Shown here: piece after piece, positions 1 to 64,000 of the stretch | How positions within the stretch are numbered: the stretch's first letter is position 1 | How the letters are laid out: each line of letters opens with the position of its first letter | Source of the DNA: Rhodoglobus sp. | GTDB taxonomy: Bacteria > Actinomycetota > Actinomycetes > Actinomycetales > Microbacteriaceae | Length of the DNA stretch: 64,000 nucleotides | NCBI GenBank assembly: GCA_025463605.1 | Contig: JAODAV010000001.1 | Location: 186,001-250,000 of the forward strand | Direction: 5' to 3' | Notes under the pieces: generated by a model | Seen by the model: only the letters and a program-made list of their open reading frames with translations | Told to the model about the DNA's origin: nothing | The model's database searches: none | Translations under genes and position numbers: made by a program

Positions 1-1023
1 CCCTGCGCCGACCAGCCGCGCGGGGTCCAGTAGCCCATGTCGTCGGCGAATCGCGTGACCTTGAGCTCGACGACCCACTTCGTGGCGGACACATAGCCGT
101 AGAGCCCCGGCACGACCATGCGCACCGGGAAGCCGTGCTCGACGGGGAGCGGTTCGCCGTTCATTCCCACGGCGAGCAGGCAGTCGCGGTTCTCCTCGAG
201 CAGCACCGAGAGGGGCGTTCCGGCCGTGAAGCCGTCGCTACTGCGGGACAGCACCATGTCGGCACCCCGCTGGGGACCGGCCCGATTGAGCAGTTCTCGT
301 ACGGGATAGCCGAGCCACTTAGCATTGCCGACGAGGTTGCCGCCGACCTCGTTGGAGACGCACATGAGGGTGACGTAACTCTCCTGCATCGGCAGGGCGA
401 GCAGTTCGGCAAAGCTGATCTCGACCTCGCGATCGACCATTCCCACGATCCTGAGCTTCCAGGTCTCCGCGTCGATCACGGGAACCTGCAGTGCCGTGTC
501 GATGCGGTAGAAGGTGTCGTTCGCCGACACGAGGGGCGTGATACCCGCGACATCCAGCTCGGCGCCGGCCGGGATCGGCATGGCTGCGGTCGCCGGTCTC
601 GGAAGGCTCAGGGCCTCGCGCACGGTGTTGACGGCCGCGGTGCCCGCGTTGCAGGGGCGACATCGCGCTCGAATCGGCTCGCGTGAGCACCGCAACGAGC
701 GCGATGATCGCGACGACAACGAGAGCGACGATGCCCCACGGCGGGCGCCGGTACTGAAGTATCCCGATGCCGACGGCGAGCACGAGCACGAGCACGCCGA
801 GGCCTGCGAACAGGGCGATCTTGTCGGCAGTGCCGAATAGGCCGATCACGACGGTCTTGAACCATCCCGGCACGATGTCGACCACGAGCGAACCGACCGC
901 GAACAGCGGGCTGCCCGCGGGAAGAACCATCGCTGCGGCGGCGACCTCGGCAACGGCCAGCGTGCTGAGGGCGGCGAGCACACCGACGAGCGACGACCAG
1001 ATGGTGACACGACTGCCGCTCAT
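1..1023 (-). pseudogene. Molybdopterin-dependent oxidoreductase (sulfite-oxidase fold), frame-disrupted and cut by the window edge
   Basis: From the ATG at 1023 the first ~120 codons encode a hydrophobic domain with about four membrane segments, ending near ADSSAMSP. Below about position 660 that frame becomes arginine-rich nonsense. The oxidoreductase domain continues in another frame (codon starts congruent to 365): FYRIDTALQVP, then TLMCVSNEVGG with the expected molybdenum-ligand Cys, then KWLGYPVRELL, open to the window edge. A frame change is therefore needed near the G4 run at 654-657. Removing one G would join the frames directly. Relatives as I recall them carry about 55-65 further residues here (another membrane segment and an RRxF stretch), so an out-of-frame deletion is the alternative. 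Sequencing error cannot be excluded. The TAGCAT promoter box before the start is intact. Confidence 0.72.
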
Positions 1024-1029
1024 GGGCTC

Positions 1030-1035
1030 ATGCTA
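1030..1035 (-). promoter_or_regulatory. -10 box (TAGCAT) of the molybdopterin oxidoreductase gene, leaderless type
   Basis: TAGCAT read on the minus strand is followed by exactly six bases and then the ATG at 1023. This is the TANNNT-N6-start spacing seen repeatedly in this window. Confidence 0.45.
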
Positions 1036-1057
1036 ATCCCGCCCGGTGAGTGGCTGG

Positions 1058-2047
1058 TTATGCCGAAACGCTCTTCGGCCGCGCGACCTCCCCTGTAGCC
1101 ATTGACTCCTCCGCCGCCGTGAGCGCGGCGAGGCTGCCCAGTACGCTCGCACCCGAGGATTCGAGTGGCCGCTCGCCGCGGATCGCGGCGGCGAAGGCCT
1201 GCAGTTGCGCTTCGAAGCCGTTCGCCATCATCTCCTCCTCGGACTGGTACATCATCCGCTCTCCGTTCACCGAGACCGACGTGTAGCAATCGAAATGGAG
1301 TGTCGCATCCTCTCCGACGAGCACAAGGTCGTGCACCGTCAGCCTCGACGTGAATGACATCGCGATCGCAGCCCTCACGCCGTTGCCGAAACGGGCGTGA
1401 AGCGTGAAGTCATCGACGACACCGAACTCGCTTGCGACCGACGCGCCCTCGCAGAGCACGGAGACGATCTCATCGTCGAGGAGGTGACCGAGGATGTCGA
1501 TCGAATGCGCACCCCAATGCGCGACGAGGAAGTTCGGGAGATCCTTCCACCACGGGAAGTTGTCGCGCCGGAACGTGAGCCGGCGCTCCACGGCCTGCAC
1601 GGGAACACCAAGGCGCCCCGAAGCGATGAATTCCCTTGCCCACGTGAACATGGGCATGAAGCGCAGCACCTGGCCGCTCATGAGCATGAGTCCGGCATCG
1701 TCAGCCGCGCGCACCATGGCCGTCGCCTCGTCGAGGTTTCGGGCGAACGGCTTCTCGATGAGAGCGTGTTTGCGGTGCTGCAGCGCAGCCATAGCGTTGT
1801 TGTGATGCATTCCGGTCGGCGTGCACGCGATCACCGCATCGACACCCGGCGCGTCAAGTGCCTGCTCGAGAACCGTGGTCGCGAACGGGGCCCGGTAGCG
1901 GGCGGCGAACGCCTCCGCGACGGCTGTGTCCTTATCGACGACCGCGAGCAGCCTGACTCCCTCGGTGCGCGCTATTGCGTGCGCGTGCGCGTGTGCGATC
2001 CGACCCGCGCCGACGATCGCTATTCCGATCTCCTGCTGTTCTGTCAT
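1058..2047 (-). CDS. Gfo/Idh/MocA-family NAD(P)-dependent oxidoreductase
   Basis: The product has 329 residues when started at the ATG at 2047. The N-terminus IAIVGAGRIAHAHA is a Rossmann dinucleotide-binding loop (GxGxxA type). The motif IEKPFARN (EKP) and the GAHSIDILGHL helix with the family's conserved His are clear. These enzymes oxidise or reduce hydroxyl groups on sugars, inositols or related small molecules in the cytoplasm. The start lies two bases after the stop of the upstream aminotransferase-like gene, so it is probably the last gene of the minus-strand operon beginning at 11457. The substrate is unknown. The next gene downstream has its own promoter box. Confidence 0.85.
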   Translation of the reverse strand: MTEQQEIGIAIVGAGRIAHAHAHAIARTEGVRLLAVVDKDTAVAEAFAARYRAPFATTVLEQALDAPGVDAVIACTPTGMHHNNAMAALQHRKHALIEKPFARNLDEATAMVRAADDAGLMLMSGQVLRFMPMFTWAREFIASGRLGVPVQAVERRLTFRRDNFPWWKDLPNFLVAHWGAHSIDILGHLLDDEIVSVLCEGASVASEFGVVDDFTLHARFGNGVRAAIAMSFTSRLTVHDLVLVGEDATLHFDCYTSVSVNGERMMYQSEEEMMANGFEAQLQAFAAAIRGERPLESSGASVLGSLAALTAAEESMATGEVARPKSVSA

Positions 2048-2049
2048 TG

Positions 2050-3189
2050 TCACCCACGTCCCGGCACGAAGTCCGAGAACTGTTGGAGGAACGTGTCGAT
2101 GTCCGCCTCGGTGTTGTACGAGTGCGGGGCCACGCGTACCCGCCCGTCTCGAGCCCACACCGTCGTGCCGAGCCGGTCGAGGTGGCGCGCGATCTCGTCG
2201 AAGTGCGGGGTTTCGAAGGCGACGATGGATCCCCGCCGGGTCGAGTCATCCGGGCAGAGCATGGGAGTGTCCAGCGACCTCAGGCCGGAGCGCAAGCGTT
2301 CCACGAGGGCGAGGTTGTGCGCCTCGATCTCCCGGATCCCGAGCTCGCGGATGAGTGTGAGCGCGCTCTCCAGGATGCTCACGCCCAAGAGGTTCGGCAT
2401 GCCCTCCTCGAAGCGGCGAGCGTCCGTGTGCAGATCGAAGTCGTGCATGTCGGCGGGGAAGAGCTCCGTGACACTCCGGTAGCCGACGTAGGGCGCGCGC
2501 ATCTGCTCTGATGAGCTCGGGTTGACGTAGAGGCCCGCGAGACCGTGCACGCCGAGCATCCACTTGAAGGTCGCGGCGCACACGAAGTCGGCTCCGTCCG
2601 TGCCGGTCTCCACGGCGCCGACCGCTTGCACCGCGTCGACGAACACGAGAGCCCCGTGCGCGTGCGCTCCCTCTACTATGCGCGCGACGTCCATGCGCTG
2701 GCCGGTCTTGAAGCTCACAAGACTCACGACCACGAGTCGAGTGCGATCGTCGATCGCGGCCACGAGATCTGACTCGTGCACCGCGCCGTCACGATAGGGC
2801 ACGGTGCGCACCACGACGCCCTCCCGCTCGAGTAGCGTCGCCGAGAACAGAGCGCTCGGGAACTCGGAATCGGCGAGAACGATGACATCGCCGGGCTGCC
2901 AGTCGATCGACTTGATTGCGATGTCGAGGCCCCGCGACGTGCTCGCGATGAATGCGACGTCTGCACTACTCACTCCCAGCAGTTCAGCGAAGAGGTCTCG
3001 GGACCGCTCCTCGATCACAGAGAGCTCGCCCCTGCCTACCGAGCCCTTCGCCTTGCAGTCCGTGTATCGCTGGATGGCGTCGACATGCGATCGCAGGAAC
3101 AGCCCTTCCGCCGCCGAGTTGAGGTAGACCCCGTCGGGTCGCCGGTAGAGGGCTTCGTGCATCCTCTCTTCGACAGCCGAGCGCGTCAC
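2050..3189 (-). CDS. Class V aminotransferase-like PLP enzyme (cysteine desulfurase / isopenicillin-N-epimerase type)
   Basis: The start chosen is the GTG at 3189, which overlaps the TGA of the upstream ABC ATPase as GTGA and gives 379 residues. Fold-type I PLP features are visible: FVDAVQAVG with Asp185 and Gln188, and FVCAATFKW with the Schiff-base Lys209. The opening VYLNSAAEGL is typical of the CsdA/epimerase branch. No mobile Cys loop characteristic of a true cysteine desulfurase is obvious, so an epimerase, lyase or aminotransferase acting on an imported amino compound is as likely. It lies between the importer ATPase and an oxidoreductase, consistent with a catabolic role. Confidence 0.8.
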   Translation of the reverse strand: MTRSAVEERMHEALYRRPDGVYLNSAAEGLFLRSHVDAIQRYTDCKAKGSVGRGELSVIEERSRDLFAELLGVSSADVAFIASTSRGLDIAIKSIDWQPGDVIVLADSEFPSALFSATLLEREGVVVRTVPYRDGAVHESDLVAAIDDRTRLVVVSLVSFKTGQRMDVARIVEGAHAHGALVFVDAVQAVGAVETGTDGADFVCAATFKWMLGVHGLAGLYVNPSSSEQMRAPYVGYRSVTELFPADMHDFDLHTDARRFEEGMPNLLGVSILESALTLIRELGIREIEAHNLALVERLRSGLRSLDTPMLCPDDSTRRGSIVAFETPHFDEIARHLDRLGTTVWARDGRVRVAPHSYNTEADIDTFLQQFSDFVPGRG

Positions 3190-4247
3190 GCCCCCACCGC
3201 CGCTTTCGCCTGCTGTGGTACCTCTTCGGCGAAATGGCACGCCGTCAGATGCGCAGCGCCATCCTCCATCAGGATGGGTCGGGCCGTCGGCTGTTCGATG
3301 GTGCACCTCTCAGGATTGCCGAGTTGTTGTCGTAGCCAGCATCGTGGCGCGAAGATGCAGCCCTCGGCTGGGGGCTCGGTGGCGCCGAGCTCACTGCTCA
3401 CCCACGGTCGCTCCGAACGGGTCTCGGGGTCGCCGTTGGGCGCGGCCGAGATGAGCATGCGGGTGTACGGATGCCACGAGTCGTTCATGATCGCCTCGCG
3501 ACTGCCGACCTCGACGATGTGCCCCATGTAGAGCACCGCGATCCGGTCGCAGAAGAAGTTCACCACTCGCAAGTCGTGCGTGACCATGACCACCGTCAAC
3601 CCGAGGTCGTTCTTGAGCGAGTTGAGCAGGTTGAGCACCTGGGCCTGAATGGAAACATCCAGCGCGGACACCGGCTCATCAGCGATGAGCACGGAGGGTT
3701 CCACCGTCAGCGCCCTCGCCAGCACGATGCGCTGCCGCTGGCCACCGCTGAACTCGTGGGGGTAGCGCTCGAGCATCGACTCGTTGAGACCGACTCGGGC
3801 GAGCAACTCGGTCATCGACGCCGAGCGCTCGGCCGACGACATCCGGCGGCGTGCGTAGCCATCGGACAGGGTGTCCCGAATCGTCCGGAAGGGGTTGAGC
3901 GACGCGAAAGGGTTCTGGAAGACCATCTGCACGCGCCGCCGGAACGACCGGCGTTCCGGTCGGCTCATGGCCGCGACCACTCGGCCCTCGAAATGCACCT
4001 CGCCCTCGGTCGGGGTGTCGAAGCCGATGAGCAGGCGACCCAGGGTGGTCTTGCCCGATCCGCTCTCGCCGACGATCCCGAACGCCTCACCCCGGTAGAT
4101 GTCGACCGAAACCGCATCGAGGGCGGGGCGGGATCGCCGGCCACGCTTACGGCCGAAGCGTCGCTTGCGCTCGAAGTCTTTCGTCACGTTGCGCACCGAG
4201 AACAGGGGAACCAGCGCGTCCGCGGAGGTCTCGTCAGGTGTCGTCAC
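3186..4247 (-). CDS. Oligopeptide-type ABC transporter ATP-binding protein (OppF/DppF-like)
   Basis: This 353-residue cytoplasmic ATPase has Walker A GESGSGKTT (about residues 58-66), Q-loop VFQNPFASLNP, signature FSGGQRQRI, Walker B LIADEPVSALD and switch MVTHD. Its C-terminal CIFAPRC...CxxxxP...HLTACHF region is the oligopeptide/nickel transporter domain (oligo_HPY) with conserved cysteines. It forms the second of two different ATPases energising the permeases encoded upstream. The start ATG overlaps the preceding ATPase stop by four bases. The permease-ATPase-ATPase block is tightly coupled and probably translated from one message. Confidence 0.93.
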   Translation of the reverse strand: MTTPDETSADALVPLFSVRNVTKDFERKRRFGRKRGRRSRPALDAVSVDIYRGEAFGIVGESGSGKTTLGRLLIGFDTPTEGEVHFEGRVVAAMSRPERRSFRRRVQMVFQNPFASLNPFRTIRDTLSDGYARRRMSSAERSASMTELLARVGLNESMLERYPHEFSGGQRQRIVLARALTVEPSVLIADEPVSALDVSIQAQVLNLLNSLKNDLGLTVVMVTHDLRVVNFFCDRIAVLYMGHIVEVGSREAIMNDSWHPYTRMLISAAPNGDPETRSERPWVSSELGATEPPAEGCIFAPRCWLRQQLGNPERCTIEQPTARPILMEDGAAHLTACHFAEEVPQQAKAAVGA

Positions 4248-5287
4248 CGTCCCGCTCCTTCCAGGTCAGCGAAATGGCAGGCGGCCCAATGCGAATCCGA
4301 CTCATCCACCTCAGGGTCGGTCGTGGTGCAGATTTCGGGTTCGCCGAGGGCCCGCCACAGCGGGCACCGAGGGTGAAAGCGGCATCCGGTTGGCCACGCG
4401 TCGGGCCGAGGAGGTTGGCCGGGCAGCGCCTCGAGCTCTGCTGGTGGTTCGCCCGAGAGCGGCAGCAAACCACTCAGCAGGGCCTTGGTGTACGGATGCG
4501 CCGGCTTGCTGAAGACGGCGCTGACCGTGCCCGATTCCACGATCCTGCCCGCGTACATGACCATCACCCGATCGCAGATCTCCGCGACGGTCGCGAGGTC
4601 GTGGGTCACGAAGATGATGCTCGTGCCGCGGGTATCGCAGATGTCGCGCAGCAGCGCGAGGATCTGCGCCTGCACTGTCACGTCGAGCGCCGTGGTCGGC
4701 TCGTCGGCGATGATCAACTCCGGGCCGAGGATGAGCCCCTCCGCGATCGCAACCCGCTGCTGCATTCCGCCACTCAACTGGTGGGGGTAACGGTTGAGGC
4801 TCTGCTCTGCGTTGGGGAGCCGCACCTCGCGCAGCATCTCCGTCGCCCTGGCGCGCAGGCTCTTGCGTGACCGGTCTCCGCCGTGGTCGCGGATGACTTC
4901 GGTGATCTGCTCCTCGATGGTGGTGACCGGATTCATCGTCGCCAGGGCGTCCTGCACGATGAGCGAGAGCGCCTTGCCCCGCAGTTCGCGCATCTCGGCT
5001 TCGGGGAGCGACGCGAGATCCCGGCCGCCGAAGGCGATCGTTCCCGCGCTCACAACGCCGGGCGCGGGGATCATGCGCATGAGCGCCAGGCCCAGCGTGC
5101 TCTTGCCAGACGCCGACTCACCGACGAGTCCGATGATCTCGCCGCGTCCCACGGTGAACGAGACGTTGTCGACGGCCCGCACGTTCCGTCCACGGGCGGG
5201 GAACTCCACGGTGAGACCTCGAACGTCGAGCACCGCTCCGTCGCGCAGCGGGTCGCTCCCGGGCATCCTTTGCTGCTGCTTCGTCAT
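4244..5287 (-). CDS. Oligopeptide-type ABC transporter ATP-binding protein (OppD/DppD-like)
   Basis: Starting at the ATG at 5287 (four-base overlap with the permease stop) gives 347 residues. Walker A GESASGKST, Q-loop IVQDALATMNP, signature LSGGMQQRV, Walker B IIADEPTTALD and FVTHD are all intact. The C-terminal GCRFHPRCPLW...HWAACHF belongs to the oligo_HPY domain. An upstream in-frame extension to 5446 is rejected because it overlaps the permease reading frame. It pairs with the OppF-like ATPase as the heterodimeric motor of the importer. Confidence 0.93.
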   Translation of the reverse strand: MTKQQQRMPGSDPLRDGAVLDVRGLTVEFPARGRNVRAVDNVSFTVGRGEIIGLVGESASGKSTLGLALMRMIPAPGVVSAGTIAFGGRDLASLPEAEMRELRGKALSLIVQDALATMNPVTTIEEQITEVIRDHGGDRSRKSLRARATEMLREVRLPNAEQSLNRYPHQLSGGMQQRVAIAEGLILGPELIIADEPTTALDVTVQAQILALLRDICDTRGTSIIFVTHDLATVAEICDRVMVMYAGRIVESGTVSAVFSKPAHPYTKALLSGLLPLSGEPPAELEALPGQPPRPDAWPTGCRFHPRCPLWRALGEPEICTTTDPEVDESDSHWAACHFADLEGAGR

Positions 5288-6201
5288 GATGTGCTCCGTC
5301 CTGCGCGCGGGTCGACGATCTCCCGGAGGCCATCGCCCAGAAGGTTCACGCCGAGCACGGCGATGACCACCATGGTGCCGGCACCGAGTGGGAGCCATGG
5401 CGCGTCGTAGAGGTATTGGCGTCCTTCGATGAGCAGCGAGCCCCACGACGGATCCGGTGGCTGCACCCCGAGGCCGAGGAACCCGAGGCTTGCCTCGTCG
5501 AGGATGCCCCAGGCCAGGGCGGTCGTGACCTGCACGATGAGGATCGGAACGACGCTCGGCAGGATGTCTTTGACCATGATCGACAGCGGACTCGCGTCGA
5601 GGCCCCGGGCAGCCTCGACGTACGACCGGCTGCGTACGGAGACCACGACGCTGCGCACGATGCGCGCGAATTGCCAGGTGTAGACGACGGACAGGGCGAT
5701 GGTCACCGACTGCGCCGACGGGCCGAGGAGCGCGACGATGCCGAGGGCGAACACGAGGCCCGGCACCGCGAGCAGGATGTCGACGACCCGCGTCACGGCG
5801 AGGTCGAGCACACCACCGATGTATCCGGCGACGAGACCGATGACCGTGCCCATGACGAGCGCTCCGGCCACTGCCGCAGCGGCGACCATGAGCGAAACCT
5901 GCGAGCCCGCCATGATGCGGGACAGGATGTCCCTGCCGTAGACATCGGTGCCCATCGGGTGGGCGAAATCGGGTGGCGTGAACGGCTCCCCCGTGTCGAA
6001 GGCCATGGGATCGAATGGGGTCCAGAAGACGCTCACGATCGCCATGAGCACGACCACAGCCGTGAGGATGGCCCCGAGCAGGGCGCGCTTATGGCCGATG
6101 ATCGCCCTGAGCGTGATGGCGCGGACGCCGCCCGCCGGCACGCTCATCGTGCGGCGGCCGAATCGCGGCTTCATGCTGTTCACCGTGTCGACGACGTTCA
6201 C
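5284..6201 (-). CDS. Oligopeptide-type ABC transporter permease (OppC/DppC-like)
   Basis: The likely start is the GTG at 6201, overlapping the upstream permease TGA as GTGA; an internal ATG at 6174 is the alternative. The 305-residue product has an N-terminal membrane segment (AILTAVVVLMAIVSVFW), the family motif HPMGTDVYGRDILSR, and five further membrane spans. The EAARGLDAS loop is the permease motif that contacts the ATPase. It forms the inner-membrane channel with the OppB-like protein. No defect seen. Confidence 0.92.
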   Translation of the reverse strand: MNVVDTVNSMKPRFGRRTMSVPAGGVRAITLRAIIGHKRALLGAILTAVVVLMAIVSVFWTPFDPMAFDTGEPFTPPDFAHPMGTDVYGRDILSRIMAGSQVSLMVAAAAVAGALVMGTVIGLVAGYIGGVLDLAVTRVVDILLAVPGLVFALGIVALLGPSAQSVTIALSVVYTWQFARIVRSVVVSVRSRSYVEAARGLDASPLSIMVKDILPSVVPILIVQVTTALAWGILDEASLGFLGLGVQPPDPSWGSLLIEGRQYLYDAPWLPLGAGTMVVIAVLGVNLLGDGLREIVDPRAGRSTS

Positions 6202-7139
6202 AGTCGCACCCGCGGGTCGAGCCACGCGTGGAGGAGTTCCACGCCCAGGTTGACGATGACGTAAATCGTCGCGACGACGAGAATGAGCGATTGAACCATC
6301 AGGTAGTCCCTTTGGATCGCGCCCTCGACCAGCAGGCGGCCTACGCCCGGCCAGTTGAAGAGCTGTTCGACGATGACCTGCCCACCGAGGAGAGTTCCCA
6401 GCTGCAGGCCGAGCACGACCAGCACGGGCACGATGGCATTTCGGAGCAGGTACCGGTAGGTGATGGTGCGCGAGCGGAGCCCCTTCATGCGCGCCTGCAC
6501 CACGAACTGCTCCTGCTGCAATTCGATCGTCGTGGCGCGCACCATTCTGGCAAGGAACGGCGAAAGGTGTATTCCCAGCGCAAGGGCGGGCATGAGAGTG
6601 AGCCGCAGGCTGTCGACCGGCGACTGGGCGAACGGTATGTACCCCCCGGTAGGCAGCCAACGCAGTTGCACGGCGAGAATGAGAATGAGGAGCGTGCCGA
6701 TCCAGAACACCGGCATCGAGAGCCCGAGGAGCGCGGCGGGCGAGAGGATCTTGTCGATCCAGCTCCCCCGGTATTTGCCTGCGAGAAAACCCGCGGGGAG
6801 CCCGATGAGAACCGTGAAGAAGAGGCTGACGAAGGTCAGTTGGAAGGTGGCGGGAATCCGATTGATGACGACGGGGGTGATCTGCTGGCCCGAGATCAGC
6901 GAAATACCCAGATCTCCCTGGGCGAGTCCGGATATCCAGTCCCAGTACTGCACGTAGAGGGGCCGATCGAGCCCGCGCTCGGCGCGCAGCTGCGCGATGA
7001 GTTCAGGGCTGCCGTTCGGCCCGAGCATGCCGGCGATGGGGTCGCCCGGTACCGCGTGCACGTAGAGGAACAGGAGCACGGACAGCGCGAGCAGCAGGGG
7101 GATGACTATGAGGATGCGATTGATCGCGTATCGGATCAC
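6198..7139 (-). CDS. Oligopeptide-type ABC transporter permease (OppB/DppB-like)
   Basis: The product has 313 residues. The N-terminal hydrophobic stretch ILIVIPLLLALSVLLFLYV is followed by the family motif VPGDPIAGMLG. Further spans and the cytoplasmic QARMKGLRSR coupling loop are present. It heads the membrane part of the importer. The 105-bp gap after the binding-protein gene holds a strong hairpin (7196-7236), which probably lowers permease expression relative to the binding protein. Confidence 0.93.
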   Translation of the reverse strand: MIRYAINRILIVIPLLLALSVLLFLYVHAVPGDPIAGMLGPNGSPELIAQLRAERGLDRPLYVQYWDWISGLAQGDLGISLISGQQITPVVINRIPATFQLTFVSLFFTVLIGLPAGFLAGKYRGSWIDKILSPAALLGLSMPVFWIGTLLILILAVQLRWLPTGGYIPFAQSPVDSLRLTLMPALALGIHLSPFLARMVRATTIELQQEQFVVQARMKGLRSRTITYRYLLRNAIVPVLVVLGLQLGTLLGGQVIVEQLFNWPGVGRLLVEGAIQRDYLMVQSLILVVATIYVIVNLGVELLHAWLDPRVRL

Positions 7140-7195
7140 CTTGGTCGGTCCTTAGGTGTTGTTATCGAAGTGTTGTCCGAAGACGACCGGTGGGT

Positions 7196-7236
7196 GTGCC
7201 GGGCAGGGGTCGCAAGTCGATCCCCCTGCCCGGCAC
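7196..7236 (-). terminator. Intergenic stem-loop between the binding-protein and permease genes
   Basis: A perfect 14-bp stem (GTGCCGGGCAGGGG at 7196-7209 pairing with CCCCTGCCCGGCAC at 7223-7236) encloses a 13-base loop, directly after the binding-protein stop codon. No U-run follows. In ABC operons such hairpins usually act as partial terminators or 3' stabilisers that raise binding-protein mRNA over permease mRNA. Confidence 0.7.
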
Positions 7237-7244
7237 GGCGTGCA

Positions 7245-8852
7245 CTACTGCGTCAGGGTCGCGTAGATGAGGCCTCGGTTGGAGGCATCCGCCCTGGGGT
7301 AGTAGCCCTGGAGGTTATTCGAGGTGCCGATCACGGCGTACTGTGCGCCCGTCGTGATCATCGGCTGCTCGTCGAGGATGATGTCCTGGACCTGGCGGTA
7401 CAGATCGGCGGCCTCGGCGACATCAGATGTCGCCTGTGCCTGCTTGACGAGAGCATCCACGTCGGGGTTGCACCACTTGGCGATCAGGTTGGTGACCGAG
7501 CCGTCGCATGTGAACGACTGCGAGAAGTAGGCGTCCTCAGTCGCGTAGTTGTTGCCGGCGTGGTACATCTGGAACTTGTCCGCGGCGACATCGGTGTAGA
7601 AGCTCGCGGAGTCGTAGGCCTGCGGCGTGATATCGATGCCGAGCGGCTTCAGGTCCTGCTGGAGGGTCTCCGTGTTGCACTGCGCCTGCTGCCAGGTGTT
7701 CTCGTAGGGAACGGTGACCGCGAACGGCGTTCCGTCGGCGAGTCCGTCGACGCCCGAGGAAACGCGCACCCCGTCCGAGCCCATGACCCAACCGGCATCG
7801 TCGAGCAGGTCGCCCGCCGTCTTGAGCGCTTCATCCTGGGGAACATCGAAGCGCTGCTCGCCCTTGACGTACAGGGGGTTGCCCTCGTAGATCAGGTCAC
7901 CGTACGAGACGGGGCCGATTCCGCTCCAACACGTCTCCAGACGGTCGGCGCGGGGCGCGAGGTAGGCAACGGCCTGTCGCACGTTGACATCGCTGAACGG
8001 CGGCTTCGACTTGTCCAGCCCCCACATGATGATTCCGGGACTCGGTGCCTCGAAGTACTGGATCGATCCGGCCTTCTCGAGGCGCACGGCGTCGGCGGGC
8101 TTCATGTTGTAGGTCATGTCTGCCGTACCGGTTTCGAGCGCCGACGCATTGGCCGTGGTGTCGGTGCTGTACGTGTAGGTGATCTTCTTGATCGCCGGCA
8201 GGCCCGCGTTCCAGTAGTTGGGGTTGGCGATGAGCGTCGCGTGGCTCTTCGGCACGTTCTCCTCCATCGACCACGGACCCGACGTGACCGTCGGCACGAT
8301 GAAGTAGTCGGGGTCGGCCTCGACCGCGGCCTTCGACAGGATCGCGGCGCTACCGGTCGACGCGAGCGCGTTCAGGAAGACGCGTGAGGGCTCGGAGAGC
8401 GTGATCTGAATCTCGGTAGGGCTCACTACGGTCATCGAGCTCATGACAGCGAGGGGCGCCTTGAGAGCCTCGGATGCCGCAGCGCGCTCGATCGAGTACT
8501 GCACGTCGTCGGCGGTGATCGCTGATCCATCGCTGAACTTGGCGTTGTCCCGGATGACGAAGTCGTAGGTGAGATCGTCGTCGGACACGGTCCACGATTC
8601 CGCGACCATCGGGATCAGGTTGTTGTCCTGGTCGTAGTCGATGAGCGTGTCATACATGAGCTCCATGACGCGCAACGAGGCTTGCGTGACCGCGGTCGCC
8701 GGGTCGAATCCGGTCGACGGTTCGGTCGAGACGATGGTGAACTCAGACCCGGACGTGCCATCGGGGGTTCCACCCGTCGCGCACGCGCCGAGCAGCAGAA
8801 CAGAACTGAGAGCGATACCCACGCCCACCGCTGCCCTTGAGGATTTCAACAT
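7245..8852 (-). CDS. Extracellular solute-binding lipoprotein of a peptide-type ABC importer (SBP family 5)
   Basis: This 535-residue protein begins with a short basic/hydrophobic signal and a lipobox LLLGAC with the lipidated Cys at residue 24, followed by a flexible Gly/Thr/Ser linker. The body has family-5 features: STEPSTGFDPATA, VAESWTVSDDDLTYDFVIRDNAKFSDGSAITADDV, and later VNVRQAVAYLAPR. It captures the substrate outside the membrane and delivers it to the OppBC-like permeases. Family-5 proteins bind peptides but also opines, nickel complexes and sugars, so the ligand is open. A Shine-Dalgarno sequence (AAGGAA) precedes the start, 20 bp after the desulfhydrase-like gene. Confidence 0.93.
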   Translation of the reverse strand: MLKSSRAAVGVGIALSSVLLLGACATGGTPDGTSGSEFTIVSTEPSTGFDPATAVTQASLRVMELMYDTLIDYDQDNNLIPMVAESWTVSDDDLTYDFVIRDNAKFSDGSAITADDVQYSIERAAASEALKAPLAVMSSMTVVSPTEIQITLSEPSRVFLNALASTGSAAILSKAAVEADPDYFIVPTVTSGPWSMEENVPKSHATLIANPNYWNAGLPAIKKITYTYSTDTTANASALETGTADMTYNMKPADAVRLEKAGSIQYFEAPSPGIIMWGLDKSKPPFSDVNVRQAVAYLAPRADRLETCWSGIGPVSYGDLIYEGNPLYVKGEQRFDVPQDEALKTAGDLLDDAGWVMGSDGVRVSSGVDGLADGTPFAVTVPYENTWQQAQCNTETLQQDLKPLGIDITPQAYDSASFYTDVAADKFQMYHAGNNYATEDAYFSQSFTCDGSVTNLIAKWCNPDVDALVKQAQATSDVAEAADLYRQVQDIILDEQPMITTGAQYAVIGTSNNLQGYYPRADASNRGLIYATLTQ

Positions 8853-8872
8853 TCTCTTGGTTCCTTTCGTTC

Positions 8873-9958
8873 CTACTTGGATGTGTATTGGTGCACCGGA
8901 TCATGCGCGTCCGGGTGATCGCCATACGCCTCGGCCAGAACCTCGTTGTAGGCGAAAATTGCGGGCAGACCGCCCGTGTGAAGGAAGACGACGGTCTCGT
9001 CCGCCCTGAACCTGCCCTCGCGGCAGTGGGCGAGGAGGGCCGAGAATGCCTTGCCGGTGTAGACCGGATCGAGGAGGATCCCCTCTGTCGAGCCGAGCAC
9101 GCGGATGGCCTCGAGTCCGGCCGGGCTGGGGATGCCGTAGCCAGGACCGACGAATTCGCCCGTCGCGTCGATGTCTTCCAGGGTCACGCTCGACGTGAAA
9201 CCCAGCAATGCGGCGGCGCCGTGAACGAGCTCGAGCACCCCCTCGGGCGCGATGTACGCCTCGTGAGTGTCCGAGGTCGGGTTGACGCCGACGATCCTCG
9301 TGGGTAATCCCAGCAGCTCGCATGCGATGAGCAGGCCGGCATGCGTGCTGCCCTGCGACGCCGTGTAGATCCAGTCGAGCGAGCGGCCGGCCGGGAGTTG
9401 CTCGATGATCTCGAAGAGCGCCTCGACGTAGGCAACGGCGGCGTATGTCAGCGCGTCGTCTGCGCCCATTCCGGTGACGTAGGGATTCCTGCCCTCGGCC
9501 CGAAGGCGCTCGACGAGCGCTGCCTTGGCCTCAATGGTGCTCTGCTCGGGCGCGATGGGCATGATCGTCGCACCGAGGATGTGGTCGACGAGGTAGTTGC
9601 CCTGAATGGGACTGCTCAGGGCATCCTGCTTCGGAAGCAGGAACGTCTCGAGACCGAGCTTGGCACCTGCGGCCGCGAGCTGCCTGGAGTGGTTGGACTG
9701 GGAGGCGGAGCCCTGTACGAGGCAATCGGCTCCATTGGCGATAGCCGAGCCCAGTACGTACTCGTGTTGCCGCACCTTGTTGCCGCCGAAGGCCAGGCCC
9801 GTGCAGTCATCACGCTTGACCATGATCATCGGGCCGCCGAGACGCGCACTCAACCGGGGGCAATCGTCGAGGGGGGTCGGGAGTGCGGCGAGCCTGACGC
9901 GAGGCAGGAGCGACAGCGCATCCCGGCCCTCGCGGATCTTCTCGTCGAATTGGGTCAT
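8873..9958 (-). CDS. D-cysteine desulfhydrase / ACC-deaminase family PLP enzyme
   Basis: Fold-type II PLP enzyme of 361 residues. The motif LAFGGNKVRQHEY carries the Schiff-base Lys61, and QGSASQSNHSRQLAAA is the substrate/cofactor loop of the family. Two adjacent ATGs exist (9961 and 9958); the GGAGG Shine-Dalgarno is better spaced from the second. Members cleave D-cysteine, 1-aminocyclopropane-carboxylate or other small amino acids to a keto acid and ammonia, passing through enamine intermediates. The adjacent RidA-like gene upstream supports such chemistry, since RidA clears reactive enamines. The exact substrate is unknown. Confidence 0.85.
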   Translation of the reverse strand: MTQFDEKIREGRDALSLLPRVRLAALPTPLDDCPRLSARLGGPMIMVKRDDCTGLAFGGNKVRQHEYVLGSAIANGADCLVQGSASQSNHSRQLAAAGAKLGLETFLLPKQDALSSPIQGNYLVDHILGATIMPIAPEQSTIEAKAALVERLRAEGRNPYVTGMGADDALTYAAVAYVEALFEIIEQLPAGRSLDWIYTASQGSTHAGLLIACELLGLPTRIVGVNPTSDTHEAYIAPEGVLELVHGAAALLGFTSSVTLEDIDATGEFVGPGYGIPSPAGLEAIRVLGSTEGILLDPVYTGKAFSALLAHCREGRFRADETVVFLHTGGLPAIFAYNEVLAEAYGDHPDAHDPVHQYTSK

Positions 9959-9974
9959 CATCAGCCTCCCCGTC

Positions 9975-10448
9975 TCAGTCGACCGACGTCGTGGTTCGGA
10001 TGACCAGTTCGACCTCGACGGCCGAATTGCCCGGCAGCACGGCCACTCCGAGCGCCGAGCGCGCGTGCACGCCCGACTCACCGAGGACATCCGCGATGAG
10101 CTCGGATGCCGCGTCGATCACAACCGCCTGGTCGACAAAGTCCGGGGCGCTCGCGACATAGCCGGTGAGCTTCAGCACGGAGCGCACGTTCTCGAGCCCG
10201 ATGCCGTACTCGATCGTGGAGAGCAGATTGGTTGCGCACAGCGCTGCCGCCGACTTACCGTCGTCGAGACCGAGCTCGGCCCCCAGCCGACCCGCGTACC
10301 GCACGGAACCGTCGGCCATCGCCGTCTTGCCGGAGAGGTAGGCGATGTCGCCTGCCCTCGTGAAGTGCACGTAGCGGTAACGAGGTGGCTTCGGCTCGAC
10401 GAGCACGATTCCTCGTTCGTCCAGGCGACGTTGGATGTCGGAGTTCAT
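9975..10448 (-). CDS. RidA (YjgF/YER057c/UK114) family enamine/imine deaminase
   Basis: Starting at the ATG at 10448 gives 157 residues. The features AYLSGKTAMADGSVRYAGRLGAELG, GLENVRSVLKLTGYVAS and the ending LPGNSAVEVELVIR match the longer RidA subgroup. A catalytic Arg typical of E. coli RidA is not securely placed. The family hydrolyses reactive enamines/imines released by PLP enzymes. It lies 16 bp upstream of a PLP desulfhydrase/deaminase gene and downstream of a dehydratase gene, which suggests it services an intermediate of this pathway. Confidence 0.85.
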   Translation of the reverse strand: MNSDIQRRLDERGIVLVEPKPPRYRYVHFTRAGDIAYLSGKTAMADGSVRYAGRLGAELGLDDGKSAAALCATNLLSTIEYGIGLENVRSVLKLTGYVASAPDFVDQAVVIDAASELIADVLGESGVHARSALGVAVLPGNSAVEVELVIRTTTSVD

Positions 10449-10473
10449 CGACCACCTCGGGCGTTGACGAGCA

Positions 10474-11457
10474 TCACAGATCCGCCCCCACAAGAGCCAG
10501 CCCGCTGCGGACGATCGCTTCCAGGTCTTCGAGATCCTTGCCGACCGGATCCATGAGGGGAGCCCGAACCGGCCCGACCTGGTGGCCGCGGATCCTGGCT
10601 GCCGTCTTGATGAGCGCGACGGCGTAACCCGACTGGCGGTCACGCAGTTCAACGAACGGCGAGTAGAACTTGCGCAAGAGCAACTCGACGGTGTCGGTAT
10701 CCCCATCCCGCCGCGCCGTGAAGAACGTCGAGGCGATCTCGGGGGCAAATCCGTGCACCGCGGAGGAGTAGGCCGGGATACCGATGCTGGCGTACGGCCG
10801 TGCCTGCATTTCCGCGGTGAGCGCGCCGTTGAAGAAGAGGAAGTCCGGGTCGGCGGCGAGCTGCATTCGCTGAAGCTCCACGTGGTCGCTGTGCCCGTCT
10901 TTGAGGCCGATGACATTGGGAATTCTCGCGAGCTTGGCGAGGGAGGCGACCGTGTACTTGACGAGTCCGCGCTGGTAGAGGATGAACGGCAGTCCGGTGT
11001 TCTCGGCAATGATCTCGACGTGCCGCACGAGCCCGCTCTGCGGCGCCCGCACAAGATAGTGCGGCAGCAGCAGGGCCGCATCGGCCCCCGCCTTCTCGGC
11101 GATGGCGGCGAAGCGCACTGCCTGGGCCCAGCCGTACCCGATGCCCGCGAGGATCGGCAGCCGGCCGGCGGCCTCCTCGACTGCAGCCTCGATGAGCTGC
11201 CCATACTCCGCTTCGTCAAGCGCCGAGAACTCGCCCGTACCGCAGCACACGAAGAGCGCACCAGCGCCAGCGGCAATCTGTCCGCGCAAGTGTGCACGGA
11301 AGGCCGGCAGGTCGATGGTCGAGCCGTCTTCGCTGAAGGGGCTCAGCGGGAACGCCAGCACCCCGAGTTCAAGATGTGCCTTGAGACGCGCCGCAACCCG
11401 CGCCGCGCGGTCAGCGATCGGCTCCGTCGCTCGATCGGTACTGGCAGTCTCTGTCAT
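10474..11457 (-). CDS. Dihydrodipicolinate synthase superfamily dehydratase (5-dehydro-4-deoxyglucarate dehydratase-like)
   Basis: The 327-residue (beta/alpha)8 barrel carries the Schiff-base Lys186 in VIGLKDG and the general-acid Tyr161 in ILYQRG. The segments LAFPLSPFSEDGS and LFVCCGTGEFSALDEAEY resemble 5-dehydro-4-deoxyglucarate dehydratase, which makes 2,5-dioxopentanoate (alpha-ketoglutarate semialdehyde). A semialdehyde dehydrogenase of matching type is encoded at 15517. Pyrroline-hydroxy-carboxylate deaminases of the hydroxyproline route are in the same superfamily and make the same product, so the substrate is not settled. First gene of the minus-strand operon; SD GGAG before the ATG. 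Confidence 0.82.
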   Translation of the reverse strand: MTETASTDRATEPIADRAARVAARLKAHLELGVLAFPLSPFSEDGSTIDLPAFRAHLRGQIAAGAGALFVCCGTGEFSALDEAEYGQLIEAAVEEAAGRLPILAGIGYGWAQAVRFAAIAEKAGADAALLLPHYLVRAPQSGLVRHVEIIAENTGLPFILYQRGLVKYTVASLAKLARIPNVIGLKDGHSDHVELQRMQLAADPDFLFFNGALTAEMQARPYASIGIPAYSSAVHGFAPEIASTFFTARRDGDTDTVELLLRKFYSPFVELRDRQSGYAVALIKTAARIRGHQVGPVRAPLMDPVGKDLEDLEAIVRSGLALVGADL

Positions 11458-11600
11458 TCTGTCTCCATATGTAGATGCTGATCTCTATGCAAGACAGAAG
11501 CTACATGATTAGATATAGAACGGCAATAGAAAGTAACGCGGATGCCACCCTCGTAACCCAGACTTAACAATCACTGTCCCGCTGAGCTTGGAGCGAACAT
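11458..11600. promoter_or_regulatory. Divergent promoter region of the catabolic locus
   Basis: This 143-bp A+T-richer gap separates the IclR gene (+) from the dehydratase operon (-). IclR proteins commonly bind between their own gene and the divergent target. A loose inverted repeat ATGTAG (11469-11474) / CTACAT (11501-11506) is visible, but no convincing operator can be assigned. Confidence 0.5.
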
Positions 11601-12404
11601 ATGACTGACGATTCCCTCGAGTCAGGCGTCCGACCCGTGAAGTCGGCCGCATACGCGGTCGAGGTACTGGAGTTCCTGTCATCGCGGCAGAACAAGCCGG
11701 CGCGACTGCGAGAGATTAGCGAGGCCCTGAGAATTCCGAAGAGCAGCCTGTACGCCCTCTTGCGCACGCTTGCCCACCGTGGCTGGGTTCGCCGCGACGA
11801 AACCGGCACCCTCTACGGGGTCGGCATCCGGGCCCTCATGGCAGGCATGAGCTACCTCGACTCCGACCCCTATCTGCGGCTCGTGCAACCCTGGCTCGAC
11901 GAACTCAAGGAACAGCTTGACGAGACGGTGCACTTCGGGCGCCTCGACGGGAATGACATCATCTACCTCGCAACGCGCGAATCGTCGCAGTACCTTCGGG
12001 TGATCAATCGCGTCGGCCGGCGGTTGCCCGCATCGGCGACCTCTCTCGGCAAGGCGCTCCTCGCCGAACGGGACGAGGTAGGGCGGCTCGAGCACATGAG
12101 CACCCCGCTGCCTCGACTGACGTCCAAGACGATCACGGACCCCGAGGTGCTGCGCAAAGATCTCGATGACACGGTCGAACGCGGGTACGCCGTCGACATC
12201 GAGGAGAACACGACGGGGCTCAAGTGCTTCGGTTTCGCGCTGCACTACGCCAACCCCCCGATCGATGCGATCAGCTGCTCGGTGCCCATCGCGAGGCTCA
12301 CCGAGGAACGGCAGGCCCACATCATCGACGCGATGTCCGCCACCGTCGCCAAGATCGAGCGCCACTCGCCATCCGCCGTCGAGGGATTCCAGCCGGCTTT
12401 CTGA
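11601..12404 (+). CDS. IclR-family transcriptional regulator
   Basis: 267 residues: an N-terminal winged helix-turn-helix (about residues 10-75; AAYAVEVLEFLSSR, LREISEALRIPKSSLYALLRTL) and a C-terminal effector-binding domain (about 85-260; LPASATSLGKALLAE, GLKCFGFALHYANPPIDAISCSVPI). The ligand is probably an intermediate of the pathway encoded on both sides. It is transcribed divergently from the dehydratase/importer operon and in the same direction as the hydrolase genes that follow, so it probably controls both arms. A GGAGC sequence precedes the ATG. Confidence 0.9.
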   Translation: MTDDSLESGVRPVKSAAYAVEVLEFLSSRQNKPARLREISEALRIPKSSLYALLRTLAHRGWVRRDETGTLYGVGIRALMAGMSYLDSDPYLRLVQPWLDELKEQLDETVHFGRLDGNDIIYLATRESSQYLRVINRVGRRLPASATSLGKALLAERDEVGRLEHMSTPLPRLTSKTITDPEVLRKDLDDTVERGYAVDIEENTTGLKCFGFALHYANPPIDAISCSVPIARLTEERQAHIIDAMSATVAKIERHSPSAVEGFQPAF

Positions 12405-12443
12405 GATTGACCATTGCAACCGACAACACAGGAGGACACCAGC

Positions 12444-13250
12444 GTGCCAATCGCTGACATCAGGCCCCACGACGTGCACGTGCACGTCGTGTACACGGAA
12501 GACGGCTCGGTCGCCGGAACCAACGCCGGGGAACTCCTCGCCGCTATGGACACCGCCGGCGTGGAGAAGGCCGCAGTGATTACTCCGCAGCCCCTGGGCT
12601 GGGACAACAGCGCGACCTTCGCGGCGACCAGCGCGTTCCCCGACCGGTTCATCGCGATCGTGCGGCTGGATGTGAGGGCTGACGATGCGGCAGACGTTAC
12701 CGCCTCGCTGCACGACCAGGGTGCCCGGGGCATCCGCATCCACTTGTTCGACGAGACCGACGTGAGCTGGCTCGTCGACGGGAGCATCGACAAGACCGTC
12801 GGCACGCTCATCGAGCGCAATTCGAATCTCGCTTTTCACTGCAGGCCAGATCAACTCCCTGCCGTTGGCGACTTCGCCGCCCGCAACCCCGCACTCACGG
12901 TGCTCGTCGACCACATCGGCAGGCCCAACGTGCGGGCAGGCGCCGATGGCCCGGAGTTCCGGGGTTTCCTGGAGCTTGCGAAGTACCCCAATGTCTTTGG
13001 CAAATCGCCCGACCCCAACTTCTTCTCAGACGCCCCGCCGCCGCACCTCGACCTCGTGCCGTTTCTCGAGCTGGCGCTCGACAGATTCGGGGCCGACCGA
13101 ATCCTCTGGGGTTCCGACTGGCCGCTCAGCGCCCAACAGGAGGAGTACGCGGCCTCGCTCGAACCGCTCACGACCGTCCTGGCCGACGCGTCTGCCGCCG
13201 AGCAGCACGCTGTGCTGCGGGGCAACTTCGAGAGACTGTTCTGCTCATGA
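12444..13250 (+). CDS. Amidohydrolase-2 family hydrolase (TIM-barrel, metal-dependent)
   Basis: The GTG at 12444 has a strong GGAGG eight bases upstream, giving 268 residues; an in-frame TTG at 12414 lacks support. HDVHVHVV holds the HxH metal ligands (His12, His14), followed by AFHCRPDQ, LVDHIGRPN and RILWGSDWPLS, which carry the expected later His and Asp ligands. Relatives hydrolyse lactones, amides or decarboxylate aromatic acids (2-pyrone-4,6-dicarboxylate lactonase, ACMSD). Its stop overlaps the next gene start (ATGA), so the two hydrolases are probably made together. Substrate unknown. Confidence 0.85.
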   Translation: MPIADIRPHDVHVHVVYTEDGSVAGTNAGELLAAMDTAGVEKAAVITPQPLGWDNSATFAATSAFPDRFIAIVRLDVRADDAADVTASLHDQGARGIRIHLFDETDVSWLVDGSIDKTVGTLIERNSNLAFHCRPDQLPAVGDFAARNPALTVLVDHIGRPNVRAGADGPEFRGFLELAKYPNVFGKSPDPNFFSDAPPPHLDLVPFLELALDRFGADRILWGSDWPLSAQQEEYAASLEPLTTVLADASAAEQHAVLRGNFERLFCS

Positions 13251-14518
13251 CGCAGCAAGCTGTGACTTGGCTGCGATGCGGCGCTCTCATCGACGGCGGT
13301 GGAGGCGATCCCGCCGAAGACATGGCGATCGGGATCGCCGGGGGGCGCATCGTCGAGGTCTCACCGTGGGATGTGCTCAACGCTGAAGCACAAGCGACGG
13401 CGAAGGATCTCTCGGCACACACGATCGCGCCGGGTTTCATAGACGCCCACGTACACTTGCTCTTCACCTGCGACGTCGACCACGACGCCACTCGCGCCAG
13501 ATTCGAATCCGCGACGGAGGCGGAACTCGCCATCACGGGAGTGCGAAACGCGCAGGAGGCGCTGCTCGGCGGCGTGACGACCGTTCGCGACTGCGGCGAC
13601 ACCAAGTACGCGGTGCTCGCAATCCGGGATGCGGTGCGCGACGGCACGGTCGTCGGCCCCAGGATCCTGTCCGCCGGTGCACCCCTCACGACGACGGGCG
13701 GGCATTTGCACTGGTGCGGCAACACCGCCGACTCCCTCGACGAGATCCGCAAGGCGGTGCGGCAGATGTGCTCCGACGGCGTCGACCTCGTGAAGATCAT
13801 GTCGAGCGGCGGGGCGATGACGCGGGAATCGAACGTGCTGCAACCCCAATTCGGCGTCGAGGAAATGACTGTCGCCGTTACGGAGGCCCATCGGTTCGGC
13901 CGCAAGGTCGCCGCACACTCGCTCAACGCAGAGAGCATCAGGCGCGGCGTCGCCGCCGGCGTCGACACTCTCGAGCATTGCTACTGGAGGCGCGACGACG
14001 GCACCTATGGCGACACCGCCGACCTCGTCGAACTACTCCAGCCGACCGACACGTCCGTTGTGGTGACGATGGCCGGTATCGCGAGGGCGATGCTCCCCGG
14101 CCGGGAGTCGGAATCGGAAGTGGAGCGCAAAGCCGCGGTCGCCGCCTCCCCCACGGGAGATCTCGCGACGGACTACCAGTGGGTGCCCGAGCTGCACAGG
14201 GCCGGCATCAACATCGTGCTCGCGAGCGACGCGGGCGTGCGATTCACGCCGTTCCGGCGCTTCGACGAAACGCTGCAGTGTGGCGTCGAAGCCTTCGGCG
14301 TAACGCCGGCCGAGGCAGTCGCGATGGCGACCCACAACGCGGCGATCGCGCTTGGCATCGGCGATGATGTGGGACTCGTCCGGCCGGGTTTCGCCGCGGA
14401 CCTCGTCGTACTAGAGGGACGCGACGTCAGCCAGAGACTCGGGACGACGCTCGAGGTCTACCGCGACGGCGAACTCGTCGCGGATCGCGGCCGCATCCTG
14501 CTCCCCCCATTGAGCTGA
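13247..14518 (+). CDS. Imidazolonepropionase/prolidase-like amidohydrolase
   Basis: 423 residues. FIDAHVHLLF supplies the HxH pair (His68, His70). DLVKIMSSGG contains the Lys usually carbamylated as a bridging ligand, followed by AAHSLN and TLEHCYW (His ligands) and LASDAGVRF (Asp). The flanking beta-domain residues (TIAPGF near the start, GFAADLVVLEG at the end) are complete. This branch includes Xaa-Pro dipeptidases and imidazolonepropionase-like enzymes acting on cyclic amides or dipeptides, which fits a peptide-type importer in the same locus. Four-base ATGA overlap with the preceding gene. Confidence 0.85.
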   Translation: MTQQAVTWLRCGALIDGGGGDPAEDMAIGIAGGRIVEVSPWDVLNAEAQATAKDLSAHTIAPGFIDAHVHLLFTCDVDHDATRARFESATEAELAITGVRNAQEALLGGVTTVRDCGDTKYAVLAIRDAVRDGTVVGPRILSAGAPLTTTGGHLHWCGNTADSLDEIRKAVRQMCSDGVDLVKIMSSGGAMTRESNVLQPQFGVEEMTVAVTEAHRFGRKVAAHSLNAESIRRGVAAGVDTLEHCYWRRDDGTYGDTADLVELLQPTDTSVVVTMAGIARAMLPGRESESEVERKAAVAASPTGDLATDYQWVPELHRAGINIVLASDAGVRFTPFRRFDETLQCGVEAFGVTPAEAVAMATHNAAIALGIGDDVGLVRPGFAADLVVLEGRDVSQRLGTTLEVYRDGELVADRGRILLPPLS

Positions 14519-14566
14519 TCATCCAGACAGCCCCAAGACCGAATAACGTAGAGAAAGAGAACACTC

Positions 14567-15520
14567 ATGGCACGCCCGGTGATCGTCAGTTGTGTAACAG
14601 CCCCGCCCATGCTCATCGGGCGGGATGTGCCGCTCGATGACGTCGTCGACCTGGAGATCCAGGACTGGACCAAACGGGTCTCGGCCGTGCTGCCGGACGA
14701 GCCCGACATCATCGTGCTGCCCGAGGCCGCCGATCGGCCGTCGACCGAGCTGTTCGACGTCGACCACCAGCGCGAGTACTACGCCCACCGCGGCATGCGT
14801 ATCCGGGACCACTTCGCCCGCATCGCGGAGGAGAACAACTGCAACATCGCCTACTCGACGGTGTTTGTGGATTCCGATGGCACGCGCAATGCCACTCAGA
14901 TCATCGATCGCTCGGGGGCCGTGCTCGGTGACTACGAGAAGAACCACGTGACGGTTCCCGAGAACGAGGAATCCGGCATCCGTTACGGCACCACTCCCGT
15001 CGTGTTCGATCTCGACTTCGGACGCGTGGGAGCGGCGATCTGCTTCGACCTCAACTTCGAGGAGCTTCGCGCCCAATACGTGTCGTTGCGGCCCGAGCTC
15101 ATGCTGTTCAGTTCCGAGTACCACGGCGCCCTTATGCAGAACTACTGGGCTTACAGCTTGCGCTGCTACTTCGCCGCCTCGGTGCGTCCGCCTGCACCGT
15201 CCGGCCTGATCTCGCCCCTCGGCGAGAATCTGTCCCAAACCACCAACTACTTCGACCGCGTGACCCAGCGCATCAACCTCGACTACGCCGTTGCCCATCT
15301 CGACGGCAATTGGGACAAGCTGACGGCTGCCAAGGCGAAGTACGGGCCCGGCGTGACCGTTCACGACCCGGGCCGTCTCGGCTCTGTGCTGATCACGAGC
15401 GAGCTGCCGGACACGAGCGCCTCCGACATCGTCGCGGAGTTCGACATCGAGCTGCTCGACGACATGCTCGCGCGCGTGCGCGGGCACCGCGAGCAGAGCC
15501 TCGCCGCCGGAGCTGCATGA
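14567..15520 (+). CDS. Carbon-nitrogen hydrolase (nitrilase superfamily amidase)
   Basis: 317 residues with the Glu-Lys-Cys triad in order: Glu53 in VLPEAADRP, Lys125 in YEKNHV and Cys159 in AICFDLNFEE. The family hydrolyses nitriles, amides or N-carbamoyl groups in the cytoplasm and releases ammonia. Its place after two amidohydrolases and before a semialdehyde dehydrogenase suggests stepwise amide or carbamoyl removal. The stop overlaps the next gene (ATGA). The 48-bp gap before it may carry only a ribosome site (GAGAAAG). Confidence 0.87.
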   Translation: MARPVIVSCVTAPPMLIGRDVPLDDVVDLEIQDWTKRVSAVLPDEPDIIVLPEAADRPSTELFDVDHQREYYAHRGMRIRDHFARIAEENNCNIAYSTVFVDSDGTRNATQIIDRSGAVLGDYEKNHVTVPENEESGIRYGTTPVVFDLDFGRVGAAICFDLNFEELRAQYVSLRPELMLFSSEYHGALMQNYWAYSLRCYFAASVRPPAPSGLISPLGENLSQTTNYFDRVTQRINLDYAVAHLDGNWDKLTAAKAKYGPGVTVHDPGRLGSVLITSELPDTSASDIVAEFDIELLDDMLARVRGHREQSLAAGAA

Positions 15521-17025
15521 TGCCCACCCTCGCCACTGACATCGACGAGATCGCCCAGCGGGCAGCGGACGCCGCGCCCGTCTGGGCCGCGACCACGCCC
15601 AGAACCCGCGCCGCGGCGATGGTGGCCGCTGCGGACGCGCTCGTCGGAGCGCAAGCCGAACTGGTAGCGATCGCGCAGGAGGAGACGGGACTCTCCGAAG
15701 CCCGCCTCGTCGGCGAGCTCAAGCGCACAGCCGTTCAGCTGAGGTTGTTCGCGGACATCGTCGTCGAGGGGTCGTACCTCGACGTGCGCATCGACGAGGC
15801 CGACGCGGCATTCGCGCTCGGAACCAGGCCGGACCTGCGCCGCTACAACATCCCGGTCGGCCCGGTGCTGAACTTCTCGGCCAGCAACTTCCCCTTCGCG
15901 TTTTCGGTTGCGGGGGGCGACACCGCGTCTGCCCTGGCCGCAGGATGCCCCGTCATCGTGAAGGCACACTCCGGGCATCCGAGGCTCTCCGAGCGAACCG
16001 CCGAGATCGTCGCCGCCGCCCTCGAGAGCAACGGAGCCCCCACGGGCATCGTGCAAGTCATCAGCGGCCAACAGGCGGGCGTCGACATGCTGAAGGATCC
16101 GCGGATCTCGGCCGCGAGCTTCACGGGCTCAACCCACGTGGGCCGGATGCTCGCCGACATCGCCGCGGCCCGGCCCGCCCCCATCCCGTTCTACGGTGAG
16201 CTCGGCAGCGTCAACCCCGCGTTCATCACGCGAGCCGCAGTCGCCGAGGATGCGTCATCCCTCGTGGATGGCTTCGTCGCGAGCATCTCCGGGTCGGCCG
16301 GCCAGCTCTGCACCAAGCCCGGCTTCCTGTTCGTGCCCGTCGGTCACAACCTCGACAGCCGCCTCGTAGACAGCGCGGAACCGATCGCCGAGCACCGCCT
16401 GCTCAACCCCGGCATCGCCGAGGGGTATCGCGAACGCCGCGACGTCATCCTCGGGACCGCCGGTGTCACACCGGTGGTGGAGGGTTCGCTGCGGATCGAC
16501 GACGACGGGCAGGGCTGGGCGACACCCACCATCGTGCGAGTGTCGGCGAGCGATCTGCTGCTGCACCGCGAGCGACTCATCGATGAGGCCTTCGGCCCCC
16601 TGTCGGTGCTCGTCGAGTACGACGACGAAGAGTCTCTCGTGCCCCTCGCTGACGAACTGTTCGAGGGAAACCTGACGGGCACGATCCACGCGGGCAGCGA
16701 AGAGGATTCGGCCCCGTTGCGCTCGCTCATCGGCTGGATTACCCGCCATGCGGGACGCGCGGTGTTCGGCGGCTGGCCCACCGGGGTCGCGGTCACGCTG
16801 GCCCAGCAGCACGGCGGGCCGTGGCCGGCGACGACGAACGACAGCAGCACCTCGGTCGGCGGGGCGGCCATCTCGCGATTCCTTCGACCGGTCAGCTACC
16901 AGGATGTTCCTCAGCGACTCCTCCCCGAACCGCTCAGGGACGACAATCCGTGGGGTGTTCCCCAGGAGCGCAATCCCGCAGGCCGTTCCACGTCGTGGGG
17001 TGAGGCCTACCGCACCGCGTCCTGA
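15517..17025 (+). CDS. Aldehyde dehydrogenase (NADP+), alpha-ketoglutarate-semialdehyde dehydrogenase type
   Basis: 502 residues. NFSASNFPFAFS contains the oxyanion Asn, YGELGSVNPAF the general-base Glu228, and GSAGQLCTKPG the catalytic Cys265. The QxCTxPG form and the GGDTASALAAGCPVIVKAH segment are characteristic of the 2,5-dioxovalerate (alpha-ketoglutarate semialdehyde) dehydrogenases. The reaction would deliver 2-oxoglutarate to the TCA cycle from the product of the dehydratase at 10474. Two ATGs are adjacent; the first overlaps the previous stop. It ends one base from the convergent ispE, with no terminator visible. Confidence 0.88.
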   Translation: MMPTLATDIDEIAQRAADAAPVWAATTPRTRAAAMVAAADALVGAQAELVAIAQEETGLSEARLVGELKRTAVQLRLFADIVVEGSYLDVRIDEADAAFALGTRPDLRRYNIPVGPVLNFSASNFPFAFSVAGGDTASALAAGCPVIVKAHSGHPRLSERTAEIVAAALESNGAPTGIVQVISGQQAGVDMLKDPRISAASFTGSTHVGRMLADIAAARPAPIPFYGELGSVNPAFITRAAVAEDASSLVDGFVASISGSAGQLCTKPGFLFVPVGHNLDSRLVDSAEPIAEHRLLNPGIAEGYRERRDVILGTAGVTPVVEGSLRIDDDGQGWATPTIVRVSASDLLLHRERLIDEAFGPLSVLVEYDDEESLVPLADELFEGNLTGTIHAGSEEDSAPLRSLIGWITRHAGRAVFGGWPTGVAVTLAQQHGGPWPATTNDSSTSVGGAAISRFLRPVSYQDVPQRLLPEPLRDDNPWGVPQERNPAGRSTSWGEAYRTAS

Positions 17026-17026
17026 G

Positions 17027-17962
17027 TCAGTCGCCGATGATGCGGGCGCCGTGCACAGGACCGGTGGCTCGCACGACCGTCAACCGGGCGGCGCTCAGCG
17101 CGATCTGCAGTTCGAGCGCAGAGTCGAGGTCGGCCGCCAGGAATGCCACGGTCGGGCCGGACCCGGAGACGATGCCCGCGAGCGCGCCGTTCTCCTCCCC
17201 GAGTTCGAGCACGCCCGCGAGCGAGGGCTCGAGGTGGAGCGCCGGTGCCTGCAGGTCGTTGTAGAGACACTCGGCGAGCATATGCGGGTCGCCCGCGCGC
17301 AGTGCCTGCAGCACGTTGGCGTCGACCGAGGGGGCGACCTGCGCCGGGAAGATGTCCTGCGAGTGACGGTCCCGGTGATCGTCGAGCTCCTGGTACACCG
17401 CCGGGGTCGACAAGCCGAAGTCGGATAGGGCGAGAACCCATTGAAAGTTGCCCTTGGCCAGCGCCGGGCTCAACTGGTCGCCGCGACCGGTGCCGATCGC
17501 CGTTCCACCGGTGAAAGCGAACGGCACGTCGGCTCCCAGTTCTGCCGCGAGATCGAGCATGTCCTCCCGCGGCATGGCTGTGCCCCACAGGGCGTCGCAC
17601 GCCAGGAGAGTAGCGGCGGCATCCGCGGACCCGCCCCCCATGCCACCCGTCACGGGTACGTGCTTCTCGATCTCGAGTCGTGCCCCGCCGCGGTAACCCG
17701 TCTTGCGCGCCAGAAGCCGGGCAGCCCGGATGGCGACGTTCGATCCGTCGGTGGGCACGCGTGAGAGTTCGACCGTTCCGCTCACGGACACCGAGAAATC
17801 GTCGGCGGGGTAGGCGCGCACATCCTCGTAGAGCGAGACCGCCTGATAGGCGATCGCGACGTCGTGGTAGCCGTCGTCGATCAGCGAACCGACCTTGAGG
17901 AACACGTTGATCTTGCCGGGCGCCCTCGTGTGCACCATCCCCGAAGTGGCCTCAGCGGTCAT
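17027..17962 (-). CDS. ispE: 4-diphosphocytidyl-2-C-methyl-D-erythritol kinase
   Basis: 311-residue GHMP kinase of the non-mevalonate isoprenoid pathway; it phosphorylates CDP-methylerythritol with [15 protein letters not shown] opens the protein, the ATP loop [14 protein letters not shown] lies near residue 95, and [11 protein letters not shown] is the third GHMP motif. The ATG at 17962 is preceded at six bases by TAGGTT, so it probably has its own leaderless promoter although it follows the metG-tatD-rsmA gene string. Normal length. Confidence 0.96.
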
Positions 17963-17968
17963 GTGTTT

Positions 17969-17974
17969 AACCTA
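17969..17974 (-). promoter_or_regulatory. -10 box (TAGGTT) of ispE, leaderless type
   Basis: TAGGTT on the minus strand, then six bases (AAACAC), then the ispE ATG at 17962. Confidence 0.5.
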
Positions 17975-17994
17975 CAGCGACGCGAGGATGGCCT

Positions 17995-18246
17995 TCATCG
18001 CGCCCCCTGCCCCGGCGCGAGCATGCCCCGGGCCTGCTCATAACGCACGGCGATGGCCTGACGCCACCGGCCGCTCACCTCGGGCGCTTGCTCGCGCAGC
18101 CAATCGGCGATGCGCGAGTGCGTCCACGTCGTGGCATCCTGCGCGTCGAGGAAAGCGAACCACTCGTCCGGATGCCGCCCAGTCGCGTCGAGCATCGCCC
18201 GATCGCTCATCGAGTCGGAGTGCGAGCCCACCGCGTCGTCAGCCAT
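17995..18246 (-). CDS. Small DUF4287-like protein
   Basis: 83-residue soluble protein. The segment GRHPDEWFAFLDAQDATTW...IADWLREQ...WRQAIAVRYEQARG matches the DUF4287 pattern as I recall it (a Trp-rich helical module common in actinobacteria, function unknown). It lies nine bases after rsmA and shortly before ispE, on the same strand. The first ATG is used; MSDRAML further in is an alternative start. Confidence 0.75.
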   Translation of the reverse strand: MADDAVGSHSDSMSDRAMLDATGRHPDEWFAFLDAQDATTWTHSRIADWLREQAPEVSGRWRQAIAVRYEQARGMLAPGQGAR

Positions 18247-18255
18247 AGTCCGAAG

Positions 18256-19101
18256 CTACAACAGGATGCCGCGCCCGCCCCGGGCTACGCGCAAGTACTC
18301 CGCTACCGTGAGCTCCTCGCCGCGAGCGGTGGGCGCGATGCCGGCGGCCTCGAGCTGCGCGGATGCCGCCGCCGAGTCCCCGAGCACGTGCGACAGCGCC
18401 TGCCGCAGCATTTTGCGTCGCTGCTGGAACGCGGCATCCACGAGCTCGAACGTCGCGAGCCTCTCGCCCTCCGTGCCCGGCTGCGCGCGCCGCTCGAAAC
18501 GCACGAGGATCGAGTCGACATTGGGCACCGGCCAGAACACCTGGCGGCTCACCTTGCCGGCCGTCGAGAATTCTCCGTACCACGCGGCCTTGACGCTCGG
18601 GGCGCCGTACACCTTGGAGCCGGGACCGGCCGCGACGCGCTCCCCCACCTCCGCCTGCACCATCACGAGGCCGCGCTCGATGCTCGGGAACCGCTCCAGG
18701 AAGTGCAGCAGCACGGGCACCGACACGTTGTACGGGAGGTTGGCGACGAGAACCGTCGGCGCGTCCGGCAGTTCCGTGACCTTGAGCGCGTCCTCCGTGA
18801 TGACGGTGAGGGAGGCATCCGGCTGCAATTGGGACACCGTGATCGGCAGCTGCTGCGCGAGTCGCTTGTCGATCTCGACGGCGACGACGGATGCCCCCGC
18901 CTCGAGCAAACCGAGGGTGAGCGACCCCAGACCGGGGCCGACCTCGACGACGGTCTCGCCGGCGGTGACACCCGCCGACTTCACGATTCGGCGCACGGTG
19001 TTCGCGTCGATCACGAAATTCTGGCCCAGCTTCTTGGTGGGCTGCAGGCCGAGCAGGTCGGCGAGATCGCGGATCTCGGCGGGACCGAGGAGTGAGCTCA
19101 C
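18256..19101 (-). CDS. rsmA: 16S rRNA (adenine1518-N6/adenine1519-N6)-dimethyltransferase
   Basis: 281 residues from the GTG at 19101. KKLGQNFVIDANTVRRIV is the KsgA signature near the N-terminus, VEVGPGLGSLTLGLL is the SAM loop, and VANLPYNVSVPVL is the catalytic NLPY motif. It dimethylates two adjacent adenines near the 3' end of 16S rRNA during ribosome maturation. Located between tatD and the DUF4287 gene in a conserved actinobacterial string (metG-tatD-rsmA-ispE). No strong Shine-Dalgarno; translation may be coupled to tatD, which ends 13 bp upstream. Confidence 0.96.
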   Translation of the reverse strand: MSSLLGPAEIRDLADLLGLQPTKKLGQNFVIDANTVRRIVKSAGVTAGETVVEVGPGLGSLTLGLLEAGASVVAVEIDKRLAQQLPITVSQLQPDASLTVITEDALKVTELPDAPTVLVANLPYNVSVPVLLHFLERFPSIERGLVMVQAEVGERVAAGPGSKVYGAPSVKAAWYGEFSTAGKVSRQVFWPVPNVDSILVRFERRAQPGTEGERLATFELVDAAFQQRRKMLRQALSHVLGDSAAASAQLEAAGIAPTARGEELTVAEYLRVARGGRGILL

Positions 19102-19114
19102 GCTCGCACCGATC

Positions 19115-20047
19115 TCACGCGAGATCCGCGAAAGGGCCGGTGCGCTCGGTGACGACGGGTTCCGAGTCCCAGGCGCCGTAGACCTCCTCCGTCGTCGAGG
19201 AGATCTGTGCGGCGAGCATCGACACGTCGGTCTCGAGGTGCGCAGCCATCGCCCGCAGCGTGTGCGGGATGAGATACGGCGAGTTGGGCCGCCCGCGGAA
19301 CGGGTGCGGCGTGAGGTACGGGGCATCCGTCTCCACGAGGATGCGCGCCCGTGGGATCACGGCGAGAGCGTCGCGCAAGCCGGTGGCGTTCTTGAAGGTC
19401 ACCGTGCCCGCGAACGACAGGTACCACCCGTTGTCGGCGCACAGGCGCGCCAGGTCGGCGTCACCCGAGAAGCAGTGGAATACCGTGCGCTCCGGCGCAC
19501 CCACCCTGCGGAGGGTCGCGATGACTTCGGCGTGGGCATCCCGGTCATGGATCTGAAGGGCCAGTCCGTGCTTCTTCGCGATCTCGATGTGCGCCTCGAA
19601 GGAGCGGTACTGGGCCCGGCCGCCTTCACCCTGCTCGGTGCGGTAGAAGTCCAGCCCCGTCTCGCCGATGGCGCGCACCCTCGGCCGGGAGGCGAGTTCG
19701 TCGATCTCCGCGAGCGCGTCATCGAGCGTGCCGGATGCCTCGTACCGCGGCGCCTCGTTGGGGTGGATGGCCACTGCGGCGAGCACGCGGGGCTCACGTG
19801 ACGCGATCTCAGCCGACCAGCGACTCGTCTCGAGATCGCCACCCACCTGAACGACACCGCGTACGCCCACGCTCGACGCCCGGTCGAGGTGCTCGCGGTA
19901 GTCGAGCTGCTCGCCCGGGGCGCCGTCGGAGATCTCGAGATGCGTGTGGTTGTCGTAGACCCCGACGGTCAGCGCCTCCGGCAGGGGCGGGTATTCGAGA
20001 TCCCGGGAGCCCTCGGTGTCGCGATGCCGGATGTGCGCGTCGGTCAA
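19115..20047 (-). CDS. TatD-family metal-dependent DNase/hydrolase
   Basis: 310 residues. DNHTHLEI has the HxH metal pair, followed by AIHPNEA, AIGETGLDFYR, ALQIHDRDAH, VFHCFSGD and LVETDAPYLTPHPFRGRPN, all TatD hallmarks. The start is inferred as the TTG at 20047, whose TTGA overlaps the metG TGA stop; no ATG or GTG fits better near the N-terminus, though later starts remain possible. A 3'-5' exonuclease or quality-control hydrolase role is known for the family. Confidence 0.9.
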   Translation of the reverse strand: MTDAHIRHRDTEGSRDLEYPPLPEALTVGVYDNHTHLEISDGAPGEQLDYREHLDRASSVGVRGVVQVGGDLETSRWSAEIASREPRVLAAVAIHPNEAPRYEASGTLDDALAEIDELASRPRVRAIGETGLDFYRTEQGEGGRAQYRSFEAHIEIAKKHGLALQIHDRDAHAEVIATLRRVGAPERTVFHCFSGDADLARLCADNGWYLSFAGTVTFKNATGLRDALAVIPRARILVETDAPYLTPHPFRGRPNSPYLIPHTLRAMAAHLETDVSMLAAQISSTTEEVYGAWDSEPVVTERTGPFADLA

Positions 20048-21618
20048 ACGGTGACGTCCTGTTCGATGCGCGGAAACAGTGACGTCTCGAGCGGCGTGAC
20101 CTGCCCCGCGCCCGTCCACGCCCAGGCTCGGTCGATGGGCTGCGCGTCGAGCTCGCCCTGCCCGCCGAGAGCCTCCCACAGTCGCGCCGCCGCCTTCGGC
20201 AGCACGGGCGAGAGCAGCACCGCGAGGGTCCCGAGCCCGTGCACCGCGCTCGCGAGCACGTGCTCGAGGCGCGCTTTCGCGGCCGGGTCTTTCGCGAGCG
20301 CCCACGGCTCGTTCTCGGTGATGTACAGGTTGAGGGCGTCGACGAGTTGCCAGATCACCGCGAGCGCCTCGTTGATCGCGAACGACCCGATGGCGGTGTT
20401 CGCCTCGTCGGTCACGCGCTTCTCGAGCGTGGCGATCTTCGGGTCGATGTCTACCGACGGCACGGCGCCGTCGAAGTACCGCGTGACCATCGCGACGACG
20501 CGGGAGGCGAGATTGCCGAACCCGTTGGCCAGCTCCGCCTGGTAGCGCGCGCTCAGGTCCTCCCAGCTGAACGAACCGTCCTGTCCGAACGCGATTGCCG
20601 ACAGGAAGTAGTAGCGGAACGCATCCGAGCCGAACGTGTCGGTGATCTGCGAGGGCGCGATACCGGTGAGCTTCGACTTGGACATCTTCTCGCCGCCGAC
20701 GAGCAGCCAGCCGTGACCGAAGACGGCCTTCGGTACTTCGAGCCCCGCGGCCATGAGCATGGCGGGCCAGATCACCGCGTGGAAGCGAGCGATGTCTTTG
20801 CCGACGATGTGCACGGCCGGCCAACGACGCTGGAACTGCTCGTCGGGCTTATCAGAAGCGCCGACGCCGTACCCGATTGCCGTGATGTAGTTCAGCAGCG
20901 CGTCGAACCAGACGTAGACGACGTGCGAGTCGTCCCACGGAACCTTGATGCCCCAATCGAAACTCGACCGCGAGATCGACAGGTCGGCGAGGCCCTGCTT
21001 GACGAATTGGATGATCTCGTTGCGCACGCTCGCGGGCTGAACGAAGCCCGGCGTGTTCTCGTAGAGATCGAGCAGCTTCTGCTCGAAGGCGCTCATGCGG
21101 AAGAAGTAGTTCTTCTCCTTGAGCAGCTCGACCGGCCGGCCATGGATCTTGCACACGAGCTGGCCCGCGTAGTCGCCGTCTTCGGTCTCGAGCAGGTCGT
21201 CGAGCTGCTTGTACTCCTCGCAGCCGACGCAGTAGTAGCCCTCGTACTCGCCCGAGTAGATGTGCCCGTCGTCGTAGAGCTTCTGAAGGAAGGTCGCGAC
21301 CGCGGTCTCATGCCTCGGCTCCGTCGTGCGGATGAAGTCGTCATTGCGGATGTCGATCGTCTCGAGCAGCGGCAGCCACGCACTCTCGACGAGCCTGTCC
21401 GCCCATGCCTGCGGTGTCGTGTCGTTCGCGACGGCGGTGCGCAGGATCTTCTGGCCGTGCTCATCCGTTCCTGTCAGCAGCCAGGTGTCGTCGCCCCGCT
21501 GGCGGTGCCAGCGCGCGAGAACGTCCGCAGCCACCTCCGTGTACGCGTGGCCGATGTGGGGCACGTCGTTGACGTAGAAGATGGGCGTCGTGATGTAGAA
21601 GGAATCCGCGGCGGCCAT
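20044..21618 (-). CDS. metG: Methionyl-tRNA synthetase
   Basis: 524-residue class I synthetase. FYITTPIFYVNDVPHIGHAYT includes the HIGH-type motif; a zinc/Cys region YCVGCEEYKQ and the KMSKS motif (GGEKMSKSKL) follow, then the helical anticodon-binding domain. It charges tRNA-Met. A TAGTAT box lies seven bases before the ATG at 21618, suggesting a leaderless message that starts the metG-tatD-rsmA-DUF4287 transcription unit. Standard length for the actinobacterial form without a C-terminal tRNA-binding extension. Confidence 0.97.
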   Translation of the reverse strand: MAAADSFYITTPIFYVNDVPHIGHAYTEVAADVLARWHRQRGDDTWLLTGTDEHGQKILRTAVANDTTPQAWADRLVESAWLPLLETIDIRNDDFIRTTEPRHETAVATFLQKLYDDGHIYSGEYEGYYCVGCEEYKQLDDLLETEDGDYAGQLVCKIHGRPVELLKEKNYFFRMSAFEQKLLDLYENTPGFVQPASVRNEIIQFVKQGLADLSISRSSFDWGIKVPWDDSHVVYVWFDALLNYITAIGYGVGASDKPDEQFQRRWPAVHIVGKDIARFHAVIWPAMLMAAGLEVPKAVFGHGWLLVGGEKMSKSKLTGIAPSQITDTFGSDAFRYYFLSAIAFGQDGSFSWEDLSARYQAELANGFGNLASRVVAMVTRYFDGAVPSVDIDPKIATLEKRVTDEANTAIGSFAINEALAVIWQLVDALNLYITENEPWALAKDPAAKARLEHVLASAVHGLGTLAVLLSPVLPKAAARLWEALGGQGELDAQPIDRAWAWTGAGQVTPLETSLFPRIEQDVTV

Positions 21619-21625
21619 GGGCTCA

Positions 21626-21631
21626 ATACTA
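21626..21631 (-). promoter_or_regulatory. -10 box (TAGTAT) of metG
   Basis: TAGTAT on the minus strand, seven bases before the metG ATG; consistent with a leaderless or near-leaderless transcript. Confidence 0.45.
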
Positions 21632-21649
21632 TTCGCCGCCGCAGCGGTG

Positions 21650-22459
21650 TTACCTCGAGCGGAGCGCTGCCTCGTACAACTCGCGCTTCGAGAGCCCCGT
21701 CGACTGGGCGACCTCGGCGCACGCATCCTTGAGCTTCGCCCCTTGTGCGACGAGCGCGAGCACCTCGGCGATCGCGGTAGGCAGGTCGGATTCCCGCGCC
21801 TGCGCCCCCGCGACGACAATGCAGATCTCCCCCCGTGCGCCGTCGGCGAACCGCTCGGCCACCTCGGCCGCCGAACCGCGCACGACCTCCTCGTGCAGTT
21901 TGGTCAACTCGCGGCACACGACCACCCGGCGATCCCCGCCCAGCGCATTCGCAAGGTCTTTGAGCGCGGCGGGCAGGCGATTGGGCGACTCGAAGAACAC
22001 CATCGTGCGAGGCTCCCGCTCGAGCGCCCTGAAGTACGCGACGCGGCCCTTGCGGGGCAAGAAGCCCTCGAACGTGAACCGGTCGGTGGGCAATCCGGAG
22101 ACCGCGAGGGCCGTCAGCACCGCACTCGGCCCGGGCAGCGCCGTGACCGTGACGCCGGAAGCAGCAGCGGCCGCGACGAGGGGGAACCCGGGGTCGCTGA
22201 TCGCCGGCATTCCCGCGTCGCTCAGCACCAGCACATCCACAGTCCTGGCAAGCTCGACGATCTCCGCGGCCTTCTCGGTCTCGTTGTGCTCGTGGAGCGC
22301 GATGAGTCGCGGCCGGTTCGCGATGCCCAGTGCGCGCATGAGATGGATGGTCGTGCGCGTGTCCTCGCTGGCGATGACCTCCGCGTTGCCGAGTGCCTCG
22401 ACGAGCCGCGCGGAGGCGTCGCCGAGGTTGCCGATGGGGGTGGCAGCGAGGATGATCAC
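21650..22459 (-). CDS. rsmI: 16S rRNA (cytidine1402-2'-O)-methyltransferase
   Basis: 269 residues from the GTG at 22459. VIILAATPIGNLGD, VIASEDTRTT and VLVLSDAGMPAISDPGF are RsmI/tetrapyrrole-methylase fold motifs for SAM binding, and FEGFLPRKGR is the conserved RsmI loop. It 2'-O-methylates C1402 of 16S rRNA. Divergent from the mannosyltransferase gene with a 39-bp gap. The long in-frame stretch upstream of 22459 lies inside the opposite-strand gene and is not coding. Confidence 0.95.
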   Translation of the reverse strand: MIILAATPIGNLGDASARLVEALGNAEVIASEDTRTTIHLMRALGIANRPRLIALHEHNETEKAAEIVELARTVDVLVLSDAGMPAISDPGFPLVAAAAASGVTVTALPGPSAVLTALAVSGLPTDRFTFEGFLPRKGRVAYFRALEREPRTMVFFESPNRLPAALKDLANALGGDRRVVVCRELTKLHEEVVRGSAAEVAERFADGARGEICIVVAGAQARESDLPTAIAEVLALVAQGAKLKDACAEVAQSTGLSKRELYEAALRSR

Positions 22460-22486
22460 CCGCCCATCATCCCAGCCCCCTGCCAA

Positions 22487-22492
22487 TACGAT
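22487..22492 (+). promoter_or_regulatory. -10 box (TACGAT) of the O-mannosyltransferase gene
   Basis: TACGAT, then six bases, then the ATG at 22499; leaderless-type spacing. Confidence 0.5.
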
Positions 22493-22498
22493 TGCGGG

Positions 22499-24118
22499 AT
22501 GAGTGCGCGGCCCGAGTTCGACGAGGTGCTTGGCAGCGACGCGCACGTAGGAACGGCAGACGAGCCCACCGGTTCGCGCCTCGACGACTGGTGGGAGCGG
22601 CTGTCGCCGCGCACACAGCGCGTGCTCCGATGGGCCGCCCCGGCGCTCGTCGTCGCCATCGCGGCCTTCACGCGACTGTGGAATCTCGGCAGCCCGCGAG
22701 CACTCGTCTTCGACGAGACCTTCTATGTGAAGGATGCCTGGACGCTGTGGAACCTCGGCTACGAGGCGTCCTGGCCCGCCGAAGCCGACGCGCTCTTCGT
22801 CGGCGGCCACACGGACGCGTACTCGACGGCCGCGTCGTTCGTCGTGCACCCCCCGCTCGGTAAGTGGCTCATCGGCATGGGGATGGCGGCATTCGGGCCC
22901 GACAACCCCGTGGGCTGGCGCATCTCGACGGCGCTCGCGGGCATCCTCGCGGTCGTTCTCGTCATGCTCATCGCGCGCTATCTGTTCAAGTCGACGCTGC
23001 TCGCGACAATCGCCGGCCTGCTCATGGCGATCGAAGGCAACGCGATCGTCATGAGCCGCGTCGGACTGCTCGACAACTTCGTCATGCTCTTCGCGCTGCT
23101 CGGGTTCGGCGCGATCCTGCTCGATCGTCAGTGGAGCTCGGTGCGCCTTGCCGCGTGGCTCGGGAGACGGAGGGATGCCGGGCTCGGCACCGACTGGGGC
23201 CCGGCATTGTGGTGGCGACCCTGGCTCATCGCCGCGGGAGCCGCGTTCGGAGCCGCGGCCGCCGTCAAGTGGAACGGCCTCTACTTTCTCGCGTTCTTCG
23301 CGATCTACACGCTCGTCGTCGACGCGATCGCGCGGCGAAGGTCGGGCATCCCGTTCTGGGCGACGGGAACCGTCTTCAAGCAGGCTCCCGTCACCTTCGT
23401 GCTCATGGTGCCTGTCGCCGTCGCCGTGTACCTCGTCTCGTGGACCGGCTGGTTCGTCACGGATGGCGGCTACTCCCGCCACTGGGCCGACGGCGCCAAC
23501 GCCTGGACGGGACTCTTCGCGTGGGTGCCCGCTGAGCTGCAGAGCTTCCTGCACTTCGAGAAATCGGTATACGACTACCACGTCGGCGAGAACCGCCCGC
23601 ACGCCTACCAGGCCAATCCGCTCACATGGCTGCTGCTCGTGCGGCCCACGAGCATGTGGTACGAGAGCTCGAGTCTCGGTCAGAACGGATGCGAAGCGAC
23701 GACGTGCGGCGCCTCGATCACCGGCATCGCGAATCCCATCATCTGGTGGGCCGCGACCGCCGCGATGATCTACCTCGTGTACCGGCTTGTGCGGTATCGC
23801 GAGTGGCCCGTCGGTCTCATACTCGCGGGGCTCGCTGCGGGTTACCTGCCGTGGTTGCTGTACCTCAACCGCACGGTGTTCCAGTTCTACACGATCGCGT
23901 TCGAGCCCTACCTGATCCTGGCGCTCACGCTCGTGATCGGGCTCGTGCTCGGCAGCCCGCGAAATCCGTGGTGGGAACGCACGAGCGGCGTGCGGGTCGT
24001 CGTGGTGTTCCTCGCTGTGGCGATCGCGGCGAGCGTGTTCTTCTGGCCGCTGTGGACGGGCATGCAACTCGACTACGACTACATGCGCGTGCACTGGTGG
24101 TTGCCTACCTGGCGGTAG
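22499..24118 (+). CDS. Protein O-mannosyltransferase (dolichyl/polyprenyl-phosphate-mannose type, GT39)
   Basis: 539-residue multi-span membrane enzyme. After an N-terminal cytoplasmic segment and a first span (APALVVAIAAFTRLWNL), the extracytoplasmic loop holds the catalytic Asp-Glu pair in VFDETFYVKDAW, then HPPLGKWLI. About ten further hydrophobic spans follow. The family transfers mannose from a polyprenyl-phosphate donor to Ser/Thr of exported proteins. Divergent from rsmI, an arrangement common in actinobacteria. TAG stop at 24118; metY begins 58 bp later with its own promoter box. Confidence 0.93.
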   Translation: MSARPEFDEVLGSDAHVGTADEPTGSRLDDWWERLSPRTQRVLRWAAPALVVAIAAFTRLWNLGSPRALVFDETFYVKDAWTLWNLGYEASWPAEADALFVGGHTDAYSTAASFVVHPPLGKWLIGMGMAAFGPDNPVGWRISTALAGILAVVLVMLIARYLFKSTLLATIAGLLMAIEGNAIVMSRVGLLDNFVMLFALLGFGAILLDRQWSSVRLAAWLGRRRDAGLGTDWGPALWWRPWLIAAGAAFGAAAAVKWNGLYFLAFFAIYTLVVDAIARRRSGIPFWATGTVFKQAPVTFVLMVPVAVAVYLVSWTGWFVTDGGYSRHWADGANAWTGLFAWVPAELQSFLHFEKSVYDYHVGENRPHAYQANPLTWLLLVRPTSMWYESSSLGQNGCEATTCGASITGIANPIIWWAATAAMIYLVYRLVRYREWPVGLILAGLAAGYLPWLLYLNRTVFQFYTIAFEPYLILALTLVIGLVLGSPRNPWWERTSGVRVVVVFLAVAIAASVFFWPLWTGMQLDYDYMRVHWWLPTWR

Positions 24119-24164
24119 CTACAGACTGTTACGCCCCGCGGCCATTGGAGCCCTAGGGTTTCGG

Positions 24165-24170
24165 TAGCCT
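24165..24170 (+). promoter_or_regulatory. -10 box (TAGCCT) of metY
   Basis: TAGCCT, six bases, then the metY ATG at 24177. The 58-bp gap is too short for a SAM riboswitch, and no Shine-Dalgarno is present, so a leaderless transcript is likely. Confidence 0.5.
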
Positions 24171-24176
24171 GATCCG

Positions 24177-25466
24177 ATGGCAGATAGAGAGTACGGCTTC
24201 CGCACGCGGGCGATCCACGCAGGAAACATCCCGGATGCCGTCACCGGCGCCCGTGCCCTGCCCATCTACCAGACCAGTGCGTTCGTCTTCGATGACACAG
24301 CGGATGCCGCCGCGCGCTTCGCCCTCCAGAAGTACGGCAACATCTACTCCCGCCTCGCCAACCCCACGGTCGCGAGCTTCGAGGAGCGCGTCGCCTCCCT
24401 CGAAGGCGCTCTCGGCGCTGTGGCGACCGCGAGTGGGCTCGGCGCCCAGTTCATCACCTTCGCCTCCCTCGCGGGCGCCGGCGACCACATCGTCTCGTCC
24501 GCCAACCTCTATGGCGGGTCGATCACGCAGCTCGACATCACCCTGCGACGCTTCGGCGTCGACACGACCTTCGTGCGCTCGTCGGACCCCGCGGACTACG
24601 CGGCCGCGATCACCGACAAGACCAAGCTCATCTTCGCCGAGACGATCGCCAACCCGTCCGGCGAGATCGCCGACATCGAGGGCCTCGCGGAGGTGGCGCA
24701 CGCGCACAATCTGCCCCTTATCGTCGACTCGACCGTCGCGACCCCATACCTCAACCGCCCGATCGAGTGGGGTGCCGATGTCGTGGTGCACTCGGCGACG
24801 AAGTTCCTCGGCGGTGCGGGCACCACCCTCGGCGGTGTCGTCGCCGAGTCGGGCCGGTTCCACTGGGCCAACGAGCACTTCCCGCTCTTCGACCAGCCCG
24901 TTCCCTCCTACGGTGGCCTGAACTGGCATGGCAACTTCGGTGAGTACGCGTTCCTGACGCGCCTTCGCGCCGAGCAGCTGCGCGACATCGGGCCGGCGCT
25001 CGCACCCCACTCCGCGTGGCTGCTCGCCCAAGGCGTCGAGACCTTGCCGTTCAGGATGCAGGCCCACGTCGACAACGCCCGCATCGTCGCGGAGTGGCTG
25101 GTTGCCGATCCACGCATCGAGCGCGTCTACTGGGCCGGCCTTCCCGGGCACCCGCACCACGAGCGCGCGAAGAAGTACCTCCCCAAGGGTCCCGGCTCGG
25201 TCTTCAGCTTCGAGGTCAAGGGCGGTCGCGAGGTCGGCCAGCGCTTCATCGAGAGCGTGAACCTGGCCAGCCATCTCGCCAACATCGGTGACGCGAAGAC
25301 GCTCGTGATTCATCCGGCGTCGACCACCCATGCCCAGCTCAGCGAGCAGCAGCTCATCGACGCGGGCGTACTTCCCGGTGTCGTTCGCATCAGCGTGGGA
25401 ATAGAAGACCCAGAAGACATCGTTGATGACATTGACCAGGCACTGGCCGTAGCCACGAAGGGCTGA
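24177..25466 (+). CDS. metY: O-acetylhomoserine sulfhydrylase / aminocarboxypropyltransferase
   Basis: 429-residue Cys/Met-metabolism PLP enzyme. Substrate/cofactor motifs include RLANPTVASFEERVASLEG, the Schiff-base Lys209 in HSATKFLGG, and the ending THAQLSEQQLIDAGVLPGVVRISVGIEDPEDI. It makes homocysteine from O-acetylhomoserine and sulfide in methionine synthesis. Length and the GVETLPFRMQAH insertion fit MetY rather than cystathionine lyase. The CoA-binding-protein gene follows after three bases. The rhodanese at 30175 is the only other clearly sulfur-related gene nearby. Confidence 0.93.
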   Translation: MADREYGFRTRAIHAGNIPDAVTGARALPIYQTSAFVFDDTADAAARFALQKYGNIYSRLANPTVASFEERVASLEGALGAVATASGLGAQFITFASLAGAGDHIVSSANLYGGSITQLDITLRRFGVDTTFVRSSDPADYAAAITDKTKLIFAETIANPSGEIADIEGLAEVAHAHNLPLIVDSTVATPYLNRPIEWGADVVVHSATKFLGGAGTTLGGVVAESGRFHWANEHFPLFDQPVPSYGGLNWHGNFGEYAFLTRLRAEQLRDIGPALAPHSAWLLAQGVETLPFRMQAHVDNARIVAEWLVADPRIERVYWAGLPGHPHHERAKKYLPKGPGSVFSFEVKGGREVGQRFIESVNLASHLANIGDAKTLVIHPASTTHAQLSEQQLIDAGVLPGVVRISVGIEDPEDIVDDIDQALAVATKG

Positions 25467-25469
25467 TCG

Positions 25470-26051
25470 ATGAGCACCGCTACCGACGAAGAGGTTCAGA
25501 CCACGCAGCTGGCCAACGGCCTCACCTGTGACATTCCTGCAAGCTCCCCCCTCGCGAAGCTGCTCAAGTCGCAGCGCACGTGGATCGGGCCCACCGCGAA
25601 GGAGCGGCTCGCCATCCTGCAGAAGGCCAAGTCCATCGCGATCGTCGGCGCCTCACCCAATGCCGCGCGCTCGAGCTACTTCGTCGGCACCTACCTGCAG
25701 CAATCGAGCGACTACCGCGTCTACTTCGTCAACCCCAACGCCGACGAGATTCTCGGCCAGAAGGCCTACAAGTCGCTCACGGACCTTCCCGAGGTTCCCG
25801 ACATCGTCGACGTCTTCCGCAAGGCCAGCGACATCCCCTCCGTCGTCGACGAGGTGCTCGCCTCCGGCGCGAAGACCATCTGGGTGCAATTGGGCATCTG
25901 GAACCAGGATGCCGCCATCTACGCCGAGAGCAAGGGCCTGACCGTGGTCATGGACCGCTGCATCAAGGTCGAGCACGCGCGCTTCCACGGTGGACTGCAC
26001 CTGCTCGGCTTCGACACCGGCGTCATCACGTCGCGCAAGACCGTGCGCTAG
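25470..26051 (+). CDS. CoA-binding (YccU-like) protein
   Basis: 193 residues with a Rossmann CoA-binding fold: SIAIVGASPNAARSSYFVGTYL, VYFVNPNADEILGQKAYKSLTDLPEVPDIVDVF and IWVQLGIWNQDAA. A final RCIKVEHARFHGGLHLLGFDTGVITSRK region follows the fold. The family binds CoA but its cellular role is not established. It starts three bases after metY and is surely co-transcribed. The 137-bp gap that follows holds a structured leader for the next operon. Confidence 0.85.
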   Translation: MSTATDEEVQTTQLANGLTCDIPASSPLAKLLKSQRTWIGPTAKERLAILQKAKSIAIVGASPNAARSSYFVGTYLQQSSDYRVYFVNPNADEILGQKAYKSLTDLPEVPDIVDVFRKASDIPSVVDEVLASGAKTIWVQLGIWNQDAAIYAESKGLTVVMDRCIKVEHARFHGGLHLLGFDTGVITSRKTVR

Positions 26052-26070
26052 CGGCCGTTCACCACAAACT

Positions 26071-26150
26071 CACGGGAAAACCCCGCAAACGGGGGCCGCG
26101 GGAGCTTCGCACACCCGGTAACGTCGATGGGGCAGGGTTCCCGACGGCGT
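26071..26150 (+). promoter_or_regulatory. Structured 5' leader, possible divergent GEMM (c-di-GMP-I-like) riboswitch
   Basis: The 137-bp gap before the polysaccharide synthase contains a closing helix CGGGAA (26073-26078) with TTCCCG (26138-26143). Inside is a clean hairpin CCCCG-CAAA-CGGGG (26081-26094) and a second G/C-rich arm. The head GGGAAAACC and the tail GCAGGGTTCCCGA recall the conserved ends of the c-di-GMP-I aptamer (GGCAAACC, AGCxGGGUUxCCG), but the central GGACGCAAAGCC is only partly matched by GGGCCGCGGGAGCT. A regulated leader is well supported; the ligand class is a guess. Confidence 0.35.
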
Positions 26151-26188
26151 TGCCCGAAACGCGCCGATCCTGCCGAAGGATACTCCCG

Positions 26189-28492
26189 ATGTCAAAAACT
26201 CCTTCTGTCGCGCGCGCCCGGCGCCGGCAGTGGGGCGCAGAGCGACGTGCTCGCCTGCTGCCCTCAGTGCACCCTGTACCCAGTGATCGCAAGATCGCCC
26301 TAGGTCGCCTGGCGATCATCGCCACCGTGATCTTCTGGCTGACGTACGTGATCTACACGATCATCCGGCAGTTCCTGGACTACGGTCCCGAAAGCTTCCG
26401 GTTCACGACCGAGGCGGTTTCCTACCTCGTCGTCGTGACGTTCCTGACCTTCTCCGCGCTCATGTACCTGCTCGCGCGGCAGGGGGCCCTGCAGCGCTTC
26501 AAGCAGCACGTTCGCGTGCCGCGCGCCGAGCTCGACCGGCACTTCGCCGACAGCCACGGCACCATGACGGTTCTCGTGCCCTCATACAGCGAGGAACCAG
26601 ACGTCATCAGGGCCACGTTGTGGTCGGCCGCCCTGCAGGAGTATCCGTCGCTGCGCGTGGTGCTGCTGCTCGACGACCCGCCGTTCCCGTCCGACCCCGC
26701 GGTCGCGGCGCAACTCGAGCGCTCGCGCGCGCTCGCCGCAAGTGTGCAGGCGCAACTCGCCGAACCGTCATCCCGTTTCGCGAGCGCGCTCATGCACGCC
26801 GACCTCGAAGCCCACGACGGCGCCCTCGACCTGAACTCGGTGCGTGAACTCGCGATCCATTACGAATGGGCGGTCGGCTGGCTCGAGAGCCGCGCACGAG
26901 CGGAGAAGACCGACGACCATGTCGACGACTTCTTCGTGAGCGAGGTGCTGCGCGGACTGTCTGGCGAGCTGCGGCTGACCGCGGATGCCCTGCACGCGGC
27001 CATTCGCGAGGGCCGTGCCCCCGAGAACGACCGCATCATCGAGCTGTATCGCCGCCTGGTCTGGACGTTCACGGCCGAGCTGGCCACCTTCGAGCGCAAG
27101 CTGTACGCGTCGCTCTCGCACGAGGCGAACAAGGCGATGAATCTCAACGCCTACATCGGCCTCATGGGAGGCAGCTATCGCTTCGAACGCTCGCCGGACG
27201 GCCCGATCCTGCGATCCGTACCTGATGCGCAGAGCGGCGACCTCGTCATCCCCGACTCCGACTACATCCTCACGCTCGACGCCGACTCGCTGCTTCTGCG
27301 CGACTACTGCCTGCGGCTCGTGTACTTCCTCGAGCAGCCGGAGAACGAGCGCGTGGCGGTGACGCAGACCCCCTACTCGGCCTTCCGCGGTGCCAGCACC
27401 CGGATCGAGCGACTCGCGGGTGCGACAACCGACCTCCAGCACATCCTGCACCAGGGCAAGACGCTGTACGGCGCCACGTTCTGGGTCGGCGCGAACGCGG
27501 TAATTCGCAAACGCGCCTTGGAGGACATCGTGGAGACCGAGCACGTCGGGGGTTTTACGGTACGCCGCTACGTTCAGGACCGCACCGTCATTGAGGACAC
27601 GGAGTCGAGCGTCGACCTCGGAACTCACGGCTGGACTCTCGTGAACTACCCCGAGCGCCTCAGCTACAGTGCGACTCCGCCCGACTTCGGATCACTCATC
27701 GTTCAGCGGCGACGATGGGCCAACGGCGGACTGCTCATCATGCCCAAGCTCTGGCGGCAAGTGAACGAGCGGCGCAGGCGCGGTGAGCGCGTGAACCTCA
27801 GCGAGATCCTCCTGCGCGTCAACTACATGGCGTCGATCGCCTGGGCGAGCTTCGGCCTGCTGTTCCTGCTCGCTTACCCATACGACAGCCGGCTTCTCAG
27901 CCCGGTCGTGCTGCTCGCGGCCCTGCCGTACTTCATCGCGATGGGAAGCGACCTGCGCTATTGCGGATACCGGTTCACCGACATCTTCTGGATCTACGGG
28001 TTCAACCTGATCCTGCTGCCCGTGAACCTCGCAGGCGTGCTCAAGTCGATAGAACAGGCCATCACGGGCAAGAAGATCCCGTTCGCCCGCACGCCGAAAG
28101 TGCGCAACCGCACCGCGGCGCCCCTGCTCTACGTGCTCGCGCCCTACCTGATCGTTGCGTTCTCGGCGTTCACGCTCTGGCGCGACGCGCAGGCGGGCAA
28201 CTGGGGCAACGCGGTGTTCGCGGGATTCAACGCGGTGCTGGCAAGCGCAGCGATCCTCGCCTATGTGGGAATCGGTGCCTCTCTCGTCGACACGTGGATC
28301 GGCCTGACCAAGTGGCTCTACGTGCCGCGCAAGCCGAAGGAGGCCGCGACCGCGGCTATAGACACGGCGCCCGACTCCCTCGACTGGCGTGCGGTGCTCT
28401 ACTACGGCGAGTCTCCCAACCACGTTGCCCGCGATCGCGCGGTGCCCGTCTCCGTGTCAGCCCCGCGCAACTCGCTCGAGGTCAACCGATGA
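26189..28492 (+). CDS. Processive polysaccharide synthase (GT2, cellulose/chitin/hyaluronan-synthase-like)
   Basis: 767-residue inner-membrane glycosyltransferase. Two N-terminal spans (IIATVIFWLTYVIYTII; VVVTFLTFSALMYLLA) precede the GT2 domain: VPSYSEEPDVIRATL, DxD at Asp364-Asp366, the catalytic ED at 469-470, and QRRRW at 506-510. About five C-terminal spans follow. DxD, ED and QxxRW together indicate a processive, self-translocating synthase. About 190 residues inserted between the first motif and the DxD are unlike classical BcsA, and no PilZ domain is seen. GAAGGA ribosome site upstream of the ATG; ATGA overlap with the GH18 gene. Polymer unknown. Confidence 0.88.
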   Translation: MSKTPSVARARRRQWGAERRARLLPSVHPVPSDRKIALGRLAIIATVIFWLTYVIYTIIRQFLDYGPESFRFTTEAVSYLVVVTFLTFSALMYLLARQGALQRFKQHVRVPRAELDRHFADSHGTMTVLVPSYSEEPDVIRATLWSAALQEYPSLRVVLLLDDPPFPSDPAVAAQLERSRALAASVQAQLAEPSSRFASALMHADLEAHDGALDLNSVRELAIHYEWAVGWLESRARAEKTDDHVDDFFVSEVLRGLSGELRLTADALHAAIREGRAPENDRIIELYRRLVWTFTAELATFERKLYASLSHEANKAMNLNAYIGLMGGSYRFERSPDGPILRSVPDAQSGDLVIPDSDYILTLDADSLLLRDYCLRLVYFLEQPENERVAVTQTPYSAFRGASTRIERLAGATTDLQHILHQGKTLYGATFWVGANAVIRKRALEDIVETEHVGGFTVRRYVQDRTVIEDTESSVDLGTHGWTLVNYPERLSYSATPPDFGSLIVQRRRWANGGLLIMPKLWRQVNERRRRGERVNLSEILLRVNYMASIAWASFGLLFLLAYPYDSRLLSPVVLLAALPYFIAMGSDLRYCGYRFTDIFWIYGFNLILLPVNLAGVLKSIEQAITGKKIPFARTPKVRNRTAAPLLYVLAPYLIVAFSAFTLWRDAQAGNWGNAVFAGFNAVLASAAILAYVGIGASLVDTWIGLTKWLYVPRKPKEAATAAIDTAPDSLDWRAVLYYGESPNHVARDRAVPVSVSAPRNSLEVNR

Positions 28493-30075
28493 GCGCGACG
28501 TCCTCCGTCTACGGTGACCGACGGCTTTCCCCCGTGCGCGTCATGATTGCGATCGTCGTGGTCCTGGCGCTCGGGGTCGGCGGATTCCTCGGCTACCAGT
28601 CATGGGCGTCCGCCCAGAGTGCGACATCACAACAACCCTGGTTCGCCGGGTATGTGGATGTGACGGCGACGCCGTCATTCCAGTTCGAGACCCCGACGAC
28701 CGACGAGGGCAAGCAAGTCGTGCTCTCCTTCGTCGTCGCTGACCACGACGACGACTGCGCGCCCACGTGGGGCGCCGCGTACTCGCTCGATGAGGCCTCC
28801 TCCGCGCTCGATCTCGACCGACGAGTGGCGCGCCTGGAACAGCAGGGTGGCGGCATCGCAGTCTCCTTCGGCGGCTTGATCAACGATGAGTTGAGCACCG
28901 TCTGCACCGACCCGGCGAAGCTCACCGCGGCATACGCAGCGGTGATCGACCGCTACGACGTGACGACGATCGATCTCGACATCGAGGGCGACGACCTGGA
29001 GAACGCCCAAGCCGGCGAACGGCGCGCGGCTGCAATCAAGGCGGTGCAGGATGACCGCAGAGCCGCCGGCAGCAACCTGGCCGTCTGGCTGACCCTCCCG
29101 GTGTCGACGTCCGGACTCACCGAGGCCGGAACGACCTTCGTGAGCCAGATGCTCGACGCCGGGGTCGACGTCGCCGGCGTCAACGCCATGACGATGAACT
29201 TCGGTCAGAGCCTCGACAAGGGCGAGAGTATGGCGGATGCCGCGGAGCGCGCGCTCGAGGCCACGCACCACCAACTGAGCGTGCTCTACAAGCTCGCGGA
29301 TGTGCCCCTCTCGGATGCCACGATCTGGTCGAAGCTCGGGGCCACCCCGATGCTCGGCCAGAACGACGAGAAGACGGAGGTGTTCAGCGTCGCCGACGCG
29401 GAACAGCTCAACGCCTACGCACTCGACCATGGTCTCGGACGCATGTCGGTGTGGTCCCTCAACCGCGACGTCACCTGCGGACCCAACTACGTGGACCTCC
29501 AGCGCGTATCGGATGCCTGCAGCGGCATCGATCAGGGCGACGCCCGGTTCGCGGATGTGCTCGGCGCCGGATTCACCGGCAGCGCCACCCTCTCGGCGGG
29601 CAGGCTGACCACCTCGGAGCCCGTCGACCCGGCAGACGTGACGGACGACCCGGCGAAGAGTCCATACAGCATCTGGGCCGAGGACTCGTCGTACCTCAAG
29701 GGCGCCAAGGTGGTCTGGCACCGCAACGTCTACGAGGCCAAATGGTGGACGCGAGGCGACCTGCCCGACGATCCGGTGCTCAACGAATGGGAAACCCCGT
29801 GGACGCTGATCGGTCCCGTGCTGGCAGGGGAGAAGCCGCATCAGCTGACGACCCTCTCCTACGGTATCTATCCGGAGTGGGAGGGCACCGCGATCTACGA
29901 GAAGGCGACGCGGATCGTCTTCGAGGGCGTGCCGTACGAAGCGAAGTGGTGGAACCAGGGCGAGAGCCCAGAGGCATACTCCTCGGATCCGGACAGTTCA
30001 CCCTGGGTTCCCCTGACGCAGGAGGAGATCGACGAGGCCGAGCGCCAGGCCAACGAGATCCCCGCGCGACCCTGA
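28489..30075 (+). CDS. Membrane-anchored GH18 (chitinase-like) protein with two CBM5/12 domains
   Basis: 528 residues. An uncleaved-looking N-terminal anchor (VRVMIAIVVVLALGVGGFLGY, about 16-36) leads to an extracellular GH18 barrel (about 50-345) with the catalytic motif IDLDIEG, acid Glu166, and a SFGGL strand. Two carbohydrate-binding modules follow (about 390-440 and 460-510), each with W...Y.KG..V...YEAKWW, which normally bind chitin or GlcNAc polymers. It overlaps the synthase gene by four bases, so synthase and hydrolase are made together. It could trim, release or retain the exported polymer. A strong hairpin terminator follows. Confidence 0.87.
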   Translation: MSATSSVYGDRRLSPVRVMIAIVVVLALGVGGFLGYQSWASAQSATSQQPWFAGYVDVTATPSFQFETPTTDEGKQVVLSFVVADHDDDCAPTWGAAYSLDEASSALDLDRRVARLEQQGGGIAVSFGGLINDELSTVCTDPAKLTAAYAAVIDRYDVTTIDLDIEGDDLENAQAGERRAAAIKAVQDDRRAAGSNLAVWLTLPVSTSGLTEAGTTFVSQMLDAGVDVAGVNAMTMNFGQSLDKGESMADAAERALEATHHQLSVLYKLADVPLSDATIWSKLGATPMLGQNDEKTEVFSVADAEQLNAYALDHGLGRMSVWSLNRDVTCGPNYVDLQRVSDACSGIDQGDARFADVLGAGFTGSATLSAGRLTTSEPVDPADVTDDPAKSPYSIWAEDSSYLKGAKVVWHRNVYEAKWWTRGDLPDDPVLNEWETPWTLIGPVLAGEKPHQLTTLSYGIYPEWEGTAIYEKATRIVFEGVPYEAKWWNQGESPEAYSSDPDSSPWVPLTQEEIDEAERQANEIPARP

Positions 30076-30084
30076 CGCGTGTGT

Positions 30085-30116
30085 GAGAGGTTGCCGCGAG
30101 AAAGCGGCAACCTCTC
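30085..30116 (+). terminator. Rho-independent-type terminator of the synthase-GH18 operon
   Basis: A perfect 13-bp stem, GAGAGGTTGCCGC with GCGGCAACCTCTC, encloses a GAGAAA loop nine bases after the GH18 stop. The downstream U-run is weak (ATTA), as usual in actinobacteria. Confidence 0.85.
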
Positions 30117-30162
30117 ATTACGGCAGGTTTCACTGCCCGCCGCTTCGAGCTGGCGATCTGGC

Positions 30163-30168
30163 TAGCGT
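30163..30168 (+). promoter_or_regulatory. -10 box (TAGCGT) of the sulfurtransferase gene
   Basis: TAGCGT, six bases, then the ATG at 30175; leaderless-type spacing and no Shine-Dalgarno. Confidence 0.5.
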
Positions 30169-30174
30169 GAAGCA

Positions 30175-31050
30175 ATGAGCGGTCCCCTCCTCGAATCCCC
30201 CGTCGTCTCAACGCAGTGGCTTGCCGATCATCTCGGCGCCGACCAGCTCGTCGTGCTCGACGCGACGGTGCTCCCCTACACCCAGCCGAACGGTCGCCCC
30301 GGCTACTTGAGCGGCCATGAGAGCTACCTCGTCAATGGCCACGTTCCCGGCGCCGTGTTCGCCGACGTGATCGAGGAGCTCTCCGACCCGGAGGGCACCT
30401 ATCCCTTCACGAGGCCGTCGGCCGAGCGATTCGCCATCGCCGTCGGCGCGCTGGGGATCGACAACGAGACCACCGTCGTCGTGTATGACGCCGTGGCCGG
30501 CCAATGGGCATCCCGGGTCTGGTGGCTGTTCCGCGCGTTCGGCTACGACCGCGTGGCGGTGATGGATGGCGGACTGAAGAAGTGGCAATTCGAGGAACGC
30601 GAGATCGACTTCGGCCACGTCGAGCCGTCCACGGCGGTGTTCGAGGCGAGCGAGCGGCCGGAACTGTGGGTCGACCGTGCAGACGTGGAGGCGATCGTCA
30701 ACGGCGACGCTGCGGGCGTACTCGTGTGCGGCATCCCCTCGAAGGAGTTCACCGGCGAAGAGGGACATCGCGCGCGGCGCGGCCACATCCCGGGAAGCCA
30801 CAACGTGCCGGTGGGGCGACTCGTCGACCGCGACACGAACGCGCTGCTGCCTCCCGACGCGCTGCGGTCGTCGCTCGCTCCGGTGCTCGACGCCCACCGG
30901 GTCGTCACCTACTGCAACGGGGGCATCATCGCGGCCGCCGACGCGCTTGCGCTCACGCTGCTCGGCCACCGCAACGTTGCGATCTACGACGGCTCCCTCA
31001 ACGAGTGGGCCGCCGACCCTGCCAATCCCCTGGTCACTGCAGGAGCGTAG
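30175..31050 (+). CDS. Thiosulfate/3-mercaptopyruvate sulfurtransferase (two-domain rhodanese)
   Basis: 291 residues with two rhodanese domains. The N-terminal one has [11 protein letters not shown] and [17 protein letters not shown], without a catalytic Cys. The C-terminal one has [11 protein letters not shown] and the active-site loop [10 protein letters not shown] with Cys247. It transfers sulfane sulfur from thiosulfate or mercaptopyruvate to an acceptor. The loop sequence CNGG differs from the CG[ST]G of 3-mercaptopyruvate-specific forms, so thiosulfate is a plausible donor. Its 3' end overlaps the convergent YyaL-like gene by 17 bp. Confidence 0.9.
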
Positions 31051-32842
31051 CCAACTCGCGTTCGGTGGTAACGGGCAGGCGGCAGACGAACTCCTCGCAC
31101 ACGTAGGCCGTGGACGTGCCGGGCCCGGATGCGCGGCCCGCGTAGAGCTCGAAACCCTGCGCCGCGAAGGCGGCGGCCTGGTCGGGGCTCACGACGGTCG
31201 AAATGCCGCCGGAGCGATACCAATGCCGCGCGAGCGGCGACTCCCCCACGACGACGACCTGCCGCACGGGTTCGGCGAGCGCCGCCATGACACTCAGTGC
31301 CGCACCGAGCGAGATCGGCTGCTGCGCCGCCAGCGCCGCGACGCGGGACATCCCCGCGATCGCGGCCTCCCGATACGGCGCATGGGCCGTGAGTAGGTAC
31401 AAGCGGTGGGCGGCCGCGGCCATCGCACTGCGGCCCGACGGGTGCGCGCCGTCGCTCGGGTCTGCCTCGATCGCGAGTCCTTGCGCGGCGAGCACGGGGT
31501 CCGCGCCGCCGGGAACGCCGAACGGGCTGCCGCCCGCACTCAGGGAGGCGTCGACGAGTTCGCGTGCCGCGATCGCGAACCGCACTTCGCCCGTCGAGGT
31601 CGCGAGCTGCAGCAGACCGACCGCGAGCATCCCGTGGTCTTCGAGCGTCGCTCGTGCCGACGACACCACGCCGTCGATGGACGCGCGCACGAGTCCGCCG
31701 GGCAGCACGTGGTGCTCGAGCAGGAATTCGGCGGCCCGCGTCGCGGCGCTGATCCAGTCGGGTCGATCGAGCAGCGTACCCGCGATGGCCAGTGCCTCGA
31801 TCGCGAGTCCGTTCCAGCCGGTGAGCACCTTGGCGTCGAGGGCGGGCGGATCGACGCGCGCGCGACTCTCGGCGTCGAGCGAGTAGTAGAAGCCCTCGAC
31901 CCGACGGCCGTCGATGACACTTTCGCTATCTTGCGCCGACGCGAAACCACCTGTCGGCAGTTGCAGGGTGGCGAGCAGGAACTCCGCGATCCCGGTTGCG
32001 ATGTGCACCCGACCCGCGATCGCATAGGCCGCGAGCAGTTGAGCGTTGTCGTAGAGCATGCGCTCGTAGTGGGGTTCCGTCCAGTCGCGCATCGTCGCGT
32101 ACCGGAAGAAGCCGCCGTCGATCGGGTCGCGGAGCGCGGATGCCGCCATTGCGTCGAGCGCGCGCGTCGCGAGCGCCCGGGCATCCTCATCGCCCACCGA
32201 GCCCCGATCGAGCAGGAAGCGCAGCACGGGCGCCACTGGGAACTTCGGGGCCGTACCGAATCCGCCGAACGGGATGTCTTCGTGGCCGGCGAGGGTGGCG
32301 ACGATGGGGTGGAGGTCGGCGGGCAACGGACCCTCCGTGAGCCGTGGCTGCGCGAGCGCTTCGGCGATCGCCGAGCCGTTCGCCTCCACCTCGGTGCGAC
32401 GTTCGCGCCACGCGTCGAGTACGGCATCGAGAACCTGCCGGAATGACGGGTGCCCCTGCAGCGGGTGCGGCGGCCAGTACGTTCCCGCGAAGAAGGCCTT
32501 GCCCTCGGGCGTGACGAACACGTTGAGGGGCCAGCCGAGGTTGCTGGTGAACACGCCGGCGGCAGTCAGGTAGGTAGAGTCGACCTCCGCATGCTCTTCG
32601 CGATCCACTTTGATCGCTACGAGGTTCTTGTTCATGAACTCGGCGGTGGCGGGGTCGCTGAAACTCTCGCGCGCCATGACATGACACCAATGGCAGGTCG
32701 AGTAGCCGATCGAGACGAGCACGGGAACGTCGCGGCGTGCGGCCTCAGCGAACGGCTCCGCACCCCACTGCCACCAGTCGACGGGATTGTCGGCGTGCGA
32801 GCGCAAGTACGGACTCGCAGCATCCGCCAAACGGTTGGGCAT
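31034..32842 (-). CDS. YyaL / spermatogenesis-associated-20-type protein with thioredoxin domain
   Basis: 602 residues. The opening [25 protein letters not shown] is the family signature. A thioredoxin-like domain follows with [15 protein letters not shown], then an (alpha/alpha)6 barrel resembling N-acylglucosamine epimerases/glycosidases. The biochemical function is not established. Its start codon is only 11 bp from the divergent MBL gene start; a TACCCT box six bases upstream of its ATG overlaps the start of that gene. Shorter than typical members (about 650-700 residues), mainly at the C-terminus. Confidence 0.9.
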
Positions 32843-32854
32843 AGTCTCAGGGTA
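32842..32854. promoter_or_regulatory. Face-to-face leaderless promoters between divergent start codons
   Basis: Plus strand: TAGTCT (32842-32847), six bases, then ATG at 32854. Minus strand: TACCCT (32854-32849), six bases, then ATG at 32842. Each -10 hexamer therefore overlaps the first base of the other gene's start codon, in the near-palindrome CATAGTCTCAGGGTATG. Each -35 must lie inside the opposite coding sequence, so polymerase can probably occupy only one at a time. Confidence 0.55.
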
Positions 32855-33591
32855 TGTCGCCGACGACCGTCACCTACATCGGTGGTCCTACCGCTTTACT
32901 CGAGTACGCCGGGCTGCGTATAGTGACCGATCCCACCTTCGACGAGCCGGGCCGGTATGACGATCTGGTCAAGACCGCGGGCCCGGCGATTCCTCGCACC
33001 AGGCTTGGTCACGTGGATCTCGTGCTGCTCTCCCACCACTCGCACCACGACAATCTCGACTACGAGGGACTCGAGCTGCTCGCCCAGGGCGTGCTCACGC
33101 TCAGCACGATGAAGGCCGGCAGCGACCTCTTCGGCGGGGCGGTCGTCGGGCTCGACTCCTGGGAGACCTACGACGTCGGCTCGGTCACGGTCATGGCCGT
33201 GCCCGCGCTGCACGGGCCGCCCGGCTCCGAGGCACGGCTTGGTCCCGTCACCGGTTTCGTGCTGCAGTCTGCCGGCGAACCGACGATCTACGTGAGCGGC
33301 GACAACGCCTCGCTACCGCTGGTCGAGCAGATCGCCGGAGCGGTGGGGACGATCGACATCGCCGTGCTGTTCGCGGGCGCCGCTCGCGTTCCCGAGATCG
33401 ATGCCCCGCTCACGCTCACGTCGGCGGACGCGCTCACTGCCGCGCGTATCCTGGGTGCACCGATCGTCGTCGGTCTCCACACCGAGGACTGGGAGCATTT
33501 CTCCGAGAATCGCGCGCAGCTCGAGGCCGCGTTCGAGGGCTCGGGACTGCTCGTCGACACCCCGAGGGGTGTGACGGTCAGCCTCGCCTGA
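32854..33591 (+). CDS. MBL-fold metal-dependent hydrolase (UlaG-like)
   Basis: 245 residues. [24 protein letters not shown] is the UlaG-type opening, [12 protein letters not shown] the HxHxDH metal motif, and YVSGDNAS and VGLHTEDW later ligand strands. Substrate unknown; relatives hydrolyse phospholipid or lactone substrates or act as tRNase-like enzymes. It shares a divergent 11-bp gap with the YyaL-like gene and ends six bases from the convergent aldo/keto reductase. Confidence 0.85.
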
Positions 33592-33597
33592 CCGAGC

Positions 33598-34425
33598 TCA
33601 ACTGACCTCGTCGGGGTGACTGCCGACGCGCATGTTCTCATCGAGCGCATCGATCGCCGAGATCTGCGCGGCACTCAGCTCGAAGTCGAAGACGTCGAAG
33701 TTCTCGGCCATGCGCGCGCGGCTGTTCGACTTGGGGAAGACGATGATGCCTGACTGCAGGTGCCAGCGGATCACTACTTGCGCGGGGGTCTTGCCGAGCT
33801 CGGCAGCAGCCTCGGCGATGGGCGCCATCGAGAACAGGTCGTACTTGCCCTGGCCGAGCGGGCCCCACGCCTCGATCGCGATGCCCGTGCCGCGCGCGAA
33901 GGTGCGCAGCGGAAGCTGCGGGAACGCGGGGTGCAACTCGATCTGGTCGACGGCGGGCACGGTGCTGCTGCCAGCGATGACGCGTTCGAGGTGCTCGATC
34001 TGGAAGTTCGAGACACCGATCGACGTCGTCTTGCCGTTCTCGCGGATCTGCTCGAGCGCGAGCCAGCTCTCCAGGTAGAGGTCGCGCTTCGGCACCGGCC
34101 AGTGGATGAGGTAGAGGTCGACCCGCTCGAGCTGGAGCTTCTCGAGGCTGAGGTCCACCGCGTCGAACGCCGACTGGGTGCCCTGATCGCTGTTCCAGAG
34201 CTTGGTCGTGATGTACAGCTCGTCCCGTGGGATGCCAGACGCGGCGATCGCCCGGCCGACGCCGATCTCGTTGCCGTAGATCGCGGCCGTGTCGATGTGG
34301 CGGTAGCCGACCTCGAGGGCATCCGACACGATCCGCTCGGTCTCCTCGGGCTCGACCCGGAAGACACCGAATCCGAGCTGGGGAATGGTGAAGCCGTCGT
34401 TGAGCGTGATGTGCGGAACCGTCAT
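33598..34425 (-). CDS. Aldo/keto reductase (2,5-diketo-D-gluconate reductase-like)
   Basis: 275 residues. The tetrad positions are visible: YRHIDTAAIYGNE (Asp, Tyr), ITTKLWN (Lys) and LIHWPVP (His); GVSNF and IVFPKSNS form the NADPH-binding part. It reduces small aldehydes or ketones with NADPH. TAGGCT lies six bases before the ATG, so it is probably leaderless. Monocistronic: it converges on the MBL gene and precedes the RIO kinase gene on the same strand with only the promoter between them. Confidence 0.93.
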   Translation of the reverse strand: MTVPHITLNDGFTIPQLGFGVFRVEPEETERIVSDALEVGYRHIDTAAIYGNEIGVGRAIAASGIPRDELYITTKLWNSDQGTQSAFDAVDLSLEKLQLERVDLYLIHWPVPKRDLYLESWLALEQIRENGKTTSIGVSNFQIEHLERVIAGSSTVPAVDQIELHPAFPQLPLRTFARGTGIAIEAWGPLGQGKYDLFSMAPIAEAAAELGKTPAQVVIRWHLQSGIIVFPKSNSRARMAENFDVFDFELSAAQISAIDALDENMRVGSHPDEVS

Positions 34426-34431
34426 GCGTCA

Positions 34432-34437
34432 AGCCTA
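34432..34437 (-). promoter_or_regulatory. -10 box (TAGGCT) of the aldo/keto reductase gene
   Basis: TAGGCT on the minus strand, six bases, then the ATG at 34425. Confidence 0.5.
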
Positions 34438-34446
34438 TTCGGGCCG

Positions 34447-35298
34447 CTACCGGTACAACTCCGTGAGCAGGTCGGCGAAGAGTTCCTCCGGGTCGCAGTA
34501 GACCCTCCGCCGAGTGAACCAGTGGGCGATATTGACGCAATCGCGGTGCAGCAGGTCCAGTCCGCTCGGGTTGCTCACGGCATCCACGATCTGCGGCAGG
34601 TCGATCGCGACGACGCGACCCTCGTGCACGAGCAGGTTGTACGGCGAGAGATCGCCGTGAGCGAAGCCGGCTCGCGCGAACATCCGCATGATGTCGACGA
34701 CCTGGTCGAGCAGCACGGCGAGCTGGGGTGGATCATCGCGCGACTGGGCGAGGCGGGGAGCCGCCGTCATCCCGTCGCCGATGAACTCCATGAGCAACTC
34801 GGTGCCGTTGACCTGCACCGGATACGGCACAGCGGCCCCGAGAGAGTGCATGCGGCTGAGGGCCTCGAATTCGGCGTACGCCCAGTGGCCGGCAGCGAGC
34901 TGCCGCCCGTAGCTGCTGCCGTTCGAGATCGCTCGTGCGTCACGGCTGCGGCGGGTGCGGCGCCCCTCCTCGTACTGCGAGGAGCGGTGGAAGTCGCGCA
35001 GCTGGGGCGGGCGGTAGCGCTTGGCGGCGAGGATCGAACGCTGGGCTGGATCGCCCGGCACCGCCCGCTCGATGAGGAAGACATCCGCTTCCTTGCCGGT
35101 CTTGACGATGCCGAGCTCGGTGTCCATGGCACCGGCCGACGTGACAACCCACGGCGGCCGGGGTTCTGGACCGCGCTCGCTGGGGGTGATGGATGGCCAG
35201 GTCGACCAGCGCTGCCCGTCACCGGGCTCAACCGTGGAGAAAGTGAGTTCTGATTCGTGGAACGACTGCACGTGGTGTCTTTCGAGAAGCGAAGCCAC
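34447..35298 (-). CDS. RIO-family serine protein kinase
   Basis: Up to 283 residues from a GTG at 35298; a GTG at 35271 is equally possible, and neither has a clear ribosome site. The RIO domain starts near GIVKTGKEADVFLIER (nucleotide loop), with AAKRY (Lys), FAHGDLSPYNLLV (catalytic Asp) and VVAIDLPQIVD (metal Asp replacing DFG). Bacterial RIO kinases are rare outside actinobacteria and proteobacteria, and their targets are unknown. The N-terminus GQRWSTWPSITPSERGPEPRP resembles actinobacterial homologues. A 20-codon frame with a strong ribosome site lies 12 bp upstream in the same frame. Confidence 0.86.
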   Translation of the reverse strand: MASLLERHHVQSFHESELTFSTVEPGDGQRWSTWPSITPSERGPEPRPPWVVTSAGAMDTELGIVKTGKEADVFLIERAVPGDPAQRSILAAKRYRPPQLRDFHRSSQYEEGRRTRRSRDARAISNGSSYGRQLAAGHWAYAEFEALSRMHSLGAAVPYPVQVNGTELLMEFIGDGMTAAPRLAQSRDDPPQLAVLLDQVVDIMRMFARAGFAHGDLSPYNLLVHEGRVVAIDLPQIVDAVSNPSGLDLLHRDCVNIAHWFTRRRVYCDPEELFADLLTELYR

Positions 35299-35310
35299 CG
35301 GCGGCAGGAA

Positions 35311-35373
35311 TCAGGCGCGGGCGACCTCGGAATGGATGGGGTCGGCGTAGTGCACGACAAAGTCGGTACTCAT
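35311..35373 (-). CDS. Possible 20-residue small ORF upstream of the RIO kinase
   Basis: ATG at 35373 follows a strong GGGAGG, then 19 codons (starting MSTDFVVHYADP) and TGA. It is in the same frame as the RIO gene and ends 12 bp before it. Translation from this good ribosome site could deliver ribosomes to the poorly marked RIO start (translational coupling), or it may be a true small peptide. A TAGACT box at 35414-35419 on the same strand could drive it. No homology recognised. Confidence 0.35.
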   Translation of the reverse strand: MSTDFVVHYADPIHSEVARA

Positions 35374-35424
35374 GACGCCTCCCTTCTCTTCTCGGCGGCC
35401 AGTTGCCGCGTCGGCAGTCTACGG

Positions 35425-36549
35425 TCAGTCGGGTGAACCTGTCGAGGGCACGTGGCGCTCCTCGACCCCGACGTACTCGCTCAACGGACGGATGAGCGCG
35501 TTGGCTTCGAGCTGCTCCATGATGTGCGCCGTCCACCCGGTCACGCGACTCGCGACGAACAGCGGCGTGAACATCTCGGTGTCGAATCCCATCAGACTGT
35601 AGGCCGGGCCGCTCGGGTAGTCGAGGTTCGGCAGGATGCCCTTCCGCTCGGTCATCGCCGCTTCGAGGGTGTCGTACAGTCTCGCGAGGTCGGGTCGGTC
35701 GTACTCCTTCACGAGCGTGTCGAGCGCCGCCTTCATGGTCGGCACGCGCGAGTCGCCGTTCTTGTACACGCGGTGCCCGAAGCCCATGATCTTGCGCTTC
35801 TCCGCGAGCGCCTGGTCGAGCCAGGCTGTTGCCTTATCCGCCGAGCCGATCTCGTCGAAGATGTGCATGACAGCCTCGTTCGCGCCGCCGTGCAGCGGTC
35901 CCTTGAGCGCACCGATACCCGCGACGACGGCGGAATACAGGTCGGCGAGGGTGCTCGTCACGACTCGCGCTGTGAACGTGCTCGCGTTGAAGGAATGCTC
36001 CGCGTACAGGATCATCGAGACATCGAACGCGCTCACGACGACCTCTTGGGGCAGCTCGCCGAAGCTCATGAAGAGAAAGTTCGCCGAATAGCCGAGATCG
36101 TCGCGCGGCTCCACGAGGCGCTCGCCACGACGGCGGCGCTGGTCGTATGCGACGATCGCGGGAAGCTGGGCGAAGAGCCGCATCGACTTGTCGAGGTTCG
36201 CACCGCGCGACGAGTCCGAAGCCATCTCGTCGCTCGCGCCGACGACGCTCACAGCCGTGCGCACGACATCCATGGGATGCGCCGTCACGGGCAACTCGTC
36301 GATCACTCGCTTGACGCGCTCGTCGAGATCCCGATGGGAGCGCTCGAAGGTCTCGAAATCGGAGAGCTGCTTCGCGTCGGGAAGCTCCCCGTGCCACAGC
36401 AGGTACGCGACCTCCTCGAACGTGCAGTTCGCGGCGAGCTCCTGCACGGGGTAGCCGCGGTACAACAGCGAGTTCGACTCCGGGTTGACCTTGGACACCG
36501 CCGTCGTGTCGACGACGACCCCTGCGAGACCCTTGCGAATTTCGGTCAT
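35425..36549 (-). CDS. prpC: 2-methylcitrate synthase / citrate synthase
   Basis: 374 residues. GALKGPLHGGANEAV and GFGHRVYKNGDSR carry the two catalytic His, and the C-terminal Asp region is present. It condenses propionyl-CoA with oxaloacetate (the first methylcitrate-cycle step); such short type-II-like enzymes often also make citrate. Last gene of the prpDBC operon, eight bases after prpB, with AAGGAAG before the ATG. The methylcitrate assignment comes from context. Confidence 0.93.
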   Translation of the reverse strand: MTEIRKGLAGVVVDTTAVSKVNPESNSLLYRGYPVQELAANCTFEEVAYLLWHGELPDAKQLSDFETFERSHRDLDERVKRVIDELPVTAHPMDVVRTAVSVVGASDEMASDSSRGANLDKSMRLFAQLPAIVAYDQRRRRGERLVEPRDDLGYSANFLFMSFGELPQEVVVSAFDVSMILYAEHSFNASTFTARVVTSTLADLYSAVVAGIGALKGPLHGGANEAVMHIFDEIGSADKATAWLDQALAEKRKIMGFGHRVYKNGDSRVPTMKAALDTLVKEYDRPDLARLYDTLEAAMTERKGILPNLDYPSGPAYSLMGFDTEMFTPLFVASRVTGWTAHIMEQLEANALIRPLSEYVGVEERHVPSTGSPD

Positions 36550-36557
36550 GTTCTTCC

Positions 36558-37451
36558 TTACACCGTGAAGTTGTAGACGGACGTGTCGAATGCGTTGTAC
36601 TGCTCGTAGTCGAGGAGCTCGTAGAGCCTCGCGCGAGTCTGCATCGACTCCACCACAGGCTTAAGACTGCCGTCTGCCGCGAGGGTGTCAAGACCGCGCT
36701 CGGCGGCACCCATCGCCAGCCTCAGGAGGCTCACCGGGAAGATCACGATGTTCACGCCCACGTTCGCGAGCTCGGTCGTGGTGAAGAGTTCGCTCTTTCC
36801 GAACTCCGTCATGTTGGCGAGGATCGGCACGTCGACGGCGTTCCGGACTGCCTCGAACTCCGAGAGGTCGACCATCGCCTCGGGGAAGATCGCGTCGGCG
36901 CCCGCGTCGACGAGCTGCTTGGCCCGATCGATGGCGGCCTGCAGGCCGTCGATCGCCCGGATGTCCGTGCGCGCCATGATGAGCAGATTCGGGTCGCGCC
37001 GGGCATCCGCTGCCGCCCGGATGCGCTTGATCGCCGTGTCGGAGTCCACCACGGCTTTGCCGTCGAGGTGCCCGCAGCGCTTGGGGTTGACCTGGTCTTC
37101 GATGTGCAGGCCGGCGACGCCGGCATCTTCGAGCTCCTGGATGGTGCGCGCGACGTTCATCGGTTCGCCGAAACCGGTGTCGGCGTCGATGAGTGCGGGG
37201 AGGTCCGTCATTCGGGCGATCTGCCGGCCTCGGGTCGCGACCTCCGTGAGTGTCGTGAGTCCCACATCCGGGAGTCCCAGGTCTGCCGAGATGACGGCGC
37301 CGGAGATGTAGACGCCCTCGAAACCCTTGTCCTGGATGAGGCGCGCGCTCAGCGGGTTGAAGGCGCCGGGGAAGCGCAGCAGTTCGCCCGTCGCAAGGCG
37401 CGCGCGGAAGGCGGCGCGCTTCTCGGCGGGAGTCACGGTGGAGTACAGCAT
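36558..37451 (-). CDS. prpB: 2-methylisocitrate lyase
   Basis: 297 residues of the isocitrate lyase/PEP mutase fold. The signature NPKRCGHLDGK (K-[KR]-C-G-H with the catalytic Cys), LIDADTGFG and ARTDIRA metal-binding segments are intact. It splits 2-methylisocitrate to pyruvate and succinate. The ATG overlaps the prpD stop by one base (TGATG). Length and the FPGAFNPLSARL opening are typical of PrpB rather than of isocitrate lyase. Confidence 0.95.
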   Translation of the reverse strand: MLYSTVTPAEKRAAFRARLATGELLRFPGAFNPLSARLIQDKGFEGVYISGAVISADLGLPDVGLTTLTEVATRGRQIARMTDLPALIDADTGFGEPMNVARTIQELEDAGVAGLHIEDQVNPKRCGHLDGKAVVDSDTAIKRIRAAADARRDPNLLIMARTDIRAIDGLQAAIDRAKQLVDAGADAIFPEAMVDLSEFEAVRNAVDVPILANMTEFGKSELFTTTELANVGVNIVIFPVSLLRLAMGAAERGLDTLAADGSLKPVVESMQTRARLYELLDYEQYNAFDTSVYNFTV

Positions 37452-38953
37452 CAGAAGATTCCCTTCGGTGTGACGGCCGGGAAGGTTCCGTTCACGGTGA
37501 GGCCCGCGAGTTCGGCCGCGGTGAGCTCCGGCAGGCGCTGCGCAACATCGAGGAAGCGCTCTATCTCGGCCGGGTGGAGCACGCCATCCGCGAGTGTGCG
37601 GAACTTGTAAACGTAGTCGGGCCGGGCGAACGGGCGAGCACCGAGCGGATGCGCGTCGGCGACCGCGATCTCGTCCACGATGCGCGTGCCGTCGGTGAGC
37701 TCGATCTCGACGCGGCCGCCGAAGGCCTTCTCGCGAGGATCGAGCGAATGGTACCGGCGGGTCCACTCCGGGTCTTCCTCGGTCGACACGCGATTCCAGA
37801 GCGAGACCGTGTCGGGCCGCGCGGCACGCTCGGGCGCGTAGCTGCGCTCGTGGTGCCATTCGCCGTCCTGCAGCGCAACGGTGAAGATGTACGGGATCGA
37901 GTGGTCGAGGGTCTCGCGGCTCGCGGTGGGGTCGTACTTCTGCGGGTCGCCTGCACCCGAGCCGATCACGACGTGCGTGTGGTGACTCGTGTGCAGCACG
38001 GCGCGGTTGATCGTCTCCGCCGTGAGTTCCGGATGCTCGCGATGGAGCTTGCGCGCGAGATCGATCCACGCCTGCGCCTGGTACTCGGCCGAGTGCTCTT
38101 TCGTGTAGCTGTCGAGGATGGCGGTGCGCGCCTCGCCCCATTCGGGCAATGGCACCTCGTATGCGGCATCCGGGCCGTCGAGCAGCCACGCGATGACGCC
38201 GTCCTCGCCCTCGTAGATCGGAGTCGGGCTGGTCTGACCGCGCATCGCGCGGTCCACTGCTTCCACGGCCATCTTGCCCGCGAAAGCGGGAGCGTGCGCC
38301 TTCCACGTCGAGATCTCGCCCTTGCGAGACTGCCGCGTGGCCGTGGTCGTGTGAAGCGCCTGGCCGACGGCCTGGAAGATCGTCTCGACGTCGAGACCGA
38401 GCAGCGTGCCGAGTCCGGCCGCCGCCGAAGGGCCGAGGTGGGCGACGTGGTCGATCTTGTGCTTGTGCAGGCTGATCGCCTTCACGAGGTCGATCTGGAT
38501 CTCGTACCCCGTCACAATTCCGCGCAGGAGCTCGGCACCGCTCCTCTCGAGGTGCTGCGCCACGGCCGCGATGGCCGGGATGTTGTCGCCCGGATGCGAG
38601 TACTCGGCGGCGAGGAACGTGTCGTGATAGTCGAGCTCGCGCACAGCGACGCCGTTCGCCCACGCGGCCCACTCCGGACTGGTTGGCAGGGCGCTGCCGA
38701 ACACGGTGCTGCCCGAACCGTTGCGTGACACGGGGTGCGCCTCGGCCTGGGCCCGCGCGGCGACGACCGGCTCACGAGTGAGGGACGCGGTGGCAACTGC
38801 GGCGTTGTCGATGATGCGGTTGATCACCATGTCGGCCACCGCATCCGTGGGTTCGATGCGCTCGGCGGCGACCTCGGCGATCTTCCACGCGAGCTGGTCT
38901 TCGCGCGCAAGGTTCTCTTCGCTTCGGTATACGCGCACGGGGTGGTTCTTCAT
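37451..38953 (-). CDS. prpD: 2-methylcitrate dehydratase
   Basis: 500 residues of the MmgE/PrpD family. Conserved stretches include [25 protein letters not shown], the [18 protein letters not shown] helix and the [18 protein letters not shown] region near the C-terminal domain. It dehydrates 2-methylcitrate to methylaconitate. First catabolic gene after the GntR regulator, which overlaps it by four bases (ATGA). Confidence 0.95.
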
Positions 38954-39603
38954 GCTGTCCTGTCGGTCGATGGGGCTTGGGCTGTATCGAGAATGTTCCG
39001 CAGACTCTGGTGGAGGTGAACCGCGGTGGCGCTGCGGGCGAGCGACTCGTCGCCGGCGATGATCGCGTCGATGATGAGCAGATGCTCGGATGCCGCGGCC
39101 GACAGCCGGGCCGGGTTGTCGTGCGCGAGCCGGCGGATGCGCGCGAGATGCGTGCGCAACCCGCGCAGCGCCGTGACGAGGTAGGTGTTCTGCACGGCGT
39201 CATCCATTGCCTCATCGAAGCGGCGCACGAGCTCGTAGTACGCGTGCCGGCGTGGGTCGGCGAGAAGCGTGGTGGCGTCGGCCATCTCGCGACGGAGTTG
39301 CTCGAACACGTGTGGGTTGCGGCGCCTCGCCGCGAGCGCCGCTGCCTCCTGCTCGAGCGGAAGTCGCACCTCGAAGAGCTCAGCGACACTGTCGATGGAT
39401 GCGTCCGCGACCACGAGACCGCGGCCGGCCTGCGTCTCGACGAGGCCGTCGGCGGTGAGGCGCGCTAGCGCTTCCCGGAGGGGCGTGCGCGAGATGCCCA
39501 GCCGGGTGGACTGCTCGACCTCGCCCAATATCGTGCCGGGCGCGAGCTGCCACTCGAGGATCTCGTCGCGCAGGAGGGCGTAGGCCCGATCGCTCGCGCG
39601 CAT
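38950..39603 (-). CDS. GntR-family regulator (FadR subfamily) of the methylcitrate operon
   Basis: 217 residues. N-terminal winged helix (about 5-70: [43 protein letters not shown]) and a C-terminal all-helical FCD domain with conserved metal/ligand residues ([17 protein letters not shown]). The start is the ATG at 39603 with CAGGAGG upstream; an in-frame extension upstream would cross its own operator. It is co-transcribed with prpDBC, and two TGTATACA palindromes upstream are probable binding sites, implying autoregulation by a propionate-derived signal such as methylcitrate. Confidence 0.9.
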
Positions 39604-39620
39604 GCTCACCTCCTGTTGAA

Positions 39621-39628
39621 TGTATACA
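39621..39628. promoter_or_regulatory. TGTATACA palindrome, likely GntR operator 1
   Basis: Perfect 8-bp palindrome between the GntR start and a TATATT -10 box on the minus strand (39634-39629), so it would sit at the transcription start. A second identical copy lies 51 bp away. Confidence 0.6.
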
Positions 39629-39671
39629 AATATACCCCTGTGGCGCTTCAAGTGCAGTTATATCGCCATAC

Positions 39672-39679
39672 TGTATACA
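39672..39679. promoter_or_regulatory. TGTATACA palindrome, likely GntR operator 2
   Basis: Second copy of the same palindrome, 51 bp (about five helical turns) from the first, between the GntR operon and hrpA. Such phasing would let two dimers bind on one face of the DNA. Confidence 0.55.
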
Positions 39680-39790
39680 CATCCCTGAGTTTGGCCCATC
39701 TCGGTCGCGCTTCGGTGGCGAGAGTGGCGGACTCGGCGCGGGATTTCTGCGCGAGGAAGGCAGACCCGCGCGCCTTACCATGGAGGGCTC

Positions 39791-42700
39791 ATGTCCGAGA
39801 CCCTTCCCCGCATCGCGTACCCGCCCGAGCTGCCCGTCAGCCAGCGGCGGGACGATATCGCGCGCGCGATTCTCGACAACCAGGTCGTGATCGTCGCGGG
39901 TGCCACGGGGAGCGGCAAGACGACCCAGTTGCCCAAGATCCTGCTCGAACTCGGCCGCGAGTCGATCGGACACACGCAGCCGCGGCGCATCGCCGCCCGC
40001 ACCATCGCCGAGCGCATCGCAGAGGAACTCGGCCAGGAGGTCGGTCAGCTCGTCGGCTACCAGGTGCGCTTCACCGACCGGGTCGGCAAAGACACGAAGA
40101 TCAAGCTCATGACCGACGGCATTCTGCTCAATGAGATCCATCGCGACCGCGACCTCAAGAAGTACGACGCGATCATCATCGACGAGGCGCACGAGCGAAG
40201 TCTCACCGTCGACTTCCTGCTCGGTTATCTCAAGCAGCTGCTGCCCCGCCGCCCCGACCTCAAGGTCGTCATCACGAGCGCGACGATCGACCCGGAGAGC
40301 TTCTCGCAGCACTTTTCTGACGAGCACGGTAATGGCGCCCCCATCATCGAAGTCTCGGGTCGCACGTACCCGGTCGAGATCCGGTACCGGCCGCTGGTCG
40401 CCGAGGCCTCCGAGGACGAGAACGGCGAGGCATCCGACGACCGCGATTACCTGCAGGGAATCAACGACGCCCTCGACGAGCTCGCGCACGAGAGCGACGG
40501 CGATGTTCTCGTCTTCCTCTCCGGCGAGAACGAGATCCGGGATGCCGAAGATGCCATCCGGGGACGGAACCTTCCGGGCACCGAGGTACTGCCCCTCTAC
40601 GGCCGTCTGAGCGCCGCCGACCAGCACCGCGTGTTCGAGACCCGGAGGAGCTTAGGCATCCGCCGCCGCGTCGTGCTGGCGACGAACGTCGCGGAGACTT
40701 CTCTCACGGTGCCGGGCATCCGCTACGTCATCGACGCCGGCACGGCACGCATCAGCAGGTACAGCGTGCGCTCCAAGATCCAGCGCCTGCCCATCGAGGC
40801 GATCAGCCAGGCGTCCGCCAACCAACGCAGCGGTCGGTCCGGGCGCACGAGCGACGGCATCGCGATCCGCTTGTACTCCGAGGAGGACTTCGCGCGCCGG
40901 CCCGAGTACACCGAACCGGAGATCCTGCGCACCAACCTCGCGGCGGTAATCCTTCAGATGATCTCGCTCGGACTGGGCGACATCGCGAGCTTCCCGTTTC
41001 TGCAGCCGCCGGACTCGCGCGGAATCAAAGACGGGCTCGACCTGTTGCGGGAGCTCGGCGCGATCCAGAAGAACGACACGATAACTCGCGTAGGCAAGCA
41101 GCTCTCGCAACTGCCCATCGACCCACGCCTCGCCCGCATGGTGATCGAGTCGAAGCAGCACGGCACCACGCGCGAAGTCATGGCGATCGTCGCGGCACTC
41201 AGCATCCAGGATCCGAGGGAAAGGCCACTCGAGAGGCGTGCGCAAGCCGACCAGCAGCACGCGCGATTCGTGGACCCGACGAGCGACTTCCTCACACTGC
41301 TCAACCTCTGGAACCACCTCGAAGAGAAGCAGAGGCAGCTGAGCGGCAACCAGTTCCGGCGGCTCGTGAAGGCGGAGTACCTGAACTATCTGCGCGTGCG
41401 CGAATGGCAGGACGTGTACCGCCAGCTCACTCGCATGGCGAAACCGCTCGGGCTCGTGATCGGTAGCCCTCACACCAACCCAGACGGCATCCACAGATCG
41501 CTGCTCGCGGGACTGCTCAGCCACATCGGCCTGCGAGATCTCGCCAAGAAGGATTACGTGGGTGCTCGGCAGTCGCGGTTCGTGGTCTTTCCGGGTTCGG
41601 CGCTCGCGAAGAAGCAGCCCGCCGCGATCATGAGCGCGGAACTGGTCGAGACCAGCCGCCTGTTCGCACGCACCAATGGCGCCATCGACCCAGCGTGGGC
41701 AGAGCCGATCGCGGGCGACCTCGCGAAGCGCACCTACTCGCAACCGCACTGGGAGAAGAAGCAAGGGGCGGTCGTCGCGTACGAGCGCGTCACCCTCTAC
41801 GGCGTGCCGATCGTCGCCAAGCGCCGAGTGCAGTTCTCGCGTGTCGACCCGCAGTACGCGCGCGAGCTGTTCATCAGGCACGCACTCGTCGAGGGCGAGT
41901 GGGATTCGCAGCAGGCCTTCGACCGCGCCAACCGCGCCCTCCGCAAAGAGCTCGCCGAGCTCGAGGAGCGTACCAGGCGGCGCGACATCCTTTACGACGA
42001 CGAGGCGATCTTCGACTTCTACAATCGCCGTATCCCGCCGGATGTCGCGAGCACGCGCGACTTCGAGGGCTGGTGGAAGAAGGCGCGCGCCGAGACTCCC
42101 GACCTGCTGACCATGACGGCAGAGAACCTCGCACCCGAGGATGCCGCGACGCTCGACGAGGAGGCGTTCCCGAGTTCGTGGCGCCAGGGCGACCAGACCA
42201 TGGCCCTCTCCTACCGGTTCGAGCCCGGCGCCGCCGATGACGGAGTCACCGTAGCCGTGCCGCTCCCCCTGCTCGCCGCGCTGCGCGCCGACGGCTTCGA
42301 CTGGCAAGTTCCTGGCCTGCGCGAGGAACTCGTGACGGCGCTCATCAAGTCGCTGCCGAAGCACATCCGCCGCAACGTCGTGCCCGCCGCCGACTGGGCT
42401 CGCAAGCTGCTCGCCTCCGCGCCGCCTGGCTCAGGGAGCCTGACCGAATTCCTCGCTCGCGAGATCACCGCCCAGACGTACACGCCCGTCACCCCGGGTG
42501 ACTTCGACCTCGAGCGGGTGCCGCCGCACTTGCGCGTCACATTCGCCGTGATGGATGAGCGCGGCACGACGGTCGCGAGCGGCAAAGTATTGAGTGCGCT
42601 GCAGGCGAGCCTCAAGCCGGCGGCGCGGGAGAGCGTTGCGAAAGTGGTCGAGACCCCGCGCAACACGGTCGAGCGCGCGGGCATCACCGCGTGGGACTTC

Positions 42701-43540
42701 GATTCGCTCGACCGCGAGCGCGACACGAAGCACGGAGGCAACACGATCCGCGCCTACCCGGCGCTCGTCGACGAGGGGTCGAGCGTGGCCATCCGGCTCA
42801 TGAGCACTCCAGAGGACCAGGCCGCGGCCCACCGAACCGGGGTGCGCCGACTGCTTCAGCTCGGCATCCCCTCGCCGCTCGGGTATGTGCAGGAGCACCT
42901 GACGACGCAGGAGAAGCTCACGCTGGCGCAAGGCCCTTACCGTACGACCGGTGAGCTCTTCGATGACGCGATGATCGCATGCATTGACGCCGTGCTCGGT
43001 GACCGTGACGTGTGGACGCGCGAGCAGTTCGAGGAGACCCGGGATGCCGTCTCCGCTGCGATCGTCGACTCCCTGTTCCAGACGGTCGCCCTCGTGTCGC
43101 GCATCATCGCCAAGAGCAGGGACGCCGACCGCGCCATCCGCGATGCCACCAACATGGCGCTCATCGCTCCGCTCGGCGACGCGCGTGCGCAACTCGACGC
43201 GCTCGTCTGGGCGCGCCCCGGCGGCCCGGGCTTCGTCTCGGCGACCGGCCTGGAACGGCTGCGGCGCCTACCGGTCTACCTCGACGGACTCGTGCACCGG
43301 GTCGCGAAACTTCTGGAGAACCCGTCCCGCGACCGGGTGTGGATGGCCGAAGTACAACAGGCGACGCAGCGCTACGTCTCCGCTGGGGGCGAGTTGCCCC
43401 TTGCATCGGGGGCCCAACCGGCGATCCTGCGCGCTCGCTGGATGCTCGAGGAACTGCGTCTCAGCCTGTTCGCCCAGCACCTCGGCACTGTCGAGCCGGT
43501 GAGCCTGCAACGAATCACGAAGGCGCTCTCAGCGCGCTAG
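39791..43540 (+). CDS. hrpA: ATP-dependent RNA helicase HrpA
   Basis: 1249-residue DEAH-box helicase. Walker A GATGSGKT (37-44), IIDEAHERS, TSATID and the QRSGRSGR motif VI are intact; the helicase-associated and long C-terminal HrpA-specific (DUF3418-like) domains follow. It uses ATP to remodel RNA; E. coli HrpA acts on stalled ribosomes and mRNA processing. The ATG at 39791 has GGAGGG upstream. It is divergent from the GntR-prp operon and shares the 187-bp gap with its operators. Usual length for the family. Confidence 0.95.
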   Translation: MSETLPRIAYPPELPVSQRRDDIARAILDNQVVIVAGATGSGKTTQLPKILLELGRESIGHTQPRRIAARTIAERIAEELGQEVGQLVGYQVRFTDRVGKDTKIKLMTDGILLNEIHRDRDLKKYDAIIIDEAHERSLTVDFLLGYLKQLLPRRPDLKVVITSATIDPESFSQHFSDEHGNGAPIIEVSGRTYPVEIRYRPLVAEASEDENGEASDDRDYLQGINDALDELAHESDGDVLVFLSGENEIRDAEDAIRGRNLPGTEVLPLYGRLSAADQHRVFETRRSLGIRRRVVLATNVAETSLTVPGIRYVIDAGTARISRYSVRSKIQRLPIEAISQASANQRSGRSGRTSDGIAIRLYSEEDFARRPEYTEPEILRTNLAAVILQMISLGLGDIASFPFLQPPDSRGIKDGLDLLRELGAIQKNDTITRVGKQLSQLPIDPRLARMVIESKQHGTTREVMAIVAALSIQDPRERPLERRAQADQQHARFVDPTSDFLTLLNLWNHLEEKQRQLSGNQFRRLVKAEYLNYLRVREWQDVYRQLTRMAKPLGLVIGSPHTNPDGIHRSLLAGLLSHIGLRDLAKKDYVGARQSRFVVFPGSALAKKQPAAIMSAELVETSRLFARTNGAIDPAWAEPIAGDLAKRTYSQPHWEKKQGAVVAYERVTLYGVPIVAKRRVQFSRVDPQYARELFIRHALVEGEWDSQQAFDRANRALRKELAELEERTRRRDILYDDEAIFDFYNRRIPPDVASTRDFEGWWKKARAETPDLLTMTAENLAPEDAATLDEEAFPSSWRQGDQTMALSYRFEPGAADDGVTVAVPLPLLAALRADGFDWQVPGLREELVTALIKSLPKHIRRNVVPAADWARKLLASAPPGSGSLTEFLAREITAQTYTPVTPGDFDLERVPPHLRVTFAVMDERGTTVASGKVLSALQASLKPAARESVAKVVETPRNTVERAGITAWDFDSLDRERDTKHGGNTIRAYPALVDEGSSVAIRLMSTPEDQAAAHRTGVRRLLQLGIPSPLGYVQEHLTTQEKLTLAQGPYRTTGELFDDAMIACIDAVLGDRDVWTREQFEETRDAVSAAIVDSLFQTVALVSRIIAKSRDADRAIRDATNMALIAPLGDARAQLDALVWARPGGPGFVSATGLERLRRLPVYLDGLVHRVAKLLENPSRDRVWMAEVQQATQRYVSAGGELPLASGAQPAILRARWMLEELRLSLFAQHLGTVEPVSLQRITKALSAR

Positions 43541-43579
43541 CCTTGTCAGCGGACTGTTGACACAACAACGAGGAGTCGC

Positions 43580-44422
43580 GTGGCGGAGCAGAACACACCC
43601 CGGTCGGTCTCGGCAGAGATTGCACGTTCGTGGCTGCTCGTGGCGGCGACTCGCCCGGAGAGCTTCGATGCGGCAGAAGCCTCCCGAGCCGATCAGATCA
43701 TCCTGGATGTCGAGGATGCCGTAGACCCGCGCCTCAAAGACGCCGCACGCAACGACGTCGCGAAGTGGCTCAGCAGCGGGGGCAGTGGCTGGGTTCGCAT
43801 CAATGACCGCACGAGCGAGTTCTGGTCGGATGACGTGGATGCCCTCGCTGGCCTGCCCGGACTGCGCGGGGTCATGCTCGCCAAGACCGAGGCGGCCGCC
43901 CACGTGTCAGAGACGTTCGACCGTCTGCGCGGAGCCTCACCCGTGATCGCACTCGTCGAGTCGGCGCTCGGCATCGAGGAGGCGGCGACGATCGCCCGCG
44001 CCCGCGGCGCCTACCGCCTCGCGTTCGGCAGCGGCGACTACCGCCGCGACACCGGCACGAGCTCGGACGACATGGCCATGGCCTACCCGCGCTCCCGCCT
44101 CGTCGTCGCCAGCCGCGTCGGCAACCTGCCCGGACCGATCGACGGGCCGACGGTCGGCTCGAACCACCCGGTACTGCGCGAGCAGGGCGGCGTCGCCGTA
44201 GCCCTCGGCATGACCGGCAAGTTGTGCCTCGATATCGAGCAGCTGCCGATCATCAACGAGGTCATCAGCCCCACCCGCTCTGACGTGGCGTGGGCCAGGG
44301 ACTTCCTCACCGACTTCGAGGCCCGCGGTCGCGTCATCCGTGACGGCAGCGACCTCCCGCGACTCGGCCGAGCCCAGAAGATCGACAAGCTCGCCCGGGC
44401 GTTCGGAGTCGAGCCCGCTTAA
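43580..44422 (+). CDS. CitE-like CoA ester lyase (HpcH/HpaI aldolase family)
   Basis: 280 residues. SWLLVAATRPESF, ADQIILDVEDAVDP (metal-binding Glu/Asp), MLAKTEAAA, IALVESALGI and LAFGSGDYRRD are citrate-lyase-beta-like barrel motifs. Stand-alone members cleave malyl-, methylmalyl- or citramalyl-CoA or hydrolyse malyl-CoA. With the thiolase and hydroxyacyl-CoA dehydrogenase that follow, it suggests short-chain acyl-CoA turnover. GTG start with AGGAG six bases upstream. The hrpA TAG stop is part of a TAGCCT box (43538-43543) that could be its promoter. Confidence 0.87.
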   Translation: MAEQNTPRSVSAEIARSWLLVAATRPESFDAAEASRADQIILDVEDAVDPRLKDAARNDVAKWLSSGGSGWVRINDRTSEFWSDDVDALAGLPGLRGVMLAKTEAAAHVSETFDRLRGASPVIALVESALGIEEAATIARARGAYRLAFGSGDYRRDTGTSSDDMAMAYPRSRLVVASRVGNLPGPIDGPTVGSNHPVLREQGGVAVALGMTGKLCLDIEQLPIINEVISPTRSDVAWARDFLTDFEARGRVIRDGSDLPRLGRAQKIDKLARAFGVEPA

Positions 44423-44425
44423 GCT
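44420..44425 (+). promoter_or_regulatory. -10 box (TAAGCT) of the thiolase gene, formed by the previous stop codon
   Basis: TAAGCT lies six bases before the thiolase ATG at 44432. Its TAA (44420-44422) is the stop codon of the CoA lyase gene. Confidence 0.45.
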
Positions 44426-44431
44426 GGCCGT

Positions 44432-45586
44432 ATGCCAACAGCTGTCATCGTCGACGCGCTTCGCACCCCTTCGGGCCGAGGCAAGCCCGGCGGAGCCCTT
44501 TCGGGGCTCCACCCCGTCGACCTGCTCGCAACCGTGCTGAAAGAGCTCGTGAAGCGCAACGACCTCGACCCGGCGCTCATCGATGACGTCATCGGCGGGT
44601 GTCTGTCGCAAGTCGGCGAGCAGTCCGTGAACATCACTCGCAACGCCGTGCTCGCCGCCGGTTTTCCCGAATCGGTTCCCGGAACGACGGTCGACCGCCA
44701 GTGCGGTTCGAGCCAGCAGGCCGCGGCCTTCGCGGCGCAAGGCGTGATCGCCGGCGCCTACGACGTCGTGATCGCGTGCGGTGTGGAGCTCATGAGCAAG
44801 AACCCGATCGGCTACGCGACACTCGGCATGGATAACTGGGGCCCCATGGTGGCCGCCCGTTACCCGGATGGTCTCGTCGGGCAGGGCATCTCGGCCGAAC
44901 TCATCGCCGCGCGCTGGGATCTCTCGCGCCGCGCGCTCGACGAGTTCGCCGAGCGATCGCACCGCCTTGCCGGCGAGAGCGACTTCTCCTCGGAGATCCT
45001 TCCGATAGGCGAACTCACGACCGATGAGACGATCCGCCCCGGCACGACCGCGGATGACCTCGGCAACCTCAAGCCGGCCTTCCACGATGACGCGTACCGG
45101 CAGCTGTTTCCCGAAATCGAGTGGCGCATCACGGCCGGCAACTCGAGTCCGCTCACCGACGGCGCCTCCGCCGTGCTCATCATGAGCGAAGAGCGCGCCA
45201 TCGAGCTCGGGCTGCGGCCGCGGGCCCGATTCCACGCCTTCTCGGTGGTGGGCTCCGATCCCGTGGAGATGCTCACCGGCATCCTGCCTGCAACACAGAA
45301 GATCCTCGACCGCAGCGGGTTCGGCATCGACGACTTCGACACGTTCGAGGTGAATGAAGCCTTCGCATCCGTGCCGCTCGCGTGGCAGCACGAATTCGCC
45401 GTCGAACCCGATCTGGTCAACCCGCGCGGCGGGGCGATCGCGCTCGGGCACGCGCTCGGGTCATCCGGCACTCGGCTGCTCACGACGATGGTCAACCAGC
45501 TCGAGCACTCCAGCGGGCGCTACGGACTGCAAGTGATGTGCGAGGGTGCCGGCATGGCCAACGCGACGATCATCGAAAGGCTCTGA
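44432..45586 (+). CDS. Acetyl-CoA acetyltransferase (thiolase)
   Basis: 384 residues. The nucleophile Cys is in TTVDRQCGSSQQA, the His in GGAIALGHALGSSGTR, and the second Cys in MCEGAGMAN; VNEAFASVPLAW is also typical. It performs thiolytic cleavage (or condensation) of acyl-CoA. The next gene, a hydroxyacyl-CoA dehydrogenase, begins at the base after its stop, so the pair probably carries out the last two beta-oxidation-like steps. A promoter box six bases upstream suggests a leaderless start as well as read-through. Confidence 0.93.
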   Translation: MPTAVIVDALRTPSGRGKPGGALSGLHPVDLLATVLKELVKRNDLDPALIDDVIGGCLSQVGEQSVNITRNAVLAAGFPESVPGTTVDRQCGSSQQAAAFAAQGVIAGAYDVVIACGVELMSKNPIGYATLGMDNWGPMVAARYPDGLVGQGISAELIAARWDLSRRALDEFAERSHRLAGESDFSSEILPIGELTTDETIRPGTTADDLGNLKPAFHDDAYRQLFPEIEWRITAGNSSPLTDGASAVLIMSEERAIELGLRPRARFHAFSVVGSDPVEMLTGILPATQKILDRSGFGIDDFDTFEVNEAFASVPLAWQHEFAVEPDLVNPRGGAIALGHALGSSGTRLLTTMVNQLEHSSGRYGLQVMCEGAGMANATIIERL

Positions 45587-46348
45587 ATGCAGCTCAAGGA
45601 TGCCGCGGCTCTCGTCGCGGGAGGCGCCTCCGGCCTCGGCCTCGCCACCGCCCGTGCTCTCGCCGCGGCCGGCGCCCGCGTGCTCATCGTCGACCTGCCG
45701 ACCTCGCAGGGCAAGCACATCGCGGTCGAGCACGGGTTCACGTTCTCCCCCGCCGATGTCACCGACGAGCACGACGTCGCTCTCGCGGTCGAGGCCGCCA
45801 CCGAGCTCGGTCCGCTGCGCGTCGTCGTGAACTGCGCGGGGGTCGCGACTCCGGGCCGTGCGGTGGGCCGGGACGGCGCGCTGCCGCTCGCGACCTTCGA
45901 GAGAGTGATTGCGATCAATCTCACGGGCACGTTCAATGTGATCCGACTCGCGGCGGAAGCGATCATGGCCACGGAGCCCATCGGCGCTACGCCCGAGCGT
46001 GGCGTCATCGTCACCACGGCGTCGGTCGCGGCATTCGACGGGCAGGTCGGGCAGCCCGCTTACGCTGCATCCAAGGCGGCGGTCGCCGGGATGACGCTGC
46101 CGCTGGCTCGCGAATTCGCCCAGCACCTCATCCGGGTGGTGTCGATCGCCCCAGGCATCTTCGAGACGCCCATGATGGCCGGGCTCCCCCGGGAAGCGCA
46201 GGACTCGCTCGGCGCCCAGGTGCCGCACCCCGCGCGCCTCGGCAGGCCCGACGAGTATGCGGCGCTCGTGCGGCACATCGTCGAGAACCCCTACCTCAAC
46301 GGGGAGACGATCCGCCTCGACGGCGCGATCCGCATGCAGCCGCGCTAA
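45587..46348 (+). CDS. SDR-family 3-hydroxyacyl-CoA dehydrogenase (type II / HSD10-like)
   Basis: 253-residue short-chain dehydrogenase. AGGASGLGLATARAL is the NAD loop, NCAGVATPGR the NAG-type motif, and YAASKAAVAGM the catalytic YxxxK. The sequence DGQVGQPAYAASKAAV with IAPGIFETPMM matches 3-hydroxyacyl-/2-methyl-3-hydroxybutyryl-CoA dehydrogenases of isoleucine and short-chain degradation, whose thiolysis gives propionyl-CoA for the nearby methylcitrate operon. Zero-base gap to the thiolase gene. Confidence 0.88.
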   Translation: MQLKDAAALVAGGASGLGLATARALAAAGARVLIVDLPTSQGKHIAVEHGFTFSPADVTDEHDVALAVEAATELGPLRVVVNCAGVATPGRAVGRDGALPLATFERVIAINLTGTFNVIRLAAEAIMATEPIGATPERGVIVTTASVAAFDGQVGQPAYAASKAAVAGMTLPLAREFAQHLIRVVSIAPGIFETPMMAGLPREAQDSLGAQVPHPARLGRPDEYAALVRHIVENPYLNGETIRLDGAIRMQPR

Positions 46349-46366
46349 TCCCGCCGGGCGTGCCCC

Positions 46367-47359
46367 CTACTTCGACTTGCTCGTCGCCGACGCGTTCGAC
46401 TCGTATGACGTGTTCGTCGACTCGAAGAAGTTCACGAGCTGAAGCGTGTCGTTCGCGGCCGCCATCCACTTCGCCGGGTTCGACACGTTGTAGTGCGCCT
46501 CGAACCCGAGCTCCTCGAGGCGACGGTCTGCGAGGTACTTCACGTACTGGTTGATGTACGTGGAGTTGAGGCCGAGGATGCCGTTCGGGAGCAGGTCTCG
46601 GTTGTACTCCTCCTCCATCTCCACGGCATCCAGGATCATCTGTTTGATCTCGGTTGCGAACTCCTCCGTCTGCAGGTCGGGGTTCTCCTCGAGCACCGTG
46701 AGGATGAGGTTGATGCCGAACTTGAGGTGAAGGGACTCGTCGCGCACGACCCAGTCCATGAGCGACCCGAAGTTGCGCAGCAGGTTGCGCTGGCGGAACG
46801 ACAGCGCCACCATGAAGCCGGAGTAGAACCAGACGCCCTCGAGGATGACGTTGTACGCGATGAGGTTGCGCACGAAGTCCTTCATGCCCTCCGTCGTCGT
46901 GATGTCGAGAGTCTGCTCGGTCATGCGCTTGATGTACTTGACCTCGAACTCCTCCTTGCGCGCCATCGACGGGATCTCGACATGCGAGGCGTAGGCGGCG
47001 GCACGGTCGATCGGGAACGTCTCGAGCACGTACTCGAAGCTCATGCAGTGGTTGGCCTCCTCCCACATCTGCTTCGCGAGGTAGAGGCTGCATTCCGCCG
47101 CACTCACGTACGGGTACACGCCGAAGGCAAGCGCCTTGTTGACGAGCAGCTCGTTGGGGTTGAAGTAGCTCATGAGGAAGGTGACGGCGTGACGTTCCTC
47201 ATCCGTCATCTTCTTGAAGTCCGCGATGTCCTCACCGAGTTGGATCTCGTTGGGGAACCAGGTGTTCGCGACGGCCTGGTCGTACAGGTCCATCGCCCAC
47301 TGGTAGCGGATCGGTTTGAGCAGGAGGCCCTCTTGCAGGCCGGTTCCCAAAATGCCCAT
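46367..47359 (-). CDS. nrdB: Ribonucleotide reductase small subunit, class Ic type (Phe at the radical site)
   Basis: 330 residues. Metal ligands Glu70, Glu101, His104, Glu174, Glu208 and His211 are in place. The position that holds the radical Tyr in classical R2 (four after the ExxH His) is Phe108. All six ligands plus Phe108 and the C-terminal Tyr319 keep one constant offset of 19 from the published Chlamydia trachomatis R2 residues (E89, E120, H123, F127, E193, E227, H230, Y338). This marks the Mn/Fe, Tyr-radical-free class Ic. It pairs with NrdA to make dNDPs. It lies two bases after a 37-codon frame ending CESCQ. Confidence 0.93.
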   Translation of the reverse strand: MGILGTGLQEGLLLKPIRYQWAMDLYDQAVANTWFPNEIQLGEDIADFKKMTDEERHAVTFLMSYFNPNELLVNKALAFGVYPYVSAAECSLYLAKQMWEEANHCMSFEYVLETFPIDRAAAYASHVEIPSMARKEEFEVKYIKRMTEQTLDITTTEGMKDFVRNLIAYNVILEGVWFYSGFMVALSFRQRNLLRNFGSLMDWVVRDESLHLKFGINLILTVLEENPDLQTEEFATEIKQMILDAVEMEEEYNRDLLPNGILGLNSTYINQYVKYLADRRLEELGFEAHYNVSNPAKWMAAANDTLQLVNFFESTNTSYESNASATSKSK

Positions 47360-47361
47360 GA

Positions 47362-47475
47362 TTACTGGCAGCTTTCACATTGCAGGTCGTCCATCGGGTC
47401 TGTCGGCACGTAGTACTCCACGGTGCTTGTCGGGGCAGGGCTTGCCTCAAGTGTCTGCGTGTCACGATCCATCAT
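47362..47475 (-). CDS. 37-residue ORF ending CESCQ, probable detached redox tail of NrdA
   Basis: ATG at 47475 overlaps the nrdA TGA (ATGA); the stop is at 47362, two bases before nrdB. The peptide ends MDDLQCESCQ. A C-terminal CxxC on a flexible tail is what class I NrdA proteins use to pass electrons to the active-site disulfide, and NrdA here ends GSNNVAGA with no Cys. The tail could be a separate peptide, joined to NrdA by a -1 frameshift, or split off by a one-base deletion in the Ala/Gly-rich linker (biological or sequencing). The frame stays open upstream, so the slip point is not fixed. Confidence 0.6.
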   Translation of the reverse strand: MMDRDTQTLEASPAPTSTVEYYVPTDPMDDLQCESCQ

Positions 47476-49934
47476 GCGCCTGCCACGTTGTTGGAACCAG
47501 CACCGGACGCCAGTCCACCGAAGCCCCGGCGGGCGGGCGCAGACGGCGCCGCAGCAGCGCCCTCGACAGCGGCGGGAGCCTGCGCGCCGACCGTGACATC
47601 CTCGGACTTGTTCACCTTGACGGTGGACTGCTCGGCCGTGTGACGCGGCTTCATGTGCAGGTAGTACGTCGTCTTCACGCCGCGCTCCCATGCCGCGAAG
47701 TAGATGTCCATCATGTCGCCGAGGTCGCGCGTCTCGAGGTACATGTTGCGGCTGATGGACTGGTCGATCCACTTCTGGGCGCGAGCCGCGACCTCGAGGA
47801 ACGCGTACGGCGAGAGCTGGAAGCTCGTCTTGTACACGGCCTTGATGTGGTCGGGAATAGTCGCGATGCCCTGGATGTCGCCCTGGCTGCGCAGGATCGC
47901 CTCGCGCGTCGACTCCCAGATTCCGAGCTTCTGCAGGTCGTTCACGAGGTTGCGGTTGACCTCGAGGAACTTACCGTTCGAGGTGGCGCGGCTGAAGATC
48001 TGTGAGAACTGCGGGTCGAGGCCCGGCGTCGTACCCGCAACGAGACCGATGGATGCCGTTGGCGCGATCGCCATGAGCGTCGCGTTGCGCATGCCGCCCT
48101 TGACCTTCGCCCGAAGCGCGTCCCAGTCGAGACGGGTCTTGCGGTTGACCTTGATCTCGACGCCGCGATCGGCCTCGGTGAGGGCGATGGAGTCGAGCGG
48201 CACGAGGCCCTCCGACCACCGGCTGCCCTCGAAGTTCGGGTAGGAACCGCGCTCCCTCGCGAGGTCGGCGCTCTCGTCGATCGCCGCGTACGAGACGTGC
48301 TCCATGATCTCGTCGATGAGGTCGTATGCCTCTTCGCTCTCGTAGCTGATGCCGAGCTTCTCAATGATGTCGGTGAAGCCCATCACACCGAGACCGACGG
48401 CGCGGTTCTGGTGGTTCGAGAAGTCGGCCTCCTTGACGCTCGAGCGCGTGATGTCGATGAGGTTGTCGAGCTGGCGCACCGCGAGGCGAGCCGTCTCTTC
48501 GATGCGCGAGAAATCGAGCTTTCCGGCGTCGTCCAGATGCTGCGACAGGTTGATCGAGGCGAGGTTGCAGACGGAAACATTGTCTTCGTCCTGCGGGAGC
48601 GTGATCTCCGTGCACAGGTTGGAGAGGTGGATCGTGCCCGTGTTGTTGTTGAGGGCGCGATTGTTGATCGTGTCTTTCCAGGTGAGCCACGGGTGGCTCG
48701 TGGTCTGGAGGGAGATAAGGATCGCCTTGAACTGCTCGCGCGCCGTCACCTTCTTGAACATGCGCAGCTCGCCCGCCTCGGCCTTGGCGGCGTACTCGGC
48801 GTAACGCTCGGAGAACGCCTTGCCGTAGAGCTCGTTGAGGTCGGCGACCTCGAGCGGGTCGAAAAGGTACCAGTCGTCGTCGTTCTGCACGCGCTTCATG
48901 AACTCGTCGCTGATCCACACTGCCGTGTTGGCGGTGCGCGTGCGGCGGTAGGGGTCGCCGGAGTTCTGGCGCAGGTCGAGGAACTCCGGGAAGTCGAGGT
49001 GCCAGTTTTCCATGTAGAAGCACAGCGCACCGAACTTCTTGCCGCCGCGGCTGACCGCACGCAGGATCGAGTCGATCGTGTGCATGAACGGGATCGGGCC
49101 CGTCGAGGTGGTGTTGTTGGAGCGGATGGGCGAGCCCTGGGCGCGCAGCTTGGTCACGGAGAGTCCGATTCCGCCGGTGCCCTTGGTCAGCCACATCACA
49201 TCGCGCGTCGTCTTCGCGATGTGCTCCATGTCATCCTGCATCTCCATGACGAAGCAATTGGCGAGCTGCGGGTAGACCGTGCCCGCGTTGACGAGCGTCG
49301 AGCCGGCGGCCACGTATTGGAGGCTCGACAATTTGCGATAGAACGCCAGGGCCGCCTCGTTGGGATCCCTTTCATTGAGCACGAGGCCCATGGCGATGCG
49401 CATCCAGAAGTACTGGGGAACCTCGAGGGCATCCCCGTTGCGACCCTTGATGCCGTAGCGGTTGTTGAGCGTCACGACACCGATGTACTTGAGCAGCTCG
49501 TCGTGGGCGGGCTCGAGGTGGCTCGCGAGGTACTCGAGGTCGAAGAGTTCGACGAGACGGGAGTCGAGCAGTCCTTCTTCTACGCCGCGCGTGACATTGG
49601 GTGCGAAGTGGGAGCGGTGGAGCTGCTTGAGTTCGTGCGCCGTCTCGTAGTCGCCGAGCACGCGCTTGTAGATGGTCTTGAGCAGCAGTCGGGCCGCGAC
49701 CACGTCGAATGCGGGGTCATCTTTGACGTTCTGCAGGGCGACCTGGATGACCGCCTCATCGAGCTGCTGGGTGGTGATGCCGTCGAAAAGGGTGAGTTCG
49801 AGCTCGGACGCGATCTGCGTCACCCACGTGATGTTCTCGTCGAGGCCGGCGCTTGCGGCCTCGATCGCCAGGTTGATCTTGTTCGCGTCGTACGGCTCGC
49901 GCTCTCCGCTGCGCTTGACGACTGTAATTGTCAC
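47472..49934 (-). CDS. nrdA: Ribonucleotide reductase large (catalytic) subunit
   Basis: 820 residues. An ATP-cone opens the protein (VVKRSGEREPYDANKINLAIEAAS). ANCFVMEMQDD and LSNLCTEITLP supply active-site Cys residues; a third catalytic Cys is in DNVSVCNLASINLS. It reduces ribonucleotides using the radical supplied by NrdB. The C-terminus is an Ala/Pro/Gly linker ending without Cys, so the shuttle CxxC is missing from this frame and is found in the next one. GTG start with AGGGAG six bases upstream; two NrdR boxes lie about 90 bp upstream. Confidence 0.94.
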   Translation of the reverse strand: MTITVVKRSGEREPYDANKINLAIEAASAGLDENITWVTQIASELELTLFDGITTQQLDEAVIQVALQNVKDDPAFDVVAARLLLKTIYKRVLGDYETAHELKQLHRSHFAPNVTRGVEEGLLDSRLVELFDLEYLASHLEPAHDELLKYIGVVTLNNRYGIKGRNGDALEVPQYFWMRIAMGLVLNERDPNEAALAFYRKLSSLQYVAAGSTLVNAGTVYPQLANCFVMEMQDDMEHIAKTTRDVMWLTKGTGGIGLSVTKLRAQGSPIRSNNTTSTGPIPFMHTIDSILRAVSRGGKKFGALCFYMENWHLDFPEFLDLRQNSGDPYRRTRTANTAVWISDEFMKRVQNDDDWYLFDPLEVADLNELYGKAFSERYAEYAAKAEAGELRMFKKVTAREQFKAILISLQTTSHPWLTWKDTINNRALNNNTGTIHLSNLCTEITLPQDEDNVSVCNLASINLSQHLDDAGKLDFSRIEETARLAVRQLDNLIDITRSSVKEADFSNHQNRAVGLGVMGFTDIIEKLGISYESEEAYDLIDEIMEHVSYAAIDESADLARERGSYPNFEGSRWSEGLVPLDSIALTEADRGVEIKVNRKTRLDWDALRAKVKGGMRNATLMAIAPTASIGLVAGTTPGLDPQFSQIFSRATSNGKFLEVNRNLVNDLQKLGIWESTREAILRSQGDIQGIATIPDHIKAVYKTSFQLSPYAFLEVAARAQKWIDQSISRNMYLETRDLGDMMDIYFAAWERGVKTTYYLHMKPRHTAEQSTVKVNKSEDVTVGAQAPAAVEGAAAAPSAPARRGFGGLASGAGSNNVAGA

Positions 49935-50020
49935 GAAAAACTCCCTCTGCTGCCCTGAAAAGGACCGCGTTGCATCCCCGAAACCTGCTTCTACCGTAAC
50001 CCCCGGCCGAGCGGTTCCAC

Positions 50021-50034
50021 CACTATATATCGTG
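50021..50034. promoter_or_regulatory. NrdR box 1 upstream of nrdA
   Basis: CACTATATATCGTG closely matches the NrdR consensus (ACACWATATATWGTGT). The second box lies 32 bp (three helical turns) away, the spacing NrdR needs. NrdR represses nrd genes when (d)ATP is abundant. Confidence 0.75.
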
Positions 50035-50052
50035 CGACCGACAGTCGTTCAA

Positions 50053-50066
50053 CCCTAGATGTAGTG
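50053..50066. promoter_or_regulatory. NrdR box 2 upstream of nrdA
   Basis: CCCTAGATGTAGTG is a weaker NrdR-box match, 32 bp from box 1 and in the same register. The tandem arrangement strengthens both calls. Confidence 0.6.
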
Positions 50067-50184
50067 GGCGTGTCATCCACAGGTGTGTATAAGTCGGCGG
50101 ACTTGTCCACAGGATATCTACCCCCTCCGACGGTCACGGAGGCCCCGATTTCCGGGCTTCGGCCGGGTCTAAGCTGGTGCTCTT

Positions 50185-51393
50185 GTGAGTAGCTACGTCG
50201 GCCTGTTGAAAACCCCCGGGGTCGCGCGGATCATCGCCGCGCAACTGACCGCAAGGTTTCCGAGCGGCATGCTCTCGCTCGCTTACCTGCTTCACATTGA
50301 GAGGACGCTCGGCTCCTACGGCGCCGCTGGCCTCGTGCTCGCGGCGACGAGCGTCGGCCAGGCGATCGCCGGACCGCTCACGAGCCGCTGGATGGGCGTG
50401 TGGGGGATGCGCCGAGTACTCACGCTCACGCTCATCGTGTGCGCGGCATCCATCTTCTCGATCGCGCTCATCCCCATGTCGCTGCCCTTCTACATGCTCG
50501 TCGGATTCATCGGCGGACTCAGTACGCCGCCCATCCAGCCGGCGGTGCGCACCATCTACCCGAAGATGGTCAACTCGCGCCAGCTCACTCCGCTGTTCTC
50601 GCTCGATGCCTCGGCCCAGGAGATCATCTGGGTGGCCGGCCCGGTCATCACGACCTTCGTCGCCGTGCAGATCTCGACCGTGCTCGCCATCCTCATCGCG
50701 GGGGCGTTCCTCATCGGCGGGGGCATCTGGTTCATCCTGTCGCCGGAAGTCGGGCGTGTTCGAATTCCCCGCAGCAAGCGCAACTTCGGCACGGTGCTTG
50801 CGAGACCCGCGGTGCTGCTGTCGACCATCACGGGATTCCTGCTCGTCGCGGCGGCGGCCGCGATCGAGGCGGGAGTCGTCGCGGTGTTCGGCCACGGCGG
50901 TCCGCAGGCAGGCATCGTGCTCGCGATCTGGGCTATCGGATCCCTTGCTGGCGGGCTTGCACTCGGTCACATCCCGATCGGACCGTGGGCTCTCGCCCGC
51001 AGGATGTTCGTGGTGTTCGTCGGAATGGCGCTCGCCATGTTCGGCCTCAACTTCTGGTGGCTCGCTTTCGCCCTGCTCATCGCCGGCATCGGCATCGCGC
51101 CGGCCCTCACGGTGATCTTCGCGATCGTCTCGTCGAGCGTGAAGTTCAGCGACACGGCCGAGGCCTACGGCTGGGTCGGAACGGGGCAGCTCATCGGCGC
51201 GGCCGTCGGCTCGGCGACCGCGGGCTTCCTCATCGACGCGAACGGAGCGATCGGCGGCTTCTGGGCGGCCACATCGTTCGCGCTCATCGGATTCCTGGTG
51301 CCCGCCCTGCTGCGGCGATGGCATCCCGACTTGCGGGGTCGCGACGCGAGCCCCATTCCCGACACCGAACCGGTGCCGGTGCAGCCGAGCTAA
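50185..51393 (+). CDS. Major facilitator superfamily transporter
   Basis: 402 residues with about 12 membrane spans (AAGLVLAATSVGQAIAGPLTSRWMGVWGMRRVLTL holds the first cytoplasmic loop motif; two six-span halves are apparent). Probably a drug or metabolite efflux protein; the substrate is unknown. GTG start at 50185. A TAAGCT box at 50170-50175 implies a leader of only a few bases. Divergent from nrdA across 250 bp that carry the NrdR boxes. Its last four bases overlap the convergent FMN reductase gene. Confidence 0.85.
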   Translation: MSSYVGLLKTPGVARIIAAQLTARFPSGMLSLAYLLHIERTLGSYGAAGLVLAATSVGQAIAGPLTSRWMGVWGMRRVLTLTLIVCAASIFSIALIPMSLPFYMLVGFIGGLSTPPIQPAVRTIYPKMVNSRQLTPLFSLDASAQEIIWVAGPVITTFVAVQISTVLAILIAGAFLIGGGIWFILSPEVGRVRIPRSKRNFGTVLARPAVLLSTITGFLLVAAAAAIEAGVVAVFGHGGPQAGIVLAIWAIGSLAGGLALGHIPIGPWALARRMFVVFVGMALAMFGLNFWWLAFALLIAGIGIAPALTVIFAIVSSSVKFSDTAEAYGWVGTGQLIGAAVGSATAGFLIDANGAIGGFWAATSFALIGFLVPALLRRWHPDLRGRDASPIPDTEPVPVQPS

Positions 51394-51968
51394 CGGCTCA
51401 GCGCCGCGCTTCGGCGCAACGGCCGCAGCGCCGACTCGAGCGACTCCAGTTCGTCGAGCACGTGCGCGATGATCGCGCTCTCCTTCTCGTTCGGCGTGAA
51501 CACGCCGTCGGCGACCCGCGTGCCGATGAAGTTGACCTCGAGAGTCGAGGCGGTCTTCACGAGACCGATCGTCGTGAGCACCGCCTCGAGGGCGGCGACA
51601 CCGCGGCTCCCGGCCGAAACGCCCCCGTAACTGACGAATCCGACCGGCTTGCGCCACCACTCGTGGTTGAGGTAGTCAATCGCGTTCTTGAGCGCGGGCG
51701 AGTAGCTGTGGTTGTACTCGGGCGATACGAAGAGGAAGGCGTCCGCAGCATCCACCCGCTCGCTCCATCGCACGGTGTGCGGCTTGGTGTATTGCCGCTT
51801 CGAAGGATGCGCGGGCTCGTCCATGAAGGGAAGGGCCAGTTCGGCGAGGTCCACGAAGTCGATCTCGAAGCGGCCGTCTTCCTCCACGACGCGCCTCACC
51901 CACTCCGCAACAGGTAGGGCGGCGCGGCCGGGGCGGACACTTCCAACGACGATCATGAGTCTGGGCAC
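51390..51968 (-). CDS. NADPH-dependent FMN reductase / flavodoxin-like oxidoreductase
   Basis: 192 residues from the GTG at 51968 (an internal ATG at 51956 is possible). LMIVVGSVRPGRAALPVAEWV is the FMN phosphate loop, FVSPEYNHSYSPALKNAIDYL the family hallmark, and GFVSYGGVSAGSRGV the second flavin contact. It reduces quinones, azo compounds or flavins. A perfect inverted repeat (51970-51989) abuts the start codon, so a repressor may sit on its promoter. Convergent, overlapping the MFS gene by four bases. Confidence 0.88.
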   Translation of the reverse strand: MPRLMIVVGSVRPGRAALPVAEWVRRVVEEDGRFEIDFVDLAELALPFMDEPAHPSKRQYTKPHTVRWSERVDAADAFLFVSPEYNHSYSPALKNAIDYLNHEWWRKPVGFVSYGGVSAGSRGVAALEAVLTTIGLVKTASTLEVNFIGTRVADGVFTPNEKESAIIAHVLDELESLESALRPLRRSAALSR

Positions 51969-51969
51969 A

Positions 51970-51989
51970 GTCCATACAACCGTATGGAC
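51970..51989. promoter_or_regulatory. Inverted repeat, probable operator of the FMN reductase gene
   Basis: Two perfect 8-bp arms, GTCCATAC (51970-51977) and GTATGGAC (51982-51989), flank a 4-base spacer just upstream of the GTG at 51968. Geometry and position suit a TetR- or MarR-type repressor. No regulator gene is adjacent, so the partner is unknown. Confidence 0.6.
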
Positions 51990-52080
51990 CTGTGGGTATT
52001 CCCGCGGTCGTGGCAGTGCGGCGGCTAAGCCCTGGCGGCTCTCGTTCCGCCAGCGACGGATGCACCCGGCGGCGCGCCGC

Positions 52081-53178
52081 TCAACTTTCGAGCGATGCGG
52101 CGCGCCGCGGAATCCGTCCGTCGTTGGCGGCCTCCGCCTCAACCTCGGCGAGAGCGGCGCTGGTTGCGGCGCCGGTGTCGCGGAAGTGACCCACGAGCGC
52201 GAGCAGAAGCCCGCCCGCCGCCCAGGCCGCGAGCACGAGCCATGGGAAGAGGGCGTCAGCGCGAGGGAAGTACGACAGGTCGCGCAAGAGGGTCGCCGCC
52301 GCGCCCGGCGGGAACCACTGCCCGACGAGACCCCACGGCTGGGCGAGGAACTCGAGCGGCTGCGCCGCCGATGCGATCGGATTGGCGATGAGCAGGAACA
52401 CGATCGGACCGATAGCGATGCCCGGTCGACCGAAGATCGAGACGAAGCCGACGATGACGCCGCCGATCGCGAGCAGTGCGAGAGAGATCGCACTCGCGTT
52501 TACGAGGTAGTTGCCTTGGAGGGCGCCGAACCAGCCCTGCATGATGCCCGCGAGCGCGAGGCCCCCGACGACCGCGTAGGCGACGAGCGCGGTGACGCGA
52601 CGCCAGACGCCCACGATGCCGACCGATATCGCGATACCGCCGAGCATGCCGCCGAGCACGAGCGGGAAGGATGACGCCGCGAGCGCCGTGCCGCGAGCGT
52701 CGGTCGACGCGAGGGGCACGACATCCGTCACGGCCACCTCGAGGGGAGCCGGCAACTCGATGCCCTGTGCGGCGAGGGCCGCGTTGAGCTGGGCCTGAAG
52801 CGCGGGGGCTAGCGTGCCAAGGAGCTGCGCAACGACGGGGCTGCCCGCTGACGCGGTGAGCACTTCGGGTTCGGTGCCGAGCACGATCGCGCCATAGACC
52901 TCGCGCGTCTCGATCAGCTCGACAGCGGCATCCCGGTCGTCGACGGTCGTGAAGTCGAACGTTCCGGGTGATCTCTCGTCGAGCGCACTCTCGAGCTGGC
53001 TCACTTGTGCGGACTCCCCCGCGAGAGCGATGGGCAGGTCTTTCACGGTTGCGGTGATCGTGGGCCAGAGGAACGCGATGACGATGGTGCTCACGACGGC
53101 CGCGAGCACGACGCCCACGACGAACAGCCGGGCCCACGGAGTGCGAGGAGCGTCGACCGGCGATTGCGAGGTGGACAC
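52081..53178 (-). CDS. ABC-2-type / YhgE-Pip-like integral membrane protein
   Basis: 365 residues from the GTG at 53178 (GGAAGGG upstream). One N-terminal span (LFVVGVVLAAVVSTIVIAFLW), a periplasmic-type domain of about 130 residues (QVSQLESALDERSP...TASAGSPVVAQLLG), then five spans to the C-terminus. The arrangement resembles ABC-2/YhgE-type exporters or phage-infection-protein relatives, but no ATPase is adjacent. It is divergent from a TetR gene with two palindromic operators between them, so it is probably the TetR target; such pairs often mediate efflux or envelope stress responses. Confidence 0.75.
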   Translation of the reverse strand: MSTSQSPVDAPRTPWARLFVVGVVLAAVVSTIVIAFLWPTITATVKDLPIALAGESAQVSQLESALDERSPGTFDFTTVDDRDAAVELIETREVYGAIVLGTEPEVLTASAGSPVVAQLLGTLAPALQAQLNAALAAQGIELPAPLEVAVTDVVPLASTDARGTALAASSFPLVLGGMLGGIAISVGIVGVWRRVTALVAYAVVGGLALAGIMQGWFGALQGNYLVNASAISLALLAIGGVIVGFVSIFGRPGIAIGPIVFLLIANPIASAAQPLEFLAQPWGLVGQWFPPGAAATLLRDLSYFPRADALFPWLVLAAWAAGGLLLALVGHFRDTGAATSAALAEVEAEAANDGRIPRRAASLES

Positions 53179-53195
53179 GATGGTTCCCTTCCTAA

Positions 53196-53209
53196 AACGA
53201 ATGTTCGTT
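53196..53209. promoter_or_regulatory. TetR-type operator O1 (AACGAA-TG-TTCGTT)
   Basis: Perfect 6-2-6 palindrome 17 bp upstream of the membrane-protein GTG. It lies just downstream of that gene's likely -10 region, where a bound dimer would block transcription. Confidence 0.65.
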
Positions 53210-53236
53210 CTTTTAGCGTGCCACCGGCGCGCCGAG

Positions 53237-53243
53237 TTGTCAA
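53237..53243. promoter_or_regulatory. Overlapping -35 elements of a divergent promoter pair
   Basis: TTGTCA (53237-53242, plus) lies 17 bp before the TAGGGT box of the tetR gene. TTGACA on the minus strand (53243-53238) lies 17 bp before a weak CACGCT -10 for the membrane-protein gene. The two -35 boxes share five positions. Confidence 0.5.
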
Positions 53244-53257
53244 GAATGATCATTCTT
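53242..53257. promoter_or_regulatory. TetR-type operator O2 (16-bp palindrome)
   Basis: AAGAATGA-TCATTCTT is a perfect palindrome in the spacer between the -35 (53237-53242) and -10 (53260-53265) of the tetR promoter, an ideal autorepression site. Confidence 0.68.
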
Positions 53258-53259
53258 TT

Positions 53260-53265
53260 TAGGGT
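53260..53265 (+). promoter_or_regulatory. -10 box (TAGGGT) of the tetR gene
   Basis: TAGGGT, six bases, then the ATG at 53272; with TTGTCA 17 bp upstream this is a complete leaderless promoter. Confidence 0.6.
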
Positions 53266-53271
53266 GGGCAC

Positions 53272-53865
53272 ATGCCCAGGGTCACCGAGGAGTACCGCGT
53301 CGCCCGGCGGCGTGAGATCGCCGATGCCGCGCTGCGCGCGTTCCGCCGCAAGGGCTTCCAGGCCACGTCGATGGCCGAGATCATTTCGGAGTCCGGGCTC
53401 TCCGCCGGGGCGATCTACGGTCACTACAAAAGCAAGGCCGACATCGTGCTCGATGTCGCGACCACCGTCGTCGGTTCGCGCATCGTCGACCTCGAGCGGC
53501 TCGCCGCGGCAGATCCCATGCCCCCGCCCGCGCGCATCGTGCGTGTACTCATGGACGGCATGGTGCGCGAACTCGGCAGTCCCGGCATCATGGTGCAACT
53601 GTGGGGCGAGGCAGTCACGGATCCGGTGATCAAGAAACTCGCGACGGGCGTGCTGGGCCGGCTGCGCGACGCCTACGTGGCGTACATCTCGCTGTGGCAC
53701 CAGCGCGAGCACGGGGTCTCTCCCAGCACGGCCGAGGGTATTGCCGCCGAACAGGTGTACCTGTTCGTGGCCGCGGCGCAGGGCTACATCCTGCACTCGG
53801 CGCTCATGCCGGGATTCGACTCGGAGAGCTACCTGACGAGCATCGAGAAGAACCTGCCGAGCTGA
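53272..53865 (+). CDS. TetR-family transcriptional regulator
   Basis: 197 residues. The N-terminal helix-turn-helix (about 10-57: RREIADAALRAFRRKGFQATSMAEIISESGLSAGAIYGHYKSKADIV) is canonical; the C-terminal ligand domain is variable. It probably represses both its own gene and the divergent membrane-protein gene through the palindromes at 53196 and 53242. It converges on an MFS gene with hairpins between. Confidence 0.92.
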   Translation: MPRVTEEYRVARRREIADAALRAFRRKGFQATSMAEIISESGLSAGAIYGHYKSKADIVLDVATTVVGSRIVDLERLAAADPMPPPARIVRVLMDGMVRELGSPGIMVQLWGEAVTDPVIKKLATGVLGRLRDAYVAYISLWHQREHGVSPSTAEGIAAEQVYLFVAAAQGYILHSALMPGFDSESYLTSIEKNLPS

Positions 53866-53905
53866 CCCGCGGCCGCCGCGGCCCCCTGCGCTGAGGTTTG
53901 CGGCG

Positions 53906-53931
53906 CGCGCGGACGCACAAACGACCGCGCG
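53906..53931. terminator. Candidate bidirectional terminator hairpin
   Basis: A 7-bp G/C stem (CGCGCGG at 53906-53912 with CCGCGCG at 53925-53931) lies in the 81-bp convergent gap between the TetR and MFS genes. A second small hairpin lies at 53867-53881. No U-run. Confidence 0.35.
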
Positions 53932-53946
53932 GGCGACAAGAGTCAG

Positions 53947-55230
53947 CTAGTCGGCGACCAGCGGATCGGTCGGGCCTGCTGCGACGCGGTCGCCGTTGTC
54001 GACATCCTCGGGGTTGGGCAGCGTCATGAGGAAGCGGAAGAAGATGGCTCCCGCGATCGTCTCGAGCGCACCGAAGACGGTGAACGGCAGGGCGAGGTCG
54101 AGACGGCCGACGAGGCCACCCATGAGTGCGCCGAGCGGCATCGTGCCCCACAGCAGGGTGCGCCACGAGCCGTGCACGCGGCCGAGCAGCCGACCGGGAA
54201 TCACGCTCTGGCGCAAGGACATGACGAGGATGTTCCACGTCGTGATCGCGAGGGACGACAGGGCGAAACCGAGTGCTCCCGCCCACAGCACCGGCAACAC
54301 GCCCATGAGCACGAACGACAAGCCCGCGATCGTGGTAGCGAGCGCCATCGTCAGTCCCGCGCCCCACGCGCGTTTGAGTCGGTCGGCGATGGCGGCGCCG
54401 AGAATGCCACCGATCGCCCCGCTCAGCAGAAACACACCGAAGAGCGCCTCGGGCACCTCGAGCTGCGTCAGCACGTAGAGCACGAAGCTTGCTGTCGCGG
54501 CCGAGGTCATGAGACCGCAGAATGTGCTGAAGAACCACAGGGTGCGCAGCATGCGATTGGCGAGGATGAACCGGAAACCGTCCACGAACTGGCGATACCA
54601 GGCGACCCGCGGCTCGTCGGTTGTGGCATCCGTGAACTGCCGGCCGGATGCGGCCTTCGGAAGCAGCAGCGCGAGGGCTCCCGCGACCGCGAAGACGAGG
54701 CCGTTGATGCCGAGCGGGATGAGCACGGCGATGGCGAACAGACCCGAGGTCAGCGGACCGGACACGAAGTTCTGCACGACGAGCTCGCCCGCCTCGATGC
54801 GCGAGTTGGCCCGCGGCAGGTTGACTTTGGCGACGATGCTCGGCACGACCGCGCGGATCGCCCCGTCGTACACGGTCTCGAACGCGCCATAGATGAAGAT
54901 CACGAGGTAGAGCCACCAGATCGTGAGCGTCTCGGTGGCCACGAGCACGACGAGCAGGATGCCGAGGAGCGTGCGAACGGCCTGTGCGAGCGCGAGGGCT
55001 TTACGCCGGTCGATGCGGTCGATAAGGATGCCCGCGGGAATCGCGAAGAACAGCCAAGGAAGCAGGGCGAGGGCCGCGAGCCCGGAGATGAGCAGCGGAT
55101 CCTGTGTTAGTCGCGCGCCCAGGAGTGGGATGGCGGTGCGAGCGATGCCGTCCCCGAGGCTGGAGGCGAGATTTGCCGTGAAGATATTGGCGAACGCCGG
55201 ACCCAGCCCCCCGAGCTTCTCCTTCGTCAC
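53947..55230 (-). CDS. Major facilitator superfamily efflux protein
   Basis: 427 residues from the GTG at 55230 (or 428 from 55233) with about 12 spans. IPAGILIDRIDRRKAL is the conserved loop 2-3 motif (GxxxDRxxRR type), and its partner AAIADRLKRAWG lies between spans 8 and 9. It resembles the enterobactin/macrolide-type exporters (MFS_3). GTGA overlap with the aldo/keto reductase gene upstream suggests co-transcription. Substrate unknown. Confidence 0.85.
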   Translation of the reverse strand: MTKEKLGGLGPAFANIFTANLASSLGDGIARTAIPLLGARLTQDPLLISGLAALALLPWLFFAIPAGILIDRIDRRKALALAQAVRTLLGILLVVLVATETLTIWWLYLVIFIYGAFETVYDGAIRAVVPSIVAKVNLPRANSRIEAGELVVQNFVSGPLTSGLFAIAVLIPLGINGLVFAVAGALALLLPKAASGRQFTDATTDEPRVAWYRQFVDGFRFILANRMLRTLWFFSTFCGLMTSAATASFVLYVLTQLEVPEALFGVFLLSGAIGGILGAAIADRLKRAWGAGLTMALATTIAGLSFVLMGVLPVLWAGALGFALSSLAITTWNILVMSLRQSVIPGRLLGRVHGSWRTLLWGTMPLGALMGGLVGRLDLALPFTVFGALETIAGAIFFRFLMTLPNPEDVDNGDRVAAGPTDPLVAD

Positions 55231-56213
55231 CACCGGTCGTGCACCACAGCCCTGAATCGTCGGTCGTAGAGCTCGTGCACTCGCGCGTCGAATTCGGGAG
55301 TCAGCCGATCAACCGATCCCGCCGACGCGTTCGATCGCGCCTGGGCGACCGTGCGTGCGCCGGGAATGACCGTCGTGACGCCGTCGAGCTGGGCGAGCCA
55401 GGCGAGCGCGGCAATCGGCGGGGTCAGGCCCGCGGACTCAGCGAACCCAGCGAACTCCTGCGCAGCCGCCACGCCCTGCTCGAAGTCCACCCCCGAGAAG
55501 GTCTCCCCCACGTCGAAGGCCTCGCCGTTGCGGTTGTAAGTGCGGTGATCGTTCGACGCGAATACCGTGTCTTTCGAGTACTTGCCACTCAGCAGGCCGG
55601 ACGCGAGCGGCACGCGGGCGATAATCGCGACTCCCGCCTCGATTGCGGCGGGCAGTACGGCGTCGAGCGGCTTGAGCCGGAACGCGTTGAGGATGATCTG
55701 CACGCTCGCGACACCCGGTCGCGCGATCGCCGCGAGAGCCTGGTCAGCGGTCTCCACGCTCACGCCGTAGCTGGCGATCGCGCCGTCGGCGACGAGGCCA
55801 TCGAGATCGTCGAAAACGCGATCGCTCTCGATGACGGCGGTCGGCGGGCAGTGCAGTTGCACGAGGTCGAGTGTGTCGTTCTGCAGGTTGGTCCGCGAGC
55901 GGTCGACCCACGAGCGCAGGTTCGCGGTCGAGTAGTTCTCCGGCCGCTGCTCCGCGCGGCGCCCGATCTTCGTCGCGACGAAGATGTCGAGTTCGGGACG
56001 CGAGCGCAGGAATGCTCCGATGAAACTCTCGCTGCGCCCGTCGCCGTAGACGTCGGCCGTGTCGAAGACGGTGACGCCGGACTCGACGGATGCCTCGAGG
56101 ATGGCGGCGGCATCCTGTTCGCTGACCTCCCCCCAGTCCGCACCGAGTTGCCACGTGCCGAGGCCGATGACTGAGAGCGGGCGGGCGAGGCGAGGGGCGG
56201 TTTCTGAATGCAC
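55227..56213 (-). CDS. Aldo/keto reductase
   Basis: 328 residues. VFDTADVYGDGRSE (Asp, Tyr), VATKIGRR (Lys) and LVQLHCPP (His) give the tetrad; TVIPGARTVAQARSN near the end binds NADPH phosphate. The GTG at 56213 is preferred because TAACGT lies exactly six bases upstream; a TTG at 56216 is the alternative. It resembles the branch annotated as general stress protein/oxidoreductase YhdN-like. Co-transcribed with the MFS gene. Confidence 0.91.
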   Translation of the reverse strand: MHSETAPRLARPLSVIGLGTWQLGADWGEVSEQDAAAILEASVESGVTVFDTADVYGDGRSESFIGAFLRSRPELDIFVATKIGRRAEQRPENYSTANLRSWVDRSRTNLQNDTLDLVQLHCPPTAVIESDRVFDDLDGLVADGAIASYGVSVETADQALAAIARPGVASVQIILNAFRLKPLDAVLPAAIEAGVAIIARVPLASGLLSGKYSKDTVFASNDHRTYNRNGEAFDVGETFSGVDFEQGVAAAQEFAGFAESAGLTPPIAALAWLAQLDGVTTVIPGARTVAQARSNASAGSVDRLTPEFDARVHELYDRRFRAVVHDRW

Positions 56214-56219
56214 CAACTC

Positions 56220-56225
56220 ACGTTA
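56220..56225 (-). promoter_or_regulatory. -10 box (TAACGT) of the aldo/keto reductase-MFS operon
   Basis: TAACGT on the minus strand, six bases (GAGTTG), then the GTG at 56213. This decides the start codon. Confidence 0.5.
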
Positions 56226-56249
56226 TCCGATCACCGGACGGCTCTACGA

Positions 56250-56282
56250 CGAAGCGGGAGCCCACGAGGGACTCCCGCTTCG
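56250..56282 (-). terminator. Terminator hairpin after the small charged protein gene
   Basis: An 11-bp perfect stem, CGAAGCGGGAG with CTCCCGCTTCG, around an 11-base loop, 20 bp past the stop of the minus-strand gene at 56303. Confidence 0.75.
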
Positions 56283-56302
56283 CGGTAGTAGAGCCGGTGG
56301 GG

Positions 56303-56497
56303 CTAGTCGCGCAGTTGCTCCTTGAAGTCGTTCTTGGCTTTCGTCGCATCGCGCTCGGTCTCCGCACGCTTCACATCGGCGTCGGCCTGCACTTCGTCGA
56401 CCTTGTCGCTCACGCGCTCCTTGGTGTCGTCGGCCCATTCGCCGACCTTCTTGCCCGTCGCCTCAGCGGCGTCCTTCGCGTCATCCATGAGACCCAT
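56303..56497 (-). CDS. Small highly charged helical protein (CsbD/LEA-like)
   Basis: 64 residues from the ATG at 56497, chosen for its GAGGAGG site five bases upstream over an in-frame ATG at 56521. The sequence is Asp/Lys/Glu-rich with heptad-like spacing (DDAKDAAEATGKKVGEWADD, then DKVDEVQADADVKRAETERD), no Cys and no membrane segment. It resembles CsbD or late-embryogenesis-type stress proteins in composition only. Flanked by a terminator downstream. Confidence 0.7.
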   Translation of the reverse strand: MGLMDDAKDAAEATGKKVGEWADDTKERVSDKVDEVQADADVKRAETERDATKAKNDFKEQLRD

Positions 56498-56644
56498 GAT
56501 TTCCTCCTCGTAGTCGGTCATCGGTGTCGTGCCTCGAGGGTCATACCCCTCGTTTCCTGACCCTACAACGGGGGGGCACGGCTGCTACAGGGTCTTGACA
56601 AAGGCGCCAGCGCACTCGAAGCGAGCCTGCAGAAGTGACGGTCG

Positions 56645-56660
56645 AACGTTACGAAACGTT
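56645..56660. promoter_or_regulatory. AACGTT repeat pair upstream of the DUF4349 lipoprotein gene
   Basis: The self-complementary hexamer AACGTT occurs twice, at 56645-56650 and 56655-56660, separated by ACGA. It sits just upstream of the expected -35 position of the gene at 56700 and may bind a regulator. Confidence 0.35.
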
Positions 56661-56687
56661 GGGTAGCGGTGCCATCGGTGCCCTCAT

Positions 56688-56693
56688 TACGGT
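56688..56693 (+). promoter_or_regulatory. -10 box (TACGGT) of the DUF4349 gene
   Basis: TACGGT, six bases, then the ATG at 56700. Confidence 0.5.
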
Positions 56694-56699
56694 GAAGCC

Positions 56700-57566
56700 A
56701 TGAGGCGCACATTCATCATCCCCACGGCACTACTGCTTTCCGCACTGGCACTGACAGGGTGCTCTGCGGCATCCGGTGGATATGACACCGGAACGGTCTC
56801 GGAAGGCCCCCAGCCTGCCCCCGCGACCGACCAGTCCCTTGAGTCGAGTGACGGGATCAAGTCCCAAACCGACGGCGATGTCACCGACCGCCAGGTCATC
56901 ACCACCGGGTATGTCACCCTCACCGTCGACGATCCGCCGAATGCCGCGACCGAGGCCATCCGCATCACCGAGTCGGTCGGCGGCCGGGTCGACGGCCGCA
57001 ACGAGTATGCGCCGGTGAACGGGGACAAGGGCAGCGCGACGCTCACGCTGCGCCTCCCCGCAGACACGCTCACCGCGACGCTCGACAAGCTCAAGGCGCT
57101 CGGTGAGGTGCAGGAGATCTCGTTGTCCTCGTCCGACGTCACGATGGTCACGCAGGATCTCGACGCGCGCATCAAGGCGCTCTCGGCATCCATCGACCGC
57201 CTACTCGGACTGCTCGCGACGGCGAGCGACACCGACACGCTAATCCAGCTCGAGACGGCGATCTCCGACCGGCAGGCCGAGCTCGAGAGCCTGGAGAGCC
57301 AGCGGCGCTACTACGCCGACCAGGTGAGCCTGTCGACCGTGACGCTCAACCTCGTCACCGAGCAGATCGTGCCGGTCGAGGCACCCGACACCTTCCTCTC
57401 CGGCCTGCAGGCCGGCTGGGACGCGTTCGTCGGCTTCTTCGCGGGACTGCTCGTCGCACTCGGCGTACTACTGCCGTGGCTCATCTTCGCCGGGATCATC
57501 ACCGTCGTGGTCATCCTGATCGTGAAGCGCACGCGGCCGCGCGCGGTGGCGCCGCCGATCGAGTAG
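56700..57566 (+). CDS. DUF4349-domain membrane-anchored lipoprotein
   Basis: 288 residues. Signal peptide with lipobox LALTGC (Cys21), then the DUF4349 domain: VITTGYVTLTVDDPPNAATEAIRITESVGGRV, LTLRLPADTLTATLDKLKALGEV, and a coiled-coil stretch DLDARIKALSASIDRLLGLL...ISDRQAELESLESQRRYY. A C-terminal membrane span follows (FAGLLVALGVLLPWLIFAGIITVVVILIV) and a basic tail. Being tethered at both ends is typical of the family; the function is unknown. Monocistronic with its own promoter box. Confidence 0.88.
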   Translation: MRRTFIIPTALLLSALALTGCSAASGGYDTGTVSEGPQPAPATDQSLESSDGIKSQTDGDVTDRQVITTGYVTLTVDDPPNAATEAIRITESVGGRVDGRNEYAPVNGDKGSATLTLRLPADTLTATLDKLKALGEVQEISLSSSDVTMVTQDLDARIKALSASIDRLLGLLATASDTDTLIQLETAISDRQAELESLESQRRYYADQVSLSTVTLNLVTEQIVPVEAPDTFLSGLQAGWDAFVGFFAGLLVALGVLLPWLIFAGIITVVVILIVKRTRPRAVAPPIE

Positions 57567-57584
57567 CACGCCGCGTGAGTACGG

Positions 57585-58625
57585 TTAAGCACGCGCGGCG
57601 AGCATGTCCTTCACCATGGGCACGACCTTGGAGCCGTAGAGCTCGATCGAGTGCGTCATGCGCTCGTGGGGAAGGGTGCCCGCGCTGTACTTGAGATCGA
57701 ATCGCTGGATGCCCAGGGTCGTGATCGTGTTGGCGAGCTTTCGTGCCACGGTCTCCGGTGACCCGAGATACAGGGACCCGTGCTCGATCTCCTGCCGGAA
57801 CTCGGCTTCGTTCGACGGCGGCCACCCGCGTTCGGCGCCGATCCGGTCGCGCATGACGCGGTGGTGAGGCCAGTACTGCTCGGCGGCTTCGGAGTCGGTG
57901 TCGGCGATGTACCCAGGCGAGTGCACGGCGATCGGAAGGTCGGGCTTCTCCAGCTGCGCGAGCGCACGGTGGAACAGCTCGACGTACGGCGCGAATCGAG
58001 CAGGGTCGCCGCCGATGATCGCGAGCACGAGGGGCATGCCGTAGCGCGCCGCGCGCACGACCGACTCCGGGCTGCCGCCGACTCCGATCCACGTGCGCAA
58101 ATGACCGCCCTCGGTGCGCGGGTACACGTTCTGCCCGCTGAGCGGCGGGCGCAGATTGCCCGACCAGGTGACGGGCTGCTCGGCGAGCACGTGGGAGAAC
58201 AGGTCGAGCTTCTCCTCGAAGAGGGCCTCGTACTGGCTGAGGTCCAATCCGAACAGCGGGAACGATTCGGTGAACGATCCACGGCCCAGGATGACCTCGG
58301 CGCGGCCGTTCGAGAGCGCGTCGACGGTGGAGAATCGCTGGAACACCCGGATCGGGTCATCCGAGCTCAACACCGTCACGGCCGAACCGAGGTGGATGTT
58401 CGTCGTGGCCGTCGCGAGCCCGGCGAGCACGACCTCGGGCGCGGAGACGGCGAAGTCCACCCTGTGGTGCTCCCCCACACCGAAGAAGTCGAGACCCAGC
58501 TCGTCGGCGAGCACACCTTCGGCCACGACATCACGGATGACCTGCGCCTGGCTCACCGGCGCGTCATCCAGCCCCACTGTCACATCCCCGAACGTGTCGA
58601 GTCCGAACTCGATCTCCTGCGTCAT
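57585..58625 (-). CDS. LLM-class (luciferase-like) flavin-dependent oxidoreductase
   Basis: 346 residues. FGVGEHHRVDFAVSAPEVVLAGLATATTNIHLGSAVTVLSSDDPIRV is the bacterial-luciferase-like N-terminal segment that contacts flavin, followed by VILGRGSFTESFPLFG and WIGVGGSPESVVRAARYG. It is an FMN/F420-type monooxygenase of unknown substrate. GAGAGG precedes the ATG. Divergent from the kinase gene across 176 bp that contain nested inverted repeats. Confidence 0.9.
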   Translation of the reverse strand: MTQEIEFGLDTFGDVTVGLDDAPVSQAQVIRDVVAEGVLADELGLDFFGVGEHHRVDFAVSAPEVVLAGLATATTNIHLGSAVTVLSSDDPIRVFQRFSTVDALSNGRAEVILGRGSFTESFPLFGLDLSQYEALFEEKLDLFSHVLAEQPVTWSGNLRPPLSGQNVYPRTEGGHLRTWIGVGGSPESVVRAARYGMPLVLAIIGGDPARFAPYVELFHRALAQLEKPDLPIAVHSPGYIADTDSEAAEQYWPHHRVMRDRIGAERGWPPSNEAEFRQEIEHGSLYLGSPETVARKLANTITTLGIQRFDLKYSAGTLPHERMTHSIELYGSKVVPMVKDMLAARA

Positions 58626-58670
58626 GTGAACCCTCTCGATCTATGCGAATGTATCGGTTGGTGAACCAGT

Positions 58671-58722
58671 CTTGCCCTTGTCGTATTCCGCGGGAATGTC
58701 AGTGTCAAGGGCACGGGGCAAG
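58671..58722. repeat. Nested inverted repeats between the LLM and kinase genes
   Basis: Outer arms CTTGCCC (58671-58677) and GGGCAAG (58716-58722), middle arms CCCTTG (58675-58680) and CAAGGG (58705-58710), and inner arms ATTCC (58685-58689) and GGAAT (58693-58697). It could form a branched hairpin in RNA or act as a compound operator in the divergent promoter region. Confidence 0.45.
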
Positions 58723-58801
58723 TTGGCGCGGCGCACCCGTAAATGCGACGATGGTGCCGGGATTGGACTACTCATGGCCGTACCACAGCAGGAGACGACC
58801 G

Positions 58802-60217
58802 ATGATTCTCGGGGACCGCTACAGACTCGATGACGCGATCGGGCACGGCGCGCTCTCCACGGTGTACCGCGCGCGCGACGAGCAACTAGGGCGGGATGTC
58901 GCGATCAAGCGTTTCGATGTGGGGACTGTGGATGCCGCGCGCCAGGAAAGCGAGCTCGCGATTCTCGCAAGCCTCGACCATCACGGGCTCGTGACGATGC
59001 TCGACGCCGGCATCGAGTACGACGACAAGGGACGTGCCGGCCGCTACATCGTGATGCCGCTCATCCGGGGCATCAATCTGCAGGACCGCCTCCGGGGCCC
59101 GCGCATCGGGACGCGCAACATCGCCGAGATCGGATACGACATCGCCGAGGCGCTCGAATACGTGCACGCGTGCAACGTCATCCACCGAGACGTGAAGCCG
59201 TCCAACATCCTGCTCGTGGACTACGGCAACGGCGCCGCGCGGGCCCGGGCGAAGCTCACCGACTTCGGAATCGCGCTGTCGGAAGACATCGAGCGCCTCA
59301 CCGCCGACGGCACGACGACGGGCACCGCTGCGTACCTGAGCCCTGAGCAGGCCTCCGGCGCAGGCGTGGGCCCGGCGACCGACATCTACTCCACCGGACT
59401 GCTGTTGCTGCAGTGCTTCACCCGCACCATCGAATACCCGGGCGGTGCCGTCGAATCGGCCGTCGCGCGACTCTCGCGCAACCCCGTCATCCCCCCGTAC
59501 GTGCCCGAGCGGTGGCGCGACCTGCTCTCGTCGATGACCGAGCGTGAGCCCCGCGAGCGGCCTTCGGCACGCGAAGTGGTTTCCGCGATCAGGCAACTGG
59601 TGGTCGCGGAAGCGGGCCGCCACAAGGACACCGAGTCGGCGTTCTTCGACAACGACCCCACGGAGCCCGGGCTGCCCGACGTGCTCGACACTATCCCCGA
59701 CGAGGCCCTGCATCGCGCTACCACGATGGCCGCGCGGCTCTTCTCGGCGCCCATCTCCGTCGTGAGCATCGTCGACCACGACCGCACGTGGCTCGTGTCC
59801 CACTACGGCGAAGACGTCGAGCAGATAGTGAAGCAGCTCGACCTGTCAAACCCGTCGGCTCCGAGCGAGCATCCGATCATCATCGAGAACACACTCGACC
59901 ACCCGGAGATGGCGACCAACCCGCTCGTGCAAGAGCCGATCGGACTGCGCTTCTACGTCGGCATACCCCTCAAGTCGAAGAACGGGCAGACGATCGGCAC
60001 GCTCTCCGTTGCGGACTTCACGCCCGGAACCGTCTCCGAAGCACAACTTGCCAACCTCAACGACCTCGGCGCGCTGATCATGGCCCAGCTCGAACTGCGG
60101 CAGGAGGGATTGCGCACGTCGGGCCACTCGAGTGACTCGATCCCCACGCCCGCCTCGACGCCGACCCCTGCCCCGCCCGGCGGCGACGCTCAGCCGCAGG
60201 TCGCGAGTCGCGACTAG
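58802..60217 (+). CDS. Soluble Ser/Thr protein kinase with C-terminal GAF domain
   Basis: 471 residues from the ATG at 58802 (AGGAG upstream; an earlier in-frame start lacks one). Kinase domain about 5-275: glycine loop GHGALSTV (14-21, third Gly replaced by Ser), Lys36 in VAIKRF, HRDVKPSN (128-130), DFG (154-156), and the activation loop GTTTGTAAYLSPEQ. A GAF domain (about 300-425: AARLFSAPISVVSIVDHDRTWLVS) follows, then a Pro/Thr-rich tail. There is no membrane span or PASTA repeat, unlike PknA/B, so it probably senses a cytoplasmic ligand. Converges on the PHP gene, overlapping it by four bases. Confidence 0.9.
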   Translation: MILGDRYRLDDAIGHGALSTVYRARDEQLGRDVAIKRFDVGTVDAARQESELAILASLDHHGLVTMLDAGIEYDDKGRAGRYIVMPLIRGINLQDRLRGPRIGTRNIAEIGYDIAEALEYVHACNVIHRDVKPSNILLVDYGNGAARARAKLTDFGIALSEDIERLTADGTTTGTAAYLSPEQASGAGVGPATDIYSTGLLLLQCFTRTIEYPGGAVESAVARLSRNPVIPPYVPERWRDLLSSMTEREPRERPSAREVVSAIRQLVVAEAGRHKDTESAFFDNDPTEPGLPDVLDTIPDEALHRATTMAARLFSAPISVVSIVDHDRTWLVSHYGEDVEQIVKQLDLSNPSAPSEHPIIIENTLDHPEMATNPLVQEPIGLRFYVGIPLKSKNGQTIGTLSVADFTPGTVSEAQLANLNDLGALIMAQLELRQEGLRTSGHSSDSIPTPASTPTPAPPGGDAQPQVASRD

Positions 60218-61233
60218 CGGTCTCGCGCCGCCCACTCCAGAAGCTCGGCGAGGGGCCAGGTAGTGATGATACGCGCGATCGGGATGCCCGCCGCCGTAGC
60301 GCGCGCCGCCCCGTACTCGAGAAAACCGAGTTGGCCCGGAGCGTGAGCATCGCTGTCGATCGAGAACAGGCATCCGGCGTCGAGCGCCATCCGGATGAGC
60401 TCCTCGGGCGGATCCTGGCGCTCGGGCCGGGAGTTCAACTCCACCGCGACGCCGTTCTCCGCGCATGCCGCGAAGACGGCAGCCGCATCGAACTCCGACT
60501 CTGGGCGTGTGCCGCGTGATCCTTCGACGAGTCTCCCGGTGATGTGCCCGAGAACGTGAGTGTGCGGGTCGGCGACGGCGCGGAGCATCCTCTCGGTCAT
60601 CTCGCCGGAGCCCATGCGCAGCTTCGAGTGCACGCTCGCGACCACGATGTCGACGCGATCGAGCAGTTCGGCCTCCTGATCGAGGGCTCCGTCTTCGAGG
60701 ATGTCCACCTCGATTCCCGAGAGCAGCCGAAAGCCGTCGTAGGTCTCGTTGAGCTCCGAGATCGTGTCGAGCTGAGTGCGCAGCCGCTCCGGCGAGAGGC
60801 CGTTGGCGACCCGCAGGTTCGGCGAATGGTCGGTGAGAGCGAGGTAGTCGTGGCCGAGCCAGCGCGCGGTGTCGGCCATCGACTCGATGCTCGTGGTGCC
60901 GTCGGACCAGTCGCTGTGGCTGTGGAGGTCGCCGCGCAATTTCGTGCGCAGCTTCTCGCCCCCCGTCGCGAGAGGCTTGTCGACCCGTGCGCGCACGTCG
61001 GCGAGGTAGTCGGGCACGCGGCCCTCGACGGCCTCCCGGATCACCTCGAACGTCGTGCCGCCGATGCCCTTCGTCGTCTTCAGAGCACCGTTCAGCGCGA
61101 GCTCTTTCACTTGCTCGGGCGGCATCGGCGCAATCACGTCCGCGGCCTTTCGGAATGCCTTGGTCTTGAATGGCGACGCGAGATCGCGCTCGAGCCAATA
61201 GGCGATCTCGTTCAGTGCAGCGATGGGATCCAC
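60214..61233 (-). CDS. Helix-hairpin-helix + PHP-domain phosphoesterase (PolX C-terminal type)
   Basis: 339 residues. An N-terminal helical DNA-binding part (AFRKAADVI...LKTTKGIGGTTFEVI, HhH-like) resembles the DNA polymerase beta/X 8-kDa region. The PHP domain has LRGDLHSHSDWSDG (HxH), YLALTDHSP, LSGIEVDIL, VVASVHSKL and FSIDSDAHAPGQL metal ligands. No polymerase catalytic Asp triad is seen, so it is the nuclease/phosphatase half only. GTG start two bases after alkD-like; part of the alkB-alkD-PHP operon behind an SOS box, which suggests end-processing during DNA repair. Confidence 0.88.
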   Translation of the reverse strand: MDPIAALNEIAYWLERDLASPFKTKAFRKAADVIAPMPPEQVKELALNGALKTTKGIGGTTFEVIREAVEGRVPDYLADVRARVDKPLATGGEKLRTKLRGDLHSHSDWSDGTTSIESMADTARWLGHDYLALTDHSPNLRVANGLSPERLRTQLDTISELNETYDGFRLLSGIEVDILEDGALDQEAELLDRVDIVVASVHSKLRMGSGEMTERMLRAVADPHTHVLGHITGRLVEGSRGTRPESEFDAAAVFAACAENGVAVELNSRPERQDPPEELIRMALDAGCLFSIDSDAHAPGQLGFLEYGAARATAAGIPIARIITTWPLAELLEWAARDR

Positions 61234-61235
61234 GA

Positions 61236-61982
61236 TCAGCCCTTCGCCCTTCCCAGACCCAGATAGTGGGCGCGCTCCTCGGGCGAGAATTTCTCGATCG
61301 AGTACCGCAGCGCCGTGCGCGGCATGGTCGACGCGTGCTCATCGAGGAAGGCGATCAGGCGCGCGCGGTCGACGTCGCCCAGGTAGCGCAGCATCCAGCC
61401 CGTCGCCTTGTGGATGAGATCCTCGCGGTCATCGAGCAGCAGCTCGGAGATGGCGATGGCATCGTCGGTCTGACCGGCACGGATGAAGTACCACGTGCTC
61501 ACGATCGCGGTGCGGCGCTGCCACAGGTTCGGCGACTTCGCGAGCTCGTAGAGCACGTCTCGCGGTTTCTCGAAGACGTAGGCGCCGATGACGTAGCGGC
61601 ACGCGACATCGACGAGATCCCAGTTGTTGATGCGGTCGTGTCGGCGCAGGTAGAGATCGAAGAGGTCGGTGCGGCGGGCATCCGGGGTGCGCTTTTTCTT
61701 GGCCTCCTCATTCATGATCGTGAGTGCTCCCGCTCGAGCCTCGTGAATCTCGCTCTCCAACAGCTTCTCGAGTTCGCCGACCGGCATGCCGATGGATGCT
61801 CGTGCGAGGTCGAACACGGTGCCCATGCGCACTCCGATGAACGTGTCGCCCTCGCCGTACTCCCCCGACCCGGTCTTGAAGTAGCGGGCGAACTGCGCGA
61901 CTTGCGCGGGATCGGCGAGCTCGGTGAGCCGGTCGAGGAAGGATGCGGCGGTCAGCTCGGCGCCGTGCTGCTGTTGGGCCAT
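61236..61982 (-). CDS. DNA alkylation repair protein (AlkD-like HEAT-repeat glycosylase)
   Basis: 248 residues from the ATG at 61982; ATGs at 62000 and 62072 are possible, the latter overlapping the alkB-like gene. The helical repeats NNWDLVDVACRYVIGAYVF, WQRRTAIVSTWYFIRAG and LIHKATGWMLRYLGDVDRARLIAFL match the AlkD family, which excises bulky or positively charged alkylated bases. It lies between the alkB-like and PHP genes with almost no spacing. Confidence 0.88.
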   Translation of the reverse strand: MAQQQHGAELTAASFLDRLTELADPAQVAQFARYFKTGSGEYGEGDTFIGVRMGTVFDLARASIGMPVGELEKLLESEIHEARAGALTIMNEEAKKKRTPDARRTDLFDLYLRRHDRINNWDLVDVACRYVIGAYVFEKPRDVLYELAKSPNLWQRRTAIVSTWYFIRAGQTDDAIAISELLLDDREDLIHKATGWMLRYLGDVDRARLIAFLDEHASTMPRTALRYSIEKFSPEERAHYLGLGRAKG

Positions 61983-62059
61983 TGCTGCATCGTGCCCCAT
62001 GAGGCCCGCGCGGCGCAACGCGTTGCCCTCCAACCTCCCGAAGCTGATGCCTCTCGGTG

Positions 62060-62692
62060 TCAGCGCGGCCACACCGGCCGGAACTGCACACTGATACGGG
62101 GACCGACGGCCTGCCTGGTCTTCAGGATGGCGTGCTCGTAGGTGCGCTGACAGCTGCCGCCCATGACGATGAGGTCGCCGTGACCGACCGCGAAGCGTAG
62201 CGACTGCCCACCACCCCTCGGCCGCATCGACAGCGTGCGCTCCGCACCAACCGAGAGGATGGCGACCATCGTGTCGCGGTCGATCGTGCGGCCGACCCGA
62301 TCCCCGTGCCAGGCCACGCTGTCGTCACCCGTGCGGTAGAAGCACAGGCCGGCCGTCTCGAAGACCTGGCCGGGTGGCCGGCCGTAGTGGTCGTTGAGGG
62401 CGTCGCGGGCGCCCTCGAGCACCGGATCGGGGAAGGTCGAGCCGGGCCCGAACCACGATACGAGCCGAGGCACCGCCACCACCCGGTCATACATCTCGCG
62501 CTTGTCGGCCTTCCAGGGCACATCGACGGCGAGCCGCTCGAACAGCGCGTCTGAGTTGGAGAGCCAGCCGGGCCGGAGGTCGATCCAGGCACCGTGCTCG
62601 AGGGGGATGCGCTGCATCATGAGACCGAGCGGACGCAGTTGCGGCTCGGAGGCGATGTCGTCGAACAGTGAGGTCTGGAACGCGATACTCAT
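62060..62692 (-). CDS. AlkB-like Fe(II)/2-oxoglutarate-dependent DNA dealkylase
   Basis: 210 residues. Iron ligands His129 and Asp131 in VAWHGDRVG, and His186 in TYEHAILK; 2-oxoglutarate-binding Arg198 and Arg204 in GPRISVQFRP. It removes methyl groups from 1-meA/3-meC by oxidation. A TATCCT box lies six bases before the ATG, and a perfect SOS palindrome (62712-62727) overlaps the -35/spacer region, so the operon is probably LexA-repressed. First gene of alkB-alkD-PHP. Confidence 0.92.
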   Translation of the reverse strand: MSIAFQTSLFDDIASEPQLRPLGLMMQRIPLEHGAWIDLRPGWLSNSDALFERLAVDVPWKADKREMYDRVVAVPRLVSWFGPGSTFPDPVLEGARDALNDHYGRPPGQVFETAGLCFYRTGDDSVAWHGDRVGRTIDRDTMVAILSVGAERTLSMRPRGGGQSLRFAVGHGDLIVMGGSCQRTYEHAILKTRQAVGPRISVQFRPVWPR

Positions 62693-62698
62693 GTATAG

Positions 62699-62704
62699 AG
62701 GATA
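62699..62704 (-). promoter_or_regulatory. -10 box (TATCCT) of the alkB operon
   Basis: TATCCT on the minus strand, six bases, then the alkB-like ATG at 62692. The expected -35 falls in the SOS box. Confidence 0.55.
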
Positions 62705-62711
62705 GCAATAT

Positions 62712-62727
62712 TCGAACATATGTTCGA
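62712..62727. promoter_or_regulatory. SOS box (LexA site)
   Basis: TCGAACATATGTTCGA is a perfect 16-bp palindrome matching the actinobacterial/Gram-positive LexA site (CGAAC-N4-GTTCG). It lies eight bases upstream of the alkB -10 box and about 95 bp from the divergent manA start. Confidence 0.85.
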
Positions 62728-62821
62728 GTGCGGATTGTGAGGCATGTCGAGCCGTCCTCGGCGGCAAGGCGGTTGGGGAGTAGAGCCCCGACCTCCCATC
62801 ATTGTTCTCATGAGGAAGCCG

Positions 62822-63814
62822 ATGAACCCGCCCGAACCGATCGTGCTGCCGTCCAACCAACCGCGCGACCGGTTCTACCAGGGCGGCAGTCGCATATCCG
62901 ACTTCCGCTCCGAACCGCCCTCCGACCCCCGCACACCCGAGGACTGGGTCGGCTCGACGACAAGCGTGCGTGGTGCGGCTCCCGTGGGCATGACCCGCCT
63001 TCCCGACGGGCGACTACTGGTCGAGGCGCTCGAGGCCGCCCCGATCGAGTGGCTCGGACCTGAGCATGTCGAGCGCTTCGGCGCCGACGCGAAGCTGCTC
63101 GTCAAGCTGCTCGACGCGGGCCAGCGGTTGCCGATCCACGCGCATCCCGACGGTGAATTCGCAGCACGGCACGTCGGAGCCCGGCACGGCAAGGCCGAGG
63201 CCTGGTACATCCTCTCGCCCGGCACCGTGTTCCTGGGCCTCAAAGAAGACGTCGACGACGCCCGGCTGCTCGCACTCGTCGAGGGGCAGCACGCGAGCGA
63301 ACTGCTCGCGCTCATGCACGAGATCGACGTGCGCATCAACGACACGGTCTACGTTCCGCCCGGAGTTCTGCATGCGATCGGGGAGGGAATCCTCCTCGCC
63401 GAGGTGCAGGAGCCGGAAGACCTGTCGATCCTGCTGGAGTGGGAGGGGTACGACCTCGACGGCGCTCGGGACGGGCACCTCGGCCTCGGTTTCGAGCTCG
63501 CTCTCAACGCCGTGGAGACCCGCGGCCGATCGCGTGACGAGGCGCTCGCACTCGTGCGGGCTGCTGCGGACGACGGCCCGGCGCTCGTGCCCGAGGCCGA
63601 CCGCTACTTCCGACTAGACAGGGTGTCGACCGAAGGGGACTTCCCGGCCGGTCTTGCGGTGGTGATCGGACTCGACGGCGAACTGAGCCTCGGCACGGCG
63701 AACGGCGCTGTGCCGCTACGCCGGGGCACCACCGTGCTGGTTCCGTACTCGGCGGGCGGGATGCGCCTCACAGGTGCGGGCACCGCCCTGGTCGCGCGAC
63801 CGCCGCTCGCTTGA
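62822..63814 (+). CDS. manA: Mannose-6-phosphate isomerase, class I
   Basis: 330 residues from the ATG at 62822 (GAGGAAG upstream); an ATG at 62810 is the alternative. Zinc-ligand segments LPIHAHPDGEFA, KAEAWYIL and the cupin motif VPPGVLHAIGEGILLAEVQEPEDLS are present. It interconverts mannose-6-P and fructose-6-P, supplying mannose for glycans (a mannosyltransferase is encoded at 22499). Shorter than the E. coli enzyme (about 390), lacking part of the helical insertion, as in other compact actinobacterial forms. Divergent from the alkB operon. Confidence 0.88.
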   Translation: MNPPEPIVLPSNQPRDRFYQGGSRISDFRSEPPSDPRTPEDWVGSTTSVRGAAPVGMTRLPDGRLLVEALEAAPIEWLGPEHVERFGADAKLLVKLLDAGQRLPIHAHPDGEFAARHVGARHGKAEAWYILSPGTVFLGLKEDVDDARLLALVEGQHASELLALMHEIDVRINDTVYVPPGVLHAIGEGILLAEVQEPEDLSILLEWEGYDLDGARDGHLGLGFELALNAVETRGRSRDEALALVRAAADDGPALVPEADRYFRLDRVSTEGDFPAGLAVVIGLDGELSLGTANGAVPLRRGTTVLVPYSAGGMRLTGAGTALVARPPLA

Positions 63815-63873
63815 TGGTGCCGGCGATCGTCCTCGTGGGCGGGGATTCAGCGCGGAGCTTTGGTGCGAACCTC

Positions 63874-63906
63874 TTGGATGCGCCGCCCTCGACGAACTAA
63901 TACGCT
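63874..63906 (+). promoter_or_regulatory. Candidate promoter of the gene at the right edge
   Basis: TTGGAT (63874-63879) is followed after 18 bp by TAATAC (63898-63903), or after 21 bp by TACGCT (63901-63906). The resulting leader of about 55 bases contains the palindrome ATCGCA-C-TGCGAT (63941-63953) and ends in GGAGGGG before the ATG. Confidence 0.4.
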
Positions 63907-63968
63907 AGTGAATAGACACGCGCACGGGGCTGGGGCGCAGATCGCACTGCGATGGAGTTGGAGGGGAC

Positions 63969-64000
63969 ATGCCCACAAGTTCGCGATGGCGACATAAGGT
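63969..64000 (+). CDS. Start of an unidentified gene, cut by the window edge
   Basis: ATG at 63969 preceded by GGAGGGG at good spacing, then ten codons (MPTSSRWRHK) to the window end. Only the strong ribosome site and the upstream promoter-like sequence support it; nothing can be said about the product. Confidence 0.5.
   Translation, partial: MPTSSRWRHK

Follow-up and report, generated by a model that had tools for sequence, protein, structure and literature searches.

A putative redox tail of class Ia ribonucleotide reductase is encoded by a separate small gene in Microbacteriaceae

Ribonucleotide reductase (RNR) is essential, and the C-terminal redox arm of the class I enzymes is regarded as a disordered segment that belongs to the large subunit itself. 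According to the available sections of PMC9669993, a C-terminal CXXC occurs in most class I RNRs, and split chains are mentioned for class II. Such a split is found in the class II NrdJa/NrdJb of P. aeruginosa, of which the available sections of PMC4520616 report that a separate chain performs the dithiol exchange. Like the locus studied here, that system, as described in those sections, has its redox cysteines on a polypeptide of their own, encoded in the same operon, and is presumed to descend from a fused ancestor. Since NrdJb works as a separate chain, this kind of arrangement is known, but for a class II (B12) enzyme and with a 229-aa protein, whereas the present case concerns a class I enzyme accompanied by nrdB and a peptide of about 22–40 aa. 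Further, the detached class Ia tail, unlike NrdJa/NrdJb in that account, usually has more than one copy per genome, occurs on phages and plasmids and is found in fusions with NrdH. Neither the AdoCbl-dependent subunit nor the folded cysteine-rich domain of a split class II enzyme was found at this locus, where the large subunit matches class I alpha models of NCBIfam and nrdB is adjacent.

Two other systems bear some likeness to the detached tail. NrdH and the phage-encoded redoxins are likewise small, diffusible RNR electron carriers, and two tails are fused to an NrdH-like domain; the tail, however, is much smaller than a redoxin, no accepted family match was obtained for the tails tested, and, unlike the NrdH redoxin, the tail is a relay segment that normally lies within RNR itself. 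Phage RNR genes are split by introns, inteins and homing endonucleases (available sections of PMC3653736), so that the chain is also encoded in pieces, while compared with the splits described there, the cut here falls at a functional boundary, that of the redox tail, and is maintained across a bacterial family. The available sections of PMC9531940 and PMC3653736 hold nothing like a detached class I tail, and no description of a detached class I NrdA tail was found among the papers listed from the open PMC literature, outside which most subscription papers lie.

The window, that is, the whole 64-kb stretch of Rhodoglobus sp. DNA analysed, carries the following three adjoining genes.

47472–49934, minus strand: nrdA, class Ia RNR large subunit, 820 aa (PF02867, E = 1.2e-168; PF00317; ATP-cone PF03477; NF005101)
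47362–47475, minus strand: putative detached redox-tail ORF, 36 or 37 aa, ending YVPTDPMDDLQCESCQ before the stop (own-genome profile match, relatives, pN/pS)
46367–47359, minus strand: nrdB, class I small subunit, 330 aa (PF00268, E = 1.1e-73)

The nrdA gene runs from a GTG at 49934 to a TGA at 47474–47472, and its protein ends in ..RRGFGGLASGAGSNNVAGA. It has the barrel, all-alpha and ATP-cone domains by Pfam, scores 1622.8 bits with NCBIfam NF005101 and has class I alpha subunits as its best NCBIfam matches; with NrdB in the operon, it belongs to a class Ia NrdAB enzyme. Cysteines are present within ..LANCF.., ..NLCTEI.. and ..VCNLASINL.., the residues that are catalytic in E. coli NrdA. 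An Ala/Gly/Pro linker (..PARRGFGGLASGAGSNNVAGA) closes the chain, and a C-terminal CxxC or redox cysteine pair, when looked for in the window NrdA, was absent, so that the reading of the 820-aa translation bore out the first-pass annotation, which had described an NrdA without its C-terminal CxxC and with an Ala/Gly linker at its end.

The same annotation had pointed to a 37-codon frame that overlaps as ATGA and ends in CESCQ. This frame was indeed recovered at 47475–47362, where it translates as MMDRDTQTLEASPAPTSTVEYYVPTDPMDDLQCESCQ with CESCQ as its last residues, and it is kept in relatives; the range originally flagged, 47362–47560, comprises the tail and the end of the nrdA linker. The ORF has two possible ATGs, at 47475 (37 codons) and at 47472 (36 codons), which overlap the nrdA stop as ATGA and TGATG, respectively, and are preceded by a weak Shine-Dalgarno sequence. 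The ATG of nrdB, which encodes a normal small subunit, lies at 47359, 2 bp past the tail stop. The nrdA–tail junction contains neither an intron nor an intein, and an Rfam scan of 45000–51000 gave no match. Three tails compared with curated families had no match in NCBIfam or PHROGs and one in Pfam at E = 0.32, far below the cut-off. A profile built from 23 tails, the window tail among them, found the window tail in its own genome at E = 2.2e-12, and this match, together with the place and motif kept across the family, argues that the ORF is more than a chance frame. The window's genome has one class Ia NrdA, and the closest NrdA relatives are titled Rhodoglobus and Salinibacterium.

The NrdA relatives were gathered from 60 searched genomes (L002–L030) and from named contigs (L031–L110), two sets that overlap. 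Including the window's own, 110 loci were obtained, of which three are cut ahead of the nrdA end and 107 are readable. A separate tail ORF stands next after nrdA in 102 of the 107 (among the loci listed), one of which, L022, was missed by the motif pattern and seen on reading the locus. The tail is fused to NrdA in two readable loci from other families (L028 and L029), and the operon tail is missing in three (L070, L072, and L074). The 80 named loci comprise 75 with a separate tail adjoining nrdA, three with a tail elsewhere in the genome and two that are cut. Each of the three genomes that lack the tail in the operon has a stand-alone tail gene (E = 3.0e-14, 2.1e-13, and 1.7e-12), on another contig in two of them and about 1.9 Mb along the same contig in one. 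The peptides, of about 22–40 aa, share the core Y.VP.DPMD.LQC[DE]SCQ.

Co-occurrence was then assayed in 398 Microbacteriaceae genomes, with thresholds of E ≤ 1e-100 for class Ia NrdA and E ≤ 0.01 for the tail. NrdA was found in 170 genomes and the tail in 179; all 170 NrdA-positive genomes carry the tail, as do nine of the 228 NrdA-negative ones, seven of which are of 77–94% completeness and two of which match weakly (E = 0.0013 and 0.00996). Of the 170 NrdA-positive genomes, 154 have at least two tail matches, and 150 tail places of the family (among the matches listed) divided into 73 directly after nrdA and 77 elsewhere. The presence of two slightly different tails per genome was counted against the reading of the tail as an electron carrier in trans, as was the weak Shine-Dalgarno sequence of the window tail. 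As judged from the genes, the catalytic and redox-cysteine parts are separate lineage-wide, as in a split RNR, and the detached tail reads as a family trait of those Microbacteriaceae that have class Ia RNR, not as an error.

The tail ORF is under purifying selection. The pN/pS, computed over the last 16 codons, was 0.24 for operon tails (100 loci, 73 distinct), which were reached through NrdA and not by tail pattern, and 0.15 for stand-alone tails (34 loci, 28 distinct), while a shifted-frame reading of the same DNA gave 2.4–3.9. Viral tails were gathered by an amino-acid pattern, so their value (0.20) is biased.

Homologous tails were found fused to NrdA in other families of the order. A tail search in 297 genomes of the order matched 25, namely the window's own, a Microbacteriaceae member with one weak match and 23 genomes of other families. 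In the latter, 22 matches lie inside open frames of 869–1108 aa and one (L172) in a 458-aa frame, and on reading they proved to be NrdA C-termini with the motif fused, e.g. ..VGGVACPVDPMEALQCESCQ, which is plainly like the free form ..VGGYAVPVDPMDLLQCDSCQ. In these class Ia NrdAs (families f5, f9, f10, f16, and f18 of the same order), the homologous motif closes an Ala/Pro/Gly-rich linker that carries [RK]GFG elements, so that the tail is in cis, whereas in Microbacteriaceae it is free; the cis tails examined also have a further Cys (CP) where free tails have V or I (VP/IP). When 98 NrdA rows were placed in a tree, 91 split bacterial rows fell on one side of a branch with a support of 88/89, and the six fused rows, which were the only ones long enough to include, on another branch with a support of 97/79; this topology fits one origin of the split. 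The phage NrdA L311 has a long branch because of an intein-like insert. The split row L093, titled Cellulomonadaceae, groups with Pontimonas, and either it is a mislabelled MAG or the trait extends beyond one family.

Based on these observations, it is highly probable that in Microbacteriaceae with class Ia RNR the redox tail no longer forms part of the NrdA chain but is supplied as a free micropeptide, which acts in trans by docking on NrdA and carrying electrons. The separate ORF, all the frame relations, the distant copies, the homology to fused tails, the co-occurrence with NrdA, the purifying selection and the box pairs described below are read in the DNA, and from them we infer that the peptide is made, that it docks in trans and that it carries electrons. 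The family-wide separate ORF and the distant copies thereby favor one of the explanations offered in the first-pass annotation, that of a split enzyme whose redox peptide is detachable. In such a cycle, the tail would be translated from its own start, between nrdA and nrdB, by coupled re-initiation at the nrdA stop (ATGA/TGATG), and might, as a guess, use the conserved VP.DPMD segment to dock on NrdA; its CxSC pair would hand electrons to the active-site disulphide formed by each turnover, the oxidised peptide would be re-reduced by thioredoxin or NrdH, and the supply could be topped up from the NrdR-type promoter of a second gene. A class I enzyme with its arm supplied in trans would make the role of the arm directly testable, as the arm could be titrated, mutated and compared between copies.

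The peptide might instead be an RNR assembly or regulatory factor, for example an oxidised-tail sensor or a competitive inhibitor, while a redoxin reduces NrdA directly, which it could in principle do without the tail. Such a factor would suit the additional tails found on phages, on plasmids and downstream of NrdR-like boxes, and CxSC is not kept in some viral and extra copies (CEACQ, CEGCQ). However, NrdA of sister families carries the same motif as its tail in cis, and NrdH–tail fusions exist; neither cysteine is lost in any of 100 operon tails, 34 stand-alone ones and 81 viral ones. The pattern used itself requires C..CQ, but it accepted every operon tail offered, at 100 of 106 loci (of the other six, three are cut and three have no tail), and, of 83 viral loci, 81. 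A regulatory factor is thus considered unlikely.

Less probable still, and indeed very doubtful, is a programmed −1 frameshift, suggested in the first-pass annotation as a route to full-length NrdA, that would join the tail to part of the NrdA molecules and yield mixed short and full-length chains. The tail frame is −1 beside the nrdA stop in 64 of the 75 named loci with an adjoining tail, as a frameshift would have it, but it is 0 behind the stop in seven and +1 in four, so that the offset is not the same throughout. The best-placed tail start overlaps the nrdA stop by exactly one base (TGATG) in 41 of the 75 and by four bases (ATGA) in 14, overlaps that are typical of re-initiation, and an SD-like 4-mer lies upstream of the tail in 57. 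No nrdA stands ahead of the stand-alone, plasmid and phage tails, and since the tail is solely at a distant locus in three genomes, neither a frameshift nor read-through can join it to NrdA there. Frameshifting is thus unsupported as a general mechanism, and stop-codon read-through was rejected on the same grounds, the three frames and the three genomes with the tail elsewhere. Long open frames (up to 1475 aa) round some tail matches were considered as fused NrdA and rejected. The 73 operon-adjacent places (among the matches listed) comprise 63 in −1, four in +1 and six in frame 0, and as the open frames of the last six are just 27–59 aa, there is no fusion among the 73.

An error of sequencing or assembly, or the recent loss of one base that broke a fused gene in the window's genome, might be entertained for an assembly of 65 contigs and 87% estimated completeness, but it is to be rejected as extremely improbable because the Microbacteriaceae relatives, named isolates included, are split too, in all frame relations and with conserved start–stop overlaps, and the annotation that had raised the deletion would itself have expected fused relatives with this genome as the exception, which it is not. 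In one other genome (L027), the NrdA frame is extended, which looks like a local base-level problem, and the tail is intact.

Upstream of nrdA, the box scan gave two elements, the 16-bp limits of which were set by hand.

50052–50067, minus strand: NrdR-box-like element 1, CCACTACATCTAGGGT
50020–50035, minus strand: NrdR-box-like element 2, GCACGATATATAGTGG

They are separated by a 16-bp spacer and constitute the sole paired NrdR-box-like match of the scan within the window. A box pair is present at 96 of 110 nrdA loci, with a 16-bp spacer, as derived from centre distances, in 87. The available sections of PMC12051234 give the best NrdR binding at a spacer of 15–17 bp, with which the spacer of the window agrees, and those of PMC9110341 place paired NrdR boxes about three helix turns apart. 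With two boxes at such a spacing upstream, nrdA is a candidate member of the NrdR regulon, and NrdR binding is predicted.

The second tail of the window's genome (G000:C11:131335-131415; E = 7.4e-13; MDNDSDNVGGYAVPVDPMDLLQCDSCQ) stands alone, with GAGGAGG ahead of its ATG and a GC-rich hairpin-like stretch behind, and lies, like nrdA, downstream of paired NrdR-like boxes. Such a pair was found at 31 of the 51 distinct non-operon host tail places examined, which are all those found by the tail pattern in these loci, while the scan found no NrdR-like pair at the other 20, most of them in genomes chosen for having many tail copies; at viral tail loci the scan gave 0 of 80. These absences weigh against the reading as an electron carrier in trans. 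Among 34 stand-alone loci picked by eye, all 34 have a box pair, with a 17-bp spacer in 32, but they were picked after the promoters had been seen and contain three places twice (31 distinct), so that 34/34 does not stand as independent evidence. Downstream of 28 of these 34, on the same strand, there is a HadA-like gene. An arm supplied in trans would suggest that dNTP supply might be set by peptide dosage.

Mobile copies of the tail were found in viruses and plasmids. Searching IMG/VR with the tail profile gave 231 matching stretches, of which 190 were confirmed and 80 kept; the contigs may be fragments. All 80 kept tails have an in-frame start codon giving a free peptide of 16–34 aa. In some of them, the open frame continues further upstream of that start. 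Tails were also seen in four named phages, namely Pontimonas phage phiPsal1, Clavibacter phages CMP1 and CN1A, and Pseudanabaena phage Pan2. In the first three, the tail follows holin or lysis-region genes and is covered by no annotated gene or feature, while in Pan2 the related 26-aa frame differs from the frame of the gene annotated there. Nineteen plasmid records carry tails (15 Clavibacter, three Leifsonia, and one Gryllotalpicola), which have no listed gene in six, are called ‘hypothetical protein’ in 12 and ‘ribonucleotide-diphosphate reductase subunit beta’ in one. With such short queries, the E-values are weak, 0.008–0.9 for the named phages and 0.02–1 for the plasmids, and these matches were accepted on motif, host and, for the phages, position.

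The neighbours of the viral tails were scanned for 62 of 69 upstream and 55 of 60 downstream called proteins. Upstream, the terminase large subunit was found in 10 of the 62, endolysin in three and five holin families in four, three, three, two and two; downstream, portal was found in eight of the 55. Phage tails with nameable neighbours thus adjoin terminase, portal, holin or endolysin genes, unlike the place expected of an RNR helper, and many of the phage tails stand in late gene modules, which speaks against the trans-acting reading. In 50 tail-bearing viral records (the 46 longer ones of the 80 kept contigs and the four named phages), an RNR large subunit is encoded in one, L274/L311, with the order tail–nrdA–nrdB; its NrdA also ends without the tail and contains the intein-like insert. 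When the whole NrdA was searched against named phages, ordinary phage RNRs were among the matches listed.

With less assurance than for the detached tail itself, we think it rather likely that the tail is an exchangeable mobile micropeptide, with two host loci, one behind NrdR-like boxes, and with phages and plasmids that bring their own copies, mostly without an RNR of their own, and would use them to feed electrons to, or to control, the tail-less host NrdA during their replication; this role of the phage and plasmid tails is what we infer from their distribution. A redox arm supplied in trans would also suggest that less than 100 bases of phage gene can suffice to influence the RNR of a host. 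Such ORFs are easily overlooked, being unannotated in the three Microbacteriaceae phages and mostly unlisted or ‘hypothetical protein’ on plasmids.

Several tails are linked with NrdH. In Naasia lichenicola, one protein combines a tail with an NrdH-like domain (NrdH structure 4fiw, E = 1.5e-9) in which the CxxC position reads DPDC, and in a second fusion, L316, the match to 4fiw (E = 8.5e-10) begins after the CxxC region. In L313, the tail gene runs, as TGATG, into the start of a CVQC-bearing nrdH (NrdH structure 4hs1, E = 1.1e-23). In L314, L317, and L318, the tail closes a protein without an assigned function.

The Rhodoglobus sp. genome contains a second redox-tail gene, which carries its own RBS and, like nrdA, an NrdR-like box pair, and is followed downstream by a hadA-like gene. 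Many stand-alone tail promoters share an inverted repeat (GGAATGACA..GTG..CATTCC) in the stretch that separates their two NrdR-like boxes; it was not seen in the nrdA promoters inspected.

G000:C11:131335-131415 (locus L146), second tail gene, stand-alone
L146, about 1395-1425, example of the inverted repeat between NrdR-like boxes in a stand-alone tail promoter

Tails were also found joined to NrdH-like redoxins or adjacent to nrdH.

L114/L324 (G062:C5, Naasia lichenicola), tail fused to NrdH-like redoxin
L316 (G121:C26), tail fused to NrdH-like redoxin
L313:6250-6560, tail ORF and full nrdH, overlapping as TGATG

Because the Naasia fusion has DPDC at the CxxC position and the NrdH-like match in L316 begins only past the CxxC region, the redoxin's own dithiol seems, judging from the sequences, to be lost in both. 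The 12-kb stretch in which the tail–nrdH overlap lies contains another tail. Three extra copies (L314, L317, and L318) form the end of an approximately 90-aa protein containing ..GEPA.ADMW..AH..

Viral, phage, and plasmid copies were as follows.

L274/L311 (viral contig G732), tail-nrdA-nrdB order
L240:3422-3771 (one viral contig), two consecutive tail-like ORFs
L306 (Pseudanabaena phage Pan2), about 3980-4060, tail-like frame MDDFDTIDGFACPNDPADLVSCESCQ
L307:4953-5054, plasmid-borne 33-aa tail, WP_223361114.1

The NrdA of L274/L311 has an intein-like insert past the NLC motif and a C-terminal end without the tail. In L240, one ORF reads ..YLPPDPANAFACESCQ and the other ..YAVPIDPMDDLQCESCQ. The Pan2 sequence, lying in a different frame from the annotated Pan2_27, is similar to fused actinobacterial tails; the recorded host is cyanobacterial, an assignment that may deserve a check. 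WP_223361114.1 is publicly annotated as 'ribonucleotide-diphosphate reductase subunit beta'. In NrdA itself, [RK]GFG elements occurred repeatedly in the C-terminal linker of split and fused proteins alike (L001-L110 and L150-L172).
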